In this document: in pieces, positions 1 to 64,000 of the stretch
How positions within the stretch are numbered: the first letter of the stretch is position 1
Layout: the number at the start of each line of letters is the position of its first letter
DNA from: Mycolicibacterium porcinum
Lineage (GTDB): Bacteria; Actinomycetota; Actinomycetes; Mycobacteriales; Mycobacteriaceae
Assembly (NCBI GenBank): GCA_001942045.1
Contig: MSTD01000013.1
Location: 70,823 to 134,822, forward strand
Direction: 5' to 3'
Length of the DNA stretch: 64,000 nt
Position numbers and translations under genes: made by a program
The notes under the pieces: model-generated
Seen by the model: only the letters and a program-made list of their open reading frames with translations
What the model was told of the DNA's origin: nothing
The model's database searches: none

Positions 1-1
1 C

Positions 2-478
2 GATCGCGGCGTGTTCTCTGCCCGCGTGCAGGACGCGCTGCTGGCTGACGACCGGATCCGTCACCTTCGTGGCCGGGTGGCGCATGCGGTGGCCCGCGAT
101 GAGCGGATCCGGCTGACCCTGTCCACCAACACCGGGGGCGAAGCGGTCGAAACCGTGCACGGTTTCGATTTGGTGATCGACGGGTCCGGCGCCGACTCGC
201 TGTGGTTCGCACCGTTGTTCAGCCAGGACGCTCTGGACCTGCTGGAGCTGGGCCTCGGTGGACCACTGACCAGTGAGTCGCTCCAGGAGAACATCGGGCA
301 CGACCTGGCCCTGACCGATGTGTTCCCCAAGTTGTTCCTTCCGGGACTGGCCGGGCTCACCCAGGGCCCGGGCTTCCCGAATCTGAGCTGTCTCGGCCTG
401 TTGTCCGACCGGGTGCTGGGCGCCGACCTGACCCACCCCTCGATGAGGAGACTCGATGAGTACCAATCCGTTCGATGA
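2..478 (+). CDS. mbtG: Lysine N6-hydroxylase, C-terminal part (mycobactin synthesis)
   Basis: The window opens inside this gene, so about the last 158 residues are seen and the start lies outside. MbtG-type flavoenzymes hydroxylate the epsilon-amino group of lysine for the hydroxamate of mycobactin, the cell-wall siderophore. The visible part ([16 protein letters not shown] near residue 57 of the fragment, then [19 protein letters not shown] near its end) resembles the C-terminal NADPH/FAD domain of such monooxygenases. The identity rests mainly on the immediately following, overlapping mbtH, the usual mbtG-mbtH order. It is probably iron-regulated with the upstream mbt genes, but the promoter is outside the window. 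Confidence 0.75.
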
Positions 479-677
479 CGAGAACGGCACGTTCTACGTA
501 CTGGTCAATGCTGAGGACCAGCACAGCCTCTGGCCGGCGTTCGCCGATGTGCCCGCTGGCTGGCGGGTGGTCTTCGGCGCGGCCGGCCGCACCGAGTGCC
601 TGGACTACGTCGAGGCGAACTGGACGGATCTGCGGCCGGGCAGCCTGCGTGAGGCGATGGCGAACCAGGGCAGCTGA
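456..677 (+). CDS. mbtH: MbtH-like NRPS chaperone
   Basis: This 73-residue protein binds the adenylation domains of nonribosomal peptide synthetases and is needed for their folding or activity. It shows the full family signature: N18 to L25 in the pattern [10 protein letters not shown], then [19 protein letters not shown] and the conserved tryptophans. Length is normal (about 70 residues). Its ATG lies 23 bases inside mbtG, implying translational coupling, and it is the last gene of the mycobactin run because the next gene is on the other strand. Confidence 0.95.
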
Positions 678-687
678 CCGGCGCCGG

Positions 688-1002
688 TCACGCCAGGTTC
701 GGCGCGAGGGCGTCCATGTCGAATACCCGCGCGTGGAGGATGGTGCGGTTTCGCAGCGCCGCGCGTACGGCCCGGTGCAGGCCGTCCTCGAGATAGATGT
801 CGCCGCGCCATTTCACCGCATGCGGGAACAGGTCCCCGTAGAACGTCGAGTCCTCGGACAGCAGCCGGTCCAGGGCGAGCACCGTGGTGGTGGTGACGAG
901 CTCGTCGAGGCGCAGTTGGCGCGGCGGGATGCGGGACCAATCCCGGTAGGAGAGCCCGTGCTCCGGGTAGGGTTTGCCCTCCTGGACGCCCTTGAAGATC
1001 AT
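688..1002 (-). CDS. Conserved mycobacterial protein, possible ParB-like fold
   Basis: A 104-residue protein of unknown function, equivalent in place to Rv2375 of M. tuberculosis. I chose the ATG at 1002 (MIFKGVQEGKPYPEHGLSYRDW) because a GGAGG lies ten bases upstream and the reading frame further upstream is not protein-like. The C-terminal part has GDIYLEDGLHRAVRAALRNR, reminiscent of the DGxHRxxAA motif of ParB/Srx-type nucleotide-binding proteins; this is a resemblance only. It converges on mbtH, 10 bases away, and diverges from hrcA. No signal peptide or membrane segment is visible. Confidence 0.7.
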   Translation of the reverse strand: MIFKGVQEGKPYPEHGLSYRDWSRIPPRQLRLDELVTTTTVLALDRLLSEDSTFYGDLFPHAVKWRGDIYLEDGLHRAVRAALRNRTILHARVFDMDALAPNLA

Positions 1003-1207
1003 CGCCGGCCCGCCTCCGTCGCAGCGTCGCGCGGTGTTGCCATCGGCATAGGTGCCTAGGCTAATACGTTCACGGGTCGTTGCCCGAGCCGGTATCGCCT
1101 GCCTCGAGGATCCCGGGCGCTCGCCACGAATCGGTAAACCCGCTGCTGATCGGTAAAATGAACCGAGCAAAATAAAGTCATCGCTGCTGCGAAAGGTAGG
1201 TGAACAG

Positions 1208-2239
1208 GTGGGGAGCGCCGACGAACGTCGTTTCGAGGTGCTGCGTGCCATCGTCGCCGACTTCGTGGCCACGCAGGAGCCCATCGGCTCGAAGACCCTG
1301 GTGGAGCGCCACAACCTCGGCGTGTCCAGCGCGACGGTCCGCAACGACATGGCGGTGCTGGAAGCCGAGGGGTACATCACCCAGCCGCACACCAGTTCGG
1401 GCCGGGTGCCCACCGAGAAGGGCTACCGCGAGTTCGTCGACCGCATCGACAACGTCAAGCCGTTGTCGTCCTCGGAACGCCGCGCCATCCTGTCGTTCCT
1501 GGAGTCCGGCGTCGACCTGGACGACGTGCTGCGACGTGCGGTGCGGCTGCTCGCGCAGCTCACCCGGCAGGTCGCCATCGTGCAGTACCCGACACTGTCC
1601 ACCTCGACTGTGCGCCACCTCGAGGTGGTGGCGCTCACCCCGGCGCGGCTGCTGCTGGTGGTCATCACCGATTCGGGTCGGGTCGACCAGCGCATCGTCG
1701 AACTCGGCGACGCCATCGATGACCATGAGCTGTCCAAACTGCGCGAGATGCTGGGCCAGGCGCTGGAAGGTAAGCCGCTCACCGCGGCGTCGATCGCGGT
1801 AAGCGATCTGGCCTCGCACCTCAACGGTCAGGGCGCACTGGCCGATGCGGTCGGCAGGTCGGCGACCGTCCTGGTCGAGACACTCGTCGAGCACACCGAG
1901 GAACGACTGCTCCTCGGCGGGACCGCCAACCTGACCCGCAACACCGCCGATTTCGGCGGATCGTTGCGGTCGGTGCTGGAGGCTCTCGAGGAGCAGGTGG
2001 TGGTGCTGCGGTTGTTGGCGGCCCAGCAGGAAGCGGGCAAGGTCACCGTGCGTATCGGTCATGAGACCGAGGCCGAGCAGATGCTGGGAACGTCGGTGGT
2101 GAGCACCACGTACGGCAGTTCGGGCAAGGTGTACGGCGGAATGGGTGTGGTGGGTCCCACCCGAATGGACTATCCGGGAACTATCGCCAATGTCGCGGCG
2201 GTTGCTCTTTACATCGGCGAAGTCCTAGGTACTCGGTAA
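1208..2239 (+). CDS. hrcA: Heat-inducible transcription repressor HrcA
   Basis: HrcA represses class I heat-shock genes by binding CIRCE operators and is kept active by GroEL. The 343-residue length is typical. The N-terminal winged helix is clear (residues about 5-75, with [16 protein letters not shown] as recognition region), followed by the GAF-like and dimerisation parts. The GTG start at 1208 is preceded by AAGGTAGGTG. dnaJ2 follows after 43 bases and rsmE after that, a common actinobacterial order. I see no CIRCE inverted repeat (TTAGCACTC-N9-GAGTGCTAA) in the 205-base upstream region, so autoregulation by CIRCE is not supported here. Confidence 0.97.
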
Positions 2240-2282
2240 CACAGCCGGTTCGTCCGGCACAGAAAGGTCAGGCAAGGTCAGC

Positions 2283-3425
2283 GTGGCACGCGATTATTAC
2301 GGCTTGCTCGGAGTGAGCAAAGGCGCGAGCGATTCGGAGGTCAAACGTGCCTACCGACGGCTGGCGCGTGAGCTGCACCCCGACGTCAATCCCGATGAGG
2401 AGGCGCAGGCCCGGTTCACCGAGATCCAGATGGCCTACGAGGTCCTCTCGGATCCCGAGAAGCGTCGCATCGTTGACATGGGCGGTGACCCGATGGAGTC
2501 GGTGGGCGGTGCGCCCGGTGGGTTCAGCGGGTTCGGCGGGCTGGGCGATGTCTTCGAGGCGTTCTTCGGCGGCGGCGCCGCGTCCCGCGGGCCGGTCGGC
2601 CGGGTACGGCCTGGTGCGGATTCGCTGCTGCGGATGCGGCTGGACCTGGAGGAGTGCGCGACGGGCGTGACCAAACAGGTCACGGTGGACACCGCGGTGT
2701 TGTGCGACCTGTGCCACGGCAAGGGCACCAACGGGAAGTCCACGCCGGTCGCCTGCGACACGTGTGACGGCCGGGGCGAGATCCAGACCGTGCAGCGCTC
2801 GCTGCTCGGCCAGGTGATGACCACCCGTCCGTGCCCGGTCTGCGGGGGAATCGGTGAGGTCATCCCCGATCCGTGCCACCGGTGCGGTGGCGACGGCCGG
2901 GTGCGCGCCCGTCGTGAGATCAGCGTCAAGATCCCGGCCGGTGTCGGCGACGGCATGCGGGTTCGGCTGGCCGCCCAGGGCGAGGTCGGGCCGGGCGGCG
3001 GGCCCGCAGGTGACCTCTACGTCGAAGTCCACGAGAAGCAACACGACATCTTCGTCCGCGACGGTGACGACCTGCACTGCACCATCTCGGTGCCCATGGT
3101 CGACGCCGCGCTGGGCACCACGGTCACCGTCGACGCGATCCTCGACGGGCCCACCGAACTGACCATCGCCCCGGGTACCCAGCCCGGCGCGGTGACCACC
3201 TTGCGGGGCCACGGCATGCCGCATCTGCGATCCGGGGTGCGCGGTGACCTGCACGCCCACGTCGACGTGGTGGTGCCGTTGCGGCTCGACAGCACCGACA
3301 CCGACCTGCTGCGCAAGCTGAAGGAGAACCGCAGCCGCGACACCGCGGAAGTGCGTTCGACGCAGGCTTCGACGGGCTCCGGCGGCCTGTTCAGCCGGCT
3401 GCGTGAGACGTTCACCGGCCGCTGA
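2283..3425 (+). CDS. dnaJ2: Chaperone DnaJ (second paralogue)
   Basis: This Hsp40 co-chaperone stimulates the ATPase of DnaK and delivers unfolded substrates. Its 380 residues carry all type I domains: J domain (1-65, HPD at 32-34), a Gly/Phe-rich linker (75-103), four CxxCxGxG zinc repeats (141-206: [32 protein letters not shown]) and the C-terminal substrate-binding domains. The position after hrcA rather than after grpE marks it as DnaJ2. The start is GTG at 2283 with AAGGTCAG just upstream. Confidence 0.97.
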
Positions 3426-3440
3426 CGCGGGGCTGATGGC

Positions 3441-4190
3441 GTGAGTGCAGCGCTTTTCTACGTCGACGCGCTGCCGGGCGCGGGGGAGTTGGCCGTCGTC
3501 GACGGCGACGAGGGTTTCCACGCGTCCAACGTGCGCCGCATCCGCGTCGGCGAGCAGATCGATCTCAGCGACGGCTGTGGTGCGCTGGGGCATTGTGTCG
3601 TCGAGGAGACCGCCAAGGGCTGGTTGTCGGCGCGGGTGACCGAACGTGTCGCCATCGCGGCCCCGCGTCCGACCGTCACCGTGGTGCAGGCGCTGCCCAA
3701 GTCCGATCGCTCGGAGCTGGCCGTCGAGCTGGCGACCGAAGCCGGTGCGGACGGGTTCGTCGCCTGGCAGGCGACGCGCTGCGTGGCCCGCTGGGACGGC
3801 CCGAAGGTGGACAAGGGTCTGCGGCGCTGGGAAGCGGTGGCTCGCTCGGCGGCCCGCCAGTCGCGGCGCGCATACATCCCCGGGGTCGAGGGCGTGGTGT
3901 CGACGCCTGCGCTGACCGAGCGGGTGGCCGAGGCCGTGGCCGGCGGCGGGGTGGTGCTGGCGTTACACGAGTCGGCCACCGAACCGCTCGCCGAATTGCC
4001 TCTGGCCCAAGCGGATTCGTTGATGCTCATCGTGGGGCCGGAAGGCGGCATCGCCGATGAGGAGATCGTCGCGCTGACCGGGGCCGGCGCGAAGGCCGTC
4101 CGGCTCGGCCCGACCGTGCTTCGGACGTCGACGGCGGCCGCGGTGGCCCTGGGCGCGATCGGTGCGCTGACGGCGCGCTGGGAGATTTAG
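3441..4190 (+). CDS. rsmE: 16S rRNA m3U1498 methyltransferase RsmE
   Basis: RsmE uses S-adenosylmethionine to methylate N3 of U1498 in the ribosomal decoding region. The 249-residue protein has the N-terminal PUA-like part and a SPOUT/trefoil-knot domain with both diagnostic motifs: [13 protein letters not shown] near residue 195 and [18 protein letters not shown] near 220. It starts with GTG, 15 bases after dnaJ2, and is likely co-transcribed with it. Length fits the family (about 245). Confidence 0.95.
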
Positions 4191-4227
4191 CGCCGACGGG
4201 TGTGCCGGCCGCCATTACGCTCCATTC

Positions 4228-4944
4228 GTGAGCTATCCGCCGCAAGGCCCGCCGCCGTACGGCCCGCCGCCCCACGGGCAGCCTCCTTACGGGCAGCAGC
4301 CCCCGCATTGGCCACCACCGCCCTACGGCCAACCACCGCAGTGGCCTGCGGCCGGCCCGCCGATCCGGCCCAGGAAATCGGGGCTCGGCATCGCGATCGT
4401 CGCCGTTATCGCCGTCGTGAGCCTCTTGTTCGTCGGTTTCATCGGGTACGAGATCTACCGGGCGGACGCTGAAGGGCAGGACCGGACTGCCTATTCGGCA
4501 TCTGACTTCTCTGACGCATGCGACAACGACCACATCACCAACGCCGCCGAATACCGCGAGCCCTACAACGTCGTGGCGTTCTTCAAGGGGCTCGGTCTCG
4601 TGGATGAAATCTGGCTGTCGGTCGCGGATGACAAATGGGCCACGTCCGGCGACTTCACCGAGATCAATGTGGTCGCCTGCCTGGAGCGGAAAAGGGGCAG
4701 CGAGGCGAAGGTGACCTCGTGCGTCGACGACGATGACCACACAACGGTCAACTACTACTCCGTCGAGTACGAGATCACCTTCCGCGAGGCCAAGACCGGC
4801 AAGGTGATCATGGACGGGGGAACAGTGCCCGGTACTGCCGGAAGTTGCCCCGTCCTGGGCTCCTATGACAAGAGGTCTCGCAAGATGTACGCCAGGCCGG
4901 ACGAGGATGCGGTGCGGGCCGCGTTGGACGCGTTCGCAGGTTAG
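4228..4944 (+). CDS. Proline-rich single-pass membrane protein
   Basis: I do not recognise this 238-residue protein. It has an N-terminal cytoplasmic tail of about 48 residues made of PPxGPPPYG-type repeats, a single membrane helix (about residues 52-75, IAIVAVIAVVSLLFVGFIGY), and an outer domain with four or more cysteines (CDNDH, VACLERK, TSCVDDDDH, GSCPVLG) that could form disulfides. Such tails are common in actinobacterial DUF4333/DUF4190-type proteins. The GTG start at 4228 fits the repeat beginning. It lies between rsmE and phoH on the same strand. Confidence 0.75.
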   Translation: MSYPPQGPPPYGPPPHGQPPYGQQPPHWPPPPYGQPPQWPAAGPPIRPRKSGLGIAIVAVIAVVSLLFVGFIGYEIYRADAEGQDRTAYSASDFSDACDNDHITNAAEYREPYNVVAFFKGLGLVDEIWLSVADDKWATSGDFTEINVVACLERKRGSEAKVTSCVDDDDHTTVNYYSVEYEITFREAKTGKVIMDGGTVPGTAGSCPVLGSYDKRSRKMYARPDEDAVRAALDAFAG

Positions 4945-5083
4945 CGCCACGCCATCTCGCTGACCTGTGTGTTCAGTCGGCCCGCTTAACCAGTGGGGCG
5001 TGTCGTTGACCAGCGGTAAACTTGACAGGCAACGTACGGCACCGGGCCGTTTGGAAAACACGGAAAGCAGGCACAAACTCCAC

Positions 5084-7207
5084 GTGACGCCCCGCGACAC
5101 GACCGCTGACTCGTCGGCCACCGCATCGGAATCGGTCCGCAGCAGCATCACTGTTCCGCCCGACATCATCGTGGGCCTGCTCGGCTCGGCTGATGAGAAT
5201 CTGCGGGCCCTCGAAACACTTCTGGCTTCCGACATCCACGCCCGCGGCAATGAGATCACCTTCACCGGTGAGCCCGCCGACGTGGCGCTGGCTGAACGTG
5301 TGGTCGCCGAGCTGATCGCCGTCGCCTCCGCCGGGCAGGCGGTGACGCCCGAGACGGTACGGCACAGCGTCGCCATCCTCACCGGCACCGAAGACGAGTC
5401 GCCGGCCGAGGTGCTCACGCTCGACATCCTGAGCCGCCGCGGCAAGACCATCCGGCCCAAGACGCTGAACCAGAAGCGCTACGTCGATGCCATCGATGCG
5501 CACACCATCGTGTTCGGCATCGGCCCGGCCGGTACCGGCAAGACATACCTGGCGATGGCCAAGGCAGTCAGCGCGCTGCAGTCCAAGCAGGTGAACCGGA
5601 TCATCCTGACCCGCCCCGCGGTGGAAGCCGGTGAGCGCCTCGGTTTCCTGCCCGGCACATTGAGCGAGAAGATCGACCCGTATCTGCGTCCGCTCTACGA
5701 CGCGCTGCACGACATGATGGACCCCGAACTGATCCCAAAGTTGATGAGCGCCGGGGTAATTGAGGTCGCACCGTTGGCATACATGCGGGGCCGGGCCCAA
5801 CCCCTGTTCGCCAACGTGCTGACACCTACCGGGTTCCGGCCGATCGGTGAGCTCAAGGTCGGCGATTTCGTGATTGGTTCAGACGGGTCGCCGACTGAGG
5901 TGACGGGTGTATACCCGCAGGGCTTCAAGGAGATCTACCGCGTCTTCACTCAAGACGGCGCATCGACCCTCGCCTCCGGTGACCATCTTTGGGCGGTGTA
6001 CACGGCTTCCGATCGGCGACGGAACAAGCCGGCTCGGATACTCGAGACCAAGGAGATGATCGGAAACCTCCGTGCTGCTCATGCTCACCGCTACGAGCTA
6101 CCGGTACTGAGTGCGCCGGTGAAGTTCGAGTCTCGGCCCGTCCCGATGGACCCGTATGCACTCGGGTTGCTGTTGGGTGACGGAAGCTTCTCCTCGCGTG
6201 CGACTCCGAGTTTCACGACGAAGGATCCGGAGCTGGCAGAGGCGTTGGGACGGCTCATCCCGGGTATCGAGGTTCGACGCAAGACCGACATCGGATATGT
6301 GTTGAACCGGATCACCACACCCGGTGAGGTCATCACGATCGAGAACCCGGTGACGGGCGTGATGCGTCGACTCGGCCTGTCCGGCAAGAAATCCGAAGCG
6401 AAGTTCGTACCCGAGGATTACCTGTTCAATTCGGCGGATGTGCGTTTGGCGGTGCTGCAGGGACTTCTCGATACCGATGGTGGTCCGGTAACCCAAGAAG
6501 GCCGGACCTGCCGGATCCAGTACACGACGGTGTCTGATCGGTTGTGCGACAACGTGATCTTCCTCGTCGAGTCTTTGGGCGGTGTGGTTTATCTGCGGAC
6601 CCGGGATGCTGCCGGCCGCAAACCGGGCCTGGCCCGCGGCCGAGAGGTCCACCATCGGTACGACTCGAACGTTCTCGACATCCGCTTGCCCGAGGGCCTT
6701 ATCCCGTTCCGGCTCGCGCGCAAGGCCGAGAAGTACGCCGCGACGGGTGGGGGCCGTCCGATGCGATACGTGGACCGTATCGAACCCGTGGGCACCACGG
6801 AGGCGGTCTGCATCAGTGTCGCCGCAGAGGACTCCCTGTATGTGACCGAGGATTTCCTCTTGACGCACAACACCCTCAACGATGCGTTCATCATCCTCGA
6901 CGAGGCACAGAACACCACCGCCGAGCAGATGAAGATGTTCCTGACGCGCCTCGGCTTCGGCTCGAAAGTCGTTGTCACCGGCGATATCACGCAGGTGGAT
7001 TTGCCCGGCGGGGCCACCTCCGGGCTGCGGGCCGCGATGAACATCCTCGACGGTATCGAGGACATCCACTTCGCCGAACTCACCAGTGCCGACGTGGTCC
7101 GGCACCGCCTGGTGTCCGAGATCGTGGACGCCTATGCCCGACATGAGGAGCCGGCATTGCTCAACCGTGCCCAACGCCGTTCGTCGAACGGGCGGCCCCG
7201 CAGATGA
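5084..7207 (+). CDS. phoH: PhoH-like ATPase/RNA helicase-type protein, intein-containing precursor
   Basis: The host protein is the mycobacterial PhoH1-type P-loop ATPase (348 residues after splicing, normal length). I chose GTG 5084 because a GGAAAG precedes it and homology begins there; upstream codons look non-coding. Walker A is GPAGTGKT (147-154) and Walker B ILDEAQN lies just after the intein. The precursor is 707 residues: N-extein 1-237, intein 238-596, C-extein 597-707. The insertion falls at MRGR/TLNDAF, between the two Walker motifs, so an unspliced protein could not bind nucleotide normally. The stop overlaps ybeY by four bases (ATGA), as usual for this phoH-ybeY pair. Confidence 0.95.
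5795..6871 (+). mobile_element. Class 3-type intein with LAGLIDADG endonuclease, in phoH
   Basis: In-frame 359-residue insertion relative to uninterrupted PhoH proteins. It starts with Ala ([13 protein letters not shown]), not Cys or Ser, and ends in His-Asn followed by Thr of the extein. The residues of the class 3 WCT triplet are present: Trp66 in SGDHLW (block B), Cys339 in EAVCISV (block F) and Thr357 in LLTHN (block G). Two dodecapeptide motifs of a LAGLIDADG homing endonuclease are seen, ALGLLLGDG (122-130) and LQGLLDTDG (221-229), each with its acidic residue, so the element may still home. Confidence 0.93.
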
Positions 7208-7740
7208 GTGTCGAGGTATCCAACGAGTCGGGCATCGACGTCTCCGAGGACGAGCTGATCAGTGTCGCGCGGTTCGTCATCGCGAAGATGGACGTGAACC
7301 CGGCGGCTGAGCTGTCGATGGTGCTGGTGGACAGCGCCGCGATGGCCGACCTGCACATGCGGTGGATGGACCTGCCGGGGCCCACCGACGTGATGAGCTT
7401 CCCGATGGACGAGCTGGAGCCCGGGGGACGCCCGGATTCGCCTGAGCCGGGTCCGTCCATGCTCGGCGACATCGTGCTGTGCCCTGAGTTCGCCGAACAG
7501 CAGGCCGCCAAGGCCGGGCACTCACTGGGTCAGGAGTTGGCGCTGCTGACCGTGCACGGCGTGCTGCACCTGCTCGGCTACGACCACGCCGAACCGGACG
7601 AGGAAAAAGAGATGTTCGCGCTGCAGCGCCAGCTCCTCGAGGAATGGGTGGCTGATCAGGTCGAGGCGTACCACGCCGATCGGCAGAGCCAGAAAGATCA
7701 GCGCCTGCTCGACAAGTCCCGATATTTCGACGAACCGTGA
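7204..7740 (+). CDS. ybeY: Endoribonuclease YbeY
   Basis: YbeY is a zinc-dependent single-strand RNase acting in 16S rRNA 3-prime maturation and ribosome quality control. The signature H118-G-V-L-H122-L-L-G-Y-D-H128 is complete and followed by the usual acidic EEKEMF. The 178-residue length includes a mycobacterial C-terminal extension. It overlaps phoH upstream and the CBS-domain gene downstream, four bases each, so the three are almost certainly translated as a coupled set. Confidence 0.97.
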
Positions 7741-9068
7741 CCGGCATACTTCCGCTGCTCGGCGCCGTGGTGCTGGTCGGCTTCGGTGGCCTGTTCGCAG
7801 CCATCGACGCCGCGCTGTCCACCGTCTCGATCGCGCGCATCGAGGAACTGGTCCGCGACGAACGTCCCGGCGCCGCCCGGCTCAGCCGAGTCGTCGCGGA
7901 ACGGCCCCGCTACATCAATCTTGTTGTCCTGCTACGAATCACCTGCGAGATCAGCGCCACGGTCCTGCTGGTGTCGTTTCTGGACGGTCACCTCGGTGTC
8001 AGCTGGGGTCTGGTGGCCTCGGCCGCGATCATGGTGGTGACGAGCTTCGTGGCCATCGGCGTCGGCCCGCGTACGGTCGGCAGGCAGAACGCGTACTCGA
8101 TCGCGTTGATCTCGGCATTGCCGCTGCAGGCGATCTCGGTGCTGCTCACCCCGATCAGCCGGCTGCTGGTGCTGATCGGTAATGCGCTGACGCCCGGTCG
8201 TGGTTTCCGCAACGGTCCGTTCGCCTCCGAGATCGAGCTGCGTGAGGTCGTCGATCTGGCCCAGCAGCGCGGCGTGGTGGCCGACGAGGAACGCCGGATG
8301 ATCCAGTCGGTTTTCGAACTGGGGGATACCCCGGCGCGCGAGGTCATGGTGCCGCGCACCGAGATGGTGTGGATCGAAAGTGACAAGTCAGCGGGCCAAG
8401 CCACGTCGCTCGCGGTACGGAGCGGGCATTCCCGCATCCCGGTCATCGGCGAGAACGTCGATGACATCGTCGGCGTGGTTTACCTGAAAGATCTTGTCCA
8501 GCAGACCTATTACTCGACCAACGGCGGCCGCGACACCAACGTGGCGCAGGTGATGCGCCCGGCGGTGTTCGTCCCGGACTCCAAGCCGCTCGACGAACTG
8601 CTCAACGAGATGCAGCGCGACCGCAACCACATGGCGCTGCTCGTCGACGAATACGGCGCCATCGCCGGGCTGGTCACGATCGAGGACGTGCTGGAGGAGA
8701 TCGTCGGCGAGATCGCCGACGAGTACGACACCGATGAGGTGGCCCCGGTCGAAGACCTCGGTGACCGTCAGTACCGGGTGTCGGCACGGCTGCCGATCGA
8801 AGACCTCTGCGAACTCTACGAAATGGAAGCCGACGAGGACCTGGACGTGGACACCGTGGGCGGGCTGGTGGCGTTCGAATTGGGCCGCGTGCCGCTGCCC
8901 GGCGCCGAAGTCACCTGGGACGGTCTGAGATTGCGCGCCGAAGGTGGTTCCGACCATCGTGGCCGGGTGCGGATCGGCACGATCCTGGTGAGCCCGGCAG
9001 AAGAAGCCGAGAAACCCGAGACCCTCGATCCGCCCCGCGCGCGAGGAGGACAGGAAGCAGATGACTGA
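7737..9068 (+). CDS. CNNM/CorC-type membrane protein with CBS pair
   Basis: Hemolysin-family (TlyC/CorC) protein of 443 residues, related to Mg2+/Co2+ efflux proteins. Order seen: DUF21 membrane domain with about four helices (1-150), two CBS domains (about 200-330, containing [12 protein letters not shown] and [29 protein letters not shown]), then the C-terminal CorC_HlyC domain (about 345-425). GTG start at 7737 overlaps ybeY. Place corresponds to Rv2366c. The transported ion is not determinable from sequence. Confidence 0.92.
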
Positions 9069-9378
9069 GCTCGACGCAGAAGACAACAAGCTCGTGGTGT
9101 TGGCACGTGGCGCGATGGGCCGTGCCGAGGCGTCCTCGGGTGCGGCGGTCCGCGATCAGGACGGCCGGACCTATGCCGGAGCGCCGGTGAGTCTGGCGGC
9201 GCTGCAGCTGACCGCGCTGCAGGCGGCGGTGGCCGCTGCGGTGTCCAGCGGCGCGACCGGACTTGAGGCCGCCGTGCTGGTGGGTGGCGCCGCCGACGAC
9301 GCCGGCGTGGCCGCGGTGCGGGAACTGTCGGCCGACGCCGCGGTGATCGTCACCGACCGGGCAGGAAACCCAGTATGA
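9061..9378 (+). CDS. Cytidine-deaminase-like protein lacking zinc ligands
   Basis: A 105-residue protein in the slot where many bacteria keep cdd immediately before era. The pattern [19 protein letters not shown] followed by [12 protein letters not shown] matches the layout of a CDA fold, but the His/Cys-Ala-Glu catalytic motif is replaced (TALQAAV) and the second PCxxC zinc motif is absent; the protein has no cysteine or histidine at all. I infer a catalytically dead, structural or regulatory relic, as in Rv2365c. It overlaps both neighbours (8 and 4 bases). Confidence 0.8.
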
Positions 9379-10274
9379 GTGAATTCCGTTCCGGCTTCGT
9401 CTGTTTCGTCGGCCGGCCCAACACCGGCAAGTCGACGCTGACCAACGCACTGGTGGGCCAGAAGGTGGCGATCACCTCGAACCGGCCGCAGACCACCCGG
9501 CACACGATCCGCGGCATCGTGCACCGTGAGGACTTTCAGATCATCCTGGTCGACACCCCTGGACTGCACCGGCCGCGCACCCTGCTCGGGCAGCGACTCA
9601 ACGACCTGGTCAAGGACACCTACTCCGAGGTCGACGTCATTGGTCTGTGCATCCCGGCCGATGAGCGCATCGGTCCCGGTGACCGCTGGATCTATCAGCA
9701 GATCCGCGCGGTGGCGCCCAAGACCACGCTGATCGCCGTCGTCACCAAGACCGACAAGGTGTCCAAGGACCGCGTCGCCGAGCAGCTTCTCGCGGTCAGT
9801 GAGCTCGTCGGGCCCGACGCCGACATCGTGCCGGTCTCGGCCACCGCCAACGAACAACTCGACGTGCTCACCGATGTCCTGGTCTCCAAACTCCCTCCGG
9901 GGCCCGCGTATTACCCCGACGGTGAGTTGACCGACGAGCCAGAAGAAGTGCTGATGGCCGAGCTCATCCGGGAGGCCGCGCTGGAAGGCGTGCGTGATGA
10001 GCTGCCGCACTCGCTGGCCGTGGTCATCGAGGAAGTGTCCGAGCGCGAAGGCCGCGACGATCTCATCGACGTACACGCCATCCTCTACGTCGAGCGCGAC
10101 AGCCAGAAGGGCATCGTGATCGGCAAGGGCGGGGCGCGGCTGCGCGAGGTCGGCACCGCCGCCCGCACCCAGATCGAGAAGCTGCTCGGCACAAAGGTGT
10201 ATCTCGACCTCCGGGTCAAGATCGCCAAGAACTGGCAGCGCGATCCCAAACAGCTGGGGCGTCTGGGGTTCTAG
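9375..10274 (+). CDS. era: GTPase Era
   Basis: Era binds the 3-prime end of 16S rRNA during 30S assembly. The 299-residue protein has G1 GRPNTGKS (13-20), the G2 region RHTIRG (42-47), G3 DTPG (60-63), G4 TKTD (124-127) and a C-terminal KH domain with GIVIGKGGARLREVG. Start ATG overlaps the preceding stop. The neighbourhood (phoH, ybeY, CDA-like, era, recO nearby) is the standard RNA-maturation cluster. Confidence 0.98.
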   Translation: MSEFRSGFVCFVGRPNTGKSTLTNALVGQKVAITSNRPQTTRHTIRGIVHREDFQIILVDTPGLHRPRTLLGQRLNDLVKDTYSEVDVIGLCIPADERIGPGDRWIYQQIRAVAPKTTLIAVVTKTDKVSKDRVAEQLLAVSELVGPDADIVPVSATANEQLDVLTDVLVSKLPPGPAYYPDGELTDEPEEVLMAELIREAALEGVRDELPHSLAVVIEEVSEREGRDDLIDVHAILYVERDSQKGIVIGKGGARLREVGTAARTQIEKLLGTKVYLDLRVKIAKNWQRDPKQLGRLGF

Positions 10275-10293
10275 CCGGGCGGGCGAGTCGCCG

Positions 10294-10647
10294 CTATTTG
10301 CTCATCAGTACGGCAATCGCGACCACGATCGCGATCACGAGAATCGAGAGGCCCCAGAGCATCAGCCCTGTCTTGGCGCGCTCCCGTGCGTCGTTGCCAA
10401 GGCCGTGCCCTGTCGAGTCGCCGGAGAAGAACACCAGGGCCGCTAGCAACTGCCACCCCCATGAGTCGCCGTTGCTGCGCTTGGGCTTCGGCGGAGTGGC
10501 GGCAGGCGGGGGGTAGTACGGGAGCTGTGGCTGGGCGCCATAAGGCTGCGCGGGCGGATACCCGTATCCGTACGGTCCAGGCTGCGCCGGCGGGTAGGAC
10601 CCTGGCAGAGGTGGCTGCTGCGGATGGTACGGATTCGGATAGGTCAT
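10294..10647 (-). CDS. Proline/tyrosine-rich small membrane protein
   Basis: Unrecognised 117-residue protein: the first 55 residues are a Pro-Tyr-Gly-Gln-rich cytoplasmic tail, then a basic KPKRSNGD stretch, a weakly hydrophobic segment (WQLLAALVFFSG) and a strong C-terminal membrane helix (about residues 92-115) ending in LMSK. It converges on era with only 19 bases between stops. No partner or enzyme motif is visible. Confidence 0.7.
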   Translation of the reverse strand: MTYPNPYHPQQPPLPGSYPPAQPGPYGYGYPPAQPYGAQPQLPYYPPPAATPPKPKRSNGDSWGWQLLAALVFFSGDSTGHGLGNDARERAKTGLMLWGLSILVIAIVVAIAVLMSK

Positions 10648-10742
10648 TCCGGTGCCCCCTCGGCCATGTTCGATCGCCCGCAGAATCCTATCCGGCCTGA
10701 GACTAGGGTCCGATCAGCAATTTCCTTGGGCCGGCTCGGCTT

Positions 10743-12239
10743 CTAGCCGGCTCGCCGGTCGAGCGCGTTGATCGCGGCCGCGGCCTGCGACGCATCCGTC
10801 TGGGACGGGGCAGTCCACCAGACCTCGGGTTGCTTGGCGGCCCAGCCGGTGATCGCCTCCAACTCGGCGGCCAGCGAGATCAGCAGTGGCTCACTGTCGG
10901 CCGGCCCCATCAGCTGGACCCCGATCGGCAGTCCGTCGGAGGTGAAGCCGGCGGGCACGTTGATCGCGGGCCAGCCCAGCAGGTTCCACGGCCAGGTCAC
11001 CGGGCAGGCGGCGATCGAGCTGCGTTCCGTGGCCGACCACCCGCGGCGGTCGAATTCGTGTGTGAGAGGCGGTGGTTGGGCTGTCGTCGGGGCGATGATG
11101 ACGTCGACGAGATTGAAAATCCAGGAGATCCGGCGTTGTGCGGCGGCCTCGTGCGCACGGGCCTTGCGGAGCACGTCCTGCGACAGCAGCCGTCCGATCC
11201 TCATGTTGGCCACGGTGCGTTCGTCGTAGGGCATGTCGCCGAGCCGCTCGGCCCAGTCCAACAGACCCGCGGTCGAGCGGGCCAGGAAGTCCCACGACAT
11301 CCGCAGGCTGTAGTTGGGGTCCTTGGCCACCACGGTGTGGCCCAGGTGGCCGAGCTGGTCGGCGACGGTCTGCAGGGCATCGCGGATCTCGGGGTGCAGC
11401 TTGGCGGGGAACCCGGTGAACGGGAACTTCGTCGACATCGCCACCCGCAGCGGACCCGGGGCGCGGCCGACATACTCGGCGGCCTGGATCGGTGCCGGTT
11501 TGTGCAGGTCGCCCTCGGCATTGCCGGACGCGGCATCGAGCACCAGCGCCGCATCGGTGACGGTGCGGGCCAGCACCCCGTTGACGGTGATGCCGTTGAA
11601 CGCCTCGGGCAGCGGCCAGGTCGAGATGCGCCCGCGCTGCGGCTTGATGCCGACCAGGTGCGTCCAGGCCGCCGGAATGCGGACACTGCCCGCGCCGTCG
11701 GACCCGATGGCCGCGGTCACCAACCCTGCCGCCACGGCCGCGGCGCTGCCGCCCGAGGAGCCACCCGGGCTGTGCTTGCGTGACCACGGGTTGCGGGTGT
11801 GTCCGAAGCCCGGGCCTCCGGTGAACGGCCACTGCCCGAGCTCGCAGGTGTTGGTCTTGCCGACGATCACCGCGCCGGCCGCTTTCAGCCGGCGCACCAC
11901 CTCGGCATCGGCGGTGGCGACACGCACGTCGCCGTCGGCGCCGAACCGGGTGGGCACCCCGGCGATGTCCACGTCGTCCTTGACCGCGATGGGGATTCCC
12001 AGGAGCGGGAGGTGTTTGCCGGCTGCGCGAGCCGCGTCGGCCCTGGCGGCATCGGCCAGTGCCTGCTCGGTCAGCACGACGCGGAATGCGTTGAGAGTCG
12101 ATTGGCTCGCAGTGATGGCATGCAAGGACCGGCGCACCAGTTCATCAGAAGTGACTGCGCCGCTGGCGAGTTGGTAGAGCTGATTGGTCAGGGTGGGGAA
12201 CGGAAGCGATGTCGAGTCGGAAGTCGGGGTTTTGGCCAT
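10743..12239 (-). CDS. amiA2: Amidase signature family enzyme
   Basis: Hydrolyses an amide bond (substrate unknown) through a Ser-cisSer-Lys triad. Lys is in AVKDDVDIAG (about residue 86), and the Gly/Ser-rich signature GSSGGSAAAVAAGLVTAAIGSDGAGS (broken here as positions about 157-182) supplies the serines. I start it at ATG 12239 (MAKTPTSD), giving 498 residues; upstream codons run into recO promoter space. Divergent from recO with 63 bases between, as for amiA2 (Rv2363). A small hairpin (10730-10751) overlaps its stop and may terminate it. Confidence 0.88.
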   Translation of the reverse strand: MAKTPTSDSTSLPFPTLTNQLYQLASGAVTSDELVRRSLHAITASQSTLNAFRVVLTEQALADAARADAARAAGKHLPLLGIPIAVKDDVDIAGVPTRFGADGDVRVATADAEVVRRLKAAGAVIVGKTNTCELGQWPFTGGPGFGHTRNPWSRKHSPGGSSGGSAAAVAAGLVTAAIGSDGAGSVRIPAAWTHLVGIKPQRGRISTWPLPEAFNGITVNGVLARTVTDAALVLDAASGNAEGDLHKPAPIQAAEYVGRAPGPLRVAMSTKFPFTGFPAKLHPEIRDALQTVADQLGHLGHTVVAKDPNYSLRMSWDFLARSTAGLLDWAERLGDMPYDERTVANMRIGRLLSQDVLRKARAHEAAAQRRISWIFNLVDVIIAPTTAQPPPLTHEFDRRGWSATERSSIAACPVTWPWNLLGWPAINVPAGFTSDGLPIGVQLMGPADSEPLLISLAAELEAITGWAAKQPEVWWTAPSQTDASQAAAAINALDRRAG

Positions 12240-12302
12240 CACTTTCGAGAATATCGGCGGTGCATAACGGAACCTGTCCCACCATGGTGCGACACTGTCA
12301 CG

Positions 12303-13157
12303 ATGCGGCTGTACCGGGACCGGGCGGTGGTGCTGCGCCAGCACAAGCTCGGCGAGGCCGACCGGATTGTCACCCTGCTCACCCGCGACCATGGTTTGGT
12401 GCGCGCGGTGGCCAAGGGGGTTCGGCGTACCCGCAGCAAGTTCGGCGCGCGGTTGGAACCGTTTGCTCATATCGACGTTCAGCTCCACCCGGGGCGCAAC
12501 CTCGACATCGTCACGCAGGTTCAGGCCATCGACGCGTTCGCCGCCGACATCGTCAGTGACTACGGGCGCTACACCAGTGCGTGCGCGATGTTGGAGACCG
12601 CCGAGCGGCTGGCCGGGGAGGAACGGGCACCGATGCCCGACCTGCACCGGCTCACGGTGGCCGCACTGCGCGCCATCGCCGACGGTCGCCGGGCCCGCGA
12701 GCTGGTGCTCGATTCCTACCTGCTGCGGGCGATGACGATCGCCGGCTGGGCGCCGGCGCTGACCGAGTGCGCTCGGTGCGCCACGCCGGGTCCGCACCGG
12801 GCGTTCCACGTCGCCGCCGGAGGCAGTGTGTGCGTGCACTGTCGGCCCAGCGGATCCAGCACCCCGCCGCAGCCCGTACTGGAACTGATGTCGGCGCTGC
12901 ACGAGGGCGACTGGGCGTACGCCGAGGCCTCCTCATCGAGCCATCGCAGCCAGGCCAGCGGACTGATCGCGGCGCATCTGCAATGGCACCTGGAGCGTCA
13001 GCTGCGCACATTGCCTCTGGTCGAGCGGGTGTACCGGATCGATCGGACAGTCGCCGAACAGCGCGCGACGCTGGTCGGGCAGGATATGAGCCATGGCATT
13101 GACGAAGGACGGGAAGCGGGGCAAGTCGGCCTACCCACAGCTGCCCCCGGCGCCTGA
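12303..13157 (+). CDS. recO: DNA repair protein RecO
   Basis: RecO anneals single strands and helps load RecA in the RecFOR gap-repair pathway. The OB-fold N-terminus begins [20 protein letters not shown]; the four-cysteine zinc site is seen as CARC near residue 157 and CVHC near 179. ATG 12303 is right for the family. The frame runs on to 13157, giving 284 residues, longer than the roughly 265 I expect, with the extra tail lying inside uppS. Confidence 0.95.
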
Positions 13158-13986
13158 GGACTATCCGGTCTTTCCGGACACCTCGACCTGGCCCGTCGTC
13201 TTCCCGGAGATCCCGGCCGGCACCAACGGCCGCTTCGCCCGCCCACCGCAGCACACCTCCAAGGCGGTCGCACCGCGGATCCCGGCCGATCAGGTCCCCA
13301 ACCACGTCGCCGTGGTGATGGACGGCAACGGCCGGTGGGCCACCCAACGCGGGCTGGGCCGTACCGAGGGGCACAAGATGGGCGAGGCGGTGCTGATCGA
13401 CATCACCTGCGGCGCCATCGAACTGGGTATCAAGCACTTGAGTGTCTACGCGTTCTCCACCGAGAACTGGAAACGCAGCGCCGAGGAGGTCCGGTTCCTG
13501 ATGGGGTTCAACCGCGAGGTGGTGCGCCGTCGCCGGGAAAACCTCAACGCCATGGGTGTGAACATGCGCTGGGTCGGGTCGCGGCCCAAGATGTGGCGCA
13601 GCGTCATCAAAGAGTTCGACATCGCCGAGCAGATGACGGTCGGCAATGACGTCATCACGGTCAACTACTGCGTGAACTACGGCGGGCGCACCGAGATCGT
13701 GGAGGCGGCGCAGGCTCTGGCCACCGAAGCCGCTGAGGGCAAGATCAACCCGAGCCGGATCAGTGAGGCGTCGTTCGCCAAGCATCTGCACCGTCCCGAC
13801 ATCCCCGATGTGGACCTGTTCATCCGGACGTCGGGGGAGCAGCGGGCCAGTAACTTCCTGCTGTGGCAGTCCGCGTACGCCGAGTTCGTGTTCCAGGACA
13901 AGCTGTGGCCGGACTACGACCGGCGTGACCTGTGGGCGGCATGCGAGGAGTACGTGAACCGCAACCGTCGCTTCGGTAGGGCCTGA
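13093..13986 (+). CDS. uppS: cis-Prenyltransferase (decaprenyl/Z-prenyl diphosphate synthase)
   Basis: Makes the long-chain Z-polyprenyl diphosphate that carries peptidoglycan and arabinogalactan precursors; it corresponds to Rv2361c. Key motifs are [13 protein letters not shown] (catalytic Asp77), the [11 protein letters not shown] region, and the C-terminal [15 protein letters not shown]. The 297 residues include a mycobacterial N-terminal extension of about 70. The ATG lies 65 bases upstream of the recO stop, so the two genes overlap and are probably coupled. Confidence 0.97.
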
Positions 13987-13987
13987 C

Positions 13988-14434
13988 ATGCCCGGCCTCC
14001 TGCAGCAGTTGTCCTCGGCGCTCAGCGAGGTGATGTCCGTCGTCGAGGAACCTGACGAGGCGCTGACCGTGACGGTCGACGGTTCGGTGGCCTCGGTGCG
14101 GGTGGTGGCCATCGCCGAGGGCCTGGAGATGGTCTCGCTGACCCAGCCGTTGGCCTGGGATCTGCCGCTGAACAACAAGATTCGCGAGCGGGTGTCCGAG
14201 CATGCCAGCAAGACCATGCTGGGCACGGTGGTGTTGGTGGAGAAACTGGTCGAGACCCCCACGAACGGGGCAACAACCAAGGGCGCGACGCGCAAGCGGC
14301 CGGCCAAGAAGGTCGCCGACGTGATGCTGCGGTACAACTTCCCGGCGGCCGGGCTGACCGACGACGCGCTGCGCACGCTGATCCTCATGGTCCTGGCCAC
14401 CGGTGCCGACGTGCGCCGGGACCTGATCTCGTGA
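13988..14434 (+). CDS. Conserved hypothetical protein, YbjN-like character
   Basis: 148 residues, one base after uppS and overlapping the Nudix gene by four, so part of the recO operon (place of Rv2360c). No signal peptide or membrane helix. The C-terminal part (VMLRYNFPAAGLTDDALRTL, then a helix ending GADVRRDL) resembles the YbjN/T3SS-chaperone-like fold, a weak call. A basic, Lys/Arg-rich patch (TKGATRKRPAKK) sits near residue 100. Confidence 0.7.
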   Translation: MPGLLQQLSSALSEVMSVVEEPDEALTVTVDGSVASVRVVAIAEGLEMVSLTQPLAWDLPLNNKIRERVSEHASKTMLGTVVLVEKLVETPTNGATTKGATRKRPAKKVADVMLRYNFPAAGLTDDALRTLILMVLATGADVRRDLIS

Positions 14435-14868
14435 CGCCTTCTGACGAGCGCTTGCGCGAGGAGCCGATGACCACAGTCATCCGGATCGTCGCCGCCGTGG
14501 TGCTCGACGAGCACGACCGGCTACTGGTGGTCCGCAAGCGCGGCACGACCGCCTTCATGCAGCCCGGCGGGAAGATCGAGCCGGGGGAGCGGCCGATCGA
14601 GGCGTTGTCCCGGGAGGTCCGTGAGGAGCTCGGGGTCGGATTCGAGGTTTCGGCGGCCGAAGAACTCGGCCATTTCACCGCACCCGCCGCCAACGAACCA
14701 GGCCACTCGGTCGATGCGTGGCTCTACCTGGTCCGCTTGGACGGCGAGCCGCAGCCGCAGGCCGAGATTGCCGAGATGACGTGGATCGACCCGCACGCAC
14801 CGGGCGATATCGAGCTGGCGCCGCTGACCCGTGACACCGTGCTGGCGTTGGCGCGCGATCGGGTGTAG
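14431..14868 (+). CDS. Nudix hydrolase
   Basis: Hydrolyses nucleoside diphosphate linked to another moiety; substrate not predictable. The Nudix box GX5EX7REUXEEXGU is complete (GGKIEPGERPIEALSREV then REELGV, about residues 49-71). Two starts are possible: GTG 14431, overlapping the preceding stop as is common here, or ATG 14467 (MTTVIRIVAA) with GAGGAG only three bases away. I use the first. It is the last gene of this plus-strand run. Confidence 0.9.
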   Translation: MTPSDERLREEPMTTVIRIVAAVVLDEHDRLLVVRKRGTTAFMQPGGKIEPGERPIEALSREVREELGVGFEVSAAEELGHFTAPAANEPGHSVDAWLYLVRLDGEPQPQAEIAEMTWIDPHAPGDIELAPLTRDTVLALARDRV

Positions 14869-14972
14869 ACGCAGTTACGCCGCGGATTGCAGCCACCAGG
14901 TAGCTGCAGACCTACACCTAGAGCATGTCTAATCAATGTCATGGTGTCGCGGTCCCAATGGGAGCTCACGAC

Positions 14973-15371
14973 CTACCCGGCGGCGCCGACGCACGCGCCG
15001 CACGTCCCGAAGATCTCGATGGTGTGGCTGACATCGGAGAAGCCGTGCTCGCGGGCCACGTCGGCGGCCCAGGCCTCGACCTGGCCGCCGGAGATCTCGA
15101 CGGTCGCACCGCAGGCCCGGCAGACCAGATGGTGATGATGGTCCTCAGAGCAGCGCCGGTACACCGATTCGCCGGTGTCGGTGCGCAGCGTGTCGACGTT
15201 GCCCGTGGTCGCCATGGTCTGCAGGGTGCGGTACACCGTGGTCAGGCCGATGGCCTGGCCGCGACGGCGCAGCTCGTCGTGCAGCTCCTGGGCCGAGCGG
15301 AACCCGTCGGTCTCGTTGAGCAGGTCGGCGATCGCCGCACGCTGCCTGGTGGAGCGGACCGCGCCCGTCAC
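14973..15371 (-). CDS. zur: Zinc uptake regulator Zur (FurB)
   Basis: Fur-family repressor that with Zn2+ shuts off zinc uptake and alternative ribosomal protein genes. In 132 residues: winged helix with TTVYRTLQTM (44-53), the metal cluster DHHHHLVC (77-84), paired CRAC (84-87) and CGAC (124-127) that form the structural zinc site. GTG/ATG start overlaps smtB by four bases; the smtB-zur pair is the arrangement of Rv2358-Rv2359, in which SmtB controls the transcription of both. Confidence 0.95.
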   Translation of the reverse strand: MTGAVRSTRQRAAIADLLNETDGFRSAQELHDELRRRGQAIGLTTVYRTLQTMATTGNVDTLRTDTGESVYRRCSEDHHHHLVCRACGATVEISGGQVEAWAADVAREHGFSDVSHTIEIFGTCGACVGAAG

Positions 15372-15736
15372 CGCGGTTCCTCACTGGCGTGGGCGACGGC
15401 GTCGGCGACGATGTGGGCCAGGTGATGGTCGACGAGGTGGTAGAGCACCTCACGTCCGGCGCGCTCGCTGGCGACCACCCCGGCCTGCTTGAGGATCCGC
15501 AGGTGCTGGCTCACCAGTGGCTGCGGCACAGCGAGCGCGTCGACCAATTCATGGACGCAGCGCTGGGACTGCTGCAGCTGCAGGACGATGGCGATCCGCA
15601 ACGGGGCGGCCAGGGCGCGCAGCAGCTCGCCGGCATTGTCGAGGACCTCGCGCGACGGCATTTCCGACGCCGGGGCGGTGCTGTCCTCGCGCGCGTCGTC
15701 GTGTTGATTTACGGTGATATTGGAAATCGTTTCCAT
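15368..15736 (-). CDS. smtB: ArsR/SmtB-family zinc-responsive repressor
   Basis: Winged-helix metal sensor of 122 residues that leaves DNA when zinc is high. The recognition region is VPQPLVSQHLRILKQAG (70-86). The alpha-5 zinc site of SmtB/CzrA proteins is complete: Asp103, His105, His116 and Glu119. First gene of an operon with zur. An inverted repeat sits 13 to 33 bases before the ATG and is the probable operator. Together the pair couples zinc excess (SmtB) to zinc-uptake repression (Zur). Confidence 0.95.
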   Translation of the reverse strand: METISNITVNQHDDAREDSTAPASEMPSREVLDNAGELLRALAAPLRIAIVLQLQQSQRCVHELVDALAVPQPLVSQHLRILKQAGVVASERAGREVLYHLVDHHLAHIVADAVAHASEEPR

Positions 15737-15749
15737 TACGGGTCACAAT

Positions 15750-15769
15750 ACATGCGCGATATCGCATGT
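15750..15769. promoter_or_regulatory. Candidate SmtB operator (7-6-7 inverted repeat)
   Basis: Perfect arms ACATGCG and CGCATGT flank CGATAT, directly upstream of smtB in the 97-base gap divergent from glyS. The position fits autoregulation of smtB-zur. Binding by SmtB is inferred, not seen. Confidence 0.55.
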
Positions 15770-15833
15770 CAACTGCCCCGGAGCCCGCGGCGGATTATCG
15801 CTGCCGGCGAGCTGGTCGCTACTCTGATGCACC

Positions 15834-17219
15834 GTGGCATCCATCATCGACACCGTTGCGAACCTGGCGAAACGCCGTGGCCTGGTCTACCAGTCCGGAG
15901 AGATCTACGGCGGCACCAAGTCCGCCTGGGATTACGGGCCGCTCGGTGTCGAGCTCAAGGAGAACATCAAGCGGCAGTGGTGGAAATCGGTCGTGACGTC
16001 CCGAGAGGATGTTGTAGGCCTGGACTCCGCCATCATCCTGCCGCGCCAGGTGTGGGTGGCCTCCGGTCACGTCGACGTCTTCAACGATCCGCTGGTGGAG
16101 TGCCTGAACTGCCACAAGCGGCACCGGCAGGACCACATGCAGGAGGCCTACGCCGCCAAGAAGGGCCTCGATGACCCGGATTCGGTGCCGATGGACGAGA
16201 TCGTCTGCCCCGACTGCGGCACCAAGGGTCAGTGGACCGAGCCGCGCGACTTCAACATGATGCTCAAGACCTACCTCGGCCCGATCGAGTCGGAGGAAGG
16301 TCTGCACTACCTCCGCCCCGAGACCGCCCAGGGCATCTTCGTCAACTTCGCCAACGTGGTCACCACCGCGCGCAAGAAGCCGCCGTTCGGCATCGGTCAG
16401 ATCGGCAAGAGCTTCCGCAACGAGATCACCCCGGGGAACTTCATCTTCCGCACCCGCGAGTTCGAGCAGATGGAGATGGAGTTCTTCGTCGAGCCGTCGA
16501 CCGCGGGCGAGTGGCACAAGTACTGGATCGAGACCCGGCTGCAGTGGTATGTCGACCTCGGCATCAACCGGGACAACCTGCGCCTCTACGACCACCCCAA
16601 GGAGAAGCTGTCGCACTACTCCGACGGCACGGTCGACATCGAGTACAAGTTCGGCTTCGCCGGCAACCCGTGGGGTGAGCTGGAGGGCATCGCCAACCGA
16701 ACCAACTTCGACTTGTCCACGCACGCAAAGCATTCCGGTGTCGACCTGTCGTTCTACGACCAGGGCGCCGACACCCGCTACGTGCCGTACGTGATCGAGC
16801 CGGCAGCCGGCCTGACCCGCTCGCTGATGGCGTTCCTGGTCGACTCCTACACCGAGGACGAGGCGCCCAACGCCAAGGGTGGGGTGGACAAGCGCACCGT
16901 GCTCAAGCTCGATCCGCGCCTGGCCCCGGTCAAGGCCGCGGTGCTGCCGTTGTCGCGCAATGCCGACCTGTCGCCGAAGGCCCGCGACCTGGCCGCCGAG
17001 TTGCGCAAGAACTGGAACGTCGAGTTCGACGACGCCGGTGCGATCGGCCGCCGCTACCGCCGCCAGGACGAGATCGGCACGCCGTTCTGCGTGACGGTCG
17101 ATTTCGACACCCTGGAGGACAACGCCGTCACCATCCGCGAGCGCGACGCCATGACACAGGAGCGCATCGCGCTGGACAAGGTGTCGGACTACCTCGCGGT
17201 GCGGCTCAAGGGCGCCTGA
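15834..17219 (+). CDS. glyS: Glycyl-tRNA synthetase (class II, homodimeric type)
   Basis: Charges tRNA-Gly. The 461 residues fit the bacterial/archaeal-type alpha2 enzyme. Motif 2 is visible as [20 protein letters not shown], followed by MEMEFF, and motif 3 as [16 protein letters not shown]; a zinc-like insertion has CLNCHKRH and CPDCG (about 80-130). The anticodon-binding domain is C-terminal. GTG start at 15834 ([16 protein letters not shown]). It diverges from smtB. Confidence 0.97.
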
Positions 17220-17230
17220 CCCTTCCCGCC

Positions 17231-17286
17231 GAGCAGACGCGAATGTTCCCCAAAACCGTGGTTTTGGGGAACATTCGCGTCTGCTC
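17231..17286. repeat. 26-bp perfect palindrome, 4-base loop
   Basis: Arms 17231-17256 and 17261-17286 pair perfectly around CGTG. The outer arm begins GAGCAGACGCG and the inner end is CCCCAAAAC. It fills the gap between the convergent glyS and TPM genes. It could act as a bidirectional terminator but lacks a U-tract; a dispersed repetitive palindrome is as likely. Confidence 0.85.
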
Positions 17287-17292
17287 GCGCAA

Positions 17293-19317
17293 TCAGAAGC
17301 GGCCGCCGCCGCCGGAGTAGCTGCGGCCCGATGAATGTGACGACCCGCCGTATGACGTCGGGCGGCCCATGCTGCGGCCGCCGCCCCAGCTGCCTCCGTA
17401 CCCACCACCGAAGCCACCACCGAAACCGCCGCCGCCCCGCAGGATGTTTCCGATGAGGATGCCGCCGAGCACCGCACCCATGTCGGACCCGCCGCCGCCG
17501 TACTGCGAGGTGTAGGACCGCTGCGCGGCACGGACGTCATCGTTGGCCAGGCCCTGCGCCTGGGCGGCCAGCGTCGACGCCCCGTTCGCGTGTGCCACCG
17601 CCTCATTCGGATTCGACGCCCGCTTGGCTTCGGCGGCCTGAAGTTGCCGTTGCGCCTCGGCCAGCCGGGTGCGGGCTTCCGGGCCGATGCTGCCGCGCCG
17701 GGTCTCGATGAAGTCCGACACCGCCGTGATCCGGGACTGGGCGGTGAACAGCGCCTGCTCCAGCGCCCGGGCCAGCCGCTCGGCGGCTTCCTGTTGTTCG
17801 TGCACGCCGGCCAGCAGCTGATCGAGTTCGGCGTCCGCCGTGGTGAGCCGGGTGAACGTGCCCAGTGGGTCGGCCTTGCCGTTGGCCGTCGCGTCGTCGG
17901 CCGCCTTCTTGGCGGCGTCGCGGGCAGCGCTGAGCTTGTCGGCCTGCGGCGTACCGGGCTGGGCCAGCAGCGAATTCGCCTGGTCGATGCCGGCCTGGAT
18001 GTCGGTGATGGCGGCGGGCAGACCGGCCAGGGCCCGGTTGATGTCGGAGGCCGCGGTGTCGACGGCGTCGAGGAGGGTGCGGGCCTGGTCCAGTGCGGAC
18101 TCGGCTGAGCGCACGGCGTCGACCAACGCGGTCTGGTCGGTGGCCGGCCGGGAGACCAGGCCGCGGGCCGAGGTGATGCTGCGATCGGCGAAGGCCAGTC
18201 GCTCCTTGGCGGTGTCCACGTTGGTCGCCACCGAATTCAGTGCGGTGGCGTCGAATTGGGTGTGCAGATTGTTCAAGGTCTGGCTGGACGGTTCGATGCG
18301 GGCGGTCAGATCGACCATCTGCTGGGTCATGGCGTCCAGCCGGGTCGGCGCGTTGATCACCAGATCGCGCAACTGCTCGAAGGCCTGGCTCTGAGTGTCC
18401 AACTCGCGGTCGGCCCTGGCTGCCGATACCACCACCTGCGTCAACAGCTGACGCTGCTGCAGCGGGGTCTCGGGTGCATCGTCGTCGAGGGTCTGGCGCA
18501 CGGTGAAGGCTTGGGCCAGCGCGGTTTTCGCATTGGCCAGGGCGGCACTGAACGGTTCGGTGCGCTTGGCGCCGAACTCCTCCACGGCCAGCTCCAGCTC
18601 GGCCTCACTGGTGCGCACGGCGTTGTCGACGTCGACGACGATCGAGCGGGACAGCTCGTCGAGCGCCTCCAGCGGCACCGAGGCCAGGGCGTTGGCATCG
18701 GTCGGGTCGACCCGCTTGGCGGCCTCGAACTCGGCGTGGCGGCGCTTGGCCCGGCGCCGGCGCGACCACCACCACAGCAGGCCGGCCAGCACCACCACCA
18801 CGCCGAGGGCGATCAGCATGCCGGGCCACGACACGCCGGGTGCGGCGGGAGATTCGGGTTCGGAGTTCAGCCCGTTGGCCGCGGCGATCGCGGCCCCCGC
18901 CCAGTCGTCTCGGCGCAGGGCCGGGGTGACGCTGTTGCGCCGGATGTCGTCGGCGCGCGCCGAACTGGTGACGGTATCGGGCACCTGGAACGCGAACGCC
19001 CGGTCCACCGTGGCTATCGCCAACAGTGCGTCGTCGTCACCGAAATCGCTCAGCTGCATGGTGTTCTGCGCCCAGCCGACCGGGTTCTGCCGGGCGAAAT
19101 CCTCGGTGAAGACCACCCATAGCTTGATGTGGCGGTCGTCGTAGAGCCGGTCGATCGCGCGTTGCACGTTGCCGCGCTGGGCCGCCGACAGCACCCCGGC
19201 GTTGTCGGTGAGTTGGGTGGCCAGCCGCAGCGGCGGTTCGGCGGCGGCGCCGGGAGCGACCACGAGTGCGGTCATCAGGATCGCGAGCAGCATGGACAGC
19301 AGACGGGCGATACGCAT
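17293..19317 (-). CDS. TPM-domain membrane protein with Gly-rich tail
   Basis: Place and make-up match Rv2345. In 674 residues: signal peptide (1-28), an outer TPM (YgcG-like) domain (about 35-150, with DNAGVLSAAQRGNVQRAIDR), one membrane helix (about 176-198), a long helical cytoplasmic region rich in Ala/Gln/Arg with coiled-coil character (200-590), and a Gly-Ser-Tyr tail ending GGGGRF. TPM proteins elsewhere assist photosystem repair or have weak phosphatase activity; the mycobacterial role is unknown. ATG 19317 is chosen because it begins the signal peptide. Confidence 0.9.
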   Translation of the reverse strand: MRIARLLSMLLAILMTALVVAPGAAAEPPLRLATQLTDNAGVLSAAQRGNVQRAIDRLYDDRHIKLWVVFTEDFARQNPVGWAQNTMQLSDFGDDDALLAIATVDRAFAFQVPDTVTSSARADDIRRNSVTPALRRDDWAGAAIAAANGLNSEPESPAAPGVSWPGMLIALGVVVVLAGLLWWWSRRRRAKRRHAEFEAAKRVDPTDANALASVPLEALDELSRSIVVDVDNAVRTSEAELELAVEEFGAKRTEPFSAALANAKTALAQAFTVRQTLDDDAPETPLQQRQLLTQVVVSAARADRELDTQSQAFEQLRDLVINAPTRLDAMTQQMVDLTARIEPSSQTLNNLHTQFDATALNSVATNVDTAKERLAFADRSITSARGLVSRPATDQTALVDAVRSAESALDQARTLLDAVDTAASDINRALAGLPAAITDIQAGIDQANSLLAQPGTPQADKLSAARDAAKKAADDATANGKADPLGTFTRLTTADAELDQLLAGVHEQQEAAERLARALEQALFTAQSRITAVSDFIETRRGSIGPEARTRLAEAQRQLQAAEAKRASNPNEAVAHANGASTLAAQAQGLANDDVRAAQRSYTSQYGGGGSDMGAVLGGILIGNILRGGGGFGGGFGGGYGGSWGGGRSMGRPTSYGGSSHSSGRSYSGGGGRF

Positions 19318-19376
19318 GACCGTCAATCTAATGCGCTCCCGCGTCGGCGCGTTGCTTCCTGGCAGACTGTGCGTCG

Positions 19377-20654
19377 GTGAACGGGGATACGCAGGCCTGG
19401 TATGACGACTTCGACCGGCAACGTCTGGTGGTCGAAGCGCCGAAGGGTGCTGCGCTGCCCGGGACCGATACCGAACACCGCACCGACTTCGCCCGTGACC
19501 GGGCTCGCGTATTGCACAGCGCGGCGCTGCGGCGGCTGGCCGACAAGACCCAGGTCGTCGGCCCTCGGCACGGTGACACCCCACGCACCCGACTCACCCA
19601 TTCACTCGAGGTGGCCCAGATCGGTCGCGGTATGGCGATCGGACTCGGCTGCGATCCCGACCTGGTCGACCTGGCCGGGCTGGCCCACGACATCGGGCAC
19701 CCGCCGTACGGGCACAACGGTGAGCGCGCGCTCGACGAGATCGCGAAACCGTTCGGCGGATTCGAGGGCAATGCCCAGAACTTCCGGATCCTCACCCGAT
19801 TGGAGCCCAAAGTCCTTGATGCCGAAGGGCGGTCGGCCGGGCTCAACCTGACCAGGGCCGCACTGGACGCGGTGGCCAAGTATCCGTGGCCCAGCTTCGG
19901 CACGCGCCGCAAGTACGGCTTCTACGACGACGACGCCGAGGCGGCCGAATGGGTGCGGGCCGGGGCGCCGGCCGAGCGGCCTTGTCTGGAAGCCCAGGTG
20001 ATGGACTGGGCCGACGACGTCGCCTACTCGGTGCACGATGTCGAGGACGGCGTGATCTCCGGGCGCATCGACCTGCGGGTGCTCGGCGATCCCGACGCGG
20101 CCTCGTCGCTGGCAGATCTGGGCGCCAAGAATTTTCCTACCGTCACCCACGACGAACTGCTGGCCGCTGCCGAGCGGCTGTCGCACGTGCCGGTGGTGGC
20201 CGCGGTGGGGAAGTACGACGGGACGGTGGCGTCCTCGGTCGCGCTGAAGACCCTGACCAGTGAACTCGTCGGGCGGTTCGCCAACGCGGCGATCACCCAG
20301 ACCCGGGCGGTCGCCGGTGACGGGCCGCTGCGTCGTTTTGATGCCGACCTCTCCGTGCCGCCGCTGGTGCGCGCCGAAGTGGTGCTGCTCAAGATGCTGG
20401 CGTTGCAGTTCATCATGTCCGATCACCGGCACCTGCAGATCCAGGCCGATCAGCGCACGCTCATCCACGAAGTCGCCCTGGCGTTGTGGGCGCAGGCCCC
20501 CGGCAGCCTGGACCCGCAGTTCGCGCCCGAGTTCGACCTCGCCGCCGACGACGGAGCCCGGCTGCGCGTGGTGGTCGATCAGATCGCGTCCTACACCGAG
20601 AGCCGGCTGGAACGAGTGCACGAGGCGCGCTCGCCCCGGCCGATGGCCGACTAG
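19377..20654 (+). CDS. dgt: dNTP triphosphohydrolase (Dgt type)
   Basis: Splits dNTPs to nucleosides and triphosphate, controlling dNTP pools. HD-domain ligands are seen: H75 in TRLTHSLEV, His104-Asp105 in [15 protein letters not shown], and the later Asp in [16 protein letters not shown]. The 425-residue length fits type 2 Dgt proteins. GTG start 59 bases from the divergent TPM gene; dnaG follows after 52 bases, a conserved actinobacterial pairing. Confidence 0.95.
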
Positions 20655-20706
20655 GTCCTCGGTGTCGGCAAACCCGTTCGGAGCCGCTTCCGCGCACGCA
20701 TAGACT

Positions 20707-22611
20707 ATGCCGGTGGCCGGCCGGATTTCAGATCGCGATATCGCGGCCATTCGTGAAAGAGTCCGCATCGAGGACGTCGTCGGTGACTACGTCCAGCTGA
20801 GGCGGGCCGGGGCCGACTCGATGAAGGGTCTGTGCCCGTTTCACGACGAGAAGTCCCCGTCGTTCCATGTGCGGCCGAACCACGGTCACTTCCATTGCTT
20901 CGGCTGTGGCGAGGGTGGCGACGTGTATGCCTTCATCCAGAAGATCGAACACGTCAATTTCGTCGAAGCGGTCGAGCTGCTGGCCGATCGGGTCAACTAC
21001 ACCGTCACCTATACGGGCTCGTCGACGACCAATGTGCAGCGTGACCGGGGCAGCCGCAGCCGGTTGCTGGCCGCCAATGCCGCCGCTCAGGAGTTCTACG
21101 CCGAGGCGCTGAACTCCGATGAGGCGGCGGAGGCGCGCAAATACCTGACCGAGCGCAACTTCGACGCCGCCGCGGCCGCTCAGTTCGGCTGCGGGTTCGC
21201 GCCGTCTGGATGGGATACGCTGACAAAGCACTTGCTACGCAAGGGTTTTGAGTTCAAGGAGTTGGAAGCGGCCGGTCTGAGCCGGGAGGGCAAGCGCGGG
21301 CCGATGGACCGGTTCCACCGTCGCCTGCTGTGGCCGATCCGGGTGTCCTCGGGTGAGACCATCGGCTTCGGCGCACGCCGGTTGTTCGACGACGACCAGA
21401 ACCAGGCGAAGTACGTCAACACCCCCGAGACGGTGCTCTACAAGAAGTCACAGGTGTTGTTCGGCCTGGACCGCGCCAAGCGCGACATCGCCAAGGGGCA
21501 CCAGGCCGTCGTCGTCGAGGGATACACCGACGTGATGGCCATGCACTTGGCCGGGGTGACCACCGCGGTGGCCTCGTGCGGCACCGCGTTCGGTGAACAG
21601 CACCTGTCGATGCTGCGCCGATTGATGATGGACGACAACTTCTTCCGTGGCGAGCTGATCTACGTGTTCGACGGCGACGCCGCCGGCCAGGCCGCCGCGG
21701 TGAAGGCGTTCGAGGGCGAGCAGAACCTGTCGGGCCAGTCGTTCGTGGCGGTGGCGCCTGACGGTATGGATCCGTGCGATCTGCGGCTGCGCTCCGGCGA
21801 CGGCGCGGTGCGCGACCTGGTGGCGCGCCGAACTCCGTTGTTCGAGTTCGTGATTCGCAGTGCACTGGCCGAACATGACCTGGACAGCGCCGAAGGCCGG
21901 GTGGCTGCGCTGCGGCGTTGCGTGCCGATGGCGGCCCGGATCAAAGATCCGACGCTGCGCGACGAGTACGCCCGGCAGTTGGCCGGCTGGGTCGGCTGGG
22001 ACAACGTCGCCCAGGTGCTCGGCCGGGTCCGGGAGGAAGCCAGCGGTGGCCGCAAGGACTCCCGGCGTCAGCCCGCCGGACGGCAGGCCCGTCCCGCGGC
22101 GGCGCCCGTGCCGCGCCCCGACCCGTCGGATCCGACCCTGTGGCCGCAACGTGAGGCGCTCAAGGCCGCTCTGCAATATCCGGCGATCTCCGGGCCGGTG
22201 TTCGACTCGTTGACCGTCGAGAGTTTCACCCATCCCGGGTATGCCGCGGTGCGATCGGCGATCGAGGCGTCGGGCGGCATGGCGGCGGGTAAATCGGGGG
22301 CCCAGTGGATCGAGGCGGTCCGCGAACAGACCACGTCGCCGGCAGCGGCCGGCCTGGTCAACGAACTGGGTGTGGAGGCCATCAACGTCGAGGATGACGA
22401 GCAGCTGCCGCGCTACATCAGCGGTGTGCTGGCCCGCCTGCAGGAAGTGTGGGTGGGTCGCCAGATCGCCGAGGTGAAGTCCAAGCTGCAACGCATGTCG
22501 CCGGTGGAGCAGGGAGACGAATATCACGCCCTCTTCGGTGACCTGGTGGCGATGGAGTCCTACCGGCGCAGCCTGCTGGAACAGGCCAGCGGCGACGACC
22601 TGACTGCGTGA
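20707..22611 (+). CDS. dnaG: DNA primase
   Basis: Synthesises RNA primers for replication. 634 residues: zinc domain with C43-P-F-H46 and C64-F-G-C67, the RNAP basic core, and a TOPRIM domain (VVVEGYTDVMAMHLAG, then YVFDGDAAGQAA). The C-terminal helicase-binding part is present after a charged linker rich in Arg/Pro/Ala. ATG 20707 gives the expected MPVAGRISDRDI start. Confidence 0.98.
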   Translation: MPVAGRISDRDIAAIRERVRIEDVVGDYVQLRRAGADSMKGLCPFHDEKSPSFHVRPNHGHFHCFGCGEGGDVYAFIQKIEHVNFVEAVELLADRVNYTVTYTGSSTTNVQRDRGSRSRLLAANAAAQEFYAEALNSDEAAEARKYLTERNFDAAAAAQFGCGFAPSGWDTLTKHLLRKGFEFKELEAAGLSREGKRGPMDRFHRRLLWPIRVSSGETIGFGARRLFDDDQNQAKYVNTPETVLYKKSQVLFGLDRAKRDIAKGHQAVVVEGYTDVMAMHLAGVTTAVASCGTAFGEQHLSMLRRLMMDDNFFRGELIYVFDGDAAGQAAAVKAFEGEQNLSGQSFVAVAPDGMDPCDLRLRSGDGAVRDLVARRTPLFEFVIRSALAEHDLDSAEGRVAALRRCVPMAARIKDPTLRDEYARQLAGWVGWDNVAQVLGRVREEASGGRKDSRRQPAGRQARPAAAPVPRPDPSDPTLWPQREALKAALQYPAISGPVFDSLTVESFTHPGYAAVRSAIEASGGMAAGKSGAQWIEAVREQTTSPAAAGLVNELGVEAINVEDDEQLPRYISGVLARLQEVWVGRQIAEVKSKLQRMSPVEQGDEYHALFGDLVAMESYRRSLLEQASGDDLTA

Positions 22612-22673
22612 TCGCCGACATCGCGATAGGGTGAGGCGCAGTCGGGCCCCTACACGCGAAAGAGGCAAACCCG

Positions 22674-22967
22674 GTGACACTGTTCAACACGCAGACGCGG
22701 CGTTACGTTGCAGTCGGCGCATTCGCGCTGGTCGCAGGCGCGGCCGCGGCCGCCCCGGCGCTCCTCGCCACCACCTCCGGCCCCGAGGTCTCGGCCCAGC
22801 CGGCCTGCCTGGCCTGGTTCGGCAACAAGGAGGACGGCAAGTGCCTGTCCTACTCGAACGGAATGCCGGCCAACGTGGGCACGCCGTGGGTGGGCGCAGG
22901 CGGTAACGGCGGGTTCGTGACCGGCCCGCTGCTGCCCGGCACGTCGATCAACCAGGGGATCGGCTAG
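22674..22967 (+). CDS. Small secreted protein with two cysteines
   Basis: 97 residues with a Sec signal peptide (about 1-35, cleavage near VSAQP) and a short mature part having CLAWFGNKEDGKCLSYSNG, probably one disulfide loop, followed by a Gly-rich end. I recall such short exported proteins in mycobacteria but no function. GTG start with AAAGAGGC upstream, 62 bases after dnaG. Confidence 0.75.
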   Translation: MTLFNTQTRRYVAVGAFALVAGAAAAAPALLATTSGPEVSAQPACLAWFGNKEDGKCLSYSNGMPANVGTPWVGAGGNGGFVTGPLLPGTSINQGIG

Positions 22968-22971
22968 GCCC

Positions 22972-23235
22972 CTACCAGCTACGTTTCCCAGACGCGTCGG
23001 TGGACTCCTTGGTGGAGTACACCGACGTTTCTGCGTCTATGGGGGTGAGGGTGAGGAACTGCGGGTCAGGCGACACCCGCTTCGCGATCTTGCGCCGTCC
23101 GGCGTCCATTACTGCCTTGGTGGCCGGATTGGAGGTCACCGCACGGTAGGTGCTGGCGATCTGCTCATAGCGGCGTCGCCCGGCCTTTGCGCCCAGCACG
23201 TAGCCGACGGCGATCACGGCGGCATAGCGGATCAC
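22972..23235 (-). CDS. Small conserved mycobacterial protein (Rv2342-like)
   Basis: 87 residues starting at GTG 23235, preceded by a strong GGGAGGA. An N-terminal hydrophobic stretch (AAVIAVGYVLGAKAG) is followed by basic RRRYEQIASTYRAV and GRRKIAKRV, so it may be a short membrane-tethered protein. Adjacent to dnaG in mycobacteria. Function unknown. Confidence 0.75.
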   Translation of the reverse strand: MIRYAAVIAVGYVLGAKAGRRRYEQIASTYRAVTSNPATKAVMDAGRRKIAKRVSPDPQFLTLTPIDAETSVYSTKESTDASGKRSW

Positions 23236-23352
23236 AGTGTTCCTCCCACGGCAGAGTTTGTGTGTTCCATCCTGCCTCACCCGCACCCCGGCGCGCCCGT
23301 CTGGGAGCGAGTTGGCGGCAGCGGCGGTCCGTACGCTAGAGTCAACGCTCGG

Positions 23353-23369
23353 CCGCGGAGCTTCCGCGG
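23353..23369. other. Short hairpin before tRNA-Asn
   Basis: Perfect 7-bp arms CCGCGGA/TCCGCGG around GCT, ending seven bases before the tRNA 5-prime end. It may be a leader hairpin of the precursor. Confidence 0.4.
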
Positions 23370-23376
23370 AAGGTAG

Positions 23377-23449
23377 TCCCCTGTAGCTCAATTGGCAGAG
23401 CTCCCGACTGTTAATCGGGCGGTTGATGGTTCGAGTCCATCCGGGGGAG
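23377..23449 (+). tRNA. tRNA-Asn (GTT)
   Basis: Full cloverleaf: acceptor TCCCCTG pairs with CGGGGGA, D arm GCTC/GAGC, anticodon loop CTGTTAA with GTT at 23410-23412, T loop TTCGAGT. The 3-prime CCA is not encoded. Confidence 0.95.
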
Positions 23450-23472
23450 CAAGTTCTCGAAAACCCCAGCGT

Positions 23473-23787
23473 TTATGACTGGGGCCGGGCCTGAGCCTGA
23501 CGGGCCGCCTGGGTAAGCGCCTCCACCAGTGGATTGGACGCCGAAGCGAGAGCTTTCCGCTCCTCATCGGTCAATTGGTAGAACGTCCACACGCCCCAGG
23601 CTGCCGGCCGCACGTACACCGTCACCTGTTGCCGGTTGTTCTGCAGCACCGCCGGCACGGGTACGGCGCGATCGAGGGTGGCGGCGCTGGCCATCTCCTC
23701 GGCGATCTGCTGGACGTTGACTGATTCCTGCAGTTGGTACAGCACGGCCTTGTTGGCGGGGCCTTCCATGGCGAGGAACCAAGCCAT
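23473..23787 (-). CDS. Conserved hypothetical protein
   Basis: 104 residues from ATG 23787 (MAWFLAMEGPANKAVLYQLQ), with AAGGAGA well placed upstream. Soluble, no signal peptide. It contains QQVTVYVRPAAWGVWTFYQL, a likely beta-sheet core. I do not recognise a family. It lies alone between tRNA-Asn and the divergent lipoprotein gene. Confidence 0.7.
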   Translation of the reverse strand: MAWFLAMEGPANKAVLYQLQESVNVQQIAEEMASAATLDRAVPVPAVLQNNRQQVTVYVRPAAWGVWTFYQLTDEERKALASASNPLVEALTQAARQAQARPQS

Positions 23788-23908
23788 CAGTGTCTCCTTG
23801 AGGTAAGTGGTGAGCGGTGATCGCGGGTCGGATCGCAAACAGTGTCACCTATCGACGCGCCGCCGTCAGCCCACTCGTTGAGCCGGTTTGATTCGCTACC
23901 CTCGGGGT

Positions 23909-24400
23909 GTGTACCCACGGCTGTTCGCCATCGTCGCCTTCGTCGGTTTCCTCGCGGTTGGTTGCGGCTGGAGTCCGTCATCCGCGCCGCCCCCGAAGCC
24001 CGATACCTGCGCCCCGTCGGACGGTCCCAGCGCTGACACGGTCGCCGAGCAGATCGCGAAACTGCCCGCACCCGCAGCGGGTAAGGAATGGACCCAGATC
24101 GGCACCGGGCACACCACCAACTGCCGCCTGTACTGGGTGCAGGTGGGCCAGTCGAACCCGGAGCCCAACAGCGTCGGGCAGCTGCTGTTCTTCGACCGGC
24201 AGACCCCGCTCGGCCCGGCCACCCCGGAGCCCCGGCCGTACATCAATGTGGTCACCAACGCCGATGACAGTGTGGTGGTGAACTACCAGTGGCAGCAGGG
24301 CCACGATTCGCCGACCTCGCCGACCGGTATCGCCACCGTGCGGTTCCGGATCGGGGACGACGGCAAACTGGTTGCCGTCGACCCGATTCCGAAGCCCTGA
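23909..24400 (+). CDS. LppP/LprE-family protein
   Basis: 163 residues from GTG 23909. An N-terminal signal (RLFAIVAFVGFLAVGCGW) has a Cys in lipobox position, but the box AVGC is weak, so lipidation is probable rather than sure. The C-terminal half shows the family pattern CRLYWVQVG, LLFFDRQTPLG, TPEPRPYINVV, NYQWQQG and GIATVRFRIGDDGKL. Surface protein of unknown role, mycobacteria-specific. Confidence 0.85.
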   Translation: MYPRLFAIVAFVGFLAVGCGWSPSSAPPPKPDTCAPSDGPSADTVAEQIAKLPAPAAGKEWTQIGTGHTTNCRLYWVQVGQSNPEPNSVGQLLFFDRQTPLGPATPEPRPYINVVTNADDSVVVNYQWQQGHDSPTSPTGIATVRFRIGDDGKLVAVDPIPKP

Positions 24401-24406
24401 GCCGCC

Positions 24407-26329
24407 TCAGCCGTTGAGCAGCTCGGCGGGGTCGAGCATCGCCGCGTAACGCAGCTGCTCGGGGATCCCGAATCCGTCGACCAGGGTTTCGACGTGCGGG
24501 CGCAGTGACCGGCAGCGTTCGTTGATCCCGCGCGTCACGGCCTTGGCGCGTTCGGTGGACAGGAACCGGTGCTCGATGAACCAGGCCTTGTCGCCCTCGA
24601 TCACCGACAGCGCGTACAGGTCGCAGACATCCTCGAGGAGCTCGCGGGCGGTGTCGTCCTCGCAGGCGTCGATGCCTGCGACGAACGCTTCCAGGATGAC
24701 CCGGTCGATGTGCGCCTGCGCGGCATGCAGCACGTGATCCTGCACGGCGTTGAAGGCGTCGAAGGCCGACATCTCCTTGGATTTGCCCTGCAGCCGCCGG
24801 GCGACCGAGGCCAGCATGTACTCCTCGCGGTCCTCGAACATCTTGACCTGGGTGCCGCGGTTGAACAGGCTGCCTTCCTCCTCGTTGTCCTGGCGGCTGT
24901 CCAGGACGGTCTGGATGATGGTCTCGGCCGCAGTGCGCTTCAGCACCCGCTCGCCGGCGTAGTTGGCCGCGAACCGCACCCATTCGACCGGGCTCATGCC
25001 CTTGATGTCGTCGGCGTAGGCGGTGAGCAGTTCTTTGGCCACCAGCTGGGTGAGCACATGGTTGTCACCCTCGAACGTGGTGAACACGTCGGTGTCGGCG
25101 CGCAGGGCGATCAGCCGGTTCTCGGCCAGATAGCCTGCGCCGCCGCAGGCTTCGCGAGCCTCCTGGATGGCGTGGCTGGCGTGCCAGGTGTTGGCGGCTT
25201 TCAGGCCGGCGGCGCGGGCCTCCAGCTCGCGCTGCTCCTCGGCATCCGGATCGTCGGAGGTCTGCAACTCGTGGCATTTGGCCACCAGCTCGTTCTGGGC
25301 GAACTGCAGCGCGTAGGACTTGGCGATCAGCGGCAGCAGCCGGCGCTGGTGCACCAGGTAGTCCATGATCAGGACTTCCTCATCGCTCTTCGGGGCTTCG
25401 AACTGCCTGCGTTCCAACGCATATCGCGTGGCGATGTCCAGCGCCACCCGTGCGGCCGCCGCAGCGCTGCCGCCGACGGTGACCCGGCCTCGGATCAAGG
25501 TCCCCAGCATCGTGAAGAACCGCCGGCCCGGGTTCTCGATCGGTGAGCTGTAGGTGCCGTCGGGGGCGACGTCGGCGTAGCGGTTGAGCAGGTTCTCGCG
25601 CGGGACGCGCACGTGATCGAAGACGATGCGCCCGTTGTCGACGCCGGGCAGGCCACCCTTGTAGTGGCAGTCCGACGTGGTCACGCCGGGCAGGTCGCTG
25701 CCGTCGTCGTCGCGGATCGGGACCACAAAACAGTGCACGCCGTGGCCTTCCCCGTCCGGCGTGATCAGCTGTGCGAAAACCGTTGCCACCCGCGCCGTCT
25801 CGGCGGCTCCGCCGATGTAGTCCTTGCGCGCGGTGGGGGTGGGGGAGTGAACGACGAATTCCTGGGTTTCCGGATCGTAGGTGGCGGTGGTCTCCAGTGA
25901 CTGCACGTCGCTGCCGTGACCGGTCTCGGTCATCGCGAAGCAGCCGAGCAGGTCGAGATCGATGAGCCGGCGCACGTACGCCTTGTGGTGGCGCTCGGTG
26001 CCGAGGTTCTCGATCGCGCCGCCGAACAGGCCCCATTGCACCCCGGCCTTCACCATCAACGAAAGGTCGCTCATGGCCAGCATCTCGATGCTGGTGATGG
26101 CGGCGCCGACGTCACCGTTGCCGCCGTGTTCCTTGCGGAAGCCGTCCTCGGCGGCCCCGGCCGCCGCCATGATCTTGAGCTGCTCGGCCACCTTGGCCCG
26201 GGCGATGACGGTGTTCGGGGTGTAGTGCGGCCGGAAGATCTCGTCCGACAACCTGGTCCGCATGGCGTTCTTGACGTCGCGCCAACGGCCGTCCAACGTG
26301 TTTCGCAGATGCTCGGCAGTGGAGGTCAT
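24407..26329 (-). CDS. Acyl-CoA oxidase/dehydrogenase family protein (long form)
   Basis: 640 residues, which with the C-terminal extension is closer to peroxisomal-type acyl-CoA oxidases than to ordinary 390-residue FadE proteins. FAD/substrate motifs: CFAMTETGHGSDVQSLETTA, GVHCFVVPIRD, LPGVDNGRIVFDHVRVPRE, ALERRQF. It should catalyse the first step of beta-oxidation on an acyl-CoA; oxidase versus dehydrogenase cannot be settled from sequence. ATG 26329 chosen (MTSTAEHLRN). Confidence 0.88.
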   Translation of the reverse strand: MTSTAEHLRNTLDGRWRDVKNAMRTRLSDEIFRPHYTPNTVIARAKVAEQLKIMAAAGAAEDGFRKEHGGNGDVGAAITSIEMLAMSDLSLMVKAGVQWGLFGGAIENLGTERHHKAYVRRLIDLDLLGCFAMTETGHGSDVQSLETTATYDPETQEFVVHSPTPTARKDYIGGAAETARVATVFAQLITPDGEGHGVHCFVVPIRDDDGSDLPGVTTSDCHYKGGLPGVDNGRIVFDHVRVPRENLLNRYADVAPDGTYSSPIENPGRRFFTMLGTLIRGRVTVGGSAAAAARVALDIATRYALERRQFEAPKSDEEVLIMDYLVHQRRLLPLIAKSYALQFAQNELVAKCHELQTSDDPDAEEQRELEARAAGLKAANTWHASHAIQEAREACGGAGYLAENRLIALRADTDVFTTFEGDNHVLTQLVAKELLTAYADDIKGMSPVEWVRFAANYAGERVLKRTAAETIIQTVLDSRQDNEEEGSLFNRGTQVKMFEDREEYMLASVARRLQGKSKEMSAFDAFNAVQDHVLHAAQAHIDRVILEAFVAGIDACEDDTARELLEDVCDLYALSVIEGDKAWFIEHRFLSTERAKAVTRGINERCRSLRPHVETLVDGFGIPEQLRYAAMLDPAELLNG

Positions 26330-26425
26330 ATCCGACGGTAACGCGTACCGCCGTTGCTGTCGGTCGTTGTCGCCAAGGTAAGCCTTCCTGGACAAGCGTC
26401 ACCTGTCCGCGAAAGACTGGCGACC

Positions 26426-27160
26426 ATGCCGGACTCGGTCGGGGAATCGCTGTCTCCCACCGGCTTGCCGCACGTGAGCTATCACCGGCATGCCGATGTG
26501 ACGGGTGGCTGGTTGCGTGCCGCCACTTTCGGTGCGATGGATGGTCTGGTCAGCAACACCGCGTTGATCGCCGGTGTCGGGGCCAGCGCCTCAGCGCACA
26601 CCGTGGTGCTCAGCGGTGTGGCCGGGTTGCTGGCCGGGGCCTTCTCGATGGCGCTCGGTGAGTACACCTCGGTGACCACCGCCAACGAGCAGGTCGATTC
26701 CGAGGTCAAGGTGGAGCGTCGGTCGTTCCGCAAGAATCCCGAGGCCGAGCAGGCCGAACTCGTGGCCATGCTCCAGGAGATGGGGATGACGGCCGAGACG
26801 GCGACGAAGGCCAGCGAGGAAATCCACCGCGACCAGAATCGGGCCTTGAACTTTCACCTCGTGCAGGAATTGGGTGTGCACCCGACGGAGAAACCGTCGC
26901 CGTGGGTGGCCGGCGGCTCGTCTTTCGTGTTGTTTGCGATCGGTGCGGTCATCCCGCTCATCCCGTACCTGCTCGGCTTCGAATCGTTGTGGCTCGGGCT
27001 GGCGTGCGGCGGGGTGGGCCTGTTGATCGCGGGCGGCGTGGCGGCCAAGTTCACCCGCAAGTCGGTGGCCATCGCCGGGCTGCGGCAGCTGGTGTTCGGG
27101 GCCGTCGCGATTGCGGCCACCTACGCCGTCGGCATCTTGGTCGGCGCTGTGCTGACCTGA
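26426..27160 (+). CDS. VIT1/CCC1-family transporter
   Basis: Membrane protein of 244 residues of the family that moves Fe2+/Mn2+ out of the cytosol in plants and yeast. Two helices near 30-75 contain ATFGAMDGLVSNTALIAG and AFSMALGEYTSV, a charged cytoplasmic metal-binding segment follows (about 85-160, VERRSFRKNPEAEQAELVAM), then three C-terminal helices. Its stop shares a base with the next gene (TGATG), so they are coupled. Confidence 0.9.
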   Translation: MPDSVGESLSPTGLPHVSYHRHADVTGGWLRAATFGAMDGLVSNTALIAGVGASASAHTVVLSGVAGLLAGAFSMALGEYTSVTTANEQVDSEVKVERRSFRKNPEAEQAELVAMLQEMGMTAETATKASEEIHRDQNRALNFHLVQELGVHPTEKPSPWVAGGSSFVLFAIGAVIPLIPYLLGFESLWLGLACGGVGLLIAGGVAAKFTRKSVAIAGLRQLVFGAVAIAATYAVGILVGAVLT

Positions 27161-28221
27161 TGCTGCGCCGCATTCTGTTGGCCGGTGCCATCGTGGTGTC
27201 GGCGTGTGGGCCGGCGCATGCCGAGCCCGGCCTGGACTACCTCGGCCAGCGCCAGGTGACGCCCGGCGCCACGCTGGACGGCACGGTGATCGGCGGGCTG
27301 TCGGGCATCAGTTACGACCCGGCCGCCGACCTGTACTACATCATCAGCGACGACCGCTCCGCCAAGAATCCGGCACGTTTCTACACCGCGCGGATCACGC
27401 TGTCGGACAACGGTATCGGCGATGTCGAGTTCGTCGGCACCCAGCCGTGGCTCGACCGCGGCGGACAACCGTTCGCGCCGTTGAACATTGACACACAGCC
27501 ACCGGTGGTGCCGCCCGATCCCGAGGCCATCGCCTTCGATGCCCGCAGGCAACGGCTGTACTGGACCAGCGAGGGGGAGCGCCGTGTCGAGGGGCCGGGG
27601 GCGCCGGTCCTGCTCGACCCGTGGGTGCGCACCGCCGGCCTCGACGGCGGCTTCCTCGGCGAGTTCGCGCTGCCCGACGGGTTCCGGATGTCGGCGGACG
27701 AGCACGGCCCGCGGCGCAACAACGCGCTGGAAGGCCTCACGCTCACGCCCGATGGTCGGTATCTGTGGGCGGCCATGGAGGGGCCCGACTATGACGACGG
27801 TCCGCCACCCGACGCGCAGCGCGGCGCCCTGACCCGCATCGTCCGCTTCGACGTTGAGTCCGGAGCGCTCGACGGTCGGTACACCTACCCGTTGGATCCG
27901 GTCAGCGCCGGTCCGGGCGGCGACAACGGCCTGTCGGATCTGGTGGCGCTCGACGACAACAGCTTTCTGGTGATCGAACGCGGCTTCGGCACACACGTCG
28001 CGGTGCGGATCTACCGCGCGAACCTTGTCGAGGGATCGACCGAGCTGCGCAAGACGCTGCTGGCCGACTTGACCGACACGCCGGGGCTGGACCCGCTGGA
28101 CAACATCGAGGGAATCACGTTGGGGCCCAAGCTGCCCGACGGCCGGCAAGCCGTGATCGCCGTCAGTGATGACAATTTCTCGCCCACGCAGGTGACGCAG
28201 TTCCTGCTGTTCGCGCTGTAG
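27160..28221 (+). CDS. Secreted phytase-like esterase
   Basis: 353 residues with a signal peptide (1-21, possible lipobox VSAC). The rest reads as the 'esterase-like activity of phytase' domain: GLSGISYDPAADLYYIISDD, DPEAIAFD, NALEGLTLTPDGRYLWAAME, GLSDLVALDDNSFLVIERG, DNIEGITLGPKLPDGR. A beta-propeller with acidic metal sites is expected. Translationally coupled to the VIT1-type transporter. Substrate unknown. Confidence 0.88.
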   Translation: MLRRILLAGAIVVSACGPAHAEPGLDYLGQRQVTPGATLDGTVIGGLSGISYDPAADLYYIISDDRSAKNPARFYTARITLSDNGIGDVEFVGTQPWLDRGGQPFAPLNIDTQPPVVPPDPEAIAFDARRQRLYWTSEGERRVEGPGAPVLLDPWVRTAGLDGGFLGEFALPDGFRMSADEHGPRRNNALEGLTLTPDGRYLWAAMEGPDYDDGPPPDAQRGALTRIVRFDVESGALDGRYTYPLDPVSAGPGGDNGLSDLVALDDNSFLVIERGFGTHVAVRIYRANLVEGSTELRKTLLADLTDTPGLDPLDNIEGITLGPKLPDGRQAVIAVSDDNFSPTQVTQFLLFAL

Positions 28222-28236
28222 CCGCGGTGGGGGCTT

Positions 28237-28293
28237 CGAGATCGACGCCAGGGTCGTGAAACTCGACGAATCGTGACCCTCACGTCGATCTCG
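28237..28293. repeat. Imperfect inverted repeat between convergent genes
   Basis: Left arm 28237-28259 begins CGAGATCGACG; right arm 28271-28293 is its near reverse complement (19 of 23 positions). The arm CGAGATCGACGTGAGGGTC recurs near 36036. Possible bidirectional terminator or dispersed palindromic element. Confidence 0.65.
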
Positions 28294-28322
28294 GCGAGAG
28301 CGAGGCGGGCAAAACGCGGCGG

Positions 28323-29000
28323 CTACTTCAACAACGCGTGCCGGTCGAAGTAGAAGTAGGTATATGCCGCGGTGATCGCGCAGACGACCGTGGCCACCAG
28401 CAGCATCTGCGAGCCGCTGACGACAAAGCTGATGAAGCCGCCGACGATGGCGCCGCCGGCGAATCCGGACCAGAGCATGAAATACCCCAGCCAGTCGCTC
28501 AATTGGCCGCCGCTGATGTGGCGTTCGATGCCCTGGCCCATCTTCACCAGTGTCCCGGTCACGTAACTCAGCGGGATCGACACCTCGTCGTCTTTGACGA
28601 ACGACGTGTTCAAGGCGCCGATACCCAAGGCCACGAACAGGATTGGGACATACGGAACATCACGGGCCGTCCAGCCGCGCTCGACGAGGTCGACCACGGT
28701 GGAGACGACCAGCGCAAGCGTCGTCAGCACCGTCGCACCGTGGGGATGATTGACCCACAGATGGCGGCGGCACAGCGAGGCGATCACGTCTCCGCCGACG
28801 AAGGCGAGCAGCAGCAGTGCGGCACCGATGGCCAGCCACTCCTCGCCCTGGAACAGCCCGAGGAACGCCCGCTCGGTGTTGCCGGTCATGAAGGTGACGA
28901 AGTACCCCGCTGAATGGGTGAACGCGGCGGCGCCCAGCACTCCGGCCAGGCCGGCCAGAACCCACGACAGTCGGGCTTCGCCGTCGAACTGCTGCGCCAT
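28323..29000 (-). CDS. DUF1275 (YoaK-family) membrane protein
   Basis: 225 residues, about six membrane helices. Family signs are the N-terminal GVLGAAAFTHSAGYFVTFMTGN and GALNTSFVKDDEVSIPLSYVTGTLVKMGQ. Function in bacteria is unknown. A start three codons upstream (29009) is equally possible. It converges with the esterase gene and stands alone. Confidence 0.88.
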   Translation of the reverse strand: MAQQFDGEARLSWVLAGLAGVLGAAAFTHSAGYFVTFMTGNTERAFLGLFQGEEWLAIGAALLLLAFVGGDVIASLCRRHLWVNHPHGATVLTTLALVVSTVVDLVERGWTARDVPYVPILFVALGIGALNTSFVKDDEVSIPLSYVTGTLVKMGQGIERHISGGQLSDWLGYFMLWSGFAGGAIVGGFISFVVSGSQMLLVATVVCAITAAYTYFYFDRHALLK

Positions 29001-29055
29001 GGTCCCCATTGTGGGGAGCTTTGCCGGTGCTCGGGACGAGTTTCGGCCCGCGGCG

Positions 29056-30267
29056 TCAGCTGTCGCTGCCGACGGTGACGGCGGTTGCCTCGTCGGTGAG
29101 CTCGTCGAGTTCGGCTTCTTCGACGTCGATCCCGACGAGGTGCGGACGGGTCAGGGCGAGCACACCGGCACCGGCCAACACTGCGAGCGCGCCCACCCAG
29201 TACGGCAGGTGCACGTTGACCTGCTCACCGAGCACCCCGGCCAGCCACGGCGCCACGGCGGCGCCGCCGAAGCGCAGGAAGCTGTAGGCCGCCGAGGCCA
29301 CTCCGCGCTCCACCGGCGCGGCTTTCATCACGGTTTCGGTGATCAGCGTGTTGTTGATGCCGATGAACAGGCCGGCGACCACCACACCCGATGCCAGGAC
29401 GACCTTGGAGTCGGTCCATATCGCCATCACGGTCAGCACCGCGGTGAAGGCCAGCAGGTTGAGGATGAGCACCCGCACCGTGCCGAAGCGGTGCTGCAGC
29501 CGCGGGGCGACGACCACGGAGGTGAACGCCAGCGCCAGGCCCCAGCCGAAGAAGATCAGCCCGATCTGATGGGCGGTCATGTTCAGCGGGAAGGGCGTGA
29601 ATGCCAGCAGGGTGAAGAACCCGAAGTTGTAGAGCAGCGCGGTGATCGCGACGCCGAGCAGGCCGCGGTGGCGCAGCGCCCGGAACGGATCGGCCAGGGT
29701 GGTGGCGCGTTCGGCGCGCGGCGTGGCCGGAAGCAGGAATGCGGTGATCACCAGGGCGAAGGCCATCAGCGCCGAGACGCCGAAGAACGGGCCGCGCCAG
29801 GAGATCGAGCCGAGCACACCGCCGACCAGTGGGCCGATCGCGATGCCCAGGCCCAGTGCCGCCTCGTAGAGGATGATGGCTTGCGCCACAGAGCCTTTCG
29901 CGGAGTTGACGATGGTGGCCAGCGCGGTGGCGATGAACAGCGCGTTGCCGAGGCCCCACAGGGCGCGCCAGCCCACGATCTGCATCACGGTGTCGCTCAT
30001 CCCGGCCAGGCCGGCCCCGGCGATGATGATCACCAGGCCGAGCAGCAGCGTGCGCTTGGGCCCGATGCGGCTGGACACCATACCGGTGATCAGCATCGCC
30101 ACGCCCATCACCGCCATGTAGCTGGTGAACAGCAACGACACCTGCGACGGCGAGGCGTTGAGGTTGTCGGCGATCGGCTTGAGGATGGGATCGACCAGGC
30201 CGATGCCCATGAAGGCGACGACGGAGGCGAAAGCGACGGCCCATACGGCCTTGGGTTGGCGCCACAT
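29056..30267 (-). CDS. MFS drug/metabolite exporter
   Basis: 403 residues, about 12 helices, of the major facilitator superfamily (Bcr/EmrD-like drug:H+ antiporter appearance). The loop 2-3 region SSRIGPKRTLLLGL and motif-C-like GLAIGPLVGGVLGSISWRGPF are seen. It follows marR by 19 bases with AAGGAGTT before the ATG, so the pair is an operon under MarR control. The exported compound is unknown. Confidence 0.92.
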   Translation of the reverse strand: MWRQPKAVWAVAFASVVAFMGIGLVDPILKPIADNLNASPSQVSLLFTSYMAVMGVAMLITGMVSSRIGPKRTLLLGLVIIIAGAGLAGMSDTVMQIVGWRALWGLGNALFIATALATIVNSAKGSVAQAIILYEAALGLGIAIGPLVGGVLGSISWRGPFFGVSALMAFALVITAFLLPATPRAERATTLADPFRALRHRGLLGVAITALLYNFGFFTLLAFTPFPLNMTAHQIGLIFFGWGLALAFTSVVVAPRLQHRFGTVRVLILNLLAFTAVLTVMAIWTDSKVVLASGVVVAGLFIGINNTLITETVMKAAPVERGVASAAYSFLRFGGAAVAPWLAGVLGEQVNVHLPYWVGALAVLAGAGVLALTRPHLVGIDVEEAELDELTDEATAVTVGSDS

Positions 30268-30286
30268 CGGGGCGGTAACTCCTTAA

Positions 30287-30763
30287 CTAGTTTTCGTGCG
30301 AGAGCGGGTGCTCGTCGACGTCGGTGAGCAGCCGTCGAATGATCTCGACGGAGGCTGCCAGCGTCGTGCGCTCCTCGGCGCTGAGGCGTTCGAGTCGGGG
30401 GTTGATCGCGGCGGCGCGATCGGCCCTGGCTTGCTCGAGGGTCCGCCGGCCCTGCTCGGTGATGCGGATCAGCACCGCGCGGGCGTCGCCGGGATCGGTG
30501 GTGCGTGATACCAGGCCGGCGTCTTCGAGACGGCGAACCTGGGTGGTCATGGTCGGCTGCGAGCAGTGGTCGAGGTAGGCGAGGTCGGAGATTCGTGCCT
30601 CGCCCTGGTCCTCGATGGTGGACAGCAGCCGGGCCTGGGCCCAGGGCAGTGGTAGCCGGGTGCGCTGGGTGGCCAGCCGATTCAACCGGGCGACGACTGC
30701 CAACAGGTCAGCGCCGAGTTCGGTGTCGTCGGATACCGTGGCATCCTCGGTCGGGGTCGACAT
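30287..30763 (-). CDS. MarR-family regulator
   Basis: 158 residues with the winged helix: ARISDLAYLDHCSQPTMTTQ then VRRLEDAGLVSRTTDPGDAR, the wing motif DPGDARA typical of the family. ATG 30763 (MSTPTEDA) is chosen because the operator palindrome lies right before it. It probably represses itself and the downstream MFS gene until a ligand binds. Confidence 0.93.
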   Translation of the reverse strand: MSTPTEDATVSDDTELGADLLAVVARLNRLATQRTRLPLPWAQARLLSTIEDQGEARISDLAYLDHCSQPTMTTQVRRLEDAGLVSRTTDPGDARAVLIRITEQGRRTLEQARADRAAAINPRLERLSAEERTTLAASVEIIRRLLTDVDEHPLSHEN

Positions 30764-30774
30764 GCCCACCATAT

Positions 30775-30793
30775 TACATAGATTTGCTATGTA
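30775..30793. promoter_or_regulatory. MarR operator (7-5-7 perfect palindrome)
   Basis: TACATAG-ATTTG-CTATGTA, 12 bases upstream of the marR start and unusually AT-rich for this genome. Its length and place are typical of a MarR autoregulatory site. Confidence 0.75.
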
Positions 30794-30868
30794 GTCTAGT
30801 CGGCGGGCGTGCTGTCGCTCACACAACGGGCACCCGACGGCCGCGATCGCGGCTGGCAGAATCGAACG

Positions 30869-32914
30869 ATGACCGCGAAACCCCCGGCGACGACGCCTCG
30901 GCGCGGCCTCACTCCCGGCGAACTCGCGCAGGCCGCGGTGATGGCTGCGCTGTGTGCGGCCACCGCAATCATCGCCGTGGTGGTGCCGTTCGCCGCCGGG
31001 CTTTCGGTGCTGGGGACCGTGCCGATGGGACTGCTGGCCTACCGCTACCGGCTGCGGGTTCTGCTCGCGGCCACCGTCGCCGCCGGCACGATCGCGTTCC
31101 TGATCGCCGGCATGGGCGGAATGATGACCGTCGTCGACTGCGCCTACATCGGCGGACTGACCGGAGTGGTCAAGCGCCGGGGCCGCGGCACCGGCACCGC
31201 GTTCGCGGCCGCCGTGGTGGCCGGGGCGTTGTTCGGATCGGCGATCGTCGTCGCACTGACCGTTCTGACGCGGTTGCGCAGCTTGATCTTCGACTCATTG
31301 ACCGCCGGCATCGAAGGGATGGCCAAGGTCTTAGAGCGCATCCCGGTGCTCGACGTGGCCGCCGATCCGCTGCGGGCCTTCTTCGCCACGATGCTCGATT
31401 ACTGGCCGCTACTGATGGTGTTTCTCGGCATCACCAGCATCACCTCGGTCAGCATGATCGGCTGGTGGGCCTTGTCACGCATTCTGGCCCGGCTGCTCGG
31501 CATCCCCGACGTGCACAAGCTCGATGCCGACCACGAAGGTGAGGGTGCGACGATCGGGCCCGTGCCGGCCCGGCTGACCGACGTGCGGTTCCGCTACCCG
31601 GGCGTCGAGCGCGACGCGCTCGGTCCGGTGTCGATGGAGTTGCAACCCGGCGAGCACGTCGCGGTGACCGGGCCCAACGGCTCGGGCAAGACCACGCTCA
31701 TGCTGATGCTGGCCGGGCGTCAACCCACCTCGGGCAACATCGAGCGGGCCGGTGCGGTCGGACTGGGTCACGTCGGCGGTACCGCGGTGGTGATGCAGCA
31801 TCCGGAGAGTCAGGTGCTCGGGAGCCGCGTGGCCGACGACGTGGTGTGGGGTCTTCCCGTCGGCACCACCGCCGACGTCGAGCGGCTGCTGGCCGAGGTC
31901 GGGCTCGACGGCCTGGCCGAACGTGACACCGGAGGACTGTCCGGTGGTGAACTGCAACGGCTGGCCGTCGCCGCGGCTCTGGCGCGTGAACCCTCGCTGC
32001 TGATCGCCGACGAGGTCACCAGCATGGTCGACCAGCAGGGCCGCGAGACCTTGATGAACGTGCTGTCCGGGCTGACCGATCACCATCAGATGTCGTTGGT
32101 GCACATCACGCATTACAACGACGAGGCCGATTCCGCCGACCGCACGGTGGCGCTCAGCGGCAATGGCGGTTCGGCCGACAACACCGATATGGTGCAGACC
32201 TCCGCGGTGCCCGTCGCTGCCACTCAGGCGGTGCACAACAGCGCCCCGGTACTCGAACTGACCGGCGTCGGCCACGAATACGCCAGCGGAACCCCATGGG
32301 CGAAAACAGCTTTGCGCGACATCACGTTCACCGTCAACGAGGGCGACGGGGTCCTGGTGCACGGTCTGAACGGGTCCGGCAAATCGACCCTGGCCTGGAT
32401 CATGGCCGGGCTGACGGTCCCCACCTACGGAGCCTGCCTGCTGGACGGGGTGCCGGTGGCGCATCAGGTCGGTGCGGTGGCAATCTCGTTCCAGGCCGCC
32501 CGGCTGCAGTTGATGCGCAGCACCGTGGGACGTGAAATCGCCTCCGCCGCAGGCTTCTCGGCACGCGAGCACGATCGCGTCGCCGGCGCGTTGGAGATGG
32601 TCGGACTGGACGCGGCACTGGCCGAGCGCCGTATCGATCAGCTCTCGGGCGGCCAGATGCGTCGCGTCGTGCTGGCCGGATTGCTCGCTCGCTCACCGCG
32701 TGCGCTGATCCTCGACGAGCCGTTGGCCGGCCTGGACGCCGCCAGCCAGCGGGGCCTGCTGCGGTTGTTGGAGGATCTGCGGCATAACAACGGGCTGACC
32801 GTCGTCGTCATCTCGCACGACTTCACCGGGCTGGAAAGCCTGTGCCCGCGCACGCTGCATCTACATCACGGTGAACTCGCGCTCGCTCCGACGGCCGCCG
32901 GAGGTGCCCGATGA
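30869..32914 (+). CDS. ECF transporter: membrane domain fused to two ATPases
   Basis: Rv2326c-type protein, 681 residues. Domains: a DUF2232/S-component-like membrane domain of about six helices (20-215), a first ABC ATPase (Walker [10 protein letters not shown] near 268, LSGGELQR, Walker B LLIADE, H-loop HITH) and a second (GLNGSGKST near 499, [19 protein letters not shown]). Both ATPases look intact. With the next gene it makes a complete ECF importer (S, A, A-prime, T). The substrate, usually a vitamin or metal, is unknown; no riboswitch is seen. Confidence 0.92.
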
Positions 32915-33753
32915 CCGCACCGACACGAGGTCAGCGCAAGCCCGTCGTGCTGTTGCGCCCGGTCCCCGGCGACACCGTCATCCACCGGCTGTGGGCCGGC
33001 ACGAAATTGTTGGCCGTCGCGGGCATCGGCGTGCTGCTGACGTTCTACCCGGGATGGGTGCCGATCGCGTTCGTCGCGGTGCTGGTCCTGGTGACCGCGC
33101 GGCTGGCGCACATTCCGCGTGGCGTGCTTCCGTCGATCCCGTTCTTCCTGTGGATCCTGCTGGTGATCGGCGCGGCGCTGGCAGCGCTGGCCGGTGGCTC
33201 CCCGTTCATCGACATCGGCTCGATACAGGTGGGCCTGGGCGGGCTGCTCAACTTTCTGCGGATCACCGCGTTGTCGATCGTGCTGCTCGGTCTGGGCGCG
33301 CTGGTGTCCTGGACGACGAATGTCGCCGACGTCGCGCCTGCGGTGGCCACGCTGGGTCGCCCGCTGCGAGTGCTTCGCATCCCCGTGCATGACTGGGCGG
33401 TGACGATTGCGTTGGCGCTGCGGGCTTTCCCGATGCTGATCGACGAGTTCCGCACGTTGTATGCGGCGCACCGGCTCCGGCCGGTCGAGCCGGCCGAGAC
33501 CTTCCGGGCGCGGCGCAAGCAGCGGATCAGCAATCTGGTCGACCTGCTGGCCGCCGCCGTCACCGTGGCGTTGCGCCGGGGCGACGAGATGGGGGATGCC
33601 ATCACCGCGCGCGGCGGCGCCGGTCAGATCTCGGCGGCGCCGTCACGGCCCCGGAGGCGGGACTGGATCGCCTTCGCCATTCTCGTTCTGGTCTGTGGCA
33701 GTGCCCTGGCGCTGGAGCTCACGATCCTGCCCACCAGCCTGCCCCGACGCTGA
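32911..33753 (+). CDS. ecfT: ECF transporter T component
   Basis: 280 residues, about five or six helices, overlapping the ATPase gene by four bases (ATGA). The family coupling helices are visible: the [22 protein letters not shown] region and [15 protein letters not shown] correspond to the Ala-Arg-Gly-type motifs that contact the ATPases. Its last 111 bases lie antisense to the DUF4349 gene. Confidence 0.92.
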
Positions 33754-34638
33754 CGGCTGCCCGCTACGTCGCCTGGTCAGCCGGATCGCGGCCACGATGA
33801 TCACCGCCGCGATGACGACGACCGCCAGCCACGGCAGAAACAGTCCGAACAACATCACCGCGCCCGACGCCACCGTGACCAAGCCGTGCCAACCGCGCTC
33901 GACCTGCCCCCAGAACCCCTGATACTGCGGGGCGGGGCCACCGATCTGCTCGGCCGTGATGTCGAGATTGACCGTGCTGTAGTCGATCTGGTCGCCGAGC
34001 TGGGTGCGCTGCGCGCGCAGGCTGTCCAGGTCGGCCTGCCGCTGCGACAACGCTTCTTCGGCCTTGATCAGCGCCTCGGGATCCTTGGCCTCACGCATGA
34101 TCCCGAGCAGCCGGTCCACCGAGGTCTGGAGCGCGGTGATGCGGGCGTCGAGGTCGACGCGCTGTGAGGTCACGTCGTCGGCGCGGACCTCGACGGTCTG
34201 CACCGTGCCGAGTTTCTTGAACTCGTCGAGGGTCCCTTCGAGTTTGGCGGCCGGGACCCGCAGCGCCAGGGAGATGTGTGCGCGACCGGAACTGGAGCCG
34301 GCGTCCTCGGAGCGGCTGTCGATGCGGCCGCCGGCATCGGTGGCCAGCGATACGGCCTTGTCCGCCACCGCCACCGGATTACCGGTGGTGATCGTCATCG
34401 ACGCGGTCTTGACGATGTCGCGTTTGACCTCGGTCGGTATCGGCGCGGTCTTCATTCCCGGGCCGGCCTCCGGCGCCGGGGCCGCCGGGGCGAAACCGGC
34501 GTCACTCTGCGGGGCGGACGGCGCCGAGGAGCTGGGGGAGTGCTCGGCCGCGCAAGCCGGCACGGCAGCCAACATGGCCGCGGCAAACAGTGCCACCGTC
34601 AGTCGGCGGTGGCGGGATGCACTCGTGTGCGGGGGCAT
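33643..34638 (-). CDS. DUF4349 lipoprotein
   Basis: 331 residues: signal peptide with lipobox VPAC (Cys 29 region), a Pro/Ala/Ser linker, the DUF4349 domain (about 70-240: [26 protein letters not shown]) with a coiled coil (about 165-215, [21 protein letters not shown]), then a membrane helix (255-290) and a polar tail. Its end overlaps ecfT on the other strand. Role in the envelope unknown. Confidence 0.87.
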
Positions 34639-34691
34639 CAGCCCAATGTAGGCGACCGTCGGAGGTCAGGGGGGCGGGAATTTCCCGCGGT

Positions 34692-36023
34692 CTAGCGCGC
34701 CGCCGCGGAGTTGGCCGCCCACTGCGCATCGGCCAGTGATTGCTCGACATCGCGACGGCCCAGGAACATCTCGTCGAAGTACGGCTTGAGAGCCTGGTAT
34801 CCGGCCGGGAAGCCGGCTGCGCCCGGCGCCGGGATCCGGGGCCCGTTCAGCACCCGGAAGAACGGGCCGACATCAACGCCGCGGGCCTTCCAGTAGTCGT
34901 GGTACACCGGCTGAGCGGCCAGCACGGCCGGGATGGCGGCGCCTGTGACGCCGAGGTATTCGTTGCCGCGTTTGCTGCCCATCCACGACAACACCTCGCG
35001 CACCGCATCCGGGTGACGGGTCGCTGAGTTCGCCGCTGCGGCAATGCCGTTGGTGACACTGACCCGGCCCTTGGGGCCGGCCGGCAGCATCGCCACGCCC
35101 CACCGGAACCGTGCCTGGTTGGCGATCGCCGCCAGGTTGTAGGTGCCGGATTGGAACAGCGCCATGCGCCCCTGCAGGAACGTGTTGCGGGAGAAGTCTC
35201 CGTTGTTGTTGGTGGCCGAGGCCGGCGGCGCGACGTGGTCGTCGTTGATCAGCCGAACCAGATACCTGAACGCCTCGACGGACTGCGGGTTGTCGAACGC
35301 GAAGCGGCCACCGATGGTGAAGATCCCGCCCGCCGAGCCGATGTAGTTGAGGTAGATGCCCTGAAGGTCGTTGGCGGCGTTGTAGCCCCACTGCCGGATC
35401 CGGCCGGCGTCGAATCCTTCGGTGGCCGCGGTGCGGCCGTGCTCGTCGACGGTGAGCCGGGCCGCCAGCGACCGCAGCGTGTCGTCGGGTCCGTCGGACC
35501 AGCGCAGCGTGGTCAGCTCGGCGAGGTCCACCCCGGCGGCGTCGAGCAGGTCGGCATTGAAGTACACCGCGATGCCGGCGTCGGTCAGTTGCGGCACCGC
35601 CCACAGGGCGTCGTTACGGGTGAACTGGTTGACCACCGAGGGTTCCCAGGCGCGGGCTGCGTTGGCGCCCAAGGTCTGTCCGATGTCGAGCAGCCGGCCG
35701 TTGTCGGCGTAGCCGGCGAGGTAGGCGTTGGACAGCCAGAAGATGTCGTCGGCACTGCCGCCGGCCACGTCGGTGCGCAGGCTGTCGAAGTAGGCCGAGT
35801 ACGCCACGGTGTTGACCCGCACCTCGATATCCGGGTGCTCCTTGCCGAACTCGGCGAAGGACTCCCGGTAGGCGGCCGCGACCTGTGGGTCCCACAGTCG
35901 CACGGTGACGACGGTGCGGCCCTCGGGTTCGGTGGTGCGGCCCAGCAGCGTTGCCACCACCAACAGTGTGGCCATGACGAGGGCGAGGCCGGCGGCGATG
36001 AGCGTCGAGCGTCTCGGTTTCAT
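34692..36023 (-). CDS. uspC: Extracellular solute-binding protein UspC
   Basis: 443-residue periplasmic-type binding protein of the sugar ABC family (UgpB-like), membrane-anchored by an uncleaved-looking N-terminal helix (residues 7-28, no lipobox Cys). Features: TVRLWDPQVAAAYRESFAEF, DIFWLSNAYLAGYADNGRL, ALWAVPQLTDAGIAVYFNAD. By analogy to Rv2318 it should bind amino sugars. Third gene of uspA-uspB-uspC, separated from uspB by 73 bases holding a repeat. Confidence 0.88.
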   Translation of the reverse strand: MKPRRSTLIAAGLALVMATLLVVATLLGRTTEPEGRTVVTVRLWDPQVAAAYRESFAEFGKEHPDIEVRVNTVAYSAYFDSLRTDVAGGSADDIFWLSNAYLAGYADNGRLLDIGQTLGANAARAWEPSVVNQFTRNDALWAVPQLTDAGIAVYFNADLLDAAGVDLAELTTLRWSDGPDDTLRSLAARLTVDEHGRTAATEGFDAGRIRQWGYNAANDLQGIYLNYIGSAGGIFTIGGRFAFDNPQSVEAFRYLVRLINDDHVAPPASATNNNGDFSRNTFLQGRMALFQSGTYNLAAIANQARFRWGVAMLPAGPKGRVSVTNGIAAAANSATRHPDAVREVLSWMGSKRGNEYLGVTGAAIPAVLAAQPVYHDYWKARGVDVGPFFRVLNGPRIPAPGAAGFPAGYQALKPYFDEMFLGRRDVEQSLADAQWAANSAAAR

Positions 36024-36035
36024 CCGCGTGCCCCG

Positions 36036-36100
36036 CGAGATCGACGTGAGGGTCGTTGCGCCCGCGATTTCACAGCCCTGGTGTAGATCTCGACGATCAT
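36036..36100. repeat. Repeat arm shared with 28237-28293
   Basis: CGAGATCGACGTGAGGGTC at 36036-36054, followed by a degraded inverted partner (TAGATCTCGACG) up to about 36096. It lies between uspB and uspC and ends at the uspB stop. Confidence 0.55.
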
Positions 36101-36909
36101 TTGATCCCCGTCACGACGATCGAGCGGACGATGTTGCGCGAGAACGCGATGAACAACACGATCAGCGGGACGATCGCGACCGTGGTCGCCGCCATCACCA
36201 GGGTCCACTGCGCGTTGTACTGCGTCTGCAGCCCGGCCGTCGCGACGGTGAGCACCTGCCATTTGCTGCCGCTCGTGATCACCAAGGGCCACAGGAAATT
36301 GTTCCACTGGCTCACCACGGTGATCAGGGCCAGGGTCACCAGGATCGGCCTGCTGGCCGGCACCACCACATGGGTGATGACGTCCAGGGTGTGGGCGCCG
36401 TCGAGGCGGGCCGCGTTGATCAGATCCCGCGGAATGGACCGAAAGTACTCACGCAGCAGGACGATCGCGTACGGCGAGCCGAACATGAACGGCAGCACCA
36501 GCGCCCAGAAGGTGTTGCGCAGTCCGGCCTCGGCCATCATCAGATACAGCGGCACCACCGTCACCGTCGCGGGCACCATCAGCGTCGCGATGTACACCCA
36601 GAACAGGGCGTCGCGACCGGGAAACTGCAGCCGGGCGAAGGCGTAGGCGGCCAGCACCGAGCACACCAGCTGGCCCAGCAGGATGACGGCGGTCATCAAC
36701 GCGGTGACCATGATGGCGCGTCCGAATCCGGCGTCGGACAATCCGATGTAGTTCTCCAGCGTCGGCGGCTTGGGCAGCGACAGCGGGGGATCGGTGGCGA
36801 ACTGCTCGGCCGAGGTGAACGAGGTGAGCAGCCCGAGCCCGAAGGGCACCAGCGTGATCACCGCGCCGAGGAGCAGCCCCACGTAGATCAGCGCGTTACG
36901 TGAGGTCAT
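36097..36909 (-). CDS. uspB: Sugar ABC transporter permease UspB (MalG type)
   Basis: 270 residues, six helices, with the EAA loop for ATPase contact (DLINAARLDGAHTLDVITHVVVPASRPILV). Overlaps uspA by 14 bases. With UspA it forms the membrane channel of the importer. No ATPase gene is in the window, so a shared ATPase must serve it. Confidence 0.92.
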   Translation of the reverse strand: MTSRNALIYVGLLLGAVITLVPFGLGLLTSFTSAEQFATDPPLSLPKPPTLENYIGLSDAGFGRAIMVTALMTAVILLGQLVCSVLAAYAFARLQFPGRDALFWVYIATLMVPATVTVVPLYLMMAEAGLRNTFWALVLPFMFGSPYAIVLLREYFRSIPRDLINAARLDGAHTLDVITHVVVPASRPILVTLALITVVSQWNNFLWPLVITSGSKWQVLTVATAGLQTQYNAQWTLVMAATTVAIVPLIVLFIAFSRNIVRSIVVTGIK

Positions 36910-37768
36910 AGCTGATCCTGCGGCGGAAGTAGATGTGCTGGAGCAGCGTGATGCCGACGAGGATGACGAACAGCACGATGGCCATCACCGAGGCCCGGCC
37001 CACCGCGGCCGCACCGAACGCCTCGGCATAGATCCGGTGGGCCACCAGGTCGGTGTGGCCCTGCGGCCCACCCGCGGTCAAGGCGTACACGGTGTCGAAT
37101 ACCTGCGCGGCGCTGACGATTCCGGTGACCAGGACGAAGAACATCGTCGGGCGCAGCATCGGCAGGGTGATGTGACGGAACCGCTGCCAATCGGTGGCTC
37201 CGTCGGTGCGGGCGGCGTTGTGGACATCGGCCGGGATGTTGAGGATGCCGGCCAGAAAGAACAGTGTCACGTAGCCGACATTGGTCCATACCACGACGGC
37301 CGACACCACCGGCAGCGCGAGCCCAGGATCGGTGAGCCAGTCCACCTGCCGACCCAGCACGGTGCTCAGCGCCCCGTCCGTGGGGGCCAGGATCCATTTC
37401 CACAACACTGCGATGGCCAGGGGCGCGCAGATCCACGGCAGCACGTACACGGTGCGGAAGAAGCCGGTGCCGGGAAGCCCTCGCGCCAGCAGCGACGCCG
37501 CGATCAGTCCCAGCACAGTCTGCGTCGGCACCACCAGCAGCACGAACAGCAGCGTCACCGCCAACGAAGTGGCGAACGACGAGTCGGTCAGCACCGAAGC
37601 CCAATTGTCCAGTCCCACATACTCGATCGGGCCGAGCAGGTCCCACCGTTGCAGGCTCAGCCAGATCACCACGAGCATCGGCAGCAACAGGAAGGTGACC
37701 ACGCCGAAGAGGCTGGGGGCGACGAGCGCATACCCCAGTGCGGTCGTGCGGACACGCGAGGTGGCCAT
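36896..37768 (-). CDS. uspA: Sugar ABC transporter permease UspA (MalF type)
   Basis: 290 residues with six helices; EAA loop NAARTDGATDWQRFRHITLP. First gene of uspABC. Begins MATSRVRTTALGYAL. The 188-base gap to the divergent cutinase gene would hold both promoters; I see no clear operator there. Confidence 0.92.
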   Translation of the reverse strand: MATSRVRTTALGYALVAPSLFGVVTFLLLPMLVVIWLSLQRWDLLGPIEYVGLDNWASVLTDSSFATSLAVTLLFVLLVVPTQTVLGLIAASLLARGLPGTGFFRTVYVLPWICAPLAIAVLWKWILAPTDGALSTVLGRQVDWLTDPGLALPVVSAVVVWTNVGYVTLFFLAGILNIPADVHNAARTDGATDWQRFRHITLPMLRPTMFFVLVTGIVSAAQVFDTVYALTAGGPQGHTDLVAHRIYAEAFGAAAVGRASVMAIVLFVILVGITLLQHIYFRRRISYDLT

Positions 37769-37956
37769 CGGGCCATTAAAGCGCGTCGTGACAGGAGGGC
37801 GCCAAGGTGGGCAAGGTCAACGCCCGAATGCCTCGGTGTCATCCCGGTCGGAGCAATTAGCTCAGATGACGTACATCACTTGACCGCTCCGGAATCGAAG
37901 TCCCGGGTTTGCGCTTGTAGCTGGTAACAGCGACAGCAAGGACCGGGGGTTATCTC

Positions 37957-38739
37957 ATGAGCACAGCGCAGCCAGCCCGAACGGGCAGCGTGATCTCCAC
38001 GGTGGCACAGTCCACGATCTTCACTGCCCTCGCCCTGGTCGCCATGGTCCTCGGCTCGTTGGCCGGTCCGATCGCCTCGGCAAATGCCGCCGATGGGTGC
38101 GCCGACGTCGAGGTGGTGTTCGCCCGCGGCACCAACGAGGCGCCCGGCGTGGGCGCCACCGGCCAGGCGTTCGTCGATGCCCTCAACGCCGACCTGCCCG
38201 GCAAATCCATCGACGTGTACGCGGTGAACTACCCGGCATCGCTGAACTTCGGCCAGGCGACCGACGGGATCGCCGACGCGAGCAACCGCATCCAGTCGAT
38301 CGCCGCGAACTGCCCGGCGACCAAGATCGTCCTCGGCGGCTACTCGCAGGGCGCCGCGGTGGCCGGCTACACCACCTCCAGCTCCGTTCCGGCCGGGTAT
38401 GTCCTGCCCGCCGGTATCAGCGGCCCGATGCCCGCATCGGTCGCCTCGCACGTCGCCGCGGTGGCTCTGTTCGGCACACCCGACGACTTCGTCCTGGGAC
38501 TGGCTGACCGCAGCGCACCGCCCATCGCGATCGGTCAGCCGTACGTGGCCAAGACCATCCAACTGTGTGCTCCCGGCGACCCGATCTGCTTCCCAGGAGG
38601 TCTGAACCGCGCCGCCCACAGCTCCTACAAGGACAACGGGATGGCAGTCCAGGCAGCCGATTTCGTGGCCCGCCAGCTCGGCGGAGCGGCCCCCTCGGCG
38701 CCGGTCGTGCAGACCGCAGCCGAAGTCGGCGATAACTGA
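37957..38739 (+). CDS. Secreted cutinase-family esterase
   Basis: Serine esterase/lipase exported by a long signal peptide (cleavage near ASANA, residue 44). In 260 residues: nucleophile Ser130 in GGYSQGAAV, Asp208 in CAPGDPIC, His221, and four cysteines in the usual disulfide spacing (C48, C119, C204, C211). Mycobacterial cutinases act on lipid esters or phospholipids rather than plant cutin. Closest in place to Cut2 (Rv2301). A strong hairpin follows the stop. Confidence 0.93.
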   Translation: MSTAQPARTGSVISTVAQSTIFTALALVAMVLGSLAGPIASANAADGCADVEVVFARGTNEAPGVGATGQAFVDALNADLPGKSIDVYAVNYPASLNFGQATDGIADASNRIQSIAANCPATKIVLGGYSQGAAVAGYTTSSSVPAGYVLPAGISGPMPASVASHVAAVALFGTPDDFVLGLADRSAPPIAIGQPYVAKTIQLCAPGDPICFPGGLNRAAHSSYKDNGMAVQAADFVARQLGGAAPSAPVVQTAAEVGDN

Positions 38740-38759
38740 CACCAACCGAACACAAAGCC

Positions 38760-38791
38760 GACGGCCGGAAGCGGATTCGCTTCCGGCCGTC
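38760..38791. terminator. Bidirectional terminator hairpin
   Basis: Perfect 14-bp stem starting GACGGCCGGAAGCG around a GATT loop, 20 bases after the cutinase stop and overlapping the stop of the convergent SDR gene. No U-tract, as is common in mycobacteria. Confidence 0.7.
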
Positions 38792-39776
38792 AGCCTTCGA
38801 GCTGTCGAAATCCGGCGACGGTGTCGGCCAGCGTGATTCGCGGATCTCGGTAGGTGATGCCGAAGTCGCGTTCGCTCGGTGAGTCGTCCGACGCCGGCAT
38901 CTGCGTGTAGTACTGCATCCCGGCCTCGGTGAACGGGGTCTGGAACGGCAGGAACGGCCCCATCCGGTCGAGTACCTGGCCGGCCACCCGCAGCACGGTG
39001 TCGGGCACCGGGACTGCGAACATGGTCTTGTCGCCGACCTCGGTGAGCAGCTTGGCCAGTTGGTCCACCGGGATGCGATGTCCGCCCGCCATGTAGCGGC
39101 GCGGGCCGCGCCCGGGTTCCAGCAGCGCCACGTGCAGGGCGGCCAGGTCTCGACCGTCGACAATGGTCCAGGCCGCACTCCGCCCGGGGATCGCCCCGAG
39201 TTGCAGCGCGGCGGCCACGCCCTCGCCGGCCTCACCGAACTGGTTGCCCACCGGCGGACCCATCACCATGCCGGGATAGGTGATGTTCACCGGAGCGCCG
39301 GCGTCCTGCATTCCGCGGGCATAGATTTCGACCTGCGCCTTGGACCGCCCGTAGCCGTCCGTCCCGCCGAACACCGGCAGGTCGGCCTCCAGGGTCTCCA
39401 CATCGGGATTGAACAGCGCGGTGATGCTCGAAACGTGGATGATCGGATCGAGGCCGAGCTCGACTGCCCCGCCGAGCACGTTGCGCGCACCGTCCATGTT
39501 GGTGCTCATCATCTGCGCGGTCTGGCTCGGATCGGTGGCGACCAGTGCGGCACTGTGCAGGACGGCGTCGCAGCCGTCGAGTGCGCGCATGACCGAGTCG
39601 CGGTCGGTGATGTCGCCGACGGCATGGTCGGAAACGTCGACCCCCAGCTTGGCGACGCTGGTGTGCAGCCGGTCCGGATTGCGCACCAGGAAACGAACGG
39701 AATGGCCGGCGTCGGCAATCGCTTTCGCGCTCCAGCCGCCCACAAATCCGGTACCGCCGGTGACCAACACGCGCAT
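38790..39776 (-). CDS. NAD(P)-dependent epimerase/dehydratase (extended SDR)
   Basis: 328 residues with Rossmann motif TGGTGFVGG (6-14), catalytic Ser117 region HVSSITALF and Tyr142/Lys146 in GYGRSKAQVE. Resembles dihydroflavonol-reductase-like and steroid-dehydrogenase-like SDRs. Substrate unknown. It follows the sulfatase on the same strand after about 159 bases. Confidence 0.9.
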   Translation of the reverse strand: MRVLVTGGTGFVGGWSAKAIADAGHSVRFLVRNPDRLHTSVAKLGVDVSDHAVGDITDRDSVMRALDGCDAVLHSAALVATDPSQTAQMMSTNMDGARNVLGGAVELGLDPIIHVSSITALFNPDVETLEADLPVFGGTDGYGRSKAQVEIYARGMQDAGAPVNITYPGMVMGPPVGNQFGEAGEGVAAALQLGAIPGRSAAWTIVDGRDLAALHVALLEPGRGPRRYMAGGHRIPVDQLAKLLTEVGDKTMFAVPVPDTVLRVAGQVLDRMGPFLPFQTPFTEAGMQYYTQMPASDDSPSERDFGITYRDPRITLADTVAGFRQLEG

Positions 39777-39855
39777 GACGCCAACCTCCCAGCGAACAGA
39801 ACGACTGTCGCAAGGACGCTAGTACGTCAGGAGCCGGAAGGAAGCGTTTTCAGCC

Positions 39856-39947
39856 CGGCTCAGCCTCCGTGCCCAATTTGTCGGCTCAGCCTCTGTTCCA
39901 GATTGTCGGCTCAGCCTCCGTGCCCAATTGTCGGCTCAGCCTCCGCG
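39856..39947. repeat. Tandem repeat, about 25-bp unit, 3.6 copies
   Basis: Units at 39856-39881, 39882-39906, 39907-39931 and a partial one at 39932-39947, each beginning CGGCTCAGCCTC. The last is the 3-prime end of the sulfatase gene, so the array repeats that gene's final codons and stop into the intergenic space. Confidence 0.9.
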
Positions 39948-41603
39948 AAGCGTGGCGAGCTCCTTCATGTTCGCCAACCCCTGCTCCTGCGCCTCGTTGA
40001 GAAACTCCGGCAGCGGGGCCCGCAGTTCGGGGAGCACCTCGTGGTCGAGTAGCCCCTGCAGCTCAGCCTGTTTGGCGCTGCGATCGGCCACGTTGTCGAG
40101 TTCCTGAACTCCGGAATCGGTTGCGTAGTCGTACAACTCGTGATGGATCGGCCGTGTGGTATCGATGTCCATCGAACCGGGCTTCCAGTACGTGTACATG
40201 CCCAGCTTGGCTTCAGGGGTACGCACGGCCACGATGTGACTGGGCGCCGAGGTCGGGATCTCGGTCGGCGGGCCGTCAGCACCGAAGAACTTCTTTGCCA
40301 TAGGGGATTTCATCAGCGCGGCCATCTCCTCGACCGACATGTCATCGGTGGCATGCGCGATCCACGGCCGGCCCTTTGCCGTTGCGTCGGAGGCGATTTC
40401 GGCGATGTCGGCGCGTCCGGACAGGTAGGAGTAGCGGGAGTCCGAGCGCCAGCTCGCGCCGCCGTGCGCGATGGTCATCAGCAGTGCCGCCAGGTCGGCG
40501 CTGGACGTGAGCTGTGTGCGGGTGGCGCCGGCGTCAGGTGTCAGATGACCTGACGGGTCACGGATGTAGAGCGGCACTCGGATGCTCTCCTCGTACACGG
40601 CGGCGCCCTTGCCGCGCAGGCCGTGCGAGCCGGCGTACTCGCCGTGGTCAGAGGTGAACACCACGACGGTGTTGTCGTCGATCTCCGGCCGGGCCGCGAG
40701 AGTGTCGAGCACCCGGCCGATCTGGGTGTCCACCTGCTGGTGCAGCCAGAGATACATGTCCAGGCACCGCGCCCACTGCGCGGCAGCTTCCGGTCCGGTG
40801 TAGTCCATCGCGCCGGTCATCAACGGCGACATGAAGTTCATGTAGTCGATCTGCAACTGGGGCTTGCCGCGCCGCCGCAGATCCTCCGCGGTTTCGAAGT
40901 TCACCGGCTTCGTCGTGAACCGGCGCGGAACATCGTCCGGCAGAGGATTTTTCGGCCACCAGCAGATGTCATGCGGATTGACCAGCGACACCGTGGTGCA
41001 CCAAGGGCCCTCGTTGGCGTGGGCATCGAACCAGCCGGCGAACTGATCGACGATCGACGGGTCCTGCTGCAGGCCCTGGTTCGGCGCACCGTTGGGGGAC
41101 GGGTAGGTGCCGCCGGAGAACCCGTGCACGTCCAGGCCATCGGGGGTGTTGTCCGCCATGCTGCCCAGATGCCATTTGCCCCACCACCAGGTGCGGTAGC
41201 CGGCGTCGCGCAGCATCGTTCCCCAGGTCGGGAACCGGGCCGCCAGCGTCGACTCGGTGGGCCCTTCACCGGTGTACAGACACCCGGTCTGGTGGGAGTA
41301 CAGCCCGGTGGTCAGCACCCCGCGCGACGGTGTGCACATGTTCGACGCGCTGTAGTGCGAACCGAACGATGTGCTGCGCGCCCGGAGCCGGTCGAGATTC
41401 GGCAGCAGGGCACCGAGTTGTTCGGTATCGGGGAACCATTGCGGCGCCCGCATCTGGTCCACGATGACGACGAGGATGTTGGGCTGGCCGGCCACGCTCG
41501 GCGTGCGCCTGCCCAGTAATTCATACCCGCCGAATCCCACCGCGGCCGCGCCGGCGGCCACTGCCGCGCCACCTAGGACTGTCCGTCTGCTGAGCTCTGC
41601 CAT
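39936..41603 (-). CDS. Tat-exported sulfatase
   Basis: 555 residues. A twin-arginine signal (SRRTVLGGAAVAAGAA) exports the folded enzyme. The formylglycine-forming motif is C90-T-P-S-R in NMCTPSRGVLTTG; metal ligands appear in VIVDQMRAP, and FTSDHGEYAGSHGL. A Cys-type sulfatase needs a formylglycine-generating enzyme encoded elsewhere. It resembles choline-sulfatase/arylsulfatase A enzymes; the substrate is uncertain. Confidence 0.92.
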   Translation of the reverse strand: MAELSRRTVLGGAAVAAGAAAVGFGGYELLGRRTPSVAGQPNILVVIVDQMRAPQWFPDTEQLGALLPNLDRLRARSTSFGSHYSASNMCTPSRGVLTTGLYSHQTGCLYTGEGPTESTLAARFPTWGTMLRDAGYRTWWWGKWHLGSMADNTPDGLDVHGFSGGTYPSPNGAPNQGLQQDPSIVDQFAGWFDAHANEGPWCTTVSLVNPHDICWWPKNPLPDDVPRRFTTKPVNFETAEDLRRRGKPQLQIDYMNFMSPLMTGAMDYTGPEAAAQWARCLDMYLWLHQQVDTQIGRVLDTLAARPEIDDNTVVVFTSDHGEYAGSHGLRGKGAAVYEESIRVPLYIRDPSGHLTPDAGATRTQLTSSADLAALLMTIAHGGASWRSDSRYSYLSGRADIAEIASDATAKGRPWIAHATDDMSVEEMAALMKSPMAKKFFGADGPPTEIPTSAPSHIVAVRTPEAKLGMYTYWKPGSMDIDTTRPIHHELYDYATDSGVQELDNVADRSAKQAELQGLLDHEVLPELRAPLPEFLNEAQEQGLANMKELATLRGG

Positions 41604-41636
41604 GTCCTCACGTTAGGCCTCGCTACGATCGGTCGA

Positions 41637-42191
41637 GTGTTGACGGCCCAAGATCCAGTGACCTGGGAGCCGCGGCGCATTGCCGTCGCCGGGGTATCGG
41701 GGTCGGGGAAGACGACTCTTGCGACGCGTCTGTCGCGCGCGTTCGGCCTTCCGTACGTCGAGATCGACAGCCTCTATCACGGGCCCGGGTGGGAGCCCCG
41801 AACCACGTTCGTCAGCGACGTCGAGCGATTCATCGCGGGAGATTCCTGGGTGATCGAATGGCAGTATCGCGCCGTGCGCGGCCAGATCTTGGCGCGAGCG
41901 GACACCCTGCTGTGGCTCGACCTACCGACCCCGGTGGCGATGCGCCAGTTGACGCGTCGCACTGTTCGCAGACGCGTCGGCCGTCTCGAATTGTGGAACG
42001 GCAACACCGAACCACCGCTGCGCACGATTTTCACCGACCGTGACCACATCTTGCGGTGGGGCTTCCGCACCCGAAACAAGCTCCGCGACACCGTCCCCAC
42101 GCTGGGATCGCAGGTGCCCCATCTGCACATCGTCCGCTTCACCCGCCACCGTGACGTCGAAGCCTGGCTGAGCCGCGTTGCTCCCACCTGA
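41637..42191 (+). CDS. P-loop NTPase, adenylate-kinase-like (FlaR/topology-modulation type)
   Basis: 184 residues with Walker A GVSGSGKTT (19-27), the pattern PYVEIDSLYHGPGWEPR and a lid-like Arg-rich segment RQLTRRTVRRRVGR. This is the layout of the 'DNA topology modulation' FlaR-like kinases, whose real substrate is unknown. GTG start at 41637, just after the divergent sulfatase start. Confidence 0.85.
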   Translation: MLTAQDPVTWEPRRIAVAGVSGSGKTTLATRLSRAFGLPYVEIDSLYHGPGWEPRTTFVSDVERFIAGDSWVIEWQYRAVRGQILARADTLLWLDLPTPVAMRQLTRRTVRRRVGRLELWNGNTEPPLRTIFTDRDHILRWGFRTRNKLRDTVPTLGSQVPHLHIVRFTRHRDVEAWLSRVAPT

Positions 42192-42226
42192 ACAAAGTCA
42201 ACCCACGGCGCCGCTACCGTGGGGGC

Positions 42227-43744
42227 GTGACAGCTCAAAGACGTGTGGACGCAGATTTCCTGGAGCTGCCCCGGTTCGAGTTGGCTGACGCGGCGTTGTC
42301 TGCGGCAGCCTCGGCCGGCGCCAGCTATGCCGACCTGCGGATTCACCGCATCACCACTGAGATCATCCAATTGCGCGACGGTGAGTTGGAGATGTCGGTG
42401 GTCAACCGCGAGGTCGGTCTGGCGGTGCGGGTGATCGTCGACGGCACCTGGGGGTTCGCCTCCCACGCCGAGCTGGCGCCCGGGGTGGCCGCAGAGACCG
42501 CGCGCCGTGCGGTGGAGGTCGCCACGACGCTGGCGTCGCTGAACGCCGAACGCATCGAACTGGCCGGCGAACCGGTCTACACCGATGTGACGTGGGTGTC
42601 CGACTACGGTGTCGACCCGTTCGTCGTTCCCGCCGCGGACAAGATCGGGCTGCTCGGCGAGTACTCGGGCCGGTTGCTGGCGGCCGACGGTGTGGACCAT
42701 GTGTCGGCGGGCGCGCACGCGGTCAAGGAGCAGACCTTCTACGCCGACACGTTCGGATCCTCGATCACCCAGCAGCGGGTCCGGGTAATGCCGACGATGG
42801 AGGCGGTGGCCGTCGACTCGGCGGCCGGGTCGTTCGAGACCATGCGCACACTGGCCCCGCCGACGGCGCGGGGGTGGGAAGCGCTGGCCGGGGACGACGT
42901 GTGGGACTGGACCTCCGAACTGGCCGAGCTGCCCACGCTGCTGGCCGAGAAGACCAAGGCGCCTTCGGTTGTTGCCGGACCCACCGACCTGGTCATCGAC
43001 CCGTCGAACCTGTGGTTGACGATTCACGAATCGATCGGGCATGCCACCGAATACGACCGGGCGATCGGCTACGAGGCGGCCTATGCCGGGACGTCGTTCG
43101 CCACTCCGGACAAGCTCGGCACCATGCGCTACGGCTCGCCGGTGATGAACGTGACGGCTGATCGCACTGTGGAATTCGGCTTGGCCACGGTCGGTTTCGA
43201 TGACGAAGGGGTACGTGCGCAGAGTTGGGATCTGGTGCGCGACGGTGTCTTCGTCGGCTATCAGCTGGACCGGGTGTTCGCGCCGCGGCTCGGCGAAGCA
43301 CGCTCCAACGGCTGCTCGTATGCCGATTCACCGCATCACGTTCCGATCCAGCGCATGGCCAACGTCTCATTGCAGCCCGGCCCGGAGGACCTCAGCACAG
43401 CGGACCTGATCTCGCGGGTGTCCGACGGTATCTACGTCGTCGGGGACAAGTCGTGGTCGATTGACATGCAGCGCTACAACTTCCAGTTCACCGGTCAGAG
43501 GTTCTACCGGATCCGCGACGGCCGGCTCGACGGTCAGCTGCGCGACGTGGCCTACCAGGCCACCACGACGGACTTCTGGGGTGCGATGGAAGCCGTCGGC
43601 GGGCCGTCCACCTGGCGCCTCGGTGGGGCGTTCAACTGCGGCAAGGCCCAGCCCGGGCAGGTGGCACCGGTCAGTCATGGCTGCCCGAGCGCACTGTTCC
43701 GCGGCATCAACGTACTGAACACCCGAACGGAGGGCGGCCGATGA
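42227..43744 (+). CDS. tldD: Metalloprotease TldD
   Basis: TldD and TldE form a heterodimeric zinc protease that degrades unfolded peptides and, in E. coli, matures microcin B17 and degrades CcdA. The 505 residues carry the catalytic HESIGH (267-272) and the third zinc ligand Cys471 in FNCGKAQPGQ. GTG start; its stop overlaps tldE by four bases. Equivalent to Rv2315c. Confidence 0.95.
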   Translation: MTAQRRVDADFLELPRFELADAALSAAASAGASYADLRIHRITTEIIQLRDGELEMSVVNREVGLAVRVIVDGTWGFASHAELAPGVAAETARRAVEVATTLASLNAERIELAGEPVYTDVTWVSDYGVDPFVVPAADKIGLLGEYSGRLLAADGVDHVSAGAHAVKEQTFYADTFGSSITQQRVRVMPTMEAVAVDSAAGSFETMRTLAPPTARGWEALAGDDVWDWTSELAELPTLLAEKTKAPSVVAGPTDLVIDPSNLWLTIHESIGHATEYDRAIGYEAAYAGTSFATPDKLGTMRYGSPVMNVTADRTVEFGLATVGFDDEGVRAQSWDLVRDGVFVGYQLDRVFAPRLGEARSNGCSYADSPHHVPIQRMANVSLQPGPEDLSTADLISRVSDGIYVVGDKSWSIDMQRYNFQFTGQRFYRIRDGRLDGQLRDVAYQATTTDFWGAMEAVGGPSTWRLGGAFNCGKAQPGQVAPVSHGCPSALFRGINVLNTRTEGGR

Positions 43745-45102
43745 TCGGCGCACAGCAGGTCGTCGACATCGCTTTGGGTGCAGCGGATCCCGGGCTTGAA
43801 ACCATGGTGCTGGTCACCGACCGGTCCGACGCCTCGCTGCGGTGGGCCGGAAATTCGATGACCACCAACGGTGAGACGGTCAGCCGCACCATCACGGTGA
43901 TCTCGATCGTGCGCCGCGGGGACAAGGCGCACGCCGGGTCGGTGCGCTCGACCGAAGTGGATCCGGCGGTGATCCCGGAACTGGTGGCCGCCGCCCAGCG
44001 CGCCGCCGCGGCCTCACCCGAGGCGCGGGATGCCGCTCCGCCGTTGCCGGCCGCGGGTCTGCCTGCCGACTGGGATGCACCGGTGGTGGGCACCGGTGCA
44101 CAGGTGTTCAGCGGCATCGCCGGCGATCTGGCCAAGGGTTTCGCCGGGTCCGACCAGCTTTACGGATACGCCCGCCATGTCATGGAGACGACCTTCCTGG
44201 CGACCTCCACCGGGCTGCGCCGGCGCTACACCCAACCGACCGGGTCGGTCGAGATCAACGCCAAGCGAGACGGGGCGAGTGCTTGGGCCGGGGTGAGCAC
44301 CCCGGATTTCGTTGATGTTCAGGTGGATTCGCTGCTCGACGAGCTGTCACTGAAGCTGGGGTGGGCCGAGCGCACGGTCGAGTTGCCGGCCGGTCGCTAC
44401 GAGACATTGATGCCGCCCTCGACGGTGGCCGACATGATGATCTATCTGACTTGGGCGATGGACGGCCGTGGGGCGCAGGAGGGCCGCACCGCGCTGTCGG
44501 CACCCGGCGGCACCCGGGTGGGCGAGAAGCTCACCGATCTGGGCCTCACGCTGTACTCGGACCCGTTCGCGGGGGAGTTGGCCTGCCAACCGTTCGTCGC
44601 AGTTCCGAGCTCGTCCGAGCGAGTGTCGATCTTCGACAACGGCTTGGACATCGGCCGGGTGGACTGGATCCGCGACGGGGCGGTCAATGCGCTCGCCTAT
44701 CCACGGGCGGTGGCCGCCGAATACGGCACACCCGTCGCGGTGCCTGCCGACAATCTGTTGATGACCGGTGGCGCAATCGAATTGGCCGATATGATCGCCG
44801 GCACCGAGCGCGGCCTGCTGCTCACCACGTTGTGGTACATCCGCGAGGTCGACCCGACCGTGCTGCTGCTGACGGGGCTGACCCGTGACGGCGTCTACCT
44901 GATCGAGGACGGCGAAGTGACGGCCGCGGTGAACAACTTCCGGTTCAACGAGAGCCCGCTCGATCTGTTGCGCCGCGCCTCGGAGGCCGGCCTCAGCGAG
45001 GTTACGTTGCCGCGCGAGTGGGGCGACTGGGCCACTCGGGCGTCCATGCCGACGCTGCGGATCCCGGACTTCCACATGTCCTCGGTGAGCCAGGCACAAT
45101 GA
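43741..45102 (+). CDS. tldE: TldE/PmbA subunit
   Basis: Partner of TldD, 453 residues, without a HExxH motif as expected for the non-catalytic half that shapes the chamber. Family features include RWAGNSMTTNGET near residue 35 and the C-terminal PVGxx-type core GTPVAVPADNLLMTGGAIEL. Translationally coupled to tldD. Confidence 0.93.
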   Translation: MIGAQQVVDIALGAADPGLETMVLVTDRSDASLRWAGNSMTTNGETVSRTITVISIVRRGDKAHAGSVRSTEVDPAVIPELVAAAQRAAAASPEARDAAPPLPAAGLPADWDAPVVGTGAQVFSGIAGDLAKGFAGSDQLYGYARHVMETTFLATSTGLRRRYTQPTGSVEINAKRDGASAWAGVSTPDFVDVQVDSLLDELSLKLGWAERTVELPAGRYETLMPPSTVADMMIYLTWAMDGRGAQEGRTALSAPGGTRVGEKLTDLGLTLYSDPFAGELACQPFVAVPSSSERVSIFDNGLDIGRVDWIRDGAVNALAYPRAVAAEYGTPVAVPADNLLMTGGAIELADMIAGTERGLLLTTLWYIREVDPTVLLLTGLTRDGVYLIEDGEVTAAVNNFRFNESPLDLLRRASEAGLSEVTLPREWGDWATRASMPTLRIPDFHMSSVSQAQ

Positions 45103-45109
45103 GGTAAGG

Positions 45110-45793
45110 GTGTTGTCCCAACGGCAATTCACGGTGCACGGCCCGTCCCATTGGGCCGCTATCGCCGTGTTCGTCGTCGGGACGCTGCTGCTGGTCTGGC
45201 TCGGACACCGCCAGACCGAACCTCAATCCCGGCGCTTCGGCCGCATTCTGGGCGTGCTGACGGCCGCGATCTACGTCGCGATGTTGGCCTACACGCTCAT
45301 TCCGCCGTCGATCGAGCGGTCCGTACCGTTGCGCTTGACCGACCTCGCGACCGTGGTCGGCGCGTACGCACTGTGGTCGCGGCGGCATTGGGCGTACGTG
45401 CTCACCTACTACTGGGGCCTGGTGCTCAGTACTCAGGCGCTGGTCTCACCCGTGCTCAAGAGTCCGGATTTCCCGCACTACGAGTTCCTGGCGTTCTGGT
45501 CCATCCACCTGCTGGTGGTGTGGGCGGCCATCTATTTGACGTGGGGCCGCGGTATGCGGCCGCACTGGCGGGACTATCGGCTCGTGGTGGTGGTGACCGC
45601 GGTGTGGGCCGTTGTCACCATGACGTTCAACGGTATTGCCGGAACCAACTACGGTTTCCTGAACGCCAAACCCACCACCGCGTCGCTGTTGGACGTGATG
45701 GGTCCGTGGCCGGTCTACGTCTTGGTGGCGAGTGCATTGGTGGCTGTGGTGTGGGCACTGATGACCTGGCCGTGGGAACGGCGCAGGCCCTAG
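45110..45793 (+). CDS. YwaF/TIGR02206-family membrane protein
   Basis: 227 residues, six or seven helices, with the family features FTVHGPSHWAAI at the start, LPLxxCDLA-like PLRLTDLATVVGAYAL, and NGIAGTNYGFLNAKPTTASLLDVMGPWPVY near the end. Function unknown. GTG start eight bases after tldE; the stop overlaps the convergent symporter gene. Confidence 0.88.
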   Translation: MLSQRQFTVHGPSHWAAIAVFVVGTLLLVWLGHRQTEPQSRRFGRILGVLTAAIYVAMLAYTLIPPSIERSVPLRLTDLATVVGAYALWSRRHWAYVLTYYWGLVLSTQALVSPVLKSPDFPHYEFLAFWSIHLLVVWAAIYLTWGRGMRPHWRDYRLVVVVTAVWAVVTMTFNGIAGTNYGFLNAKPTTASLLDVMGPWPVYVLVASALVAVVWALMTWPWERRRP

Positions 45794-47256
45794 GCGCGGA
45801 CGACCTCGGTGGTGTCCCGCCCGGCCAACCGGTCATCCCACACCTGCAGCACGTCGGCGGAGGTGCGTGGTGTCACCAGGCTCACCACGACGTAGGTGAT
45901 CAGGCTAGCCACCAGGCCGTAGTAGATGGGCTCGTTGGCCAGCACGTCGCCGACCACCGCCATGGTGCCGAGCGTGACGAGGGTGCCGACCCCCATGGCC
46001 GCCAGCGCACCGGCACCGGTGGCCCGCTTCCACAGGAAGCCACCGAGGATCGGCACCAGCAAGCCCCCGACGAGGATGTCGTAGGCGATGGTCAATGCGC
46101 CGACGACATCGTTGAGCAGCGCGGCGATGACGATGACGATGATGCCGAGTACCGCGACGTAGCGGCGGTCGGAATGCACGTCCACTTCCGGGTTTTCGGT
46201 CTCTTCGGGCTTGCGGCCCACCAACCGCAGCAGCATCGGCTTGATGTCGGTGCGGGCCACGGTGGCGGTTGCGATCAGGGCACCCGATGCCGTCGACATC
46301 ATCGCGGCGACCGCCGCCGCGAGGACGATGCCGCTGATCCCCACGGGCAGAATCGCTTCCGCGATCTGCGCGTAGACGTCGTCCTTGGCCTTGATGTCGG
46401 GCATGAAGGTCGATGCGGCCAAACCGATCAGTGCGCCGGCGATTCCGTAGAACACGCAGTAGATCGCGGCCGTGGTCCCACCCCAGCGGGCAACCTGCGG
46501 GGAGCGTGCGGTGAACACTCGCTGCCAGATGTCCTGTCCGATCAGCATTCCGAAGCTGTAGACGACGAAGAACGTGATGATGGTGTCGGTACCGATGGAG
46601 GTGAGGCTGAACACGGCGTCCCCGGCGCGCTCCCGGATACCGTCGAAGCCGCCGGCCCGGTGCCAGGTGAACGGCAGCAGCAGGAAGAACACGCCGATGG
46701 TCTTGAGGACGAACTGCACCATGTCGGTCAGGGTGATGGACCACATGCCGCCGATCGACGAGTACAGCATGACGACCATGCCGCCGATCACCACCGAAAG
46801 CGTTCGGCCCGTGCCGAACAGCACGTTGAACACCGTCGCGTAGGCGATGGTCGAGGTGACCGACAGCATCAGCGTGTAGGCCGCCATGACGACACCGGAG
46901 GCCGAGGTCGCATCCACCCCGTAGCGCAGGCTCAGCATCTGCGCGACGGTGTAGACCCGCAGGCGCTGGATGGGTCCGGCGAAGAACAGGCTCAGGGCCA
47001 GCAGGCCGATGGCGATCGCCACCACCAGCCACATCCCGGAGATGCCCCACTTGTAGCCGAGACCTACACCGCCCACGGTGGAGGCACCGCCGAGCACGAC
47101 GGCGGCCATGGTGCCGGTATACAGCGTCGGCCCGAGGCGCCGGCCCGCGACCAGGAAGTCAGCGGAGTCCTTGGTCCGGGTCTTTCCCCAGAACCCGAAG
47201 GCGAGCATCGCGACGAGATAGATGACGACGATCGCGATATCGACTGGTTTACCCAC
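45790..47256 (-). CDS. Sodium:solute symporter
   Basis: 488 residues, about 13 helices, SSS family. Seen: DFLVAGRRLGPTLYTGTMAA near residue 35, YSSIGGMWSITLTDMVQF, and IVLAAAVAAMMSTASGALIA with the Ser/Thr of the Na2 site. Last gene of the four-gene operon; it follows the ThDP enzyme by 15 bases. Its substrate is probably the compound or product handled by the operon enzymes. Confidence 0.9.
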   Translation of the reverse strand: MGKPVDIAIVVIYLVAMLAFGFWGKTRTKDSADFLVAGRRLGPTLYTGTMAAVVLGGASTVGGVGLGYKWGISGMWLVVAIAIGLLALSLFFAGPIQRLRVYTVAQMLSLRYGVDATSASGVVMAAYTLMLSVTSTIAYATVFNVLFGTGRTLSVVIGGMVVMLYSSIGGMWSITLTDMVQFVLKTIGVFFLLLPFTWHRAGGFDGIRERAGDAVFSLTSIGTDTIITFFVVYSFGMLIGQDIWQRVFTARSPQVARWGGTTAAIYCVFYGIAGALIGLAASTFMPDIKAKDDVYAQIAEAILPVGISGIVLAAAVAAMMSTASGALIATATVARTDIKPMLLRLVGRKPEETENPEVDVHSDRRYVAVLGIIVIVIAALLNDVVGALTIAYDILVGGLLVPILGGFLWKRATGAGALAAMGVGTLVTLGTMAVVGDVLANEPIYYGLVASLITYVVVSLVTPRTSADVLQVWDDRLAGRDTTEVVRA

Positions 47257-47271
47257 GATGATTCCTTCGGT

Positions 47272-48876
47272 TCAGAGGTGAGTGGGATCGAACATCTTGA
47301 GCACTGCGGGCAGGACGACCACGGCCGGGCCCTCGGTGTCGAATGTGGCGGCCACGATGTCTCCGACGTTGTCGGGGGTGGCGGTGTGCGCGGGTATTCC
47401 GAAACTCTCCGCGAGCCGGGCGAAGTCGGGCCGGGCCAGTTCGGTGGCCGTCGCGGTGCCGAACTCGGCGGTCATGTACTCGCGAAGGATGCCGTAGCCG
47501 CCGTCATCGACGATCAGCCAGGTGATGTTGGCGTCGTGTTGCCGGGCCGTGGCGAGCTCGGCGATCGAGTACATGCCGCCGCCGTCGCCGGACACCGCGA
47601 ATGTGCGTTCGCCGGTGGCGATCGCGGCGGCCAGTGCGGCGGGGAAGGCGAATCCCAAACCGCCTGCACCCTGGGCGGAATGGAAGGCACCGTTCTGGGG
47701 ATCCCACGCTGACCAGGCCCAGTAGCCGGCGATCGTCATGTCCCAGAAGGTGTGAGTGCCCGACGGCACCGCCGCCCGCAGGTCGGCCATCAGCCGCAGT
47801 TCGGTCGCCACCTCCTGGCCGGCCAGCCTGTCCTGCACAGCCTTTCGCAGCTCCGCTGCCTGGACGGCGCCGGCGGTGTTGTCGCGCGCGTCGACCAGCT
47901 CGGTCAGCGCGCGCATGGCCCGCGCGGCATCGGCGTGGATGGCGAGCGCGGGATGGTTGGCCTCGAGCACGCGCGCCTCGGCATCGATGTGGATCAGCCG
48001 GCCCCGCAAGGCGAACGTGAAGTAGTTGCTGGTGACCTCGCCCATCGCGGTACCGACGGCCACCAGTACGTCAGCATTCTCCAGCATCTCGGTGGTGTAG
48101 CGGTCCTCGATCCACGACGCGGCCGACAGCGGATGGTCGAAGGAGATGGCACCCTTGCCGCCGACCGTGGAAACCACCGGGGCGCCGAGCTTCTCGGCGA
48201 GGGCGACCAGGGCCTCCGTGCCACCGGGTGAGCGCCGCACACCGCCGCCGGCCAGAATGACCGGTCGCTGCGCGCCGTTCAGCAATGTCGCGGCGTCCTG
48301 GATCAATTCGGCCCGCGGGGCACGCTGCGTCGGCGCCACCTCGATTGCCGCGACCGGCGGTACCGTCGTCGGCTCCAGCAGGACGTCCTGCGGGATCTCC
48401 ACCCAGGTCGGCCCGGCCGGCGCCGAGCGCGCCAACGCGTACGCGTCGGCGATCAGGCTCGGGATCTCGGCCGCCTGCCGCACGGTGGCAACGCTTTTCG
48501 TGACGTTCGCCGCACTGGCCTTCTGATCGTCGAGCTGGTGCAGCATGCCGCGGCGTAGGCCCATGCCGGCCCGCGGTACCTGACTGGCGATCACGAGCAC
48601 CGGAACCCCGGTGGCATAGGCCTCCTGCAGTGCACCGAGAGCGGTCAACGCCCCCGGCCCGGTGGACAGGAAGAGCACGCCGACCTCGCCGGTGACGCGG
48701 CTGTAGCCGTCGGCGCCGAACGCCGAGTTGTTCTCCACCCGGGAGCTGACGAACGTCAGATCGCTGCGCCGGATGGCGTCGAACAGGCCCAGCGCGTTCT
48801 GGCCGGGGATGCCGAACACATGCGAGACACCCAGCGCGGTCAGGGTTTCGACGACCAGGTCGCCGCCGTTACGCAT
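47272..48876 (-). CDS. Thiamine-diphosphate-dependent decarboxylase (AruI-like candidate)
   Basis: 534 residues of the acetolactate synthase/benzoylformate decarboxylase superfamily: activating Glu48 in [15 protein letters not shown], central domain, and the cofactor motif [19 protein letters not shown] with [10 protein letters not shown]. The neighbouring ureohydrolase suggests 2-ketoarginine decarboxylase (AruI), which makes 4-guanidinobutyraldehyde in the arginine transaminase pathway; that is inference. Overlaps the ureohydrolase by eight bases. Confidence 0.85.
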
Positions 48877-49816
48877 CAGGACCCAAGGCCAGCAGGGACA
48901 CCAGGTCGTAGGCGACGTGGGATGCGGCGACGCCGGTGATCTCGGCGTGGTCGTAGGCCGGGGCGACCTCGACGACGTCGGCGCCCACGAGGTTCAGGCC
49001 GCGGAACCCACGCAGGATCTCCAGCAGTTCGCGGCTGGTCATACCGCCGGCCTCGGGGGTGCCGGTGCCGGGAGCGTGCGCCGGGTCGAGCACGTCGATG
49101 TCGATCGAGACGTACACCGGCCGGTTTCCCAGACGCTGCCGTAGTTTGTCGACCACCTCGCGCACGCCTTGGTAGTACACGTCGGACGAGGTGACGATGC
49201 CGAATCCGAACCGGCGGTCGTCCTCGAGGTCCTTCTTGCCGTACAGCGGCCCGCGGGTGCCGACGTGCGACAGCGCTTCGGTGTCGACGATGCCCTCTTC
49301 GACCGCGCGGCGGAACGGCGTGCCGTGGGTGTACTCGGCGCCGAAGTAGGTGTCCCAGGTGTCCAGGTGAGCGTCGAAGTGCACCAGCGCCACCGGGCCG
49401 TGTTTGGCCGCGGCGGCGCGCAGCAGGGGCAGGGCGATGGTGTGATCGCCACCGATGGTCACCAGCTTGGTGCCGTCGGCGGTCAGGTCACGTGCCGCGC
49501 CTTCGATGGTCTCGATGGCCTCGTGAATGTTGAAGGGGTTCACCGCGATATCGCCGGCATCGGCGACCTGGATGAGCTCGAACGGGGACACGTCCATCGC
49601 GGGGTTGTACGGACGCAGCAGCCGCGAGGATTCGCGGACGTGGGTGGGGCCGAACCGGGCGCCGGGCCGGTAGGAGACACCGGAATCGAACGGCACCCCG
49701 GCGACCACCACATCGGCTTTGGTCACCTGGTCGAGACGGGGTAGCCGGGCGAAGGTGGCCGGGCCGGCGAAGCGCGGGATCTTCGATGCGTCGACGGGGC
49801 CGATCGGGGCGGTCAT
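48869..49816 (-). CDS. speB: Agmatinase/guanidinobutyrase-family ureohydrolase
   Basis: Hydrolyses a guanidino group to urea and an amine. 315 residues; all Mn2+ ligand motifs are present: [19 protein letters not shown] and [19 protein letters not shown]. Substrate may be agmatine, 4-guanidinobutyrate or guanidinopropionate; operon company with a ThDP decarboxylase favours guanidinobutyrate. It overlaps the permease gene by four bases. Confidence 0.92.
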
Positions 49817-51372
49817 GCTGTCACTTCCTCTGCGGTTGGGGTGATTTCGGGGCTGTCGTCACTGACGATCGGGATGTTTGCGGCCGGGCCGGCGGGGACG
49901 GCGCGGGGGCCGTCGGGACCGAACGCGTCGCGTGGTTCGGGGAATGCCCACAGCAGCGCCGGATACAGGACGGCGGCCAGACCTAGACCGACCGGGATGG
50001 ACAGGTCGACGCCGCCCGCGAGATTGCCCAGCGGGCCGACGAATTGATCGGGCAGGTTGACGAAGCAGATCGACAGGGCCGCCGAGACCAGCCACGCGCC
50101 AAGGCCACGCCAGTTCCAGCCGTGGGTGAACCAGTACCGGCCGCCGCGCTGGCGCCGGTTGAACACCTGCAGCGCGTCGGAGTCGTACCAGCCGCGGCGC
50201 GTGAACCAGCCGATCATCATCACGACCATCCACGGCGCGGTGCAGGTGACGATGAGGACCGCGAACGTCGAAATGCTCTGCACCACATTGAAAGCGAACC
50301 GGCCGATGAAGATGAACACGATCGCGATCGAGCCGATGAAGATGGTGGCCTGCACACGGCTGAAGCGGGGGAACACGCTGGAGAAGTCCAGGCCGGTGCC
50401 GTACAGCGCGGTGGTGCCGGTTGACATGCCGCCGATCAGCGCGATGAGGCAGACCGGGATGAAGTACCACCCGGGCGACACGGTCAGGAGTCCGCCGACG
50501 TAGTCGCCGTCGGCGAAGCGGTCCGGGGCATGGGTGGCGATCACGCTGGCGGTGACGAGACCGAACAGGAACGGCACGAGCGTCGACAATTGCGCTGCGA
50601 CGGTGGCCAGCATGGTCTTCCAGGCCGGGGTGCCGCGGGGGATGTAGCGCGCCCAGTCGCCCAGGAAGGCGCCGAACGACACCGGATTGGACATCACGAT
50701 CAGTGCGGCGCCGACGAACGACGGCCAGTACATGGGGTCGCCCATCGGGAGGGTTCCCGCGTAGCTCGCGTCGAACATGCCGCCGAAGGCGACGATGCCC
50801 GCCAGGAACAGCAGCGTCGCGGCGACGACGGCGATCTTGTTGACCAACAACATGAATCGGAACCCGTAGATGCACACGACGAGGACCAGCAGGGCGAACA
50901 CGGCGTAGGCGACCGCGACCATGGCGTCGTTCTGCGGCAACCCGATCGCGCGGTTGGCACCGCCCACCAGGACGTCACCCGAGGTCCACACCGAGATCGA
51001 GAAGAACGCGACGGCGGTCAGGAGTGACAGGAAGGATCCGACCACACGACCGTGCACACCCAGGTGTGCTGATGAGGACACCGCGTTGTTTGTCCCGTTG
51101 CGGGGGCCGAACAGTGACATCGGGGCCAGGATCAGCGCCCCGAGGACCAGACCGGACAGGGTGGCCAGCAGGCCGTCGCGGAATGACAGCCCGAAGATAA
51201 TCGGGAAGGTGCCCAGCACGACGGTGGCGATGGTGTTGGCCCCGCCGAAGATCAGCCGGAACAGATCCAGCGGGCCGGCCGTGCGCTCGGCGTCAGGGAT
51301 GGGTTCGACGCCGTGCGTCTCAACCTCGGTGGCCCTGGGCGGTGCGGTGATCGCGGGTGATTCCGTTGCCAT
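49813..51372 (-). CDS. NCS1-family permease (cytosine/purine/allantoin type)
   Basis: 519 residues, 12 helices. Family signs include [63 protein letters not shown] (as pieces). First gene of the operon, starting at 51372 and divergent from the Lrp gene, with 217 bases between. Nearness to guanidino metabolism suggests a nitrogen-rich substrate. Confidence 0.9.
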
Positions 51373-51507
51373 GCCGATCCTTGCCCGAAGGTGAATGTGA
51401 TGTGCGTTACGGTAAACCCGCAGTTCGGGACATGCAATCGATTCGATCGTGGCACCCGGGTCATGAGTATCGATATGTCAGTGACCCACGTCATTTGGAT
51501 CAGAAGA

Positions 51508-51577
51508 CGCGAATTTTCGCGGCTACACCGATCTTTCTGCCGGTACGATTGTGTGGAAAATTTTTCGACCAATTTTC
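51508..51577. promoter_or_regulatory. Candidate Lrp operator region
   Basis: AT-rich island in GC-rich DNA. It holds CGCGAA-TT-TTCGCG (51508-51521) and an inverted pair GAAAATT (51556-51562) and AATTTTC (51571-51577) eight bases apart; AATTTTC also occurs at 51512. It lies between the permease and lrp starts and could control both. Confidence 0.55.
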
Positions 51578-51589
51578 AGGCGGTGCCCG

Positions 51590-52495
51590 TTGGACGAGGT
51601 GGACGAGGCGATCATCAGCCTCCTTGAGGGCGACGGGCGGCTGACGCACCGCGACATCGCGCAGCACGTGGGACTATCGCGATCGGCGGCAGCGGCGCGC
51701 ACGCAGCGGCTGCTCGACGGTGGACAGGTGGTGATCCGCGGAGTCGTACATCCCGCGGTGCTCGGTCGGGGCGCACTGGCGCACGTGAGTGTGATGGTCG
51801 ACGGGCCGGTGGCGCCGATCGCGACGGCGCTGGCGCAACGCGTCGATGTCGCGTTCCTGTCGCTGACGAGCGGTGCATACGGGTTGATCGCCGAGGTGCG
51901 GGTCGGGTCGATCCGCGATATCGACGGCGTGATCGCCGAATTGCGCGCGATGGCCGGTGTCGTCGGCGTCGACACGCTCACCTATGTCGAGGTGCTGCGC
52001 GATGTCGTCGGCCCGGTCGGTGACGTCAGCGTCGAGGTGGACGATCTGGATCTGGCCCTGCTGCGCGCTCTCCAAGATGACGGACGGGCCTCCTACGTGG
52101 ATCTCGCCGAAACGGTGGGACTTTCACCCGCGGGGGCGCGGCGGCGGGTGGTGCGGTTGGTGGAGTCGCAGGTGGTGCGCATCGGTGCCGTGGTCCGGCA
52201 TTCCGGGCAGGACCGGCAGAGTGCGCTCGGCCTCGGTATCCGGCTGACCGGAGCCGGCGACGAAGTGGTGTCAGCACTGGTGGGGATGCGCTCGGTCATC
52301 TTCGTGGCCCGCACCCTGGGCCGGTTCGACCTGCTGGCCACGGTGCGGGCGTTCTCCGCCGCCCAGTTGGTCGAGATTCTCGACGCGGTGCGGGCGCTGC
52401 CCGGGGTCGGTGTCGTCGAAAGCTGGGTACATCTGGACGTGGTCAAGGAGAGTTACGCCTCCGGTCTGGAGGTGCTGGAATCAGGGGCCGAGTAA
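51590..52495 (+). CDS. Lrp/AsnC regulator, tandem-duplicated
   Basis: 301 residues, twice the usual 150. Two copies of helix-turn-helix plus ligand-binding (RAM) domain: HTH1 (1-50, DEAIISLLEGDGRLTHRDIA), RAM1 (55-135), HTH2 (150-195, LALLRALQDDGRASYVDLAE), RAM2 (205-290). I prefer TTG 51590 since family proteins begin at xDEVDEAI and the AT-rich operator lies just before it; GTG 51551 is the alternative. It likely controls the divergent guanidino operon. Confidence 0.88.
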   Translation: MDEVDEAIISLLEGDGRLTHRDIAQHVGLSRSAAAARTQRLLDGGQVVIRGVVHPAVLGRGALAHVSVMVDGPVAPIATALAQRVDVAFLSLTSGAYGLIAEVRVGSIRDIDGVIAELRAMAGVVGVDTLTYVEVLRDVVGPVGDVSVEVDDLDLALLRALQDDGRASYVDLAETVGLSPAGARRRVVRLVESQVVRIGAVVRHSGQDRQSALGLGIRLTGAGDEVVSALVGMRSVIFVARTLGRFDLLATVRAFSAAQLVEILDAVRALPGVGVVESWVHLDVVKESYASGLEVLESGAE

Positions 52496-52517
52496 CCACA
52501 CGGCGCCGCCCGGGTTG

Positions 52518-53345
52518 ATGGATACTGCCGGTGTGTCTGCCGATGTGCTCAAAGAGTTGACGGGCCTGGTCGCGGTATCGCCGCCGCGGCTGGCCGACAT
52601 CAATGCCGCGGTGCGGGAAGTGTGTGCTTCGACGCTGGGGTTGCCGCCCTTGCCGGCCGAATCCCGCGGTGGGGCGGTCGACCCGATGGTGACCGAGTTC
52701 GCCGAGCAGTTCAGCATCGACGTCACCGGCATCAACACCGAGCAGCGGGCCGCGTTCTCCGATCTGCTCGGCGCCGACGTATTCACCGTGACCACCCTGA
52801 TCTACATTGCCGACTTCGTGCCGCGGATGCGGGCCGGGCTCACCGCCCTCGGGGTGGAATGGCCCGCGGGCCCCGTCGACTGGGACCACGACACCAGCCC
52901 GGCGGACTTCGTGTTGGACACGTTCGTGCCGGCGGTCGGTCGCATGCGCACGCTCGATCCGGTGACCTCCGAGATCGTGCGGCTGCGTGGGGCCCGTCAG
53001 CACAACTGCCGGCTGTGCAAGTCGCTGCGGGAGTCCGCGGCGCTGGAGGCCGGCGCCCGCGAGTCCGATTACGACGCCATCGACGACTTCGAGAACTCCG
53101 ACCTGTCCGACCGGCACAAGGCCGCGCTGCGCTATGTCGACACGTTGATCTGGACCCCCGCTCAGGTGTCCGGTGACGAACTGCGTCAACACTTTTCGCC
53201 GGACGAGGCGGTCGAGTTGACCCTCGACGTGATGCGCAACGCATGCAACAAGGTGGCCGTCGCGCTGGGAGCGGATGCCGCGCGCGTCGACGAGGGCACC
53301 GAGGAGTACCGGCTCGGCGCCGACGGCCAGCCGATCTACAGCTAG
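52518..53345 (+). CDS. AhpD/carboxymuconolactone decarboxylase-family protein
   Basis: 275 residues with two related halves; the second holds the redox motif NCRLCKSLRESAALEAGA (Cys-x-x-Cys) and the proton-relay area. Such proteins act as thiol peroxidase partners. 22 bases after lrp, possibly co-transcribed. Starts at ATG 52518 or GTG 52533 are both possible. Confidence 0.82.
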   Translation: MDTAGVSADVLKELTGLVAVSPPRLADINAAVREVCASTLGLPPLPAESRGGAVDPMVTEFAEQFSIDVTGINTEQRAAFSDLLGADVFTVTTLIYIADFVPRMRAGLTALGVEWPAGPVDWDHDTSPADFVLDTFVPAVGRMRTLDPVTSEIVRLRGARQHNCRLCKSLRESAALEAGARESDYDAIDDFENSDLSDRHKAALRYVDTLIWTPAQVSGDELRQHFSPDEAVELTLDVMRNACNKVAVALGADAARVDEGTEEYRLGADGQPIYS

Positions 53346-53393
53346 CCCAGGTTCACCGGGATAGATCTGGTCGAGCACCGTGGCCAGGTTGAG

Positions 53394-53462
53394 TTACGCC
53401 GTTTTCGACCTCAGGGCTGTGGCCGCCGTGAGATCGCCGCCCTTACGTCGCAAACGGCGTAA
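53394..53462. repeat. 11-bp perfect inverted repeat around a gene end
   Basis: TTACGCCGTTT (53394-53404) and AAACGGCGTAA (53452-53462) with 47 bases between; the right arm lies in the last codons of the threonine aldolase gene. Possible terminator between convergent genes. Confidence 0.45.
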
Positions 53463-54474
53463 GCAATTCCAGAACACCGTCGACTTCAGCCTCGGTGGTC
53501 GCCCACGAGCAGACGAACCGCACGGTGGGCAGCAGTGGATCGGGGCGGTGCACGGCGTATTCGGCCGCGACGGTCGCGTGGGCACTGGGGGCGAGGTCGA
53601 CGAATATCTCGTTGGCTTCTGTACGCGTGGCCAGGGTCAGACCGAGTGCCTGAAATCCTGAGCTGAGCCGGGTGGCCATCCGGTTGGCGTGGGCGGCCGT
53701 TTGCAGCCACAGCCCGTCGCGCAGGATCGCCTCGAATTGAGCCGCGATGAACCGCTGCTTGCTGGCAAGTTGGCCGATCTGCTTCTGCGCGAAGTGAATT
53801 CCGTCGAACAACTCGGGGCGGCGCACCAGGATCGCGTCACCCATCAGCATCCCGTTCTTGGTGCCGCCGACCGTGACGATGTCCGCGTCGGCGATGGCGT
53901 CGCGAGGAGAGATATCCAGTGCGGCAATCGCATTGGCGATGCGGGAGCCGTCGACGTGGACGAGGAGATCGAGATCGTGGGCGTGGTCGACGAAGTCCTT
54001 GACGGCCTGTGGAGTCCACACGCGGCCGTTTTCGGTGGACTGGGTGATGCTCACGATGCGGGGCTGTGAGTGATGCACCGGCCCGCGGCGAGCCACCGCG
54101 GTGTCGAGCCGGGCCGGGTCGATGAGGCCGTTGTCGCTGGGCAGCGGTGTCACCGGGGCGCCGGAGAGTCGGACCGGCCCGCCGGCCTCGTCGACCAGTG
54201 AGTGCGCGATATCGCTGCACAGGATCTCCTGCCACGGCCGCACCGCGGCGGCCAGCGCGATGATGTTGGCCGCAGTGCCGGTGAGCGCGAACAGCACCTC
54301 GGCGTCGGGGGAGTCGAAGACGGTCTTGACCGCCTCGGCCGCGCGCTGCGTGGCGTCGTCGTTGCCGTAGGACGCGACCGCCCCTTCGTTGGCCGCGACG
54401 ATCGCGTCGATCACCTTCGGGTGGGCGGGCGCGGCATTGTCCGAGGCGAACGCGTGAGAAGGCACGTCCGCCAT
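53443..54474 (-). CDS. ltaE: Low-specificity L-threonine aldolase
   Basis: PLP enzyme splitting L-threonine/allo-threonine to glycine and acetaldehyde. 343 residues starting MADVPSHAFASDNAAPAHP. Signs: SYGNDDATQRAAE, ALTGTAANIIAL, HVDGSRIANA, and the PLP lysine in TVGGTKNGMLMGDA. 17 bases after the small membrane protein gene on the same strand. Confidence 0.92.
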   Translation of the reverse strand: MADVPSHAFASDNAAPAHPKVIDAIVAANEGAVASYGNDDATQRAAEAVKTVFDSPDAEVLFALTGTAANIIALAAAVRPWQEILCSDIAHSLVDEAGGPVRLSGAPVTPLPSDNGLIDPARLDTAVARRGPVHHSQPRIVSITQSTENGRVWTPQAVKDFVDHAHDLDLLVHVDGSRIANAIAALDISPRDAIADADIVTVGGTKNGMLMGDAILVRRPELFDGIHFAQKQIGQLASKQRFIAAQFEAILRDGLWLQTAAHANRMATRLSSGFQALGLTLATRTEANEIFVDLAPSAHATVAAEYAVHRPDPLLPTVRFVCSWATTEAEVDGVLELLTPFAT

Positions 54475-54491
54475 GATCCCACCGGCGCGCG

Positions 54492-54719
54492 CTACTTCGA
54501 GGCGACCTTCTTCTTGAGGAACAACGCCGGCAATACCACCGTGGCCACTGCTGTGACCAGCCAGACCACCACAGTGGCCGCGATCCACGAGCCGATGCCT
54601 CGGATGCTGAGGCCATGGGTGAGCACCGAGGCCAGTAACAGCGCGACCAGGGTGGAGATCAGCCCGATTCCGCCCGACGAGCCCAGGAAGATCGCAATGC
54701 GCAGCAGAAAGCGGACCAT
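54492..54719 (-). CDS. Small three-helix membrane protein, holin-like
   Basis: 75 residues, nearly all hydrophobic, two or three helices, ending FLKKKVASK. SIRGIGSWIAATVVVWLVTAVATVVLP resembles the phage-holin-family (DUF) membrane proteins of actinobacteria. No phage genes are near. Likely co-transcribed with threonine aldolase. Confidence 0.7.
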   Translation of the reverse strand: MVRFLLRIAIFLGSSGGIGLISTLVALLLASVLTHGLSIRGIGSWIAATVVVWLVTAVATVVLPALFLKKKVASK

Positions 54720-54812
54720 GCGGTGAGGGTAACCGGGTCAGGCCTGGCTGCGGCCCCTGATTGACGTCCTGACCCGCGCCGTATGCGACCATATTGCGGC
54801 GCAGACGCGTCT

Positions 54813-54886
54813 GGGGCGGTAGCTCAGTTGGTTAGAGCCGGGGACTCATAATCCCTTGGTCGCGGGTTCGAGCCCCGCCCGCCCTA
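54813..54886 (+). tRNA. tRNA with CAT anticodon (Met, or Ile2)
   Basis: Acceptor GGGGCGG pairs with CCGCCCT (one G-T), D arm GCTC/GAGC, anticodon loop CTCATAA with CAT at 54847-54849, T arm GCGGG-TTCGAGC-CCCGC. CCA not encoded. It lacks the C1-A72 mismatch of an initiator. Elongator Met and lysidine-type Ile2 cannot be told apart safely. Confidence 0.9.
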
Positions 54887-55061
54887 CTTCAACAGCGGTA
54901 TTACCTCGGTTGATGGTGTTTCGGTAACGGTTTCAGAAAGTCTTAGAACGTTACGAGAAATGTTCGACGTCGCACACGCATCTGCTGTTTCCCTGGTTGT
55001 ATCCATTAGGGGGCATCGTCACCGTAGTCAGGTTTGCCGACGCAGAAATGGGGGAACGAGA

Positions 55062-55769
55062 ATGCGTTTAGCCGCCACCGTGATCACCATCGCTGCTGCC
55101 TGCGTCCTGCTCGCGGGATGCGGTGATTCGTCCGAACCGGCAGCCGAGACCACGGCGACCACACCGATGATCACGTCGTTCCCGCCGACGCCGCTGCGGC
55201 AGAAAATGCTGCCCCGGTTGCTGCTCTCACCCGAGCAGATCAACGCCGTCATGGCCGCGGGGGGAATGACCGTCACGGGCACCGACTCCCAAATGTCCGA
55301 TGACAGCGGGACGATGGCGCCTCGTGAATGCCTCGCGGTCGACGGTGCCGTGCAGGCGCCCGTGTATGCCGACAGCGGATTCACCGACGAGCAGGAGATG
55401 ACGCTGGGGGAGCCGGACGTCCTCACTCATTACGCCAAGCAGGCTGTGGTCCGATTCGCCGATGCTGATCAGGCCAAGGCCTTCTACAACGCCTCGGTCC
55501 AGCAATGGCCGGCGTGCAAGCATTACACCCACACCCAGACCGGCACGATGTGGGAAATGGGCCCCATCTCCACCGACGGCGGTGTGCTGAGCACGGTGAC
55601 AACGCAAACCAACGCTCAGGCAGGCGGATGGGCCTGCGGTCGGGCGTTAACCGCGAACAACAACATCGTGGTCGATGTCAATACGTGCAGTGCCAACCCG
55701 GCCGATTCGGCTGTCAAGATCGTCAAGGAGATCTCCGCGCGGATCGACGCGCCACCCATCGTGTCCTAA
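55062..55769 (+). CDS. PknH-like sensor-domain lipoprotein
   Basis: 235 residues; lipobox LAGC (Cys 19). The outer domain matches the mycobacterial PknH-C/sensor domain (LLLSPEQINAVMAAGGM, RECLAVDGAVQAPVY, VVRFADADQAKAFYNASVQQWPAC, GRALTANNNIVVDVNTC) with four conserved cysteines forming two disulfides. In PknH this domain sits outside a kinase; here there is no kinase. Start ATG 55062 follows GGGGAACGAG. Confidence 0.88.
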   Translation: MRLAATVITIAAACVLLAGCGDSSEPAAETTATTPMITSFPPTPLRQKMLPRLLLSPEQINAVMAAGGMTVTGTDSQMSDDSGTMAPRECLAVDGAVQAPVYADSGFTDEQEMTLGEPDVLTHYAKQAVVRFADADQAKAFYNASVQQWPACKHYTHTQTGTMWEMGPISTDGGVLSTVTTQTNAQAGGWACGRALTANNNIVVDVNTCSANPADSAVKIVKEISARIDAPPIVS

Positions 55770-55799
55770 GGCGCTGGCTCGCCGGGACGAAAGTCGTTG

Positions 55800-55955
55800 T
55801 CAGAACCAGACTTTGCGTCCTCCCACCGGACGGCCGACGGCCCCGAGGATCCACAGGATGATCCCGATCACCAGCAGGATTCCTCCGATGGTGTAGAGGA
55901 TCGAGATACCGGCGAAATAGCCGATCAACAGAAGAATGATGCCGAGCACAATCAT
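55800..55955 (-). CDS. Small hydrophobic membrane protein (DUF6131 type)
   Basis: 51 residues from ATG 55955 (MIVLGIILLLIGYFAG), two helices and a short basic end GRPVGGRKVWF. Such tiny proteins are common in actinobacteria; function unknown. An in-frame upstream start would make 69 residues but adds a polar end unlike the family. Confidence 0.7.
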   Translation of the reverse strand: MIVLGIILLLIGYFAGISILYTIGGILLVIGIILWILGAVGRPVGGRKVWF

Positions 55956-56051
55956 GGTCAGTCCGATCCTCTCGGTATGAGTGAAGCTGTCGCCGAGAAG
56001 AATTGCCACATCTGTCGATATTCAAACGTGCAGATGCGCCCCGCCTGCGCG

Positions 56052-58511
56052 TCACGCCGGTGGCGTCGGTGGTGGTGGCGGTGCAGCGGGTGGCGGCAGC
56101 GTGATCGGCGGCAGTCCCGGGATCTCGATGACATTGGGCGGTGGCGGTGGCCCGAGCTCGTTGAGCGTCGGTGGCGGCGGCGGCAGGTCGGGCGGGGGAA
56201 TGTAGACCGGTGGCGGCACGTATCCCGAGCTGGTGTTGATCGTGATGATCGAGCCGGGAATGGTCCTGCCGCTCGGCGTCGTCCCGACCACCGACCCTTT
56301 GGTGGCGTTGTTGTTGACTTGGACGGTCTTGTCGGCGACTCGGAACCCGGCGTCCAGCAGGCGTTTACGTGCCTCGTCGACTTTCATTCCGCTGACGCTC
56401 GGTACTTCGCCGCCGGGACCGCCCTCGACGTAGCGCGGATCGGTGGGGGGCAGGGCCACCGGACCGAAGGAATCGGCGATGGGACTCATCGCGGCGTACC
56501 ACGTCAACGCGGGCTCGGTACCGCCGAACAGGGTGCCTTCTCCGCATTTGCGCAACGGGTACGAGCACAGTCCCGACGGTGACGAGGAGTCGTCGAAGAT
56601 GTAGTTCGCGGCCGCGTACTGGTTGGTGAAGCCGAGGAAACCCGATGACCGGTGGGCCTCGGTGGTGCCCGTCTTGCCGGACATCGGCAGCTTCCAGCCG
56701 ACCGAACTCGCTGCGCCGGCGGCGGTTCCGCTCGAGTGGTCTTTGCCCAGGGCGTTGGCCAGGGTGTTGGCGAGGCCCTCGGGGACGGCCTGATCGCAGG
56801 GGACCGTCTGCACGCCCACTTCACGGCCGTGCCGGTCGAAGATCTTGTCGATCGGGTTCGGTGGGCACCAGGTGCCGCCCGAGGCCAGGGTCGCCCCGAC
56901 GTTGGCCAACTCGAGTGCGTTGAGCTCGAACGGCCCGAGGGTGAAGGATCCGATGTTCTGCCGCTTGATGTAATCGGCGATGCTCTCGTTGGAGTCGGGG
57001 TTGTAGTCCCGGGCACTGCCGGGTTCGGCGTACGACCGCAGCCCCAGCCGGACTGCCATGTCCACCGCGCGCGGCACCCCGATCTGTGAGATGAGTTTGG
57101 CGAACGCGGTATTGGGGGACTGGGCCAACGCATCGGTGACCGGGAGGGAGCCGGAGAACGCCCTTGCGTTGCGCACACACCAGGTTTCCCTCGGGCATCC
57201 TGGGGTGTCGCTGCTGCCCAGGCCCTTGCCCATGAAGGTTCCCGGGACATCGAGTCGGGTGTTGATTCCCATCCCCATCTCGAGCGCGGCGGCGGTCGTG
57301 AAGATCTTGAAGATCGACCCGGCGCCGTCACCGACCAACGAGAACGGCTGCGGCTGCACGGTTTGTCTCGCGTCGAGGTCGAGCCCGTAAGTGCGGCTGT
57401 CGCCCATCGCGATCACCCGGTGGGTGTCCTTGCCCGGCGTGATCACGTTCATCACGCTCGCGACTCCCGCCGCGTTCGGGTTGGCGTACTTCTGCAGCGC
57501 CGCAGTGACACTGTCCTGAACCTTGGGATCCAATGTGGTGCGGATCAGATACCCGTTGCGCGCGACGTCCTCCATGGTCAGACCGGCGCGGGCGAGGTAC
57601 TGCAGGACGTACTCACAGAAGAACGCGCGGTTGCCGGCGGCGATGCAACCCTGCGGCAGCGGATCGGCTTGGGGGAGTACGCCCAGCGGCGCCGCTTTGG
57701 CGGCGCGCAGTTCCTCGGCCCGGTCCGGGAGATAGTCGATCAACGTGTCGAGCACGAGGTTCCGCCGCGCCAGGGCCCCGTCCGGATTGGTGTAGGGATC
57801 GAGCGCGCTGGTGGATCGGACCACGCCGGCCAGTAGGGCGGCCTGCGGCCAGGTGAGGTCGGCGGCGTCGACGCCGAAGTACGTGCGGGCCGCGTCCTGA
57901 ACTCCGAACGCGCCGTTGCCGAACGACACGAGGTTGAGGTAGCGGGCCAAGATCTCTCCCTTGGGGAGGGTCTTGTCCATCGCCAGCGCGATCCGGATCT
58001 CGCGGAGTTTGCGGGCCGGGCTGATCTCGACGGCGGCCCGGCGCTCGCTGTCGGTCTTCGCCTTGACCAGAAGGTTGTAGTTCTTGACGTACTGCTGCTC
58101 GAGAGTCGACCCGCCGCGGACGTCTTCGATGCCACGCATGTAGCCGAGCAGTCCGTTGAGCGTTCCCTGGACGTCCACCCCGTTGTGCTCGACGAAGCGC
58201 TTGTCCTCCACCGACACGATCGCCAGCTTCATGGTGTCGGCGATGCGATCGCTGGGCACCACCCACCGCCGCTGCTCGTACAGCCAGGCGATCGGTTGAC
58301 CGGAGACATCCACCATCGTGGTGACGATCGGTGCATCGCCTTCGAGGACTTGCGCCGAATCCTGTGCCACCGTGTCGGATAGCCGCGCCGTCATGATCCC
58401 CACGCCGCCGACCACCGGGAACATCAACACTGCCACCAGCAATCCGGCCAGCACACAGTGCATGGCCAGCTTGGCAACTGTGGACCGCGAACCCTCTGGC
58501 GGGCCGGACAT
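56052..58511 (-). CDS. ponA3: Class A penicillin-binding protein (PonA2/PonA3 type) with PASTA domain
   Basis: Bifunctional peptidoglycan synthase, 819 residues. After one membrane helix (12-40): GT51 glycosyltransferase (VEDKRFVEHNGVD near 100, RGGSTLEQQYVKN), transpeptidase with GAGSIFK near 400, SPN near 465 and KTGTTE near 613, then a PASTA domain (about 702-757, VPSVSGMKVDEARKRLL) and a Pro-rich tail. All catalytic motifs are intact. I call it PonA3 because M. smegmatis has an extra PonA2-like enzyme in a similar context; PonA2 is the alternative. Confidence 0.85.
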   Translation of the reverse strand: MSGPPEGSRSTVAKLAMHCVLAGLLVAVLMFPVVGGVGIMTARLSDTVAQDSAQVLEGDAPIVTTMVDVSGQPIAWLYEQRRWVVPSDRIADTMKLAIVSVEDKRFVEHNGVDVQGTLNGLLGYMRGIEDVRGGSTLEQQYVKNYNLLVKAKTDSERRAAVEISPARKLREIRIALAMDKTLPKGEILARYLNLVSFGNGAFGVQDAARTYFGVDAADLTWPQAALLAGVVRSTSALDPYTNPDGALARRNLVLDTLIDYLPDRAEELRAAKAAPLGVLPQADPLPQGCIAAGNRAFFCEYVLQYLARAGLTMEDVARNGYLIRTTLDPKVQDSVTAALQKYANPNAAGVASVMNVITPGKDTHRVIAMGDSRTYGLDLDARQTVQPQPFSLVGDGAGSIFKIFTTAAALEMGMGINTRLDVPGTFMGKGLGSSDTPGCPRETWCVRNARAFSGSLPVTDALAQSPNTAFAKLISQIGVPRAVDMAVRLGLRSYAEPGSARDYNPDSNESIADYIKRQNIGSFTLGPFELNALELANVGATLASGGTWCPPNPIDKIFDRHGREVGVQTVPCDQAVPEGLANTLANALGKDHSSGTAAGAASSVGWKLPMSGKTGTTEAHRSSGFLGFTNQYAAANYIFDDSSSPSGLCSYPLRKCGEGTLFGGTEPALTWYAAMSPIADSFGPVALPPTDPRYVEGGPGGEVPSVSGMKVDEARKRLLDAGFRVADKTVQVNNNATKGSVVGTTPSGRTIPGSIITINTSSGYVPPPVYIPPPDLPPPPPTLNELGPPPPPNVIEIPGLPPITLPPPAAPPPPPTPPA

Positions 58512-58684
58512 GCCCTCTAGCCTAAGGGGATCAGCGGTCGGCCATGGGTAGATAACACGCAACACGTTGGCTACGTTGTGATTTCAGAACGCTCCGAGAT
58601 ACATCTCGATGGACTGCCTGCGGATGCCGTCGGCCGCGGCCGCGCAACGACGCTCCGGTGCGCAACCTGCGCGGGACGGCGTCG

Positions 58685-59167
58685 CTAACGATCGCCGCGG
58701 CTGCAGTTGGGATTCGCCGGCTTGGCTGCCCAGGTGCAGACGTCGATGTAGGTGGTGTTGGCGTATCCGCCGCCGTCGAACACCCCGTACGCGTCGCCGT
58801 GGGTTCCGGTGTACGTGGCTCCGCCGCCTCCGCCACCGCTCGAGCTGATGATCGTGGTGAGCGCCCAGCCCTTGCCCTGCAGCGCGTCCTTGTACGCGGC
58901 CATCACATCACTCGGTGACCCGTTCACCTGGTAGTGGAGATGGATCCCGCCGTCGGCGATGTCATCGGGGCCCTTGGTCTGCTGCACGTCGGCCGGCGTC
59001 GGCAAGAGTGACGCCAACGCCTCACCGCCTCCCGCCGTGGTCGCGGCGGTGGTGGCCGCCGTCGCGGTCGTCGTGGTGGCCTCGGCCTTCTCGGTCACCG
59101 GACCGCATGCCGTGGCGGCCAGGCCGATTGTCAGCGCTGCGATCAGGCAGGTTGTGGTCTTCGTCAT
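58685..59167 (-). CDS. Putative lipoprotein with Thr/Ala linker
   Basis: 160 residues. Signal peptide with lipobox ATAC (Cys 21), an EATTTTATAATTAATTAGGG linker, then a small domain with HYQVNGSPSDVMAAYKDALQ and a run of Gly (about 115-122), ending in two cysteines (CTWAAKPANPNC). Looks like a small alpha/beta surface domain. No known function. Confidence 0.75.
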   Translation of the reverse strand: MTKTTTCLIAALTIGLAATACGPVTEKAEATTTTATAATTAATTAGGGEALASLLPTPADVQQTKGPDDIADGGIHLHYQVNGSPSDVMAAYKDALQGKGWALTTIISSSGGGGGGATYTGTHGDAYGVFDGGGYANTTYIDVCTWAAKPANPNCSRGDR

Positions 59168-59515
59168 CGGCGTCCCCGTTCGTCTTGCCGCACGGTACCA
59201 ATGTGGGCAAACGCGGTTAGACGAAATTGACGTGACAATTACCAGGTAGTTCCCCTCGCAAGGACGCGCCGTGCCTGTTGTCGCAACTGCGCGCCCCGGC
59301 TCTTTCGCATGCGGGACGATGTGGCGGCATGGCCCGGCCCGGACCCCCGGGACGAGCGCGGCAGACTCTCACAGCTGCCACCTGGCAACGGCCAAGCCAC
59401 GCCATAGGGTGCGATTTGTGACAGTGTCGTGCCCCAAATGTGACCGCTGCATACCAATGTTTCCCAAGTGACTCGAGTGCAACAAATGCACTCACGTCGG
59501 ATCGGGGAGGCCACC
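59168..59515. other. Divergent intergenic region, 348 bases
   Basis: No convincing gene. It should hold promoters for the divergent lipoprotein and secreted-protein genes. An inverted pair AATTG/CAATT (59225-59240) lies 58 bases before the lipoprotein start, and TGTGAC occurs twice (59419, 59440). Confidence 0.5.
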
Positions 59516-59860
59516 ATGTCTGCGACAACCACACTGGGCCGGCTGCTCGGGTACGTGGCGTTGAGTGCCGCGGGCGCGTTGGCGGTCCTGACCGTGAGCA
59601 ACGGACTCGCGGCAGCCGCACCGCGCACGCCGCTGCCTACCGACGATCAGGCGCCGGCCGTGCCCTTTGATCCCGGCGCGTTGGTCAGTGCCATCGACAA
59701 CTACGCATCGCTGCTGTCGATCCTGACCGGAGGCCAGCGCACTCAGCCGGCTCTCGGCGGCCCGACCGGCGCCGTCCGACAACCACCCGCCATCGTTTCG
59801 CAACCGACCGGCGCCTACCCGATGCTCCCCGGAGTGCCCACACTCCCCGGCGAGCCGTGA
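59516..59860 (+). CDS. Small secreted proline-rich protein
   Basis: 114 residues from ATG 59516 with GGGGAGG upstream. Signal peptide to about residue 35 (cleavage AAAAP), then a Pro/Ala/Gly-rich mature part with IDNYASLLSILTGGQ in the middle and a Pro-rich end. No cysteine. Function unknown. Confidence 0.7.
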   Translation: MSATTTLGRLLGYVALSAAGALAVLTVSNGLAAAAPRTPLPTDDQAPAVPFDPGALVSAIDNYASLLSILTGGQRTQPALGGPTGAVRQPPAIVSQPTGAYPMLPGVPTLPGEP

Positions 59861-59923
59861 ACTCCATGTCCCCGACAACCGTGTATCCGACACAGATCGA
59901 TCAGCAGAACGGAGCGAACCGCC

Positions 59924-60064
59924 GTGTACATCAGTCGAACAATTGACATGCGAACCGCGCGGATCGCCCTCTCGCTGATCCGGTGCCCCATCAAGAGCCG
60001 GCGTTATCCCGCGAGCCAGGAACGTCTGGTCACGCCGCAGGAAGCCGAACTGCTCGCGCGGTAG
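59924..60064 (+). CDS. Small ORF, 46 residues
   Basis: GTG start, with GGAG ten bases upstream. Begins MYISRTIDMRTARIALSLI, then a basic RCPIKSRRYPAS and LVTPQEAELLAR before the stop. The sequence has a protein-like amphipathic pattern and ends 5 bases before the convergent gene's stop. Not recognised; may be a real small protein. Confidence 0.45.
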   Translation: MYISRTIDMRTARIALSLIRCPIKSRRYPASQERLVTPQEAELLAR

Positions 60065-60069
60065 TCAGG

Positions 60070-60795
60070 TCACGATCCGCGGGTCGGCGGCTTCGGCGCC
60101 GGCGCCGCGGAAGGCGAGCCCGTGACGACCGTGAACGGCAGGTCGGCCCGGCCGAGCTGGAGGAGCGGCTCGGGGGTTACGGCTACCGCCTGCACGCTGC
60201 CGTTGCCTGCATTCATCGACTTGTCCAGGGCGACACGATATTTCAGGGTCCGGTCGGCGCCCTTGGGCAATGCCTGCACGTTGGTGAACAGCGCGAGGTA
60301 GTCCATGCCCGTGGTGATCCCCGGGTGGTCCAGCGCGATCCACGTCTGGGCGTCCGCGTCGAAGCGCTCGATGGTGCCCGCAGGGATTCCGGTCGGCGAC
60401 GTGGCGCAACTGCACCGGTCGAGGACCACCACCACGCCCACTTTGGGGTAATCGACGGCAGAGTTGTTGCACAGCTCGACCTCGACCTCGGCCGGTGCCG
60501 CGCCGGGCGTGATCGTCGCGGTCGGTAAGCCCTTGAGCGCCACCGCGATCCGACCGATCGCGGGCACCGGCTCAAGGGTCTCGGCGCTGGGCACCGGAGC
60601 GGATCCCGGGTTGACCTCGCAGGTTCCGGCCGGAGCCGGCGCCGCCGGGGCGCTGAGCACAGCGGTGCCGAGAGTGGGTGTCGTCGGTCCGGTGCCGGTG
60701 ATGTCGGCGGTACACGCGGCCATCGCGAGCGTCGTGAACGCCGACGCGATCAACGCGACCGTGTGTAGCCGCGTGCGGCGTGGCAGCGTGGTCAT
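60070..60795 (-). CDS. Putative lipoprotein
   Basis: 241 residues from ATG 60795. Lipobox MAAC (about Cys 22), a Thr/Pro/Ala linker, then a beta-rich domain with VEVELCNNSAVDYPKVGVVVVL and DRCSCATSPTGIPAGTIERF, an Ig-like/DUF11 appearance, and a C-terminal PLLQLGRADLPFTVV. Surface protein, function unknown. Confidence 0.75.
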   Translation of the reverse strand: MTTLPRRTRLHTVALIASAFTTLAMAACTADITGTGPTTPTLGTAVLSAPAAPAPAGTCEVNPGSAPVPSAETLEPVPAIGRIAVALKGLPTATITPGAAPAEVEVELCNNSAVDYPKVGVVVVLDRCSCATSPTGIPAGTIERFDADAQTWIALDHPGITTGMDYLALFTNVQALPKGADRTLKYRVALDKSMNAGNGSVQAVAVTPEPLLQLGRADLPFTVVTGSPSAAPAPKPPTRGS

Positions 60796-60890
60796 ATCGG
60801 TGACCTCCGCGGGTGGCGGGGCAGTGCATCCGCGCCGATTGCACCACACGTGCAGGTCGCTTCACGACGAGATCCGCAAAATGCAGGTAG

Positions 60891-62066
60891 TCAGGCGGCA
60901 GGCACCGCGTCCTGGGCGACCCGCTCGGCGTCGTAGGTGTTGATCGCGACGCTGTCGAGGATCGCGTGGAGTTGCTCGGCCTGTGCGCGCGGGGGGAGTT
61001 CGGTCGAGCGGTAGATGAGCCCGGCGGCGCGTGCCTGCCGGCGCACATGGCGGGTGCGTTCCATGCGCAGGTCTTCGTAGCGACGCTGATGCCTCCCGAG
61101 GTCGTCGGCCCGGGCGTCCCGCAGGACGACCGCCAGCGTCATCGCGTCCTCGATGGCCTGATTGGCGCCCTGGCCGAGGTGCGGCGTGACCGCGTGGGCG
61201 CTGTCACCCAGCAGCGTGATGCGGTCGGTGGACCACCGGTCCAGCGGCTCCCGGTCGTAGATGCCCCAGCGGAACGTGGAGTCCATCGCGTTGATGATCG
61301 ACAGCACCCGGGGATCCCACCCCTGGTAGGCAGCGGCGAGCTCGGCGACATCACCAGGGGCGGTCCACGATTCGGTGACGGTGAGATTGGTGGGGACGAA
61401 CGCCACGATGTTGAGCAGGTCGCCGGCCGACACCGGGTAGGCCAAGAAGCTCTGCCGGGGACCTAGCCACATCGAGCTGGCATTCATGTCGACGACGCCG
61501 CGCACCCGGTCGGCAGGAATCAGTCCGCGGTAGGCCATGATTCCCTCGCTCACCGGTGCGGCCGCGCGCGTCACCATGCCCTGCAGGCGGGAGTGGATAC
61601 CGTCGGCGCCGACCAGTAGATCCGCGTCAACGGTTGTGCCGTCGGAGAATTCGACGCGGACCCCGTCGTCGTGCTCGGTCGCTGCGACACAGGAGCGGCC
61701 GAGACGCAGGGCATCGGCGGGCAGTGCGTCGGCGAGTACCTTCTGGAATTCGCCGCGGTGCAGGCACCAGGTGCGGGCCGGGTCCCCGAAGCCGAGGGCT
61801 GACGGCTCTCCGGCGATCGGCTCGGCCTGCCAGGTGCGGAACTGATAGTGCGTGACCGGACCGGCGATCGCGGCCACCGCATCGCCCACTCCCAGCCTGT
61901 TCAGGATGCGGGATCCGTTGGTCGCGATGGACACACCCGCGCCCAGCGCCTTGAGCTCATGCGCCTGCTCGTACACGGTCGCGTCGATTCCATTGGCACG
62001 TAAGGCAATCGCGGCCGTCAGGCCACCGATGCCGGCACCCACGACGGCAACTCGAAGTCCGGTCAT
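60891..62066 (-). CDS. FAD-dependent aromatic-ring-type monooxygenase
   Basis: 391 residues of class A flavin monooxygenases (PHBH/UbiH fold). Dinucleotide motif VVGAGIGGLTAAIAL (7-21), DG motif LLVGADGIHSRLQ, and GD motif ITLLGDSAHAVTPHLGQGAN. Likely hydroxylates an aromatic or polyketide substrate with NAD(P)H. Divergent from tetR and probably repressed by it via two operators. Confidence 0.9.
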   Translation of the reverse strand: MTGLRVAVVGAGIGGLTAAIALRANGIDATVYEQAHELKALGAGVSIATNGSRILNRLGVGDAVAAIAGPVTHYQFRTWQAEPIAGEPSALGFGDPARTWCLHRGEFQKVLADALPADALRLGRSCVAATEHDDGVRVEFSDGTTVDADLLVGADGIHSRLQGMVTRAAAPVSEGIMAYRGLIPADRVRGVVDMNASSMWLGPRQSFLAYPVSAGDLLNIVAFVPTNLTVTESWTAPGDVAELAAAYQGWDPRVLSIINAMDSTFRWGIYDREPLDRWSTDRITLLGDSAHAVTPHLGQGANQAIEDAMTLAVVLRDARADDLGRHQRRYEDLRMERTRHVRRQARAAGLIYRSTELPPRAQAEQLHAILDSVAINTYDAERVAQDAVPAA

Positions 62067-62091
62067 GAGTTCCTCCTCAGTCCGCAATACT

Positions 62092-62107
62092 TGTACCGAT
62101 CGATACA
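62092..62107. promoter_or_regulatory. TetR operator, imperfect copy
   Basis: TGTACCGATCGATACA, one symmetric mismatch pair from the perfect copy 30 bases away. Close to the monooxygenase start. Confidence 0.75.
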
Positions 62108-62121
62108 TCATTGACTATAAA

Positions 62122-62137
62122 TGTACCGATCGGTACA
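62122..62137. promoter_or_regulatory. TetR operator, perfect palindrome
   Basis: TGTACCGATCGGTACA is an exact 16-bp palindrome eight bases before the tetR GTG, in an AT-rich gap. Confidence 0.8.
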
Positions 62138-62145
62138 GTCAAGAG

Positions 62146-62706
62146 GTGGCCAGGACAGCGGACCCCGTCAAACGCGAAGAGCTGTTGAACGGTGTGGTGC
62201 GGTATCTCGAACAGCACGGCATCGGTGAGATGTCGCTGGCGCCGATGGCGCAGGCGCTCGGAACGAGCAAGCGCATGCTGCTGTACTACTTCGGCGACCG
62301 GGCCGAACTGCTGGCCCAGGCCCTCGACGCCAGCCGGCCGCAACTGGGGGAGATGTTCGCCGGCGTCACCTCCGCGGACGAATTCGTCGACGCGGCACGG
62401 ACTTTGTGGCGGGAACTGACCCGGGGCGGTGAACGTCGCAACGTGCGCCTGCTGTTGCAGGTGCTCAGCCTGGCGGTCACCGACCCCCAGACCTACGGCG
62501 AGGCGGCCCGAAACGCGGTCGAGGTGATGATCGCCCCCATCGCGCAAGCCTTGTCCGCGATCGGCTACCCCGGCGACAACGCCTGTGCGCGTGCCACATT
62601 GGTGGTCTCCGGGCTGCGCGGACTGTGCCAGGACGGCCTGGTCACCGCGGACCGTGACCGGGTCGACGCCGCTGCCGAGCTGTTGATCGCAGCGGCGGTC
62701 GCCTAG
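62146..62706 (+). CDS. TetR-family repressor
   Basis: 186 residues, N-terminal HTH (IGEMSLAPMAQALGTSKRMLLYYFGDRAELL, given as pieces) with the typical YYFGDRAEL end, then an all-helical ligand domain. GTG 62146 chosen; it directly follows the palindrome. Expected to repress itself and the divergent monooxygenase. Confidence 0.92.
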   Translation: MARTADPVKREELLNGVVRYLEQHGIGEMSLAPMAQALGTSKRMLLYYFGDRAELLAQALDASRPQLGEMFAGVTSADEFVDAARTLWRELTRGGERRNVRLLLQVLSLAVTDPQTYGEAARNAVEVMIAPIAQALSAIGYPGDNACARATLVVSGLRGLCQDGLVTADRDRVDAAAELLIAAAVA

Positions 62707-62834
62707 GTCTCGGCCGCCAATATCCAATGCGGCGGATCGCTGCTCGATAGTGGCTGTTGCATTTTTGGCGCGGCTGGTCGATTCGGTGGTATGGCTTCGG
62801 CCGGGTGCGGGGTTTGGCCTGTCCCGGCGGTGCT

Positions 62835-63851
62835 CTAGGTAACCGGTTGTGCGTTGTGCAGGCGTAGCAGGTTGACGACGGCGGCGGCGAGGTGCAGTTC
62901 GGCGGTGACCGCAGCCAGTCCTCGGCGGGAGAAGCGGCGCAGGTTGATCTGGTCTTTGAGGTGGGCGAAGACGGGTTCAACGGTGGCACCGCGGCGTTTG
63001 TAGCGTTCGGCGTTGACGGGGTTGCGGAGTCGGTGACGCATGGCGTCTTTGGGCTCCAGGTCTGGCGGCGGGGGCCCGTCGGTGGGATTGTCGCGGGCCT
63101 CGATGTGCAGGTCACGGTTCTTTCCCGGGGCGATGAGCCGCTCAGGGCCAGCCGCGGTGAGGTTTTCGTCGCTGAAGTAGCCCGAATCCATGAGCACCAG
63201 GCCGATCTGTTTTCCGAGCCTGTCGGCCTGTGTGGTGGCTTCGGTGATGGCCGGCAGGTAGCAGTGGGTGTCGTTGGCGTGCTGGCTGGTGTGCACGCCC
63301 AGGATGTAGTGATCATCGGTGACGGCGAACTGGGCGTTGTAGGCCTGCACCGATCCACCGCCGGAACCTTCGAGCATCAGCCGGGAATCGGGATCGGTGA
63401 TGTTGACCGGATCAGCTGGCGCGCCGCGGGCGTGTGCCCGTCTGGCCCGACGGTCACGCCGCTGGGCTGCCCTGCCGCGTAGATCGGGTTGATGACCGGC
63501 GGCGATGTCTGCCTGGAGTTTGTCCAACGCCTTCTGAGCGGCCTTGAGCTTGCAGCGTGCATCGCGGCGGATTCTGCTCGCGGCGGCGCCTTTGATGCCT
63601 TCGACGGCCTCAATGCGGTTGTGGGCACGATCAATTCGCGCTTGGTGGTAGCGCACCGGATCCACATTGCCGGGTCGATGCCCTATCGGGCCGCCGGCCT
63701 CGATTCGCCTCAGATACTCCTCGGCGGCCGCCTGATCAGCGGCATCGGCATGCGTGTCGGCCTCGCGGCGGCGATTGAGCTCACGAATAGCTTTGGCGAT
63801 GTTGGCTGCCCGACCACCGTGACGGGCGAACTGTTCAGGCAGTCCATCGCC
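62835..63851 (-). pseudogene. IS1182-like transposase, N-terminus lost
   Basis: C-terminal part of a DDE transposase. Clear parts: NITDPDSRLM, GSVQAYNAQFAV, VLMDSGYFSDEN, and RGATVEPVFAHLKDQINLRRFSRRGL. The middle is a charged helical linker. The open frame continues past 63851, but there the residues become low-complexity and the DNA looks like an IS256-type end, so I place the break near 63851. No intact N-terminal domain remains in the window. Confidence 0.8.
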
Positions 63852-64000
63852 GGGGGGTGTCAGATGTTCTGTGTAGGTCCTAACGGAAGGATCGCAGGAC
63901 GTGACAGATGGCAAGGACGTGGATGGGATGCTGGCTGAGGCTGGCTCCACGGTGGAGATGGCTGAGGCGCTGCGGGCCTCGGGGGCAGTCGATGAGCTGC
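63852..64000 (+). mobile_element. Left end of an IS256-like element
   Basis: Starts with GGGGGGTGTCAGATGTTCTG, an IS256-style G-rich TGTC terminal inverted repeat, 49 bases before a transposase start. The other end is outside the window. Confidence 0.6.
63901..64000 (+). CDS. IS256-family transposase, start only
   Basis: GTG 63901 opens MTDGKDVDGMLAEAGSTVEM then AEALRASGAVDEL, running off the window. This resembles the N-terminus of actinobacterial IS256 (Mutator) transposases. Only 33 residues are seen, so the family call rests on these and the terminal repeat. Confidence 0.6.
   Translation, partial: MTDGKDVDGMLAEAGSTVEMAEALRASGAVDEL

Follow-up and report, generated by a model that had tools for sequence, protein, structure and literature searches.

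A predicted class 3 intein with a LAGLIDADG endonuclease domain in the PhoH gene of Mycolicibacterium porcinum

Class 3 inteins are characterized, in passages of two papers (PMC3196547, PMC5050341), by the lack of an N-terminal nucleophile and by the WCT triplet, that is, Trp at B:12, Cys at F:4, and Thr at G:5. Inteins of this class have been named in mycobacterial PhoH before. The legend to Figure 6a and the methods of Kelley et al. 2018 (PMC6195587) count the M. fortuitum (OBK00716) and M. xenopi (EID13626) ones among the class 3 inteins with WCT, and a passage of PMC7360933 mentions a PhoH intein in M. smegmatis. For DnaBi1, a class 3 intein of M. smegmatis, the same two sources describe, in part, inhibition by peroxide through a Cys118-Cys48 disulfide (PMC6195587) and inhibition by zinc (PMC7360933). 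Because both already mention mycobacterial PhoH inteins, the element described here belongs to a type already published for this gene and is not new. The counts of occupied and empty sites, the series of shortened forms, and the cross-phylum cases may be additional; they were not found in a literature search with partial coverage of subscription papers, and neither was a paper on the splicing of a PhoH intein.

The DNA analyzed is a stretch of 64,000 nucleotides from M. porcinum, referred to as the window; the features discussed are listed in Table 1. The open reading frame of phoH as called mechanically (4967-7207, 746 aa) is too long. Because most homologues among the matches listed are 703-708 aa in length, translation probably starts at the GTG at 5084 and yields a protein of 707 aa. 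According to Pfam matches, the gene order, with other genes interspersed, is hrcA, dnaJ, an RsmE-type methyltransferase gene, a gene for a proline-rich membrane-like protein, phoH, ybeY, a CorC/HlyC-type gene, era, and recO; the RsmE type and the name era are our reading of the Pfam domains. The proline-rich protein (4228-4944, between the RsmE-type gene and phoH) appears as a single-pass membrane-like protein and has no Pfam match. The ybeY gene is a probable operon partner of phoH, and for E. coli a passage of PMC5101352 reports interaction of YbeZ and YbeY by two-hybrid assay.

The window's PhoH scored 90 bits against the PhoH2 model, whose cut-off is 680, and 196.6 bits against the PRK10536 PhoH model, below that model's own cut-off of 380 because the intein interrupts the gene. 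This paralogue is of the YbeZ/PhoL type and is not PIN-PhoH2. The initial annotation, made from the sequence of the window, had linked the ATPase to toxin biology. This link is not supported: we take the toxin association to be the biology of the paralogue PIN-PhoH2, a separate, uninterrupted PhoH2-like gene was present in all eight genomes examined, and the gene with the intein is the ybeY-linked YbeZ/PhoL type.

Table 1. Features of the intein-containing phoH locus (positions in the window).
Feature	Position	Strand	Evidence
phoH (YbeZ/PhoL type), intein-containing, 707 aa	5084..7207	+	Pfam PhoH 302.8 bits, two stretches
N-extein, ending in AYMRGR	5084..5794	+	alignment with six intein-free orthologues
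Walker A motif GPAGTGKT	5522..5545	+	read from sequence; name assigned by us
Intein, 359 aa, predicted class 3	5795..6871	+	translation, alignments, fold
Ala1, no N-terminal nucleophile	5795..5797	+	Ala in 51/51
His64, block B His (B:10)	5984..5986	+	51/51
Trp66 (B:12), WCT triplet	5990..5992	+	51/51; faces engineered Trp of 6riz
LAGLIDADG motif 1, ALGLLLGDG (Asp129)	6158..6184	+	alignment; motif assigned by us
LAGLIDADG motif 2, LQGLLDTDG (Asp228)	6455..6481	+	Pfam LAGLIDADG_3 41.3 bits, residues 215-276
Cys339 (F:4), predicted branch nucleophile, WCT triplet	6809..6811	+	51/51; 6riz/6qaz alignment weak there
Thr357 (G:5), His358, Asn359	6863..6871	+	each 51/51
C-extein, +1 Thr, including stop	6872..7207	+	orthologue alignment
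Walker B region FIILDE	6887..6904	+	read from sequence; name assigned by us
ybeY, overlaps phoH stop	7204..7740	+	Pfam YbeY 131.3 bits

The intein comprises residues 238-596 of PhoH and lies between Walker A and Walker B, as the initial annotation had proposed; translation and the empty sites confirm its limits, and homologues, block alignment, and fold support its reading as a class 3 intein. Six PhoH orthologues without an intein, all taken from elsewhere in the genus, aligned without gaps on both sides and lacked exactly the 359 residues after MRGR, which fixes the insertion point between MRGR and TLNDAF. Three PhoH2 loci entered alongside them yielded no ORF under the filter applied and are not part of this alignment. 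In searches of eight genomes with the PF02562 profile, the YbeZ-type gene matched in one piece (2-204) in six and in two pieces (2-117 and 116-204) in the two that carry the intein. The general features of an intein are present: an in-frame insertion, an exact empty site in orthologues, a Hint fold, a His-Asn end, and a Thr at +1. The segment is also in frame, stop-free, and at the same place in many species, as expected of an ordinary PhoH domain or a lineage-specific insertion. However, its exact absence from the six aligned orthologues, the uninterrupted site scored in 215 of the 248 genomes, and the Hint plus LAGLIDADG fold leave that reading next to no probability, and the empty sites together with the fold exclude a normal PhoH domain.

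The splicing residues were compared in a set of 51 sequences, namely the window and 50 complete PhoH-site loci from a genome scan (58 loci, minus one at a contig end, L054, and seven located at other sites, L061-L067). Ala1, His64, Trp66, Cys339, Thr357, His358, and Asn359 were invariant in all 51; position 1 was thus never Ser, Thr, or Cys, and the +1 residue was Thr in all 50 occupied PhoH loci. The same seven residues were invariant in the 120 best of 5544 protein matches, a number that includes the protein of the window itself (P0002). Because the set is common to 120/120 listed proteins and 51/51 loci, it does not reflect chance. In alignment A2, which includes five phage sequences and one intein from another site, H64, W66, C339, T357, H358, and N359 were invariant in all 36 rows.

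HMMER alignments with gp41-1 place W66 and C339 opposite the engineered Trp and Cys of the WCT-engineered protein (6riz), with coinciding THN ends, and opposite Phe and Asp of the wild type (6qaz). The N-terminal stretch of these alignments scored 36.6 and 32.3 bits, respectively; around C339 the scores were only 2.9 and -2.6 bits. Because of these low values, the stronger basis for assigning C339 to block F is the pair of larger alignments (51 rows and 36 rows), both of which place W66 in block B and C339 in block F. The Ala start, Trp66, Cys339, Thr357, and +1 Thr that the initial annotation had read as a class 3 WCT set are a conserved property of the relatives, with the gp41-1 comparison weak at C339.

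The predicted fold matched PI-SceI over its whole length. Among mini-inteins, the class 3 DnaBi1 of M. smegmatis was the best match; this ranking is not enough by itself to decide the class, because Z differences below 1 are ties. M. chimaera structures 6rix and 6riy tied with Prp8 inteins, and 6zgq, a split intein of class 3, reached only 15.5.

Splicing is predicted here from sequence, and an element without a nucleophile at position 1 might also be dead, or splice by the class 1 or class 2 route with the WCT residues being incidental; Arth_1007, described in a passage of PMC3196547, is an example of a dead intein of class 3-like type. However, Arth_1007 lacks Cys F:4 and His B:10, both of which the window's intein has, and WCT, His64, His358, and Asn359 are invariant in 51/51 sequences while the endonuclease decays. 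The intein also splits a conserved gene ahead of Walker B, and an intact second copy of the YbeZ-type paralogue was not found with PF02562 in the two intein-bearing genomes checked (G001 and G242), which yielded only PhoH2 and weak matches. With class 3 providing the best structural match among mini-inteins as well, we regard a dead intein or another splicing route as highly improbable.

The two LAGLIDADG motifs that the initial annotation described as intact are so in the window: D129 and D228 are kept, and helices are predicted at 120-129 and 214-227 in a PI-SceI-like fold. At least 350 aa were found in 35 of the 51 inteins, and the other 16 are shorter (278-347 aa); both aspartates were retained in 32/35 of the former and 9/16 of the latter. 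The mean pN/pS was 0.20 for the splicing parts and 0.40 for the endonuclease (216 pairs with pS <0.6 in both); the mean for the extein was 0.23, calculated from a different set of pairs (1238 of 1275). Judged by these ratios, the splicing parts are constrained and the endonuclease less so; the endonuclease decays while the splicing residues stay. One gene thereby yields a series from full-length to 278-residue intein forms. Three related Nocardia inteins of 280 aa (L051, L052, L058) have AAA in the second LAGLIDADG motif and retain all splicing residues.

The search of other mycobacteria for the PhoH insertion point, suggested in the initial annotation, found it occupied in 27 of 248 sampled genomes of the genus and uninterrupted in 215. 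Genomes were called uninterrupted at a best E-value of 8.2e-48 or lower; 150 of the 215 are listed as full 1-91 alignments, and 65 were inferred from the E-value. The six genomes left out comprise two with the gene in pieces on different contigs (G037 and G109, by PF02562), three in which the sole full match above the cut-off was PhoH2-like (G029, G073, and G129), and one with a partial match (G106). The intein was present in 14/118 genomes of the genus of a Nocardia locus and in 14/59 genomes of the genus of a Gordonia locus; it also occurs in Rhodococcus and Skermania, and in Nonomuraea at 67.5% identity. In one class of Chloroflexota, 2 of 151 genomes have the intein with 61-65% identity, in both cases followed by PhoH-like sequence (14 residues), and five further matches in that class (32-36%) are other inteins. 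At the Chloroflexota loci L045, L222, and L223 the intein lies inside a PhoH-like gene, and the L045 extein is 53% identical to that of the window.

The intein and extein phylogenies agree broadly by genus. In the intein tree, Rhodococcus falls inside Gordonia (support values of 98/82 and 96/84 place two Gordonia sequences outside) within a Skermania-Gordonia-Rhodococcus group (100/99), whereas in the extein tree Rhodococcus groups with Nocardia and Skermania (95/88). Because the trees agree by genus but conflict at Rhodococcus, the intein appears to have been inherited mainly vertically, with losses and some horizontal transfers. The Chloroflexota PhoH inteins are best read from the sequences as a cross-phylum transfer, with an exact place in the tree that is unsure on account of their long branch. 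The agreement between the trees means that recent history may be largely vertical, and present homing activity is putative. Between the window and M. setense, pS was 0.187 for the intein and 0.348 for the extein; this is a single pair, the most extreme of 1275, and we do not claim a recent transfer into M. porcinum.

The +1 residue was Thr in 71 and Ser in 19 of 90 intein-free sites, and Thr in all 30 mycobacterial occupied sites (Fisher p 0.0033, a test that ignores kinship, applied to sites from a listing of 150 of the 215 genomes ranked by likeness to a Ser-bearing query). The 90 empty sites (L114-L143, L161-L220) are the 30 best-match loci and 60 picked from 120 other listed places, and exclude the six loci of the intein-free alignment. 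A role of the +1 residue as a homing determinant is a weak lead.

The computed evidence consists of the sequence, the insertion site, the signature residues, the predicted fold, the sporadic distribution, the endonuclease decay, and the tree conflicts. We are highly confident that the PhoH insert is a class 3 intein with a homing endonuclease, splicing via a Cys339 branch and spread by homing with occasional horizontal transfer. By analogy with the class 3 chemistry given in parts of PMC6195587, PMC3196547, and PMC7664689, an internal cysteine is almost certainly used for self-excision. The Hint domain would fold after translation of the PhoH precursor, and Cys339, aided by His64 and Thr357, would attack the peptide bond between Arg(-1) and Ala1, forming a branched thioester at block F. 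Transesterification would then move the N-extein to the +1 Thr, and cyclization of Asn359 followed by an O-N shift would produce intact PhoH (MRGRTLNDAF). Through its LAGLIDADG domain the element probably cuts phoH alleles that lack the intein and so spreads by homing, with occasional horizontal transfer. The reaction steps, their efficiency, and the activity in homing are modeled on characterized relatives. Because the interruption falls just before Walker B, the unspliced precursor is presumably inactive.

The intein might also have been retained because it switches PhoH conditionally and, through PhoH, the assembly of ribosomes. It adjoins the ATPase core, shortened forms persist in which endonuclease residues are altered, and the passages on DnaBi1 cited above (PMC6195587, PMC7360933) describe peroxide and zinc as inhibitors of a class 3 intein from a mycobacterium. 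However, occurrence is sporadic (27/248 genomes), and the fact that exact deletion is difficult accounts for persistence as well. The position of DnaBi1 Cys48 corresponds to Ile47 of the window (HMMER alignment of 6bs8 with the Phrappuccino intein, read across via alignment A2); it is Ile in 49/51 PhoH inteins and Cys in none. The other two cysteines of the window's intein, 239 and 251, are located in the endonuclease part, within the LAGLIDADG_3 match. A DnaBi1-like redox switch was therefore rejected for the window, and the analysis found no evidence for the initial suggestion that splicing acts as a switch on PhoH. We consider retention as a switch very unlikely.

A more specific form of the idea is equally speculative: PhoH inteins, including the shortened ones, might persist across Mycobacteriales as a class 3 conditional gate at the edge of Walker B, acting on YbeY-dependent ribosome maturation through a chemistry other than that of DnaBi1, e.g., direct attack on Cys339 by oxidants or metals or, in the Gordonia/Rhodococcus group, a pairing of Cys60 with Cys339. 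Conditional splicing, if real, would connect inteins with ribosome assembly. Cys60 is found in 11/51 PhoH inteins, all from Gordonia, Rhodococcus, and Skermania loci; it is near the block B His64, is absent from the window, and is a possible redox partner of Cys339. The reading we prefer remains a class 3 intein spread by homing, and under it the data confirm class 3 PhoH inteins as a recurrent, mobile element of Mycobacteriales, also present in two Chloroflexota genomes.

Matches were found in 574 phage records. In the five phage inteins examined, W, C, and T were all present, and four start with Ala; the fifth does not with the cut used. The nearest phage class 3 intein among the matches listed, with 42% identity, is in gp2 of Mycobacterium phage Phrappuccino. 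The phage class 3 inteins share Ala1-Gln-Pro, WCT, the THN end, and LAGLIDADG with the PhoH intein; however, they reside in other host genes, four of the five directly after a GK, and the +1 residue in Phrappuccino is Cys. In phage GX15bay (L006, MK557849.1), a gene annotated as "PhoH" has no PhoH domain in Pfam, and only its intein resembles mycobacterial PhoH; the gene seems to owe its name to the intein. RefSeq labels several intein-bearing phage proteins "DarB-like antirestriction" (H1, H10, H13, H30, H40), whereas GenBank has terminase, helicase, or hypothetical; these labels were perhaps also transferred through the intein.

PI-SceI, the yeast VMA intein, has 20% identity to the PhoH intein, is larger, and is, as we understand it, a class 1 intein with Cys1. 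The class 3 mini-inteins DnaBi1 (6bs8) and M. chimaera DnaB-1 (6rix, 6riy) are located in DnaB and lack an endonuclease, whereas the PhoH intein has one; both have Cys where the PhoH intein has Ile47. The closest named relatives among the matches listed are from M. conceptionense and M. farcinogenes (97%), species that we take to be kin of M. fortuitum, and the M. fortuitum PhoH intein is probably a close relative of the window's. The +1 residue is Ser in DnaBi1, according to passages of PMC6195587 and PMC7360933, and Thr in the PhoH intein. Going by the description in parts of PMC6195587, M. fortuitum and M. xenopi have, like the window, a class 3 WCT intein in a mycobacterial PhoH.
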